IMG/VR virus record: IMGVR_UViG_3300044301_004622
Span: 1-26,934 of that record
Source: a virus
Length of the DNA stretch: 26,934 nucleotides
Strand: one strand, 5' to 3'
Shown: positions 1 to 26,934 of the stretch, piece by piece
How the letters are laid out: the number at the start of each line of letters is the position of its first letter
How positions within the stretch are numbered: the first letter of the stretch is position 1
The notes under the pieces: generated by a model
Told to the model about the DNA's origin: nothing
The model's database searches: none
What the model saw: only the letters and a program-made list of their open reading frames with translations
Position numbers and translations under genes: made by a program

Positions 1-1
1 G

Positions 2-304
2 AATAAAACTTCTAATCATTTACAAACAACATATGATTTACAAACAGCGGTTTATGGTAAATGTTATGAAGAATGTTATGGTAAAAAAGCAGATAGATAT
101 GGTATACTTTGGTTAAAATCTTCTAAAAGAAAACCAAAAGAAGGTATGATACAGGGTAAAGGATGGGAGTTATATGAATCTAAAAGATCACAAGAAGAAA
201 ATATTGACATTTTTAAAACAGTAAAAAAACTATTTGATTTAGAAAATCCAAGACATTCCCCTATATTTACTGAATTCAAAACGTCAGCTAAAAGAAATTT
301 GTGA
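2..304 (+). CDS. C-terminal part of a probable PD-(D/E)XK-family nuclease (5' end outside window)
   Basis: An open frame enters the window at its left edge and runs about 100 codons to a TGA at 302-304. The start lies upstream of the window. The visible part has the segment DLQTAVYG (Q14-x3-Y18 of the fragment), then YGILWLKSSKR and a GKGWELYES strand. This order resembles the last part of Cas4/RecB-like PD-(D/E)XK nucleases, where a QxxxY helix follows the catalytic core and a strand reads out the partner domain. The catalytic D/E/K residues are not in the window, so the family call rests on the tail only. It ends 24 bases before the next gene, with a late-promoter-like AT box between them. 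That it is a real gene is well supported; its function is tentative. Confidence 0.6.
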   Translation, partial: NKTSNHLQTTYDLQTAVYGKCYEECYGKKADRYGILWLKSSKRKPKEGMIQGKGWELYESKRSQEENIDIFKTVKKLFDLENPRHSPIFTEFKTSAKRNL

Positions 305-319
305 TATTTATAATAAAAT
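304..319 (+). promoter_or_regulatory. Late-promoter-like AT box (TATAATAA variant)
   Basis: The sequence ATATTTATAATAAAAT overlaps the end of the upstream stop codon and lies about 10 bases before the ATG at 329. It is a one-base-shorter variant of the ATATTTATAAATAAAAAT box seen before other genes here. The core resembles the T4 late promoter TATAAATA. In such an AT-rich genome single matches are weak. The support is the repeated placement in gene junctions. Confidence 0.4.
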
Positions 320-328
320 TATTTTATC

Positions 329-1132
329 ATGATAAGTTTAACTCAATTATTAAACGAAGCTATTAATGGTCCTAAAGCTGTTATATTAGCAGGGGCACCA
401 GGAGCAGGAAAAGGTTATATATTAAGAGGTTTAGATTTAGGTGGATTGAAAATAATGAATGTAGATGATATTTATGTTCCTTTACTAAAAAAAGCTAACG
501 TTAGTTTAGATTTAAAAAATGCTACACCTGAAGAAAGAAGTGAGCAAGCTAAACAAATGGCTGTAGCTAATAAGGAATTTAAAGGTGAAATGGAAAAAAT
601 TATAGCAGGTAGAGAATCTTTTATATTAGATGGTACAGCAGCATCATTTAATAAAACAGCACAATTAAAACAAGAATTAGAAGAAGCAGGATATAATGTA
701 TTTATGCTTTATGTTTATACTGATTTAGAAAGATCATTAAAACAAAATCAAGATAGATTTGAAAAATCTGAGGGTGAAGATAGAAGTTTAGCCCCAGCTA
801 TTGTAATGAGAACTTGGATGGATGTAACTAAAAATTATAAACCTTATAAAGACTTATTTGACCAAAATAATTTTGCATTAGTAGCTAATACTTTAGAAGG
901 AGAAAAATTAGATAGTTTAGAAGATATTGTTAGTAAATATTTAACTCCATTTAAACCCCAAGGAACAAAACCTAAAACTGATAAACAAAAAGCTAGATCA
1001 GAAGAAAGAAAAGCCAAGGAAGAAAAAATAATTAAATCTCTTTTAAACACTGAATTTGTAAATGATATAGTTGGTGATGGTTTATCTAAAGACGAAGCAC
1101 AAATGAAATTAAAAAAATTCTTAACTCGATGA
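329..1132 (+). CDS. P-loop kinase (zeta-toxin / polynucleotide-kinase-like) with capsid-targeting-like N-terminus
   Basis: This 267-residue protein has a Walker A motif GAPGAGKG at residues 22-29 after a hydrophobic strand (AVILA). An NVDD segment lies at 44-47 and a second strand FILDGTA at 98-104, as in small phosphotransferases of the zeta-toxin/AAA_33 type. The substrate cannot be told. The C-terminal 60 residues are Lys/Glu-rich and helical. The first ten residues, MISLTQLLNE, followed by Ala, look like the T4 capsid-targeting sequence that gp21 protease removes after (L/I)xE. The enzyme may therefore be packaged in the head and injected; this is inference. The start is supported by the AT box just upstream. 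The stop overlaps the next start as ATGA (1129-1132), so the two genes are probably translationally coupled. Kinase fold likely; role unknown. Confidence 0.8.
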   Translation: MISLTQLLNEAINGPKAVILAGAPGAGKGYILRGLDLGGLKIMNVDDIYVPLLKKANVSLDLKNATPEERSEQAKQMAVANKEFKGEMEKIIAGRESFILDGTAASFNKTAQLKQELEEAGYNVFMLYVYTDLERSLKQNQDRFEKSEGEDRSLAPAIVMRTWMDVTKNYKPYKDLFDQNNFALVANTLEGEKLDSLEDIVSKYLTPFKPQGTKPKTDKQKARSEERKAKEEKIIKSLLNTEFVNDIVGDGLSKDEAQMKLKKFLTR

Positions 1133-4100
1133 ACGAATTAACTAAAGAATTAGTAAAAGGACTAATGGAAGTAGATGATACTAAAGTAGTTGCTTTGTAT
1201 GGAGGAGGATTTAAACCACCAATAGCAGGACATTTTAATGTAGTTAAACAAGCATTAGAAGAACATCCTGAAATTGATGAATTAAAAATATTTGTAGGAG
1301 CAAAATCAAGAGATGGTATTGACCAAGAAGAAGCATTATTAATATGGGATATATATAAAAATTATTTACCAGGTAAAATAACTATTGAACCTGTATCTGC
1401 TCCAATTAAAAATATTTACAATTATTCTAAAGAAAATTTACAAGAAAAAGTTTATTGGATTTTAGGAAGAAGAGAAGGAGCTGAAGATGATATAAAAGAT
1501 ATAGAAGTAAGACAAACAACATTACTTAAAAACCCAAAAACATACCCTAATTTATCTGTTAAAGTAGTAACTACCAAGGATGAAGGTATGAGGGGAAGAA
1601 ATGCTAGAAAAGCTATTAATAATAGAGAAGAATTTTTTAAATACTTACCAAATATAGATACTGTAGATAAAGAAAAAGTATATGATTTAGTTTCACCTAC
1701 ATTAAATGAAGGTATATCAAAAAAAGAACTAAATTCAATTGAATCATATGCTGATAGTTTATTTAATAAATTAGGTATTGATATAGAATTTACAAAACAT
1801 TTTTTTGATAGGTTAAATGATATTAGAAATAAAAAACCAATATCTGTAGCTGAATTAATAGGTGTGTTTAAAAAACTATATAAAAAGCATGGTAAACCAT
1901 TATCTAAAACTGAAGATGATTTAGAAGCTGTTGTTAAAGATTTTAATAAAAATATTAATATCCCTTTTGTAATTGATGTAGATCAAAATGGAATTGATAT
2001 GACAGCTAAAACAATAATGAGAAAACAAGACTTTCAAACATCTAATCCTATTATACCTTTAGAAGAAGAATTGACACAAGAAACACCAGAATTCTTTTAT
2101 CATGCAACATATAAAGCATTGTTACCAAGTATTAAAGCAACAGGATTAGATACCAGAGAAGCTATATTGGCTTGGGAAGATTCAAAACCCGGTATTGTTT
2201 ATTTAGCTAATGACCCAGGTGTAGCAGAATCATATGCTGAAGCATCAGAAGTAGTTTCAGATGAAATCTATGATAGTGGTATTGTAATGTTAAAAATAGC
2301 ATCTAAAGATTTAGATTTAAGTAAATTACACGATGATAGTAATGTATTAGAAGACGAGTCTGATACATATGAATATCATGGGCAAATACCTTGGGATAAA
2401 CTTTCAATAACTAATTTACAAGAAAATGTAAAAACTGAAGAGGATAATGATAATATAGTACCTGAAGCTGAATTAATTTTACCTAGAGGTAAAAAAGTAG
2501 TATTACAAGCTGAAGACACAGATTATAAAAGAGGTTTAATTGTTGAATTATTAAATAATGGTGGTTATGAAATGGCATATTGGTATGATAAACCCGATAA
2601 ACCATACCCAGTTGAAATTTTAGTTGATGGGAAAAGTATTAAAAAAGATGGTAAAATAGTTGAAATGAAATTTCATCCACAAGATTATTATGATAAGCAA
2701 GATGAATTAAATGAAAATACTACATATGCTAATTATATAGATTATAAACAACAAATTAAAGATTTAACTAAACATATGTTAAAGATGGGTTTAAATATTG
2801 AACCTTTACCTAAAATAATTTTTAAACATGAAGATAAATCAAATGCAAAAGATTTTTTTGGAAAAACAGCTTATTATAATCCAAATACTCAAGAAGTAGT
2901 ATTATATACAGAAGGAAGACATCCAAAAGATGTAGTAAGATCATTTGCTCATGAAATGATTCACCATATACAAAATTTAGAAGGTAGATTAGGAAATATA
3001 AACACAACTAATACAAATGAAGACCCAGATTTAGATGCAATAGAAAGAGAAGCATATCAAGAAGGAAATATGATTTTTAGAAATTGGACTGACTCTATTG
3101 ATGGTGAAATTACTACTGATATAGAAGAAGGAGGTTCATTAATACCTATAGATATTAAAAAATCTAAAAAAGATCCATTTGGGATAAATGCTTATGCTTT
3201 AGAATTAGCTAAAGGTTTAGAAGAAGCAATAGTAAATGAAGGTAAATATGATTCATTAGTAACTAAATTAGCTAGTTGGACTTTAAATTCATGGAAAATG
3301 GATTTTTTAGAAGGATATAACGAGGGTAAATTTGAAGTAGAAGTAGGACCTGGTAAAGATTTTGATTATCCTCATTTAGATTTTGAATATAAAGCTGAAG
3401 CTACATTTGGGGGAATTTACCGTGATAAGGGAAGCTTTGCTCGTCCCTTAGTACCTGAAGTTGTAATAAAATATTCATTAGATATTGAAGAATTACCTAG
3501 AATGTGGTCAAGAATTGCTATGGATTTAAGAAATACTATTCGTCATGAAATAGAACATTTAATGCAAAGTGGTCCTAATGTTAAAAAAGGTAAAGAAAAA
3601 GAAAAAGATTATACTGAAAGAGAAGAAATAAAATCAGGTAAAAAACCTTGGTGGAAAATATGGAGAAAAAAATTAAAAAATGTTGATTATTACAAATTAG
3701 CAAAAGAAGTAGATGCTAATTTACAAGGTTTATATTTACAAGCTAAAAAATCAAGAACACCACTTAAAGATGTTATTGATAATTATGTTAAATATGATTT
3801 AAATTTATCTATAGAAGATCAAGAAGAAGTTAAAAGAATTTGGGCTGAAAGAGCTCCTAAATTAAATATTCCTTTAGAAGAAGGCAGAAAAAAGAAAAAA
3901 GACCCTAAAAAAGGTACTGGTAAAAAACCTGAAGGATCAAGTAGAAGATTATACACAGATGAAGACCCTTCAGATACAGTAAAAGTAAAATTTTCAACAA
4001 GACAAGATATAGTAGATACTTTAAATAAAAAATCTTTTAAAAATAAATCTCATGCTCGTCAATCTCAAGTTATAAATTTAATACATCAAAGAGTAAGAGC

Positions 4101-4776
4101 AGCTTTGGGAAGAACTAAAGATCCAAAAAAGAAAAAACGTTTACAAACTGCATTTGATTACATTAAAAAGCGTAAAGAAGCCTCTAAAGCTAAAACACAA
4201 CGTTTAAAGAAAAAGAAAACAAATGAAACTATAGATTTACCTAACCATGATGGTAAAGCAGCTCCATATGGATCAGGATATAAACCTTTAAAAGAAAATC
4301 AAAAATATACAATTTATTCAGATATGGATGGTGTAATAGCAGATTTTGATAAAAGATTTAAAGAATTTTCAAATGGTATTGCTCCCCAAAATTATGTAGA
4401 TAAATTTGGATTAGAAGCTTTTTGGGATTTAATAGATAAACAAGTAGGTGTTAGATTTTGGACAGGAATAGATTGGATGCCAGATGGAAAAGAATATTGG
4501 AATTATATAAAAAAATATAACCCAAAATTATTATCATCACCTTCACGTGAAAATGAGTCAAGATTAGGAAAAAGAATTTGGGCAAAACGAAGAATGCCTG
4601 GAACCAAAGTAATTTTAGCATATTCTTATAATAAAAAAAATTATGCTGATGGAAATTCTATTTTGATAGATGATATGGAAAAAAATATAGATCAATGGAG
4701 AGCAGCTGGTGGAATAGGAATTCTACATACATCAGCGGCTTCTACTATTGCTCAATTAAAAGAATTAGGTTTATGA
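1129..4776 (+). CDS. 1215-residue multidomain protein: nucleotidyltransferase, ART-like, two metalloprotease-like domains, HAD phosphatase; possible polyprotein
   Basis: Domains in order: a nucleotidyltransferase at about 18-190 (GGGFKPPIAGHFN, with GH at 34-35, and RGRNARKAI at 155-163 matching the ISSTxxR region); a conserved phage domain of unknown role at about 195-305 (KHFFDRLND, TIMRKQDF); an ADP-ribosyltransferase/2'-phosphotransferase-like domain at about 320-430 (FFYHAT, IVYLANDPGVAESYA, YHGQIPWDKLSI); a small beta-rich part to 528; a first zinc-protease-like domain with HEMIH at 608-612 and a possible third ligand E641; a second with HEIEH at 806-810 and possibly E860; a Lys/Arg-rich segment at 919-1050; and a HAD 5'-nucleotidase-like domain at 1060-1215 (DMDG 1065-1068, SSPS 1136-1139, IDD 1180-1182). 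Candidate prohead-protease sites (L/I)xE lie between domains at E14, E194, E313, E432, E529, E699, E918 and E1056. ATGA overlaps join it to both neighbours. Individual domain calls are from motifs only; the zinc sites and HAD are clearest. Confidence 0.75.
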   Translation: MNELTKELVKGLMEVDDTKVVALYGGGFKPPIAGHFNVVKQALEEHPEIDELKIFVGAKSRDGIDQEEALLIWDIYKNYLPGKITIEPVSAPIKNIYNYSKENLQEKVYWILGRREGAEDDIKDIEVRQTTLLKNPKTYPNLSVKVVTTKDEGMRGRNARKAINNREEFFKYLPNIDTVDKEKVYDLVSPTLNEGISKKELNSIESYADSLFNKLGIDIEFTKHFFDRLNDIRNKKPISVAELIGVFKKLYKKHGKPLSKTEDDLEAVVKDFNKNINIPFVIDVDQNGIDMTAKTIMRKQDFQTSNPIIPLEEELTQETPEFFYHATYKALLPSIKATGLDTREAILAWEDSKPGIVYLANDPGVAESYAEASEVVSDEIYDSGIVMLKIASKDLDLSKLHDDSNVLEDESDTYEYHGQIPWDKLSITNLQENVKTEEDNDNIVPEAELILPRGKKVVLQAEDTDYKRGLIVELLNNGGYEMAYWYDKPDKPYPVEILVDGKSIKKDGKIVEMKFHPQDYYDKQDELNENTTYANYIDYKQQIKDLTKHMLKMGLNIEPLPKIIFKHEDKSNAKDFFGKTAYYNPNTQEVVLYTEGRHPKDVVRSFAHEMIHHIQNLEGRLGNINTTNTNEDPDLDAIEREAYQEGNMIFRNWTDSIDGEITTDIEEGGSLIPIDIKKSKKDPFGINAYALELAKGLEEAIVNEGKYDSLVTKLASWTLNSWKMDFLEGYNEGKFEVEVGPGKDFDYPHLDFEYKAEATFGGIYRDKGSFARPLVPEVVIKYSLDIEELPRMWSRIAMDLRNTIRHEIEHLMQSGPNVKKGKEKEKDYTEREEIKSGKKPWWKIWRKKLKNVDYYKLAKEVDANLQGLYLQAKKSRTPLKDVIDNYVKYDLNLSIEDQEEVKRIWAERAPKLNIPLEEGRKKKKDPKKGTGKKPEGSSRRLYTDEDPSDTVKVKFSTRQDIVDTLNKKSFKNKSHARQSQVINLIHQRVRAALGRTKDPKKKKRLQTAFDYIKKRKEASKAKTQRLKKKKTNETIDLPNHDGKAAPYGSGYKPLKENQKYTIYSDMDGVIADFDKRFKEFSNGIAPQNYVDKFGLEAFWDLIDKQVGVRFWTGIDWMPDGKEYWNYIKKYNPKLLSSPSRENESRLGKRIWAKRRMPGTKVILAYSYNKKNYADGNSILIDDMEKNIDQWRAAGGIGILHTSAASTIAQLKELGL

Positions 4777-5348
4777 AAGATAATATATTAAGAAAAGAAT
4801 GGTCTAAAAGAGACGTTAAACGAGCTCGTAATCTTATACAAGGTAAAGTTAATGAAAGAACCATTAAGGGAATAGGTTATAGTAAAAAACAAGAAACTTA
4901 TAATGAAGGGGATGTTTGGAAAGAAAATGGAAGAACTTGGACTATTAAAAATGGAATAAAACAAAATATAACTAAATATGATAATATAAAAAAATTAGTA
5001 AGAACTCCTTTATTTTGTCCAAGTTGTAAAAAACAAATGAAACATAAGTTTGATGCTGATTATTATAGAGTACATAAACATTGTTATGAATGTCAATTAT
5101 ACTTTGAATCCGAATTAAAACAAAAAGGTGTTTGGGAAGATTATGTAAAAAAATTACATAATAATGAAATAGATGCTTTTATAAAAGATTTTGAAAAATG
5201 GACAAAAGATCAAATAAATAATAATTCAAATAAATCATTTATATCAGAACAAGGTGATGTAGAAAAATGGGTTGGTGGTGTAGATAAAACCAGAGCATTA
5301 GATAGTTTAGATGAAACAATAAAATATTTAAAAAGTTTAAAGAAATAA
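4773..5348 (+). CDS. Conserved phage protein with a CxxC...CxxC zinc ribbon
   Basis: This 191-residue protein starts at the ATG that overlaps the upstream TGA (ATGA, 4773-4776). The open frame extends further upstream, but only inside the previous gene. Residues 82-85 (CPSC) and 104-107 (CYEC), with His at 101 and 103, form a likely zinc ribbon. Before it is a short strand-rich segment (GDVWKENGRTWTIKNG, 46-61), and after it a helical tail. No enzyme motif is visible. I recognise the general type as a conserved hypothetical protein of T4-like marine phages but cannot name a function. Nucleic-acid or protein binding through the ribbon is plausible. It is the last gene of the 329-5348 unit, and an AT box follows. 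Confidence 0.7.
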   Translation: MKDNILRKEWSKRDVKRARNLIQGKVNERTIKGIGYSKKQETYNEGDVWKENGRTWTIKNGIKQNITKYDNIKKLVRTPLFCPSCKKQMKHKFDADYYRVHKHCYECQLYFESELKQKGVWEDYVKKLHNNEIDAFIKDFEKWTKDQINNNSNKSFISEQGDVEKWVGGVDKTRALDSLDETIKYLKSLKK

Positions 5349-5355
5349 AAAAGAA

Positions 5356-5371
5356 TATATATTTATAAAAT
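5356..5371 (+). promoter_or_regulatory. Late-promoter-like AT box (TATAAAAT variant)
   Basis: TATATATTTATAAAAT lies between the stop at 5348 and the ATG at 5382. The core TATAAAAT differs from the T4 late consensus TATAAATA at the last two bases. Spacing to the start codon is 18 bases from the first T of the core, comparable with the better matches elsewhere in the window. Confidence 0.4.
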
Positions 5372-5381
5372 ATAATATACA

Positions 5382-5783
5382 ATGGATAACTTTAATTTAC
5401 ATAAATACTATACAAATTCCTATATAAAAGAAGCTATGGGTGATGATGATATGGTTAGGGATAAAATAAAGGATTTAGAAAAACAACACGAACCCGAAAT
5501 AAAATCAAAATTTAAGGATTATCGTCCATATATTTCTATGGGTTTTTATGGTACAGATAGACCGGATACTGACAAATATAAAGGTAAAGGGTTTGGTACT
5601 TTAGATTTTGTTTATAGAGACGAATTACCTGATAATGTATGGAAAGATGCTTTAAATTGGGTTAAATCTAAAGGATATGAAGTAGTATCGGACTCTAATT
5701 ATTATGAAGTAGAATGGGATAATGATAGAGCATGGTATCCAAAAATTAAATTTGAATTTTTAGCTAAAGACATATTACTATGA
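5382..5783 (+). CDS. Hypothetical protein with capsid-targeting-like N-terminus
   Basis: This is a 133-residue protein I do not recognise. Its N-terminus MDNFNLHKYYTNSYIKEA resembles that of the gene at 5981 (MENFDYKNYLKNNPLLEK): both follow M-D/E-NF-N/D, an aromatic run, an Asn, then an IxE or LxE. That suggests a shared targeting peptide, with a candidate cut after IKE17 before Ala. The rest looks like a small alpha/beta domain with several Tyr/Trp residues (RPYISMGFYGTD, GTLDFVYRDELP, WYPKIKFEFLA). No catalytic motif is seen. The stop overlaps the next small gene as ATGA (5780-5783). Possible internal head protein, by inference. Confidence 0.6.
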   Translation: MDNFNLHKYYTNSYIKEAMGDDDMVRDKIKDLEKQHEPEIKSKFKDYRPYISMGFYGTDRPDTDKYKGKGFGTLDFVYRDELPDNVWKDALNWVKSKGYEVVSDSNYYEVEWDNDRAWYPKIKFEFLAKDILL

Positions 5784-5959
5784 AATTTACAAACAAAAAA
5801 CTAATTGAAGAAGGCAGTTGTGGTTATGATAAAACAGGAAATATTAACCCAGAAGATACATCTTCTAAAACTCCTGGTGGGTTAAAAAGTATGACTGCTG
5901 ATAAAAGAACACAAATGGTAAAAAACATTATGGAAAAAATTAAATCTAACAAATCTTAA
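5780..5959 (+). CDS. Small 59-residue hypothetical protein
   Basis: A short frame starts at the ATG overlapping the upstream TGA and ends at TAA 5957-5959. The peptide begins MKFTNKKLIEEGSCGYDKTG and ends in a basic helix (MVKNIMEKIKSNKS). The ATGA coupling, the fit between stop 5783 and the AT box at 5961, and codon use like its neighbours support a real gene. The first ten residues end in LIE before Glu, resembling the putative capsid-targeting peptides of other genes here. The function is unknown. Confidence 0.6.
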   Translation: MKFTNKKLIEEGSCGYDKTGNINPEDTSSKTPGGLKSMTADKRTQMVKNIMEKIKSNKS

Positions 5960-5960
5960 C

Positions 5961-5980
5961 ATATTTATAAATAAAAATAT
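5961..5980 (+). promoter_or_regulatory. T4-type late promoter candidate (TATAAATA) abutting the start codon
   Basis: ATATTTATAAATAAAAATAT fills the space between the upstream stop (5957-5959) and the ATG at 5981. TATAAATA at 5966-5973 is an exact match to the T4 late consensus. If initiation occurs about 13 bases from its first T, as in T4, the mRNA would start only a few bases before the ATG. Confidence 0.6.
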
Positions 5981-6886
5981 ATGACAATGGAAAACTTTGA
6001 CTACAAAAATTATCTAAAAAACAATCCTCTTCTTGAAAAAGAAGATGAAAAAATCATTACAGAAAATGTTAATGAAGATGCACGTACCGATGCTGAGGAA
6101 GAAGGCTATAAAGATGGTATGAAAGATGCGAAAGCTGATATGAAAGAAGATGCACGTACTGATGCCGAAGAAGAAGGTTATGAAGATGGCTTTAAAGATG
6201 CAAAAGCTGACATGAGAGATAAATTATCTAAAATGAAAGTATCTGAATTAAAAGCAAAAATCAGAGAAAGAATTTTAAATGAACTTCAAGAAGAAGAAGT
6301 TAATGAACAAGAAGAAGAAAATATTGATGTAGATGTTGAAAAAGATGTAGACATTGATGTAACTGATAAAGAAGAAGTAGATGTAGATGATGAATCTGTA
6401 GAATCAGATATCGAAGTAAAAACAATGGTACCTGGTGAGGATGCAGATGTAGCAGCTGTTCAAGGACTTTTAACAAAAGCTCAACAACAAGCAGAAAAAT
6501 TAGGTGATGAAAAACTATTAGATCAAATAGGAAATACTATTACTTATTTCACCAGAGCTCACGTTGTAAAAGTTAGTGAGAGTCAAAAAAAAACTAAAGA
6601 ATCAGTAGCTGAGGCTATAGGAGATGAAGGTGAAAATATTGCTGCGGGTTTACCCTCTCAATATATAATGAAGTATAAAAAAGATATTAAAAAACCTATT
6701 GATATGGCTAAACATATGGTAGATTTTTATCAAGCTATCCAAGATGAAGAACAAGTTGACTTTTCAAAAAATCAAAATATGAGAATGGCTTTAAATTATC
6801 TTAAAAAAGCAGCTGATGAAGAAGAAACAGTACTAGGTAAAGGAGCTGATGCTGAAGAAGCAACAGCAGCTGAAAAAGATAAATAG
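5981..6886 (+). CDS. Acidic prohead-core-like protein with tandem EDARTDAEEEGY repeats
   Basis: This is a 301-residue acidic protein. Residues 1-28 are a putative targeting peptide (LLE19 and ITE28 are possible cut points). Residues 32-55 and 56-79 are a 24-residue tandem repeat with the core EDARTDAEEEGYKDGM. Residues 114-146 are a Val/Ile-Asp alternating acidic stretch. Residues 154-196 form a helical domain (VAAVQGLLTKAQQQAEKLGD...DQIGNTITYFTRAHV) that I associate with conserved proteins of T4-like marine phages. Both the repeat and the VD-rich stretch also occur in the gp22-like scaffold at 21237. That points to a scaffold partner or internal core protein, like T4 gp67/gp68 in role but not in sequence. 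A second ATG two codons downstream is an alternative start. Function is inferred from these shared elements. Confidence 0.65.
   Translation: MTMENFDYKNYLKNNPLLEKEDEKIITENVNEDARTDAEEEGYKDGMKDAKADMKEDARTDAEEEGYEDGFKDAKADMRDKLSKMKVSELKAKIRERILNELQEEEVNEQEEENIDVDVEKDVDIDVTDKEEVDVDDESVESDIEVKTMVPGEDADVAAVQGLLTKAQQQAEKLGDEKLLDQIGNTITYFTRAHVVKVSESQKKTKESVAEAIGDEGENIAAGLPSQYIMKYKKDIKKPIDMAKHMVDFYQAIQDEEQVDFSKNQNMRMALNYLKKAADEEETVLGKGADAEEATAAEKDK
6074..6217 (+). repeat. Two tandem 72-bp coding repeats
   Basis: Two in-frame 24-codon units (6074-6145 and 6146-6217) encode nearly the same peptide; they differ at K44/E68, M47/F71 and the final K/R. The DNA copies differ at several silent positions, so the duplication is not recent. 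A third, shorter copy of the core lies in the scaffold gene at about 21642-21690. Confidence 0.85.
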
Positions 6887-6896
6887 ATCTGTTTTA

Positions 6897-8225
6897 ATGA
6901 AGTTGAATGAAAAAAAATTGACTAAGGCTGAACTTGATAAAAGAGAAGACATCATCATGAAGATGAAAAAAAACAAACGTTCTCTTGTTAATAAGTATGG
7001 TAAAGATGCCGAAGCAGTAATGTATGGTAGAGCAACTAATATAGCAAAAAAACAAGTAGAAAATATGAAATCAGATAGACTTAGTGAATTAATTAGAGAA
7101 AAATTAAAAAATCCCAAAAAAGCAGATCTAAATAAAGACGGTAAATTATCAGATTATGAAAAAACTAGAGGAGCTGCTATTGAAAAAAATCTTGATGAAA
7201 AAGTAGTCAAAGGTCAAGATGGAAAAAAATACAAAAAACATGATGTTTCTAAATTAGAAGAAATGGATCCTGTTTCTTGGGATTTAAAAAATGGGATATC
7301 AGCACAATGGGCACCAGATAAAGTAGGACATACAGCAGATGGAGATCTTAGAGATGATCCTTCTGATGGTTATGATACAAGTCATACAAATACATTAAAA
7401 GAAACTTTAGATGATGATGTTTGGATGAAAGTAGATGCTTTAAAAAATAATATAAGGAGAGAGGAATTAATTGATGTTATGGTTAGATCAATGTCTACTG
7501 ATGATGCTAATTTATATATTGATGCTATAATAAGAGATTATGGAATTGATTTAGAAGATGCTAGAGATGATTATTATAATAAAGTAGGAATAAAAGAAGC
7601 AGTTAGATTTAAGGATAGACCTTATGATTTTCAACTTAATTCTATTGCTCAAGAAAAATATGGAGCTAATTTTAATATGTTAGGTGATACTGAACAAGAT
7701 ATAGTTCGTGATATGGTTGAAAGAGAATTGGATATAGAGGATGATTTAGATAATTTAAATGAAGGTCATAAAGGTAAAGTTGATTATGAAGGTAAAATGG
7801 CTCGAAGACAATTAGCTAGAATAGCTAAATATGCCCAACATTTATTCCATATGTTAGATAATAAAGATCAATTAGAAAGTTGGGTCCAAGCTAAATTAAC
7901 AAAAGCATCAGATTATATGGGTTCTGTTAAACATTATTTAGAGGGTGAAGCATTAACATCTGCACCTCCTATTATAAATGAAGAGGAACCTGTTAAAGAT
8001 ATAGAAGGAAGAGCTTTAAATATTGGGGATGTAGTTAGATGTCCTAATAATAATGAATATCAATGTATGTATTCATACTCAGATGGTTTACCATTTTTAT
8101 CACCATGGGATGGTAAAAAACCTGATTTAATGAAAAAAATATACTTTAAAGACAAACCAGATATTGCTAAAAGATTAGAAAAAATTAAAGGATTTTCAGA
8201 TACTAAAGGTGGATTTATTAAATAA
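6897..8225 (+). CDS. Modular conserved phage protein with an EF-hand-like loop
   Basis: I take the ATG at 6897, just after the upstream stop (442 residues), rather than the in-frame ATG at 6849 inside the previous gene. Modules: residues 5-52 have the pattern LTKAELDKRE...YGKDAEAVMYGRAT, a module I recognise as common in T4-like phages; residues 77-88 (DLNKDGKLSDYE) match a calcium-binding EF-hand loop at D77, N79, D81, L84 and E88; 236-285 and 291-350 (GKMARRQLARIAKYAQ...SDYMGSVKHYLEG) are helical modules; and 365-442 is a small beta-type domain (IGDVVRC). Candidate (L/I)xE cut sites sit between modules at IKE234|A, LNE289|G and INE362|E. No enzymatic motif is seen. Probably a structural or capsid-internal protein; the function is not known. 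Confidence 0.65.
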   Translation: MKLNEKKLTKAELDKREDIIMKMKKNKRSLVNKYGKDAEAVMYGRATNIAKKQVENMKSDRLSELIREKLKNPKKADLNKDGKLSDYEKTRGAAIEKNLDEKVVKGQDGKKYKKHDVSKLEEMDPVSWDLKNGISAQWAPDKVGHTADGDLRDDPSDGYDTSHTNTLKETLDDDVWMKVDALKNNIRREELIDVMVRSMSTDDANLYIDAIIRDYGIDLEDARDDYYNKVGIKEAVRFKDRPYDFQLNSIAQEKYGANFNMLGDTEQDIVRDMVERELDIEDDLDNLNEGHKGKVDYEGKMARRQLARIAKYAQHLFHMLDNKDQLESWVQAKLTKASDYMGSVKHYLEGEALTSAPPIINEEEPVKDIEGRALNIGDVVRCPNNNEYQCMYSYSDGLPFLSPWDGKKPDLMKKIYFKDKPDIAKRLEKIKGFSDTKGGFIK

Positions 8226-8227
8226 AA

Positions 8228-8683
8228 ATGAACAAACAAGAATTCAAAGAGAAAATACGCTTGTTAATCAAACAAGTTTACTCTAACAGATCTAAAGCTG
8301 AAGAAGCTGCTGTAGAGTATGATGAATTGACCAAATTCCCTGAATTAAAAAAAGTAATTATAGACTTATTATCATATCAATTTGATAATTTTTTATCATC
8401 TATTGATTGGGTAGCTCCTCGTCCTACTACTTTTCGTATTAACTTAAAAAATAATGAATTCTTTTATTTAATTTATAATGGTAGAAGTTGGATAGCTCAA
8501 GTAGAAGGTAAAAGTTATTATTTATTAAATTTACCTGAAGAAGAGCAAGCTGCTATGGCTGTAGCTAGAATATTAAGGTATGGTTCACCTGAAACCGAAG
8601 AAGAAGGAGGAGAAGAAGGTGGTGAAGGTGGTGAAGAAGAAGTAGATGTAGAAGTTGATACTGAAGAAACTGAAGAGGTATGA
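8228..8683 (+). CDS. Conserved hypothetical protein with acidic Gly/Glu tail
   Basis: This is a 151-residue protein. Residues 1-115 look like a folded alpha/beta domain (FPELKKVIIDLLSYQFDNF, WVAPRPTTFRINLKNNEFF, IAQVEGKSYYLLNLPEEE), a type I associate with conserved proteins of T4-like phages but cannot name. Residues 120-151 are a low-complexity acidic tail with EEGGEEGGEGG followed by VDVEVDTEETEE. The VD alternation recurs in the scaffold and in the protein at 5981, which hints at a common partner in the prohead. It starts 3 bases after the previous stop, behind an A-rich leader without a Shine-Dalgarno sequence. Its stop overlaps the next start (GTATGATAG, 8680-8683). Confidence 0.6.
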   Translation: MNKQEFKEKIRLLIKQVYSNRSKAEEAAVEYDELTKFPELKKVIIDLLSYQFDNFLSSIDWVAPRPTTFRINLKNNEFFYLIYNGRSWIAQVEGKSYYLLNLPEEEQAAMAVARILRYGSPETEEEGGEEGGEGGEEEVDVEVDTEETEEV

Positions 8684-9792
8684 TAGATCCTATTATTACA
8701 TTTTTAAGTAAAGTAGCATATAAATTTCCTAAAGGTTATCCTGATATGAATGATCCTAAGGATAAAAAAATGTTATTTGAAATGATAACAGGAATTGTTG
8801 ATGAAAGTAAAGCTGATGATAAAAAAACAGCTATACAAATTATTAAAGATACTTTTAAATTAGATGATGAAGCTTTTAAAGATAAAGGTTTAAATTTTCA
8901 TTTATTAGTTCCAAGACAAGAACGTCAACAATATATTGATGATATAGAAAAATTAGAAGGATTTGAATACAATCCCCAACCATCAGGATTTTCAAGTATA
9001 GGGTATTTAACTTATGGTGATGTTAAAATAGCAGTTAAACCATCAGGAATACAAGGTACAAAATCAGCAGGATTAGAAAATGAAGATATATTTGTAAAAA
9101 ATATAAATAAATTTCTAGAAGATGGTCCTAAAAATATTATTATTACTGATGGAGAAAGATCAATTGAATTCCCAGATGTTACAGAAGTAAAAGGATCTGG
9201 TACAGCAACAGGAAATTATTCTAAATCAGATGCTAATTTTTATAGAGGTGATAAAGATTTAGGAGGAGTATCATTAAAAAAAACAAACGCTATTTATTGG
9301 GAATCTGCTGATGTAAGATTTAAAGAAGAAGTTATGAATTTATTAGATGCTATAATAAATGGTAAACTTGGAGATGAAATTTCATATAAACCTTTAATTG
9401 ATAAAAGAGGAAATGAAGATCCTACAATTATAAGAATGTGGAATAAAGTAACAGACGAAAAAATTCCAGGTATTGTAGTAACAGATCTACCAGAAATAGA
9501 TACTTATCAAGCTATATTTGGTAATGACCAAGTCCCGGTTGCAATGGGTACATGGAAAGAAAGTGATTTTTCAATACAAGGAGATGATTTAATTATTGAA
9601 GCATCTAAAGTATATGAAGATATTGATGATGTAGAAGAAGATGGAGCTATGCCTGTGTTAAATATACGACATGATATGACTAAAAGGAATACAAGAGGTT
9701 TAAGAGCTTTACTCCAAACAGAAAAATCAATATATAAAGATGGAAAATTAAAAGGAAAGAATATTAATTTACCATATGACTCTTTTAATTAA
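8680..9792 (+). CDS. Probable PD-(D/E)XK-type endonuclease-like protein
   Basis: This is a 370-residue protein. The centre has features of the restriction-endonuclease fold: AGLENEDIFVKNINKFL (130-146) with candidate E135, SKSDANFY (181-188) with candidate D184, and GVSLKKTNA (196-204) with K200 in an SLK strand. The order E, then D, then a hydrophobic SLKK strand, is the usual pattern. The first 120 residues form a separate domain with GFSSIGYLTYGDVKIAVKP. The last part (TDLPEIDTYQAIFGNDQ, 268-284, and the end) has no recognised motif. It overlaps the upstream gene by four bases and ends 11 bases before the next ATG. DNA processing or attack on host DNA would fit a phage, but the activity is not shown; the nuclease call is moderate. 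Confidence 0.5.
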   Translation: MIDPIITFLSKVAYKFPKGYPDMNDPKDKKMLFEMITGIVDESKADDKKTAIQIIKDTFKLDDEAFKDKGLNFHLLVPRQERQQYIDDIEKLEGFEYNPQPSGFSSIGYLTYGDVKIAVKPSGIQGTKSAGLENEDIFVKNINKFLEDGPKNIIITDGERSIEFPDVTEVKGSGTATGNYSKSDANFYRGDKDLGGVSLKKTNAIYWESADVRFKEEVMNLLDAIINGKLGDEISYKPLIDKRGNEDPTIIRMWNKVTDEKIPGIVVTDLPEIDTYQAIFGNDQVPVAMGTWKESDFSIQGDDLIIEASKVYEDIDDVEEDGAMPVLNIRHDMTKRNTRGLRALLQTEKSIYKDGKLKGKNINLPYDSFN

Positions 9793-9803
9793 TATGTATA
9801 ACC

Positions 9804-10973
9804 ATGAATAGATTACGTAAATTAATAATAGAAGCATTACAAACCCCAAAGAAAAAAGATTGTAATTGTGGGTGTGGTGGTTGTTCTTCTAAACGTATTG
9901 GTCCCATATTAAATGAAAATATGGTTTTTAATACTCCATTGTCTAATAATTTAAAACATTATATAGACAATAATATACCATTAAATAGACGTTTAGATGG
10001 TATGAAAAACAATGAATATAATAAAATCATAACAGAAGCTAGATCATTATACTCTCGTTTAGTTTTAAATGTTAATGATAAAAAAGATAAAAAAATATTA
10101 GAAAGTAAGTTATTAAAAGAAGATAGATTCATTGTCATGTACAGACGAAAAGATTCTGAAGCTTTAAAGAAAAAAGGATTTGATCCTGAATACCCAGCAT
10201 TTGCTCCAGAAGCGGTTAAAAAAGGGGGATGGAATAAAGGGAAAGAATTTATGGTATCTTATGGTGATTATGAAACACCCAGAGATAGAGCAAAAGCTCA
10301 TGCAGAAAAAAATACAAAAGAAGATGGTGAAACCTTTGAATATGGTGTTCATCTTCAAAGAGATAGAACAAGATTTGAAGAAAAAATCAATTTAGGAAAT
10401 GCAAAAGAAATGTTTATGCCTGTACAAGGAGGACAAAAAACATTTCATAAAGAAATGTCTAAAATGTTTGAAGATTCTAAAGAAGATTATTCTAAATATT
10501 ATGACGAATTTAAAGAAGTATTTCGTGATATTTTAGATAAATTAAATGACATAGATACTAGTATTGATTTTGTAGCAGCAGGAATAACAGGAGCTGACCC
10601 TATAGATATAGACATTAATCAGAAAACTATGGGTAGATTTGCGGGTGTTAAAAATGTAAAAGAAAATATTCAAAATATGCTAAATGAAGGATGGCCAACT
10701 GGACTTTTATCGTTATTAGGATTAGCTTTAATGGCATGGAGTAGTAAAAATAATGTTTCTGTTGAAACACCATCTGACGAAGAATTTGAATTTCAAGATA
10801 AAGATTGGAATAAAGCTGATGAAAAAACAAGATCTGAATTATTATCTAAATTATATAAAACAGCAGGTTCAAATGTAAAAAATACTGATGTTAAAGTAAA
10901 AATGACATGGGATGAATTAATACCAGTAGTTGGAAAAGAATTAGGTGATAAAATTTATACTTTTAATAAATAA
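9804..10973 (+). CDS. Modular protein with Cys cluster, possible capsid-targeting peptide and late hydrophobic helix
   Basis: This is a 389-residue protein I do not recognise as a whole. Residues 1-10, MNRLRKLIIE, followed by Ala, match the length and end of T4 capsid-targeting peptides. A metal-binding-like cluster CNCGCGGC is at 20-27. Further (L/I)xE sites fall at ILNE38|N, ITE78|A, LKE106|D and LNE295|G, apparently between segments. Residues 107-205 form a basic alpha/beta-like region (FMVSYGDYETPRDRAKAHAEKN). Residues 299-312 (TGLLSLLGLALMAW) form one hydrophobic helix directly after LNE295|G, so a cut there would free a membrane-active C-terminal piece. It starts 11 bases after the previous stop without a Shine-Dalgarno sequence. 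The 20-residue Cys-rich peptide follows 4 bases after the stop. Processing is inference. Confidence 0.6.
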   Translation: MNRLRKLIIEALQTPKKKDCNCGCGGCSSKRIGPILNENMVFNTPLSNNLKHYIDNNIPLNRRLDGMKNNEYNKIITEARSLYSRLVLNVNDKKDKKILESKLLKEDRFIVMYRRKDSEALKKKGFDPEYPAFAPEAVKKGGWNKGKEFMVSYGDYETPRDRAKAHAEKNTKEDGETFEYGVHLQRDRTRFEEKINLGNAKEMFMPVQGGQKTFHKEMSKMFEDSKEDYSKYYDEFKEVFRDILDKLNDIDTSIDFVAAGITGADPIDIDINQKTMGRFAGVKNVKENIQNMLNEGWPTGLLSLLGLALMAWSSKNNVSVETPSDEEFEFQDKDWNKADEKTRSELLSKLYKTAGSNVKNTDVKVKMTWDELIPVVGKELGDKIYTFNK

Positions 10974-10977
10974 AAAT
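10966..10977 (+). promoter_or_regulatory. ATAAATAAAAAT box before the Cys-rich peptide
   Basis: These 12 bases are identical to the 3' part of the late-promoter-like box before the genes at 5981, 13408 and 26695, and the ATG at 10978 follows directly. The 5' part (TTTTA in place of ATATTT) does not match, and the bases overlap the end of the upstream coding region. It could be a promoter, a translation-start context, or chance. Confidence 0.3.
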
Positions 10978-11040
10978 ATGTGTAATTGTCAAAAATGTAA
11001 ATGTGGAACAAGTTGCGAATGCACTTGTTGTAATTGTTAA
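10978..11040 (+). CDS. 20-residue Cys-rich metallothionein-like peptide
   Basis: A short frame encodes MCNCQKCKCGTSCECTCCNC. Nine of 20 residues are Cys, arranged as C-x-C (2-4, 7-9, 13-15, 15-17, 18-20) and CC (17-18). No aromatic or aliphatic residue occurs apart from the initial Met. This is the composition of small fungal-type copper metallothioneins, known to bind Cu(I) or Zn/Cd through clusters of thiolates. The start is directly preceded by the ATAAATAAAAAT box, and a strong hairpin plus T-run follows, so it would be the last gene of its unit. The upstream protein has a similar CNCGCGGC cluster near its N-terminus. Such a Cys-dense frame in an AT-rich genome is unlikely by chance. Metal binding is inferred from sequence only. 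Confidence 0.6.
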   Translation: MCNCQKCKCGTSCECTCCNC

Positions 11041-11046
11041 TATATA

Positions 11047-11065
11047 GTTCGATTCATAGCCGAAC
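11047..11065 (+). other. Small hairpin GTTCG...CGAAC after the Cys-rich peptide
   Basis: GTTCG (11047-11051) and CGAAC (11061-11065) can pair in a 5-bp stem with a 9-base loop (ATTCATAGC). It lies just 3' of the stop of the Cys-rich peptide and 5' of the main terminator. It may protect the mRNA end. It resembles a tRNA T-arm, but no tRNA surrounds it. Confidence 0.3.
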
Positions 11066-11081
11066 GATTTAAATTTTTTTT

Positions 11082-11122
11082 AGAGAGCTGTGGCCTCATT
11101 TTGGAGACCCAGCTCTCTTTTT
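11082..11122 (+). terminator. Rho-independent terminator
   Basis: AGAGAGCTG (11082-11090) pairs perfectly with CAGCTCTCT (11110-11118). The inner arm GG-CTC / GAG-CC (11092-11097 with 11104-11109) extends the stem past a bulged T and one C-A mismatch. A T-run at 11118-11122 follows. It separates the capsid-protein-like region from the FAD enzyme. Confidence 0.75.
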
Positions 11123-11150
11123 GTATGTTTAATAATAAAATAAATTAGAA

Positions 11151-12605
11151 ATGACTAAAGTAGTAATTGTAGGAGCAGGAGTAGCAGGAATTAATGCTGC
11201 TACTAAATTAGTAGATAATAACTTTGAAGGAAAAATAACAATTATTGATATGGGTAAAGATCCATATAATAGATTACCTGAAGAAGTAATGACAGGTATG
11301 TTAGGTGCTGGTGGTTGGTCTGATGGTAAATTAACATATCATACTTCAATAGGAGGACATTTATCAAAATATTGTGGAGAAGAAAAAGCAATGGAATTAA
11401 TGGATCAAGTTATTAATAATTTTAAAAGATTTCATCCTAAACCAGAAGAAGTACAATGTTCTAATCCAGTAGCAGAACCTGATTTTATTAAACCTTATTT
11501 TGGTTTAAGATTATTCCCTGTATGGCATGTTGGGACTGATTATTTACATGAAATAGGTAAAAATTGGTATAATTATTTGGTAGATAATGGTGTAGAATTT
11601 ATTTGGGAAACTAAAGTTGGGGATATTGATTTTGATAATCAAGAAGTATATTGTGGTTTAGGTTCTAAACATGAACTTAGTTTTAAATATGATAAACTTA
11701 TATTTGGTGTAGGTAAATCAGGAATTGACTTCGGAAAACAATTAGCTGAAAATTATAAACTACCAACAGAAGCAAAACCTGTACAAATAGGTGTTCGATT
11801 TGAAGCACCACAAAAACACTTCCAAAAATTAATTGATGTTAGTTATGATTTTAAATTATATAGAAAATTTGATGATGAAGGTGTATCATTAAGATCATTT
11901 TGTACTAATAATAATGCTGCTTATGTTGCATTAGAAGAAACATATGGGGATTATAGTTACAATGGTCATGCTAAAAAAGATCCTAAATATAAAAATGATA
12001 TGACTAATTTTGGTATTTTAATGGAAATTAGAGGTATTAAAAATCCATTTACTTGGTCTAGAGAATTAGTTGATAAAGTAAATAAAGTATCAATTGTACA
12101 AGGAGAAGGATATAGCGGAGGTAGAGCTATTGGTAGATTTGCAGCAAAATATAAAGCAGGATTATATTATAGTCCTATAGGAAAAGATAAATCAAAAACA
12201 TCAGAAGGTGATTGGGTAAAAGCTCATTATATTGGTGAAGATAGTTTGGAAGATGTTAGAGATGCTTTTAAAGGTTATTTTAAATATATAGAAGATTTCA
12301 TTAATGATATGAAAAAAGTATTTCCTACATTAAAAGATGATTGGGGAATCTATATTCCTGAGGTAAAATATTTATCTCCTGAACCTTTAGTAAATTATAA
12401 AGACTTATCACTTACAGAATTTTCAAATGTACATTTTGTAGGTGATGCCTTAAGTGCAAGAGGTATTACAGTATCGGGTGCACAAGGAACTTACGTAGCT
12501 GAAAGTTTAATCAAAAACCAAAAAGAATGCCAAGAAAAAAAATCGTTACCGAACCACTTATTAAAGAACGAATCCTTAAAAAGAGAGAAAAAGATGGAAG
12601 TTTAA
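11151..12605 (+). CDS. FAD-dependent dehydrogenase (COG2509-like)
   Basis: This is a 484-residue flavoprotein. The N-terminus VVIVGAGVAGINAA has the dinucleotide-binding GxGxxG (8-13), and D33 ends the second strand (ITIID). LGAGGWSDGKLTYHTSIGG (51-69) matches the GGAGxxSDGKL region I associate with uncharacterised FAD-dependent dehydrogenases of the COG2509/YhiN-like group. FGVGKSGID is the returning strand, and FVGDALSARGITVSGAQGTY near residue 450 is the C-terminal FAD-binding element. The substrate is unknown. The gene follows a terminator and has an A-rich leader without a Shine-Dalgarno sequence. No targeting-like peptide is present, so it probably acts in the infected cell as an auxiliary metabolic enzyme. 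Its last 26 codons overlap the next gene in another frame. Confidence 0.8.
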   Translation: MTKVVIVGAGVAGINAATKLVDNNFEGKITIIDMGKDPYNRLPEEVMTGMLGAGGWSDGKLTYHTSIGGHLSKYCGEEKAMELMDQVINNFKRFHPKPEEVQCSNPVAEPDFIKPYFGLRLFPVWHVGTDYLHEIGKNWYNYLVDNGVEFIWETKVGDIDFDNQEVYCGLGSKHELSFKYDKLIFGVGKSGIDFGKQLAENYKLPTEAKPVQIGVRFEAPQKHFQKLIDVSYDFKLYRKFDDEGVSLRSFCTNNNAAYVALEETYGDYSYNGHAKKDPKYKNDMTNFGILMEIRGIKNPFTWSRELVDKVNKVSIVQGEGYSGGRAIGRFAAKYKAGLYYSPIGKDKSKTSEGDWVKAHYIGEDSLEDVRDAFKGYFKYIEDFINDMKKVFPTLKDDWGIYIPEVKYLSPEPLVNYKDLSLTEFSNVHFVGDALSARGITVSGAQGTYVAESLIKNQKECQEKKSLPNHLLKNESLKREKKMEV

Positions 12606-12808
12606 CTGAAATACATACTTTACAAATTAAAGATGAATTTAAAATTCACAATTTTGAAGGACCTGCTATAATTAATAAAGAACAAAAAGTAAAAGAATAT
12701 TACTTAAATGGAATAAAATACCCAATAGAAGTATGGAAAGAAATACGAAAAGGTAGAGAAGGTTTACCTTGGTACAAAAATCCTGCAATGAAAGGAGCTA
12801 GACATTAA
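12527..12808 (+). CDS. Small basic conserved hypothetical protein
   Basis: This is a 93-residue protein starting MPRKKIVTEPLIKERILKKR. The start lies 79 bases inside the FAD gene, and no later ATG exists before codon 88, so the overlap is probably real unless a non-ATG start is used. The C-terminal half has the pattern EYYLNGIKYPIEVWKE then GLPWYKNPAMKGA. I recall the former as a short beta-hairpin motif in phage hypothetical proteins. No enzymatic residues are seen, and the function is unknown. Because the last residues of the FAD protein (Lys/Glu-rich) are outside its fold, the overlap costs little. Confidence 0.6.
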   Translation: MPRKKIVTEPLIKERILKKREKDGSLTEIHTLQIKDEFKIHNFEGPAIINKEQKVKEYYLNGIKYPIEVWKEIRKGREGLPWYKNPAMKGARH

Positions 12809-12856
12809 ATTAGGTTTTATTAAAAAAATTTTTTATATTATTAAAAAAATACAATT

Positions 12857-13387
12857 ATGAAAATAGGTTTATGTGGAACAATGAGTGTAGGTAAAACTAC
12901 ATTAGTTAATGAATTAAAAAAATTAGATGAATTTAAAGATTATAAATTTGCTACAGAACGTAGTAAATATTTAAGTTCATTAGGAATCCCTTTAAATACA
13001 GATTCAACATTAAAAGGTCAATTAGTATTTGCAGCTGAAAGAGCAGCTGAATTAATGCAAGAAAAAATGATAACAGATAGGACTATTATTGATGTTATGG
13101 CTTTTTGTGAATTATCTAAATCAATGAGTAAAGCTGAAAAACAACATATAAATGGAGTTTTATGGCATCTTATAAAAGAATATGATGTTATATTTCATAT
13201 AACTGATTTATCTGTACCGATGGAAGATAATGGAGTAAGAGAAACAAATGAAGATTATAGATTATCAATTCATCAAAAAATATCTTCTATATTAGGAATG
13301 CATAGGTTAATGCCTGGTAAAGTAGTAGAAATTAAAGGTACTACGGAGGAACGGATAAATAAAATTAAAGAAACAATATTTTCATAA
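12857..13387 (+). CDS. P-loop ATPase/kinase of the AAA_28 (NadR-kinase-like) type
   Basis: This is a 176-residue protein. Walker A GTMSVGKT lies at 7-14; FATERSKYLSSLGIP at 31-45 fits the E-R segment; ITDRTIIDVMAF (72-83) is the DR/D strand; and DNGVRETNEDYRLSIHQKI (124-142) matches the DNGxR...R segment that I associate with AAA_28 proteins, which include the nicotinamide-riboside kinase domain of NadR. The reaction is probably phosphorylation of a nucleoside-like substrate, but specificity cannot be read. The length is normal for a stand-alone kinase. It follows a 48-base AT-rich gap and ends next to the late-promoter-like box at 13388. Whether it works with the nucleotidyltransferase domain at 1129 is open. 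Confidence 0.7.
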   Translation: MKIGLCGTMSVGKTTLVNELKKLDEFKDYKFATERSKYLSSLGIPLNTDSTLKGQLVFAAERAAELMQEKMITDRTIIDVMAFCELSKSMSKAEKQHINGVLWHLIKEYDVIFHITDLSVPMEDNGVRETNEDYRLSIHQKISSILGMHRLMPGKVVEIKGTTEERINKIKETIFS

Positions 13388-13405
13388 TATTTATAAATAA
13401 AAATA
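13388..13405 (+). promoter_or_regulatory. T4-type late promoter candidate (TATAAATA) abutting the start codon
   Basis: TATTTATAAATAAAAATA runs from the last two bases of the stop codon region toward the ATG at 13408. TATAAATA at 13392-13399 is exact. It begins a unit that probably covers the coiled-coil protein, the membrane proteins and the terminase. Confidence 0.6.
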
Positions 13406-13407
13406 TA

Positions 13408-13839
13408 ATGAGACTATCTGAATTAAAAAAAGAAATAAAAAAAGAAATAATTTCAATTTTATCTGAAGTTAATACACAAGAAAAAGCAGCAGCAAAAGCA
13501 TCATCAGATGCAAAAAAGAAACAAAATAAGGATATTTCAAAAAATACAAAAGCATTAGATGCTTATAATGATGAATTAGAAAGAAGCATAGATTTAGAAA
13601 AAGATTTAAGTAAAGCTATGATGAAAGAAGATGAAGATGAACCTACATCATCACAATTAAAAGGAGCATCTAAAGATTCGGTAGCAGTATTAGCACGTAA
13701 ATTACAACAAGTTTCTTCTGAATTAAAATCTACAGCAAATAGATGGAAAAAATCAGAAGGTGATGAAAAAGAAAATTTAAAAAATAGATTATTAACATTA
13801 ACAAAAATAAAAAAAGAGCTTGAATCTATGCTCGAATAA
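13408..13839 (+). CDS. Helical coiled-coil protein with capsid-targeting-like N-terminus
   Basis: This is a 143-residue protein, almost wholly Lys/Glu/Ala/Ser-rich and predicted helical. The N-terminal 20 residues (MRLSELKKEIKKEIISILSE, then Val) form an amphipathic helix ending in LSE, a possible prohead-protease site. Residues 85-143 (SKDSVAVLARKLQQVSSELK ... LTLTKIKKELESML) show heptad spacing. No catalytic motif is present. It is the first gene after an exact TATAAATA box and lies 5 bases before the next gene. It could be an internal head protein, or a small terminase-like protein given its place upstream of the large terminase. T4 gp16 is likewise a small helical protein encoded just before gp17, but two genes intervene here. 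The function is not established. Confidence 0.6.
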   Translation: MRLSELKKEIKKEIISILSEVNTQEKAAAKASSDAKKKQNKDISKNTKALDAYNDELERSIDLEKDLSKAMMKEDEDEPTSSQLKGASKDSVAVLARKLQQVSSELKSTANRWKKSEGDEKENLKNRLLTLTKIKKELESMLE

Positions 13840-13844
13840 TAATT

Positions 13845-14141
13845 ATGAAAAAAATTTGGAAAATATTAGCTGGAATAGGAGCATTAATAGTAGGAATTTT
13901 AGCATTAACAGCTAATAAAGGTAGTAAAAAACAATTTAAAAAAGATCTTAAAGATAATAAAAATAAGATTAAAGATATAGAAAAGAAAACAGAAAAAGTT
14001 AAACAAGAAAAGAAAAAAACAAAAGAAAAAATTGTTAAGCAAGATAAAAAAATAAAAGATACAAAAAAGAAAGTAAAATCAACTAAATCAGCTAAAAAAA
14101 CAATATCTGATTTTGAAAAAAAATATAGAAGTAAAAAATAA
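13845..14141 (+). CDS. Small membrane protein with a Lys-rich coiled-coil tail
   Basis: This is a 98-residue protein. Residues 5-23 (WKILAGIGALIVGILALTA) form one transmembrane segment near the N-terminus. The rest is an extremely Lys-rich coiled coil (KKTEKVKQEKKKTKEKIVK). This layout, one N-terminal membrane anchor and a long helical domain, is like inner-membrane spanins, but charge patterns vary and there is no direct match. The stop overlaps the next start (TAATG, 14139-14143), and that neighbour is an exported protein, so a two-gene lysis or envelope function is possible. The Lys-rich tail could instead bind DNA. The function is inferred only from topology. Confidence 0.6.
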   Translation: MKKIWKILAGIGALIVGILALTANKGSKKQFKKDLKDNKNKIKDIEKKTEKVKQEKKKTKEKIVKQDKKIKDTKKKVKSTKSAKKTISDFEKKYRSKK

Positions 14142-14521
14142 TGAAAAAAATATTATTTATATTAGCATCAGTAATTTCGTTAAATTGCTTTGCCCAAGAT
14201 AAAATAGTAAAAATACCACAATCTGAACTAGATGCATTTTTTCTAGCTGTTGATACATTACAATATCAAGATTCAATAAAAACTATATTAATTTCAGATT
14301 TAGAATTACAACTTGTAGAATATAAAACTTTAAGTTTGCAGAATGATACCTTATTAAAACTTAAATCTGATAAAATAATTTTATTAAATGATCAAATTAA
14401 ATTATATGAAGATCGGTTAAAAATAACTGATAAATGGTATAATAAAAGATGGTTTGGCGTAGTTTGTGGTGTTGTAGGAACGTCAACAGCAATATATTTA
14501 GCAGGACAATTAGGTAATTAA
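14141..14521 (+). CDS. Exported coiled-coil protein with signal peptide and C-terminal hydrophobic segment
   Basis: This is a 126-residue protein. Residues 1-18 (MKKILFILASVISLNCFA) are a clear signal peptide, with likely cleavage near FAQ|D at 19-20, a form common in flavobacteria. Residues 20-95 form a helical, heptad-like region (LELQLVEYKTLSLQNDTLLK). Residues 105-123 (FGVVCGVVGTSTAIYLAGQ) are a second hydrophobic segment. The Cys at 16 is not in a canonical lipobox, so lipoprotein processing is uncertain. With the preceding membrane protein it could form a spanin-like pair acting across the envelope at lysis, or alter the cell surface. It overlaps the previous gene and ends 7 bases before the terminase. 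Confidence 0.6.
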   Translation: MKKILFILASVISLNCFAQDKIVKIPQSELDAFFLAVDTLQYQDSIKTILISDLELQLVEYKTLSLQNDTLLKLKSDKIILLNDQIKLYEDRLKITDKWYNKRWFGVVCGVVGTSTAIYLAGQLGN

Positions 14522-14528
14522 TCCTTAT

Positions 14529-16097
14529 ATGGCAGACTTAAAAAAAATAATAAGACAAGAATATATAAAATGTGCAAAAGATCCTGTACATTTTATGAAA
14601 AAGTACTGCTATATTCAACATCCCCAAAGAGGTAGAATACAATTTAATTTATACCCTTTTCAAGAAAGAGTATTAGGTTTATTTAAGGATAACCCATATT
14701 CAATAATTTTAAAATCAAGACAATTAGGTATATCTACCCTTACAGCAGCATTTTCATTATGGATGATGATTTTTCATAAAGATAAAAATGTGTTATGTAT
14801 AGCTACAAAACAAGAAACAGCTAAAAATATGGTAACTAAGGTAAAATTTATGTATGAAAATTTACCTTCATGGTTAAAAATAGATTATTTAGAAAATAAT
14901 AAATTAACATTAAGATTAACAAATGGTTCACAAATTAAGGCAACATCAGCTTCAAGTGATGCTGGTAGATCCGAAGCCGTTTCTTTATTGTTAATTGACG
15001 AGGCTGCTTTTATTGAAAATATTGGAGAAATTTGGGCATCAGCACAACAAACATTAGCAACAGGAGGAGGATGTATTGCATTAAGTACACCATATGGAAC
15101 AGGAGGATGGTTTCATCAAACTTGGGTAAAAGCAGAAGCTCAAGAAAATGAATTTTTACCTATTAAATTACCTTGGTTTGTTCATCCTGAACGAGATGAA
15201 GAATGGAGAAAAAGACAAGATGAATTATTAGGTGATCCTAGAATAGCAGCACAAGAGTGTGATTGTGATTTTAGTACATCAGGTGATATAGTTTTTTATT
15301 CTGAATGGTTAGAATTTATAAAAGAAACAACAATTAAAGATCCTTTAGAAAGAAGAGGAGTAGATCAAAATCTATGGATTTGGGAACCAGCAGATTATTC
15401 AAGAGATTATATGGTTGTAGCTGATGTAGCTAGAGGTGATAGTAAAGATTTTTCTGCATGTCATGTAATTGATATTGAAACAAATGTTCAAGTAGCAGAA
15501 TATAAAGGACAAATGCCTCCTAAAGAGTTTGGATATTTTCTTACAGGATTAGCAACAGAATATAATAATGCTATGTTAGTAGTAGAAAATGCTAACATAG
15601 GTTGGGCAACCTTAGATGCTATTATAGAAAGACAATATAAAAATTTATATTATTCCCCAAAATCAGATACAGTAACGGCAGAATCTTATTTAAAAGTATA
15701 CGAAGGTAATAGTGAAATGACACCTGGATTTACTATGTCAATGAGAACTCGACCTTTATGTATTAATAAGTTTAGAGAATTTGTAGGGGATAGAAGTACA
15801 ACAATTCAATCTAAACGTTTATTAGAAGAAATGAAGGTATTTATTTGGAAAAATGGAAGACCAGAAGCTCAAACAGGATATAATGATGATTTAGTTATGT
15901 CTTTTGGAATAGCTATGTTTTTAAGAGATACTTCATTAAAATTCCAACAACAAAGTTTAGATAGTGCTAGAGCAGCATTAAAAAATTTAACAAAAACACA
16001 ATCAACCTTTAAAGGAGTTTATAGTGGAAATAATGTAGAAAATCCCTATAGCATGAAAATAAATGGTAAAGATGAGAATCTAGATTGGTTGATATGA
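14529..16097 (+). CDS. Terminase large subunit (gp17-like DNA packaging ATPase/nuclease)
   Basis: This is a 522-residue protein. The N-terminal ATPase drives DNA into the prohead: the Walker A variant KSRQLGIST is at 62-70, Walker B with catalytic Glu LLLIDEAA at 153-160, and the coupling motif LSTPYGTGGWF at 185-195. The C-terminal RNase H-like nuclease that cuts concatemers has D299 (VVADVARGDSKD), E353 (LVVENANIGW) and D453/D454 (GYNDDLVMSFG). It is shorter than T4 gp17 (610 residues). In the cell it docks on the portal, encoded next. The start ATG at 14529 lies 5 bases past the previous stop. The tail sheath and tube genes that lie between gp17 and gp20 in T4 are absent here. Confidence 0.95.
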   Translation: MADLKKIIRQEYIKCAKDPVHFMKKYCYIQHPQRGRIQFNLYPFQERVLGLFKDNPYSIILKSRQLGISTLTAAFSLWMMIFHKDKNVLCIATKQETAKNMVTKVKFMYENLPSWLKIDYLENNKLTLRLTNGSQIKATSASSDAGRSEAVSLLLIDEAAFIENIGEIWASAQQTLATGGGCIALSTPYGTGGWFHQTWVKAEAQENEFLPIKLPWFVHPERDEEWRKRQDELLGDPRIAAQECDCDFSTSGDIVFYSEWLEFIKETTIKDPLERRGVDQNLWIWEPADYSRDYMVVADVARGDSKDFSACHVIDIETNVQVAEYKGQMPPKEFGYFLTGLATEYNNAMLVVENANIGWATLDAIIERQYKNLYYSPKSDTVTAESYLKVYEGNSEMTPGFTMSMRTRPLCINKFREFVGDRSTTIQSKRLLEEMKVFIWKNGRPEAQTGYNDDLVMSFGIAMFLRDTSLKFQQQSLDSARAALKNLTKTQSTFKGVYSGNNVENPYSMKINGKDENLDWLI

Positions 16098-16112
16098 TAT
16101 TTATAATAATAA
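16098..16112 (+). promoter_or_regulatory. Late-promoter-like AT box (TATAATAA variant)
   Basis: TATTTATAATAATAA lies between the terminase stop and the portal ATG at 16121. It matches the consensus ATATTTATAAATAAAA except that the core is TATAATAA. It is the same variant as the one before the kinase gene at 329. Confidence 0.4.
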
Positions 16113-16120
16113 AATAAAAA

Positions 16121-17980
16121 ATGGCAGATACAGGTTTATTTTCAAGATTAAAAAGATTATTTGGAACAGATGTTTTAATCCGTAATGTTGGTGGGGACCA
16201 ATTAAAAGTTATGGATGTTAATCAAATCCAAATGTCTGGAGAATTAGAGACTAATTCATTAATCGATAGATTTAATAGAGTTTATACAAATTCCCCAAAC
16301 TCATTATATGGTCAACAAACTAATTTTAATTATCAAACATTAAGACCATACCTTTATTCAGAATATGATGCAATGGATACAGATGCTATAGTAGCATCAG
16401 CATTAGATATTGTAGCAGACGAAAGTACTCTTAAAAATGATATGGGAGAAATCCTTCAAATTAAAAGTTCAGATGAAAATATTCAAAAAATATTATATAA
16501 TTTATTTTATGATGTTCTTAATATAGAATTTAATTTATGGCCTTGGATTCGTAATATGGCTAAATATGGTGATTTCTTTTTAAAATTAGAAATAGCAGAA
16601 AAATTTGGAGTATATAATGTAATTCCTTACACAGCATTTCATATTGAAAGACAAGAAGGTTATAATAAAGAAAACCCACAAGAAATAAGGTTTAAATTTG
16701 ACCCAGATGGTATAGCAACTTCTGATTATGGATATTTTAATGTTCCTAATTCAGGGGAACAAGCAGGTGCTATTTATTTTGATAATTACGAAATGGCTCA
16801 TTTTAGATTATTAACTGATATGAATTTTTTACCTTATGGTAGATCATATATAGAACCAGGACGTAAATTATTTAAACAATATACTTTAATGGAAGATGCT
16901 ATGATGATTCATAGAATTGTTAGAGCACCCGAAAAAAGAATATTTTATATGAATGTAGGTTCAATACCTCCAAATGAAGTAGATGCGTTTATGGAAAAAA
17001 CAATTTCAAAATTAAAACGTACACCTCATATGGATGAAAAAACCGGGGAGTATAATATGAAATATAATTTACAAAACTTATTAGAAGATTTTTATATTCC
17101 TATTAGAGGAAATGATTCTACTACAAAAATTGAAAATATAGGAGGATTAAATTTTGATGGTATCCAAGATGTAGAATATTTAAGAGAAAAATTATTTGCT
17201 GCTTTAAAAGTTCCTAAAGCTTTTATGGGATATGATGAAAATTTAGAAGGTAAAGCAACATTAGCAGCTCAAGATATTAGATTTGCTAGAACAATAGAAA
17301 GAATACAAAGAATATTTACATCGGAATTATATAAAATTGCATTAATTCATTTATATACTCAAGGATATAGAGATGAAAGTTTAACTAATTTTGAGTTATC
17401 ATTAACAACTCCATCTATTATATATGATCAAGAAAAAATAGCTTTAATGACTGAAAAAATGACATTAGCTCAAGCTATGCTTGATAGTAAAATAATACCA
17501 TCAGATTGGATTTATGAACATATTTTCCATTTTAGTGAAGATGAATATGATGAATATAGAGAATTAGTAAGACAAGATCAAAAACGAATATTTAGAAATG
17601 CTCAAATAGAAGCAGAAGGAAATGATCCTTCAGAAACAGGTAAATCATATGGAACACCTCATGATTTAGCTGCAATGTATGGTAAAGGAAGAATGTATTC
17701 AGATCCATCTAATTTACCAGCGGGATATGATGAAGGAACAACTGAAAAAACTCCATTAGGAAGACCAAAACAAAAACTTACTAAAAGAAATACACAAGAT
17801 GATAACTTTGGTAAAGATAGATTAGGAGTAAAACGAATGAAAGATGATAAAAGTGTAAATGAAATTAACACAGCTAAAATATTTTCTAAATATGAAGGTA
17901 TGTTAAAAACAATTCCTAAAAATAAAACTAAAAACAAAAACTTGATTTCTGAACAAAAAGTTAAAGAGCAGAAATCTTGA
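16121..17980 (+). CDS. Portal vertex protein (gp20-like)
   Basis: This is a 619-residue protein. It forms the dodecameric ring through which DNA enters the head and on which the prohead assembles. Diagnostic segments are AIVASALDIVADEST (about 88-102), WPWIRNMAKYGDFFLKLEI, the clip/stem-like region with APEKRIFYMNVGSIPPNEVD, LEDFYIPIRGNDSTTKIENI followed by GGLNFDGIQDVEYLREKLF, and VPKAFMGYDE, the usual order for T4-type portals. It is longer than T4 gp20 (524 residues). The extra length is largely a basic, low-complexity C-terminal tail from about residue 500 (GKGRMYSDPSNLP onward). It sits between the terminase and the prohead core genes, as in other T4-like phages. No targeting-type N-terminus is evident. 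Confidence 0.95.
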   Translation: MADTGLFSRLKRLFGTDVLIRNVGGDQLKVMDVNQIQMSGELETNSLIDRFNRVYTNSPNSLYGQQTNFNYQTLRPYLYSEYDAMDTDAIVASALDIVADESTLKNDMGEILQIKSSDENIQKILYNLFYDVLNIEFNLWPWIRNMAKYGDFFLKLEIAEKFGVYNVIPYTAFHIERQEGYNKENPQEIRFKFDPDGIATSDYGYFNVPNSGEQAGAIYFDNYEMAHFRLLTDMNFLPYGRSYIEPGRKLFKQYTLMEDAMMIHRIVRAPEKRIFYMNVGSIPPNEVDAFMEKTISKLKRTPHMDEKTGEYNMKYNLQNLLEDFYIPIRGNDSTTKIENIGGLNFDGIQDVEYLREKLFAALKVPKAFMGYDENLEGKATLAAQDIRFARTIERIQRIFTSELYKIALIHLYTQGYRDESLTNFELSLTTPSIIYDQEKIALMTEKMTLAQAMLDSKIIPSDWIYEHIFHFSEDEYDEYRELVRQDQKRIFRNAQIEAEGNDPSETGKSYGTPHDLAAMYGKGRMYSDPSNLPAGYDEGTTEKTPLGRPKQKLTKRNTQDDNFGKDRLGVKRMKDDKSVNEINTAKIFSKYEGMLKTIPKNKTKNKNLISEQKVKEQKS

Positions 17981-17981
17981 T

Positions 17982-17996
17982 ATATTTATAAAAAAA
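17982..17996 (+). promoter_or_regulatory. Late-promoter-like AT box (TATAAAAA variant)
   Basis: ATATTTATAAAAAAA follows the portal stop by one base and precedes the ATG at 18015. The core TATAAAAA keeps the first six bases of the consensus. The leader to the ATG is longer here (28 bases from the first T of the core). Confidence 0.35.
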
Positions 17997-18014
17997 TATA
18001 ACTTATTTGACTGT

Positions 18015-18869
18015 ATGTATATAAAACATTCTAAATTTAAAAATACTGGTATCCTTTTCGAATTACTAGTAAGAAAGATAACGGCAGATACATTAGAAGG
18101 AAATGACTCTCCAGCTGTAAATATCCTAAAAAAATATTTTGTAAATACTGAATTAGGAAAAGAATACAAATTATATGAATCTGTATTCAAATCATCATCT
18201 ATTACAGAAGGTAAAGCTAATATAATACTAAACACAGTATTAGAAACATCAAGAAAATTAAATAGAAGTGCTTTAAGAAGGGAAAAATATAATATAGTTA
18301 GAGAATTAAAAGAAAATTATAATTTAGAAGAATTATTTAAAACAAAAATAAATAATTATAAACCTTTAGCATCTTTATATTGTTTGTTTGAAATTTATAA
18401 TTCAAAAGACATCACAAACCCAAACCAAATTGTTGATAATAAAGTAACATTATTAGAACATTTAACCAAAAAAGAAGTTTCAAAAAATGATGTTAAAGAA
18501 GATATTTTAGAAGAATTTAAATCTTATGATAAAGATTTAAGAATTCTTACTTATAGAGTATTATTAGAAAAATTTAATGATAAATATTCTAGTTTAAATT
18601 CATCCCAAAAGTTAGTACTTAAAGAATTTATTAATAATGTAGACAATACTACGAGATTAAAAGAATTTTATAATCAAAAAATAAATGAAGTTAAAAAATC
18701 ATTAATTAAAGAGGTTAAAAAAGTAAAAGATAAAGCTACTAAAATTAAATTAGAAGAAATATCTAAATTTGTTGTCGAAATTGATAAAAGAAAAGGAATT
18801 AATAGTGATAATTTAGTTGATTTATTACAATATTATTCTTTACTTGAAGAATTAAAACAAGTAAAATAA
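18015..18869 (+). CDS. Conserved helical protein of the prohead region
   Basis: This is a 284-residue, almost all-helical, Lys/Glu/Leu-rich protein. The N-terminus YIKHSKFKNTGILFELLVRK, then ITADTLEGNDSPAVNILKKYF, looks highly conserved. I associate it with proteins encoded between portal and protease genes in T4-like marine phages, but I know no assigned function. Later segments (RKLNRSALRREKYNIVRELK, EDILEEFKSYDKDLRILTYR) are helical with no catalytic motif. Its place corresponds to the T4 gp67/gp68 interval, so a prohead core or assembly role is plausible. Its stop overlaps the next ATG (TAATG, 18867-18871). There is no (L/I)xE targeting-type start. Confidence 0.7.
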   Translation: MYIKHSKFKNTGILFELLVRKITADTLEGNDSPAVNILKKYFVNTELGKEYKLYESVFKSSSITEGKANIILNTVLETSRKLNRSALRREKYNIVRELKENYNLEELFKTKINNYKPLASLYCLFEIYNSKDITNPNQIVDNKVTLLEHLTKKEVSKNDVKEDILEEFKSYDKDLRILTYRVLLEKFNDKYSSLNSSQKLVLKEFINNVDNTTRLKEFYNQKINEVKKSLIKEVKKVKDKATKIKLEEISKFVVEIDKRKGINSDNLVDLLQYYSLLEELKQVK

Positions 18870-19513
18870 TGGGACTTAACGAAAGAATAAATAATATACT
18901 CGAACAAAACAAAGTAAAATTTGTTGACCCTAAATCTGAATTAGAAGCAGCGGCTGAAAAAAAAGATGAAGATTGGGCAGAAGGTATTGTTTATGTAGAT
19001 GATCCTAGAATACCACAAGAATTTTTAAGAAAAATAGAAAAAAAGTATGGTCCAATTCCAAAAGGAAGTTACTTTTCAGGTAACTTTTCAATGTATTGGG
19101 AAAAGTTAGAACCAGATTATGGTGGAGAAGTAAATACAGGGGGTAGATCAGTTTCAAATCAATATAGATTACCTAATATAAATAATGTATATAGACAATT
19201 TAAAAAACTTAATGATCAACTTGACTTTTTAAAGGATAATAAGGATATAATGAAAGATGAAGGAATACAAAAAGTATTTCAACAAATAAGAGATTCATTT
19301 AATTCTTATCGTACCTATATTAGAAAAAATTATCCTGAAAATTATGAAACTGTAAAAGAAATATCAACAACAGGAGGAGGAGCAGGAGCAGCTGGGTTTA
19401 CACCTGGTGAAGGAATGGGGTATGCAACACCTTACGCATTTACAGGAGGTAAAAAAGCAAAAGAACCACTAGCATTAAAAAAACTAGGATATAAAATTGC
19501 AAAAAATGAGTAA
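18869..19513 (+). CDS. Prohead-region protein sharing a Gly-rich motif with the major capsid protein
   Basis: This is a 214-residue protein. The N-terminus MGLNERINNILE|Q may be a targeting peptide (12 residues, ending ILE). The middle is helical (INNVYRQFKKLNDQLDFLKD). At residues 161-175, VKEISTTGGGAGAAG is followed by FTPGEGMGYATPYAF, closely matching the capsid protein around its probable cleavage site (VTEVSNTGGGAGAGTFTAGT, residues 57-76 there). A short basic tail (GGKKAKE...KLGYKIAKNE) follows. The shared motif suggests the same protease site or the same capsid contact, so I infer a capsid-associated or internal head protein. It overlaps the upstream gene by one base and the downstream gene by eight. 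Confidence 0.65.
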   Translation: MGLNERINNILEQNKVKFVDPKSELEAAAEKKDEDWAEGIVYVDDPRIPQEFLRKIEKKYGPIPKGSYFSGNFSMYWEKLEPDYGGEVNTGGRSVSNQYRLPNINNVYRQFKKLNDQLDFLKDNKDIMKDEGIQKVFQQIRDSFNSYRTYIRKNYPENYETVKEISTTGGGAGAAGFTPGEGMGYATPYAFTGGKKAKEPLALKKLGYKIAKNE

Positions 19514-19877
19514 AGATCCAGGAGCAACATTAGGTCCGGGTCCAAAAGCAGGCCCTGAAGGTGTAGAAGATAATTACTATGTTAAAAAATTTAGGTATAA
19601 ATTAGTACCTAAAGATAAAAAAGGTAATTATGTTCAAAAAGGATCTGGATTAGAAGTATTAAATTTATTTGAAAATGATTTTCAAAATGAAAGAGTTAAT
19701 GCATTTAATTTAATTGAGAAAGAACTTAATGATATTTATACAACGATATCAAATGCAAAAAATAAAACAATAGAATATTATAAAGAAAATCCAACATCAT
19801 TTAAAGTAGTAAAACCTACAGATTTAGTTTTGGATTATTTAAGAGACATTAAAAAATTATTAAAAGGAGAAGAATGA
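19506..19877 (+). CDS. Small prohead-region hypothetical protein
   Basis: This is a 123-residue protein. I take the ATG at 19506, which overlaps the upstream stop, in preference to an in-frame TTG at 19497. The N-terminus is Gly/Pro-rich (SKDPGATLGPGPKAGPEGVE), then a basic strand-helix domain (YYVKKFRYKLVPKDKKGNYV, GLEVLNLFENDFQNERVNAF) ending in a helix (LVLDYLRDIKKLLKGEE). I do not recognise the family. Its size and place between portal and protease genes are like T4 gp67/gp68. Its stop overlaps the next ATG (ATGA, 19874-19877). Confidence 0.65.
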   Translation: MSKDPGATLGPGPKAGPEGVEDNYYVKKFRYKLVPKDKKGNYVQKGSGLEVLNLFENDFQNERVNAFNLIEKELNDIYTTISNAKNKTIEYYKENPTSFKVVKPTDLVLDYLRDIKKLLKGEE

Positions 19878-20509
19878 AAACATTACAAGAACAATATAAT
19901 CAAATAAAAAAAGGTAAAGGCCATAAAGGAGTATTTCTAAATGAAGCTAAACGTCTTTTTCCTCAATTTATTACAAATACAACTAGCTTTAACCAAGCTA
20001 CTACTATTTTAAAACAAAAATCAGTTATTAATGAAAGTATAGTAGGTCTTGGAATGGTAACAGATTCAAGTAAAGCAGCAACCCCAGATTGGCATAAACT
20101 TTTTGAAGAAAATTTAAATAAAAATAGTTGGAATAATGCTGATAAAAAAAATATAGATAATCTTAATGGAGATGAATTCCAAAAAGGTGTATATGTTGAA
20201 ATGGAAAAAGTAAGAAATATAATAACAGATCAAAATATAGGAGAATTATTAAAAAAAGCCAAAGCAACAGTTCAGAAAAATTTATCTAAAAACCCACAAT
20301 ATTACATTGAAAATGCAGCATTTGGAATAGATGGATTAGGATATTCTGCTGATAGACTTGGATTAAAACCTACTGAAATTAAAGGAAAATGGAAAGGTAG
20401 TGGTTTTGGAGACGCTTCAAAAACTAAAATGAAACCAGGTGAACCTGGAACAGGGTATACTCCTGTAAAAGAAAATAAAATAAATTTTAAAGATTTATTA
20501 AACGACTAA
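19874..20509 (+). CDS. Prohead core-like protein (gp67/gp68 position)
   Basis: This is a 211-residue protein beginning MKTLQEQYNQIKKGKGHKGV. The first residues resemble the T4 capsid-targeting peptide (MKTYQEFIAE in T4 internal proteins). Candidate cut sites are LNE24|A (VFLNEAKRLFPQF) and INE|S around residue 54 (SVINESIVGLG). The middle is helical. The C-terminal part has GYSADRLGLKPTEIKGKWKG and a Gly/Pro-rich stretch (KPGEPGTGYTPVKEN), ending INFKDLLND. I associate the first 55 residues with a module common in T4-like marine phages just before the protease gene. A small prohead-core role is likely by position but not proven by homology. The AGGAG upstream of the start is within the previous gene. 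Confidence 0.65.
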   Translation: MKTLQEQYNQIKKGKGHKGVFLNEAKRLFPQFITNTTSFNQATTILKQKSVINESIVGLGMVTDSSKAATPDWHKLFEENLNKNSWNNADKKNIDNLNGDEFQKGVYVEMEKVRNIITDQNIGELLKKAKATVQKNLSKNPQYYIENAAFGIDGLGYSADRLGLKPTEIKGKWKGSGFGDASKTKMKPGEPGTGYTPVKENKINFKDLLND

Positions 20510-20512
20510 GTT

Positions 20513-21115
20513 ATGAAACAAGTACTTATTGAAACAATTTCTTTCTCACCAAAAGTAAAATTATCAGAAAGTAAAAAATCTGAAAATGGGAATCCTATAG
20601 TTGAGGGAATTTTAGCTACTGTTGAAGTTAAAAATGGTAATGGTAGATATTATAAAAGAGATTTGTGGCAAAGAGAAATGGATAAGTATGATAAAATAAT
20701 TAAAGAAAATAGAGCAGTAGGAGAATTAGATCACCCAGAATCTTCTGTTGTAAATTTAAAAAATGTTTCACATAATATCAAAGATACTTGGTGGGATGGA
20801 GATAATATTATGGGTAAAGTAGAAATACTACCTACTCCATCAGGTAATATTTTAAAGTCACTTATTGATAATGGTATAACAGTAGGTGTGTCTTCAAGAG
20901 GAATGGGATCATTAAGACCTATGGGTGAAGTACAAGAAGTACAAGATGATTTTGAATTACTATGTTGGGATTTTGTTTCAACTCCTTCAAATCCAGGTTC
21001 TTATATGCATTTAGTAAACGAAGGACTTGAATTTAAATCGGCAAATCCATATACTAAAGTAAATTCTATTATATACGAAATCCTTTGTTCAAAAGGAAAT
21101 TGTCCAATTTCGTAA
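20513..21115 (+). CDS. Prohead core protease (gp21-like serine protease)
   Basis: This is a 200-residue protein, near the T4 gp21 length (212). It cuts scaffold, capsid and internal proteins inside the prohead after (L/I)xE. Family landmarks are EGILATVEVKNGNGRYYKRD (31-50), AVGELDHPESS with catalytic His 74, ITVGVSSRGMGSL (122-134) with the Ser at 127 or 128, and CWDFVSTPSNPGSYMHLV (151-168) with an acidic D153. The herpesvirus-type prohead protease fold is known for this family. MKQVLIE|T at the N-terminus and LVNE|G at 168-171 are possible self-cleavage sites. It lies directly before the scaffold gene, the T4 order. Its specificity underlies the polyprotein hypothesis for other genes here. 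Confidence 0.93.
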   Translation: MKQVLIETISFSPKVKLSESKKSENGNPIVEGILATVEVKNGNGRYYKRDLWQREMDKYDKIIKENRAVGELDHPESSVVNLKNVSHNIKDTWWDGDNIMGKVEILPTPSGNILKSLIDNGITVGVSSRGMGSLRPMGEVQEVQDDFELLCWDFVSTPSNPGSYMHLVNEGLEFKSANPYTKVNSIIYEILCSKGNCPIS

Positions 21116-21236
21116 CTTTTCAGGAATCTTCATATACGTATTATCGTAATATGCCATTCTCTTATATGGTATTTAACTAATTAATAATTCTATTACGTTT
21201 CTAATAAACGTACTTCCCAAACAAAATTTTAGGAAA
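21116..21236 (+). promoter_or_regulatory. Structured leader upstream of the scaffold gene
   Basis: These 121 bases hold no gene. Two hairpins are visible: ATGCCAT (21151-21157) with ATGGTAT (21166-21172), one G-U pair and an 8-base loop; and TACGTTT (21194-21200) with AAACGTA (21206-21212), a perfect 7-bp stem with the loop CTAAT. The second ends 24 bases before the scaffold ATG. No T-run follows, so they are not terminators. The leader may set the translation or stability of the scaffold-capsid mRNA. No TATAAATA box is seen. AGGA at 21231 is too close to the ATG to serve as a normal ribosome site. Confidence 0.45.
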
Positions 21237-22571
21237 ATGAACAGAGATTTTTTAAAAGAGGCAATCGCCGACGCTAAAGCTGTTAAAGAATCAGCAATAG
21301 CGAATGCAAAAGCTGCTCTCGAAGAATCTTTCACACCTCACTTAAAATCTATGCTATCAACTAAACTCCAGGAAATGGAAAAAGAAGATACTAAAGAGAA
21401 TATGAGAGGATCTTTCGAAGAAGATGACGTTAAAGAAATGATGCGTGGTTCTTATGAAGAAGATGATGTAAAAGAAGAAATGAGGGATAAAAAAGATAAA
21501 ATGGAAGAAAAAATGTCGAATCCAGTAATGCGTAAAGGTTTAAAGGGAGATGATCCTGCAGAACTTGAAACTGAAAAAATGCGTGAAACGGAGGAAAATT
21601 TAGATGAAGTTTTATCGGAGCTTGAAGAATCAGAAGTTAATGAAGATGCTAGAACAGACGCCGAAGAAGAAGGCTATAAAGATGGCATGGAAGACGAAAA
21701 GGAAGATCTTGAGGGTGAAGCCGAAGAGATTGACCTTGATGACATGACTGATGATGATTTGAAAAAATTTATCGAAGATGTTATTGAAGATATGGTCACT
21801 GCTGGAGAAATTGAAGCAGGTGAAAATTTCGAAGATGACGTCGAAGTTGATGTTACTGTAGATGACGAAGTTGACGTAGAAGTTGAAGACGAAGTTGAAG
21901 TAACAGAAAGTAAAGAAGTTAATGAATCAGAAGAAGTAACAGAAGTAGTAGGAACTGCTGCGGCAGGTATTGCTGCATTATTTGCTGCTGCTGGTGGCTT
22001 AACAGCTATTCAATTAGCAATGGAAAAACCAGAAACTGCTAAAAAATACCCAAAACTTAAAGCTATGCTTGATCTTATGGGTGAAATTGGTAGTGCTGCA
22101 TCTTCTGCTAAATTGAGAGAAGCTAAGGAAGCTGCATCTGAAGAGGAATTAGATAAACTTGAAGATAAAATAGATCAAGTATTTGAAACTAAAGTAACGG
22201 AAAACGATTCTCCAGAACTTGAAGAAGCATATGCTACTATTGAAACTTTAAGATCAGATCTAAATGAGATTAACTTACTAAACGCAAAATTGTTGTATAC
22301 CAACAAAATCTTTAAATCAAAGAATTTGAATGAAAATGATAAAGTTAAGGTATTAACTAACTTTGATAAAGCTGCGACAGTGAAAGAAGCAAAACTTATT
22401 TATGATACTTTAAAAGATTTAAAACCAAAAAGGGTTAAAAGATCAATTAAAGAATCTGTAGGAAGAGCTTCAAAACCATCTGGAATAGCTCCAAAGAAAA
22501 ATAATCCAAAACCTATCGTTGAATCAAACCAAATGGTTGACAGATTTAAAAAATTAGCAGGAATAATTTAA
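21237..22571 (+). CDS. Prohead scaffold/core protein (gp22-like)
   Basis: This is a 444-residue acidic protein between protease and capsid genes, as in T4. It fills the prohead and is degraded to small peptides by the protease. MNRDFLKE|A may be the first cut site. Residues 57-83 carry a near-duplicate (MRGSFEEDDVKE, MRGSYEEDDVKE). Residues 135-151 carry NEDARTDAEEEGYKDGM, shared with the protein at 5981. Residues 201-222 are VD/VE-alternating. Residues 236-300 are Ala-rich and hydrophobic (GTAAAGIAALFAAAGG), and the basic C-terminus ends QMVDRFKKLAGII, the typical scaffold tail. It is longer than T4 gp22 (269 residues) because of the acidic N-terminal half. Codon use has more C- and G-ending codons than most neighbours, fitting high expression. 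Confidence 0.88.
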   Translation: MNRDFLKEAIADAKAVKESAIANAKAALEESFTPHLKSMLSTKLQEMEKEDTKENMRGSFEEDDVKEMMRGSYEEDDVKEEMRDKKDKMEEKMSNPVMRKGLKGDDPAELETEKMRETEENLDEVLSELEESEVNEDARTDAEEEGYKDGMEDEKEDLEGEAEEIDLDDMTDDDLKKFIEDVIEDMVTAGEIEAGENFEDDVEVDVTVDDEVDVEVEDEVEVTESKEVNESEEVTEVVGTAAAGIAALFAAAGGLTAIQLAMEKPETAKKYPKLKAMLDLMGEIGSAASSAKLREAKEAASEEELDKLEDKIDQVFETKVTENDSPELEEAYATIETLRSDLNEINLLNAKLLYTNKIFKSKNLNENDKVKVLTNFDKAATVKEAKLIYDTLKDLKPKRVKRSIKESVGRASKPSGIAPKKNNPKPIVESNQMVDRFKKLAGII

Positions 22572-22600
22572 CAAATAATTAATTTTTAAACTTTAAAAAA

Positions 22601-24220
22601 ATGAGCCAATTAAACTCTTTATTAGAAAGTGCTAATCCGTATAAAAGTCTACAAGACGATGCGGCTAAATTAGCAAACAAGTGGGCTAAAACAGGTCTAC
22701 TTGAAGGTTTAGGTGACAATGACAAAAGTAATATGTCAATGTTACTAGAAAACCAAGCAAAACAATTGGTTACTGAAGTTTCTAATACTGGTGGAGGCGC
22801 TGGTGCTGGTACATTTACAGCTGGTACAGGTGCTCAATGGGCAGGTGTTGCTTTACCTTTGGTAAGAAAAGTATTTGGACAAATCGCAGCGAAAGAATTC
22901 GTTTCGGTTCAACCAATGAACTTACCTTCAGGTCTTGTATTCTACCTTGACTTCCAGTATGGTACTACAAAATCTCCATTTACAAGTGGAAATTCTTTGT
23001 ATGGTGATACTTCAGCTAACTTTGGTAACACAAACACAGGTGGTCTTTATGGAGCAGGAAGATTTTCATACTCTACACAGACTACAGGAGCAGCAGCTCA
23101 AAATTTTGACATCACAACAGCTTCATGGTCTGATTTGAACTTTGATGGTACTTATTCAGCATCAGCAGTAGCAAATGAATTTAAACTTGCAACTTTAAAC
23201 ACAAGTTCAACTTCATTCCCTAATGCTGATTTAGAAGCTGCGAGATCATTTGAGATCTTTGATGGTAATACTAATATTACTGACTACCCACAATTTACTA
23301 GAGTATCAGGTAGTTCAATTATATTTGTAATTACAGGATCTAGAACAGCAGACCCACTAGATTCATATGATATTTCTGGATCATTAGCTCCAACTGATGG
23401 AGATAGAGGTGACTTCGAAGATGGTAATACTAATCTAGATGCGAATAATAATCCAATTACTATTCCACAGATTAATGTTCAAATGAGAAGTGAAGCTATT
23501 GTAGCTAAAACACGTAAATTGAAAGCTGTTTGGACTCCTGAGTTTGCTCAAGATCTTAACGCTTACCATTCACTAGATGCAGAAGCTGAATTAACTTCTA
23601 TTATGAGTGAGTATATTTCATTAGAAATAGACTTAGAAATTCTAGATATGTTAATTGAATCAGCAGCTGCTGGAACTGAAGTATGGTCAGCTAAAAACAA
23701 CCAATCAACTTCAACTACTACAGGTGATGGTACTTGGTCGGATCTTGGATTCTATAACTCACAAGGACAATGGTTCCAAACTTTAGGAACTAAAATCCAA
23801 AAGTTGAGTAATATTATTCATCAGAAAACACTTAGAGGTGGTGCTAATTTCTTAGTATGTTCTCCAACTGTAGGTACTATTTTGGAAAGTATTCCAGGAT
23901 TTGCTGCTAATTCAGATGGTGATGCTGCTAAAATGAATTATGCATTTGGTGTACAAAAAGTTGGTCAATTAAATGGTAGATACCAAGTTTATAAGAACCC
24001 TTACATGACTGAAAATACTATATTATTAGGATTTAGAGGTTCACAATTCTTGGAAGCAGGTGCTGTATTTGCTCCTTATGTACCACTTATCATGACTCCA
24101 ATGGTGTACGATCCAAACACTTTCGTACCAAGAAAAGGTCTATTAACTCGTTATGCGAAGAAAATGCTACGACCTGAATTCTATGGATTAATTGAATGTG
24201 CTGGTTTAGATACTGTATAA
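22601..24220 (+). CDS. Major capsid protein (gp23-like)
   Basis: This is a 539-residue HK97-fold capsid protein, close to T4 gp23 (521). Landmarks are LPLVRKVFGQIAAKEFVSVQ then PMNLPSGLVFYLDFQYG (84-121), a long variable insertion with Ser/Thr/Gly-rich sequence (about 125-290), EAIVAKTRKLKAVWTPEFAQ then DLNAYHSLDAEAELTSI, and the C-terminal GRYQVYKNPYMTENTILLGF then FVPRKGLLTRYAKKMLRPEF. The N-terminal delta region is probably removed by the protease: LLE9|S, LLE50|N and VTE59|V are candidates, the last lying at the T4 position (about residue 65) and just before SNTGGGAGAGTF. The gene follows the scaffold by 29 bases, has no Shine-Dalgarno sequence, and ends before a strong terminator. Confidence 0.96.
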   Translation: MSQLNSLLESANPYKSLQDDAAKLANKWAKTGLLEGLGDNDKSNMSMLLENQAKQLVTEVSNTGGGAGAGTFTAGTGAQWAGVALPLVRKVFGQIAAKEFVSVQPMNLPSGLVFYLDFQYGTTKSPFTSGNSLYGDTSANFGNTNTGGLYGAGRFSYSTQTTGAAAQNFDITTASWSDLNFDGTYSASAVANEFKLATLNTSSTSFPNADLEAARSFEIFDGNTNITDYPQFTRVSGSSIIFVITGSRTADPLDSYDISGSLAPTDGDRGDFEDGNTNLDANNNPITIPQINVQMRSEAIVAKTRKLKAVWTPEFAQDLNAYHSLDAEAELTSIMSEYISLEIDLEILDMLIESAAAGTEVWSAKNNQSTSTTTGDGTWSDLGFYNSQGQWFQTLGTKIQKLSNIIHQKTLRGGANFLVCSPTVGTILESIPGFAANSDGDAAKMNYAFGVQKVGQLNGRYQVYKNPYMTENTILLGFRGSQFLEAGAVFAPYVPLIMTPMVYDPNTFVPRKGLLTRYAKKMLRPEFYGLIECAGLDTV

Positions 24221-24252
24221 TAATATTTATTATTTAGTATTTTAATATTAAG

Positions 24253-24278
24253 AGCCCCGCAATAGCGGGGCTTTTTTT
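24253..24278 (+). terminator. Strong rho-independent terminator after the capsid gene
   Basis: AGCCCCGC (24253-24260) and GCGGGGCT (24265-24272) form a perfect 8-bp GC-rich stem with the loop AATA, followed by a run of T to 24278. In this AT-rich sequence it stands out clearly. It lies 32 bases after the capsid stop and should end the head-gene transcript. Confidence 0.93.
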
Positions 24279-24354
24279 ATTTAACTTGGTTAACTAGTTA
24301 TTAGTTAGTATATGTATAAGTGAATATTAAGTATTAATTAAATTTTTTTATTAA
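24279..24354 (+). promoter_or_regulatory. AT-rich spacer with palindrome; possible promoter region
   Basis: After the terminator and before the ATG at 24355 the spacer contains the perfect palindrome TAACTAGTTA (24291-24300) and the run TATATGTATAAG. A new transcript must start here or upstream readthrough must occur. No exact TATAAATA box is seen, so the downstream genes may use a different promoter class. Which element is used cannot be told. Confidence 0.3.
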
Positions 24355-25272
24355 ATGAAAGAGACACCATCTCAGTTGCCTTTTCCAAGTTTTGTTATGA
24401 ATTTTCCTTTCTCGTTTTCAACAGAAAATCCCAATAACATATGGATGCAAGAAATGTCTTCTGAAGAATTAAAAGTAAACAGAGGCAAAGCGTATAAACA
24501 ATTTATGGACCTATATAATTTCGTATCAGGTGCGGGATTTGTATGTAATTTACCAAGTCATGGTAATAAATTTCAAGATTTAGTATATGTTGCTAATATG
24601 GGAATTTATCTTCCTCATATAAAAGATAGTAATAATATTATTATGTCTAATTTTACATCACCCCCAAGACAAGGTGAAGAATTAGTAGGTAAACCATTTT
24701 TTGACTTAATGAATTATAAAACTCATGATTGTCCTTATAAATTTGAAGGAGAAGCAGATTTAAAATATCTACATGGTAATAATTATATAGGAGGATATGG
24801 CATTCGTTCATCAAAAGAAGCTTTTGAATGGATGGAAGAAAAATTTGATATGAATATTATTAAATTAGAAATGGTAGATGAATATCTTTATCATTTAGAT
24901 TGTAATATTTTTCCTTTATCAAAATCTAAAACATTAGTATGTCCTGAATTTCATCTTCCTGAAGAAATTAAAGAAATAGAAAAATATACTGAAATAGTAG
25001 AAGTAAGTGCTGATAATGTTTATAATGGAATTTGCAATTCAGCACGTGTAGGAAATATGATTTTATGTGCTTCAAATATATCTGAATTATCCATAAATGA
25101 TGAAGCATATGACGCTGAAAAACATAAAATACACGCATTAGAAAAAATATGTTACAATGAAGGTCTAGAACCTATTATATTTAATATATCAGAGTTTATG
25201 AAATCAGGTGCAATGTTATCTTGTATGATTATGCATTTGAATTATGTTGATTATGAAAGAACTTTAATATAA
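24355..25272 (+). CDS. Dimethylarginine dimethylaminohydrolase / amidinotransferase-like enzyme
   Basis: This is a 305-residue member of the guanidine-modifying (pentein) superfamily. Matches to the family are FQDLVYVANMGIYLP (73-87; compare DMVFTANAG), NFTSPPRQGEE (99-109), YKFEGEADLKYLHGNN (128-143) with the acidic loop, GGYGIRSS (146-153), YLYHLDCNIFPL (178-189) with catalytic His 180, and FMKSGAMLSCMIMHLN (281-296) with catalytic Cys 290. Family enzymes hydrolyse or transfer the amidine group of arginine derivatives. The exact substrate cannot be read. All key residues appear present, so it is probably active. It sits downstream of the capsid terminator and overlaps the next gene by one base (TAATG). 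An unusual phage metabolic gene; the alternatives are arginine deiminase-like or amidinotransferase proper. Confidence 0.8.
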   Translation: MKETPSQLPFPSFVMNFPFSFSTENPNNIWMQEMSSEELKVNRGKAYKQFMDLYNFVSGAGFVCNLPSHGNKFQDLVYVANMGIYLPHIKDSNNIIMSNFTSPPRQGEELVGKPFFDLMNYKTHDCPYKFEGEADLKYLHGNNYIGGYGIRSSKEAFEWMEEKFDMNIIKLEMVDEYLYHLDCNIFPLSKSKTLVCPEFHLPEEIKEIEKYTEIVEVSADNVYNGICNSARVGNMILCASNISELSINDEAYDAEKHKIHALEKICYNEGLEPIIFNISEFMKSGAMLSCMIMHLNYVDYERTLI

Positions 25273-26006
25273 TGGCTCAAAAATTAGAAGATTGGTTAGA
25301 CACTGAAGTTGAAGAATTAAGTAAACTTCCTGTAGGAGATTTATCAAATACATTCTTTTTTAGGGATCCTATGCGTCCTAATTATATAGATTATCAACAT
25401 TTTTACTCACCAGCAGATGGAGTAATTTTGTATCAAAAGATAGTAGAAGATATAAATGATCCTATTATAGAAATTAAAGGAAAAAATTACACATTACCCC
25501 AAGTAGTAGGTAATAAAAATTATAATAAACCTTCATTAGTAATAGGGATTTTTATGACATTTTATGATGTTCATATAAATAGAATTCCATACTCAGGAGT
25601 TTTAAGTTATAAACCATTAGATCCTATTGAATCTGTAAATAAACCTATGTTAGCAGTTGAAAAGGATATTTTAGAAATGGCTATAAATCCTAATAATATG
25701 GGTTATCTACATTATAATCAAAGAATGTGGAATAAAATTTATAGTCCTAGTTTAAATTATAATTATTATTTAATACAAATAGCCGATGAAGATGTAAATA
25801 CTATTGCCCCCTTTGTAAACCATCAACATGAAATGATGGAACAAAATTCAAGATTTTCTCTTATAAGATGGGGTTCACAAGTAGATTTAGTTCTACCATT
25901 AGATGAGAGATTTAATTTTGAATTATTGTTAGAAAATGAAATGCATGTCAATGCAGGTTTAGACAAGTTAATCAAAATAAATTTCTTAAATAATGCCAAA
26001 ATCTAA
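25272..26006 (+). CDS. Phosphatidylserine decarboxylase-like protein
   Basis: This is a 244-residue protein. It has the order of motifs seen in phosphatidylserine decarboxylases: FYSPADGVI (44-52) with D49, IEIKGKNYTLPQVVG (66-80), IGIFMTFYDVHINRIPYSG (91-109) with D99/H101 at the place of the DYHRxH segment, NQRMWNKI (149-156; compare NER), YYLIQIADEDVNTI (165-178), and RFSLIRWGSQVDLVLPL (194-210) near the end. In the family the proenzyme cuts itself between Gly and Ser of GST to make the pyruvoyl group. Here G201-S202 is kept but Thr is Gln. No membrane segment is evident, as in short soluble forms. The substrate could be another decarboxylated lipid or amino acid. It overlaps both neighbours (1 and 14 bases), so it is cotranscribed with the arginine-type enzyme and PhoH. 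Confidence 0.7.
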   Translation: MAQKLEDWLDTEVEELSKLPVGDLSNTFFFRDPMRPNYIDYQHFYSPADGVILYQKIVEDINDPIIEIKGKNYTLPQVVGNKNYNKPSLVIGIFMTFYDVHINRIPYSGVLSYKPLDPIESVNKPMLAVEKDILEMAINPNNMGYLHYNQRMWNKIYSPSLNYNYYLIQIADEDVNTIAPFVNHQHEMMEQNSRFSLIRWGSQVDLVLPLDERFNFELLLENEMHVNAGLDKLIKINFLNNAKI

Positions 26007-26658
26007 TATGGAAAAAACACCCCCTAAAGGATCAGTAAGATTCTCATTATCACTATCACCAGAACAAAAGAAAGCAAAAACAGAAATATTAAAACATCCT
26101 TTTAATTTTATAGTTGGAAAAGCAGGTAGTGGTAAAACATTATTGGCGGTACAAGTTGCATTAGATCAATTTTTTAAAAGACAATTTAATAAAATAATAA
26201 TAACAAGACCTACTATTTCTACAGAAGATAATGGATTCTTACCAGGATCTGAAAGAGAAAAAATGGAACCTTGGTTAGTTCCTATTCGTTCTAATATGAG
26301 AAAAATTTATAATAAACCTCCAATATTAGAAAAAATGGAAAAATCAGAGCAAATTGAATTAGTATCATTAGCACATTTTAGAGGTAGAACATTTGATAAT
26401 TCTGTTGTAATCGTAGATGAATTTCAAAATTTAACAAGATCTCAATTAGCAATGGCTGTTGGAAGATTAGGTAAAGATTCTAAAATGATATTTTGTGGGG
26501 ATTCATACCAAATAGACTTAAAAGATAAAAATTATTCCGCATATCATGATATGGCTAAATTAGTAAACTCAGATTATGTTTTTAAATGTGTATTAAATGA
26601 TAGTCATAGACATGATGCAATAGATGACTTATTAGAATTATTAAATGGGTATCATTAA
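25993..26658 (+). CDS. phoH: PhoH-like P-loop ATPase
   Basis: This is a 221-residue PhoH family protein, frequent in marine phages. Walker A GKAGSGKT (42-49), the family segment IITRPTISTEDNGFLPGSER (69-88) then EKMEPW, Walker B SVVIVDEFQN (137-146), and the sensor-like MIFCGDSYQIDL (165-176) are all present. The role in infection is not settled; RNA-related ATPase/helicase activity has been proposed for PhoH proteins. The listed start overlaps the previous gene by 14 bases. A second ATG at 26008, two bases past the upstream stop, is an equally good start and would remove only five residues. A late-promoter-like box follows the stop. Confidence 0.92.
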   Translation: MPKSNMEKTPPKGSVRFSLSLSPEQKKAKTEILKHPFNFIVGKAGSGKTLLAVQVALDQFFKRQFNKIIITRPTISTEDNGFLPGSEREKMEPWLVPIRSNMRKIYNKPPILEKMEKSEQIELVSLAHFRGRTFDNSVVIVDEFQNLTRSQLAMAVGRLGKDSKMIFCGDSYQIDLKDKNYSAYHDMAKLVNSDYVFKCVLNDSHRHDAIDDLLELLNGYH

Positions 26659-26674
26659 TTTCTGATAATTTTCC

Positions 26675-26692
26675 AATATTTATAAATAAAAA
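26675..26692 (+). promoter_or_regulatory. T4-type late promoter candidate (TATAAATA) next to the start codon
   Basis: AATATTTATAAATAAAAA contains an exact TATAAATA at 26681-26688, 14 bases (first T) before the ATG at 26695. With the boxes at 5961 and 13388 it shares ATATTTATAAATAAAAAT almost letter for letter. Confidence 0.6.
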
Positions 26693-26694
26693 TT

Positions 26695-26934
26695 ATGGCA
26701 GCAGGAAGATATTCATTTGTGATAGAACAAGGTGCAACAACAGATTTTGAAATTAGATATGCAGATTCAGGATCTAATGCGATTGACTTAACAGGTTATC
26801 GTGCTAAAATGCAAATAAGATCAGCACTAACAAGTTCATCTACATTATACCTTACTTTATCAAGTAGTTTAGCTGATGATGGAACAGGTTTAAATTTAAG
26901 TGGTTCCAATGGTTCTACTCCCTTATCATCAGGG
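26695..26934 (+). CDS. N-terminal part of a probable virion structural protein (runs off window)
   Basis: The ATG at 26695, just after a TATAAATA box, opens a frame of 80 codons that stays open to the window edge. It begins MAAGRYSFVIEQGATTDFEI and continues with NAIDLTGYRAKMQIRSALTS and Ser/Thr-rich strands. The EQGATTDFxIxY...IDLTGY...MQIR pattern is one I associate with beta-rich phage structural or baseplate proteins, in which an immunoglobulin-like N-terminal domain is common. The rest is outside the window, so function stays open. The start is well supported by the box and by reading-frame content. Confidence 0.65.
   Translation, partial: MAAGRYSFVIEQGATTDFEIRYADSGSNAIDLTGYRAKMQIRSALTSSSTLYLTLSSSLADDGTGLNLSGSNGSTPLSSG

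Follow-up and report, generated by a model that had tools for sequence, protein, structure and literature searches.

What becomes of a phage protein that strings several unlike domains along one polypeptide? The window, that is, the whole stretch of DNA analyzed here, is an entire 26,934-base IMG/VR record from a marine T4-like phage, and close to its start it encodes a 1215-residue multi-module protein, P0001. An earlier note on this DNA had placed the protein in one open frame (1129-4776), which we confirm, and had read it as a chain of effectors that the prohead protease cuts after (L/I)xE sites in the linkers. We propose, with a probability of roughly 0.8, that the phage packages P0001 as a cargo polyprotein, cuts it with the prohead protease, and ejects the separate modules with the DNA. 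The proposal draws on the mosaicism of the modules among relatives, the sites between them and the conservation of these sites, the depletion of the same motif inside the modules, the protease gene and, from published data, a link between N-terminal sites and virion proteins in a related phage. From these observations we infer the packaging, cutting, ejection and activities of P0001.

Genome setting of P0001

The following genes bear on the proposal; an arrow marks the expected cut.

329-1132, plus strand: Zeta-toxin-like kinase (Pfam Zeta_toxin, E 4e-15); N-terminal site MISLTQLLNE↓A
1129-4776, plus strand: P0001, 1215-residue multi-module protein, whole frame
14529: terminase
16121: Gp20 portal
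20513-21115, plus strand: prohead protease, Peptidase_S77/T4 gp21 family, the proposed cutter (Pfam PF03420, E 2.3e-27; PHROG head maturation protease, E 5e-57)
21237-22571, plus strand: scaffold-like core protein with 26 [LIVM]xE motifs (assigned by position and composition)
22601-24220, plus strand: major capsid protein Gp23 (PF07068, E 4.8e-77); its N-terminal region contains LLE and LVTE sites

The stop of the kinase gene overlaps the start of P0001, and the two genes open a run of mostly unknown-function proteins upstream of the terminase. In one relative (L034, 4954-8292) a kinase-like N-terminal region and the polyprotein are fused, and the fusion begins MINLVNLKE↓Q. Among isolated phages, the nearest that we found was immuto, a Flavobacterium phage of 160 kb; its P0001 relative sits between the tail-fibre genes and the terminase, a placement like that of P0001.

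The proposed cutter belongs to the family of T4 gp21, which cuts after L/I-X-E and thereby removes targeting propeptides of 10-19 residues from internal proteins; in T4 IPIII, processing is blocked when the P1 residue is Asp (PMC9026906). Peptidase_S77 is present in the window and in 11 of the 12 large contigs that bear a polyprotein, the twelfth being a 57-kb fragment; this supports the protease named in the earlier note, the cutting itself being deduced. A control with module D, defined below, gave a weak contrast, with sites in 5 of 9 contigs that contain S77 and in 2 of 15 that do not. The scaffold-like protein drew no family match in profile searches; its 26 motifs are consistent, by analogy, with the cutting of T4 gp22 into fragments.

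The structural gene block also holds genes for a FAD-dependent dehydrogenase (11151-12605), a thymidylate-kinase-like protein (12857-13387) and a dimethylarginine-dimethylaminohydrolase-like protein (24355-25272). Small proteins near the portal (window 18869-19513; L079 33358-33579) contain KEISTTGGGAGAAGF or LEEMSTTGAVGGY, which resemble the VTEVSNTGGGAGAGTF of the Gp23 capsid protein (22601-24220) around its likely cleavage site.

Modules and their mosaicism

Where does one module end and the next begin? Relatives of P0001 are encoded at 78 IMG/VR loci, and because modules shuffle among these relatives, boundaries could be set by mosaicism and not by motif. The edges of BLAST segments on P0001, at about 194, 313, 432, 527, 701, 918 and 1056, coincide with the sites of the earlier note. 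Profile searches show modules A to H dropped, duplicated, gained, reordered or carried on separate genes; for example, the order is A-G-D-E-F in L012 (with H separate), A-G-B-E-F-H in L040, A-G-F-E-H in L029 and A-D-F-E-H in L078. The alignments used were those of colinear relatives and of a B-C-D set; MAFFT alignments of single module fragments were dropped, the fragments being misplaced.

1129-1170, plus strand: N-terminal propeptide, capsid-targeting-like, residues 1-14, MNELTKELVKGLME↓V, ending LME14; relatives are alike at the same place
1171-1710, plus strand: module A, residues 15-194, predicted NMNAT/NadD-fold nucleotidyltransferase (Foldseek, model), ending LNE194↓G
1711-2067, plus strand: module B, residues 195-313, conserved phage domain (phrog_23027/14518; phrog_23027 E 2e-27), ending LEE313↓E
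2068-2424, plus strand: module C, residues 314-432, ART-superfamily-like (sub-threshold matches), ending LQE432↓N
2425-2715, plus strand: module D, residues 433-529, all-beta domain (strands in the model; found in 70 loci), ending LNE529↓N
2716-3240, plus strand: module E, residues 530-704, HExxH zincin-like (HEMIH at 608), then LEE699↓A and the conserved VNE704↓G
3241-3882, plus strand: module F, residues 705-918, the other HExxH domain (HEIEH at 806), ending LEE918↓G
3883-4296, plus strand: module G, residues 919-1056, helical and very basic (pI 10.4), plus spacer, ending LKE1056↓N
4237-4296, plus strand: spacer cassette, ...DGKAAPYGSGYKPLKE↓, a recurrent linker ending in a site
4297-4776, plus strand: module H, residues 1057-1215, HAD 5'(3')-deoxyribonucleotidase-type (phrog_2643 E 3.4e-24; PDB 3bwv E 2.5e-4)

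The activities suggested here (NMNAT, nucleotidase, zincins, basic helical protein) are read from sequence and fold, and several are uncertain. The model supports module A as a HIGH-type nucleotidyltransferase of the NadD/NMNAT fold: Foldseek matches it to NadD structures (E 3.1e-5), pLDDT is about 85-93, and the GH of the HxGH motif is kept, while Pfam gave no sequence match. Module H is supported as an NT5C-type HAD nucleotidase by the PHROG and PDB matches, the Pfam NT5C score of 19.7 bits lying below the cut-off of 24.8. Both assignments bear out the nucleotidyltransferase and HAD phosphatase of the earlier note, whose two HExxH domains are likewise found, with motifs at 608 and 806, and whose "conserved phage domain" is module B. 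A match of the module B model to RelE (Foldseek E 0.17, probability 0.82) is at most suggestive of a RelE/BECR-like fold, and the B-C-D model as a whole gave no Foldseek match below E 0.1. The Sinorhizobium phiM12 relative of module B is listed without virion annotation. For the proposed ART-like domain, module C, the Pfam and PDB matches to ART-superfamily enzymes are sub-threshold; module C may be ART-like. Module G is about 80% identical in relatives over 100 residues. The least certain word of the earlier reading is "effectors".

Structure prediction had been suggested in the same note as a way to place domain edges. Model 1 (residues 16-1215, mean pLDDT 64) is confident for A and H and moderate for E, F and G; model 2 (residues 191-530, mean pLDDT 55) is good for B and poor for C, the low values in C and D being partly due to thin alignments. 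In the two models all seven linker sites lie within or border stretches of pLDDT below 50.

Two further kinds of arrangement were seen. In L011, L043 and L048 modules E and F are separated by a zinc-ribbon-like insert, GDKIxCDNCGWxWKIxDGGDDLYxCHKC, which closes with an LxE of its own and which we read as one more cartridge. In very large proteins (up to about 2100 residues; L170-L196 and other phage contigs) the sequence xxE↓M(S/A) stands before module B; here the Glu is fixed and the hydrophobic P3 residue is absent, perhaps reflecting the rule of another protease.

Sites between and within modules

Does the motif fall between modules by chance? P0001 contains 16 (L/I)xE motifs, a count that our recount reproduces, and all seven junctions between the eight modules contain one. 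The linker sites E194, E313, E432, E529, E699, E918 and E1056 had been correctly identified, as had those inside domains, E45, E51, E106, E473, E512, E788 and E1212, which are followed by H, L, K, L, M, L and L; these 14 stand, but the list omitted IEE667↓G and the most important site, LME14↓V. The caution that 16 motifs are about what composition gives applies to the total and not to the placement: none of 200,000 random placements of 16 sites filled the seven junctions, nor did any of 5000 whole-protein shuffles. At the E/F junction LEE699↓A is present as described, but the residues that relatives conserve are VNE704↓GKYD, so this boundary is not marked by LEE699↓A alone.

The earlier note held that linker sites lost in relatives whose domains persist would refute its reading; the comparison of relatives speaks for that reading instead. 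Among 108 distinct linkers, drawn from 45 non-redundant multi-module relatives and representing 19 kinds of module pair, [LIVM]xE occurs in 106 and [LI]xE in 84. In 1000 composition-preserving shuffles of the linkers the means were 48.6 (maximum 65) and 37.0 (maximum 55), respectively, scores that overstate the case because related sequences are not independent. The control motifs [LI]xD, [LI]xK, [LI]xN, [LI]xQ, [LI]E, [LI]xxE and Ex[LI] are all near expectation; the enrichment is specific to Glu at P1 and to Leu, Ile, Val or Met at P3. The two exceptions are in L015 and L029 (E-H), the latter genuine. The L015 case was set aside as an artefact of overlapping domain envelopes, for the protein there reads LLTE↓GKYD.

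Inside the modules the pattern is reversed. With 185 occurrences against about 305 expected (0.61, z -8), [LI]xE is depleted in module interiors, whereas [LI]xD and [LI]xK are enriched there (1.26 and 1.14 of expectation); the early genes of immuto, at 1.19 of expectation, show no depletion. The residue that follows the motif also differs, being mainly Gly, Asn or Glu in linkers and Lys, Leu, Phe or Ile inside modules, in keeping with the small or polar residue noted earlier after the linker sites. Two features count against our explanation: the many Val or Met residues at P3 exceed the L/I rule of T4, and the in-module sites (E45, E51, E106, E788 and others) would have to be protected by folding.

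The sites travel with the modules. Module E starts with LNE↓NATY or the like after A, B, C, D, F, G or other partners, and module F starts with xE↓G(K/R)YD after E, B, D or G or at the head of a free-standing gene. For example, a free-standing F (L049) begins MQLTLSDILFE↓GKYDSLV, a free-standing G (L064) begins MSNLNE↓ADPKKGTGKKP, and a free-standing C (L086) begins MKYIKIYEQFLNE↓ALTQEVP where P0001 has LEE↓ELTQETP. For C, F and G the mature start thus does not change between a free-standing gene and a place within a chain, which is hard to explain without cutting. A spacer of the form GK(A/S)(A/S)P(Y/F)GS(G/A)Y, such as GKAAPYGSGY, precedes modules E, F, G or H and is also found in unrelated proteins (window 4237-4296, L002, L005, L012, L029, L036, L062, L098, L103, L117 and others); in 32 of 32 distinct copies of this PYGSGY type, [LIVM]xE occurs within the next 22 residues.

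The propeptide-like N-terminus and virion proteins

How might the chain enter the head? The N-terminus of P0001, MNELTKELVKGLME↓V, is 14 residues long, within the 10-19-residue range of T4 propeptides, and ends in the cleavage motif. By analogy LME14↓V looks like the end of a T4 capsid-targeting propeptide, and head targeting is its putative role. Relatives start with MNQLTKHLVDGILNE↓D, MDSLTKSLIKDLLPE↓S and similar sequences, with GILNE↓D, DLLPE↓S and SFLPE↓E at the same place. However, about 20 relatives (L002, L004-L007, L019-L027, L029, L035, L040, L043 and others) begin at module A and have no N-terminal targeting-like peptide, so that their entry into the head is not explained by our proposal, which counts against it. 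Most of these overlap the end of an upstream kinase gene, and in those examined module A begins inside it. A mis-called start was considered and rejected: the frame upstream belongs to the last part of the kinase gene and contains no in-frame propeptide. A frameshift fusion to the kinase, which has a targeting-like peptide of its own, is possible.

In immuto, [LIVM]xE occurs at residues 7-22 in 20 of the 27 ORFs of the internal/head cluster and in 43 of the 184 others; at residues 30-45, taken as a control, the internal cluster shows no excess of the motif. The polyprotein relative gp088 has no clear targeting peptide, whereas the nucleotidase gp087 has one. In the part of the literature available for immuto, no published virion proteome was found.

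A published virion proteome does exist for the T4-like cyanophage S-CREM2 (PMC10665884). An N-terminal site is found in 10 of its 13 non-tail accessory virion proteins and in 29 of 134 undetected proteins (p 1e-4, to be taken as a guide only, the set of 13 omitting the tail-gene block by position and having been chosen after the list was seen); with the tail block included, 10 of 26 accessory virion proteins have the site. Virion proteins with the site include a cytidylyltransferase (MKNFSSFLTE↓A), a kinase (VKRFDAFLTE↓E) and a SAM hydrolase (MKDFDSFLEE↓F). This proteome and the propeptide-like LME14↓V of P0001 support packaging; for injection early in infection the support from S-CREM2 is indirect.

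Proposed mechanism and alternatives

We propose that residues 1-14, which are capsid-targeting-like, would take the full chain into the prohead core. There the gp21-family protease would recognize [L/I/V/M]-x-Glu and cut behind the Glu, which would take off the targeting peptide and split the chain at every linker into about eight proteins of 11-26 kDa: an NMNAT-fold enzyme, a RelE-like, an ART-like and a beta domain, two zincin-like proteins, a basic helical protein and a nucleotidase. The separated proteins would then be ejected along with the DNA. As each module would carry its own site, its swap, loss or move to a separate gene would leave the system intact. It also seems reasonably probable that T4-like phages of marine bacteria use a cartridge system more generally, in which any protein with an [LIVM]xE↓ start can join one packaged chain, the head-maturation protease cuts this chain into separate injected proteins, and the phage changes its cargo by module exchange, much as in the polyproteins of eukaryotic viruses.

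Might the chain instead be packaged and injected uncut, as a classical polyvalent protein, with linker sites that are relics of fused targeting peptides and with the N-terminal one alone being cut? Multi-domain injected polyvalent proteins are known, N4 virion RNAP and TraC1 travel uncut (PMC5512222), and the fusion of genes with N-terminal targeting peptides would put LxE at the junctions. We nevertheless regard this explanation as unlikely: nearly every linker retains its site (106 of 108) though the targeting helix that should precede it is lost, the Glu is fixed while P3 varies among Leu, Ile, Val and Met, which looks like selection on the site, and module interiors are depleted of the motif.

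Still less probable is that the chain is processed by its own zincin-like modules E and F, either ahead of packaging or once inside the host. P0001 does contain two HExxH motifs, and processing by zincin-like metallopeptidases is a published proposal for polyvalent proteins (PMC5512222). The motif, however, fits the gp21 rule, also heads single-module genes that lack a zincin, and persists in relatives without F (L008, L019, L022, L076), and self-cleavage is less likely for these last two reasons. The explanation to which we give the least weight, as very improbable, is that the protein is unpackaged, a multi-enzyme chain that is made late in infection and acts in the infected cell, with sites that reflect chance or linker composition. 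NAD and nucleotide enzymes could indeed act late in infection, but the composition-preserving shuffles and control motifs, the targeting-like N-terminal peptide of P0001, and the detection in S-CREM2 virions of a cytidylyltransferase that is distantly related and has an N-terminus of this type all argue against it.

Relation to known systems

What, then, would be new in a cargo polyprotein cut by the maturation protease? Polyvalent proteins, capsid-targeting (CTS)/gp21 processing, and the cutting of scaffold and propeptides at several places are already known, and our best reading is that P0001 combines polyvalent injected proteins with gp21/CTS processing. In the open-access literature searched, we found no earlier description of a cargo polyprotein in which every module comes with one maturation-protease site.

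Polyvalent proteins (Iyer et al. 2017, PMC5512222) are phage proteins of 2-15 disparate domains, thought to be injected, with zincin, ART and BECR/RelE-like domains and strong mosaicism; the eight modules of P0001 are, in the same way, several unlike domains in one polypeptide. For polyvalent proteins, however, self-cleavage by zincins has been proposed, and some have C-terminal fused assemblin-like peptidases, whereas for P0001 the evidence points to a gp21-family protease encoded by a gene of its own and to a linker motif that is repeated and portable. The internal proteins of T4, including Alt, match what is proposed for P0001 in the L/I-X-E cut, a short N-terminal targeting peptide, packaging and injection, and one of them is an ADP-ribosyltransferase, but that cargo consists of single genes cut at their ends, and the core proteins gp22 and gp67, which are cut into many pieces, are discarded scaffold (PMC9026906). 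Similarly, phiKZ and SPN3US eject head proteins that a gp21-like protease cuts several times at an xXE motif, but the known multiple cuts lie in removed propeptides and not between functional domains, and the SPN3US motif is A-X-E (PMC10052503). The Dar proteins of phage P1 are large, capsid-packaged antirestriction proteins, of which DarA is believed to be proteolytically processed; unlike P0001, no linker-motif polyprotein is known among them, and the targeting signal of DarB is different (PMC9024508). The cytidylyltransferase proteins of cyanophages and pelagiphages (Kyanoviridae: HTVC008M gp130, Melnitz gp18, S-CREM2 gp154) resemble P0001 in that a short xE propeptide is followed by an NMNAT-like N-terminal module. 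S-CREM2 gp154 is found in virions but is short, the similarity of these proteins to module A is remote, and their other modules differ.

The polyprotein strategy is usually tied to RNA viruses. If our reading is correct, a true polyprotein, cut by the capsid maturation protease, is the form in which tailed phages deliver multi-enzyme cargo, and a simple rule, an N-terminal xE propeptide and xE sites in linkers, predicts which uncharacterized phage proteins enter the head and are injected, and at which positions they are cut. Such a sequence rule can be checked against existing virion proteomes.

Finally, we note two large proteins of S-CREM2, gp12 and gp14 (L202 7704-12846), a Cas9-like protein of 869 residues and a kinase protein of 755 residues, both detected in virions. 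An FMAE or FLTE site lies close to the start of each, several more xE sites occur further in, and they may also be polyproteins.
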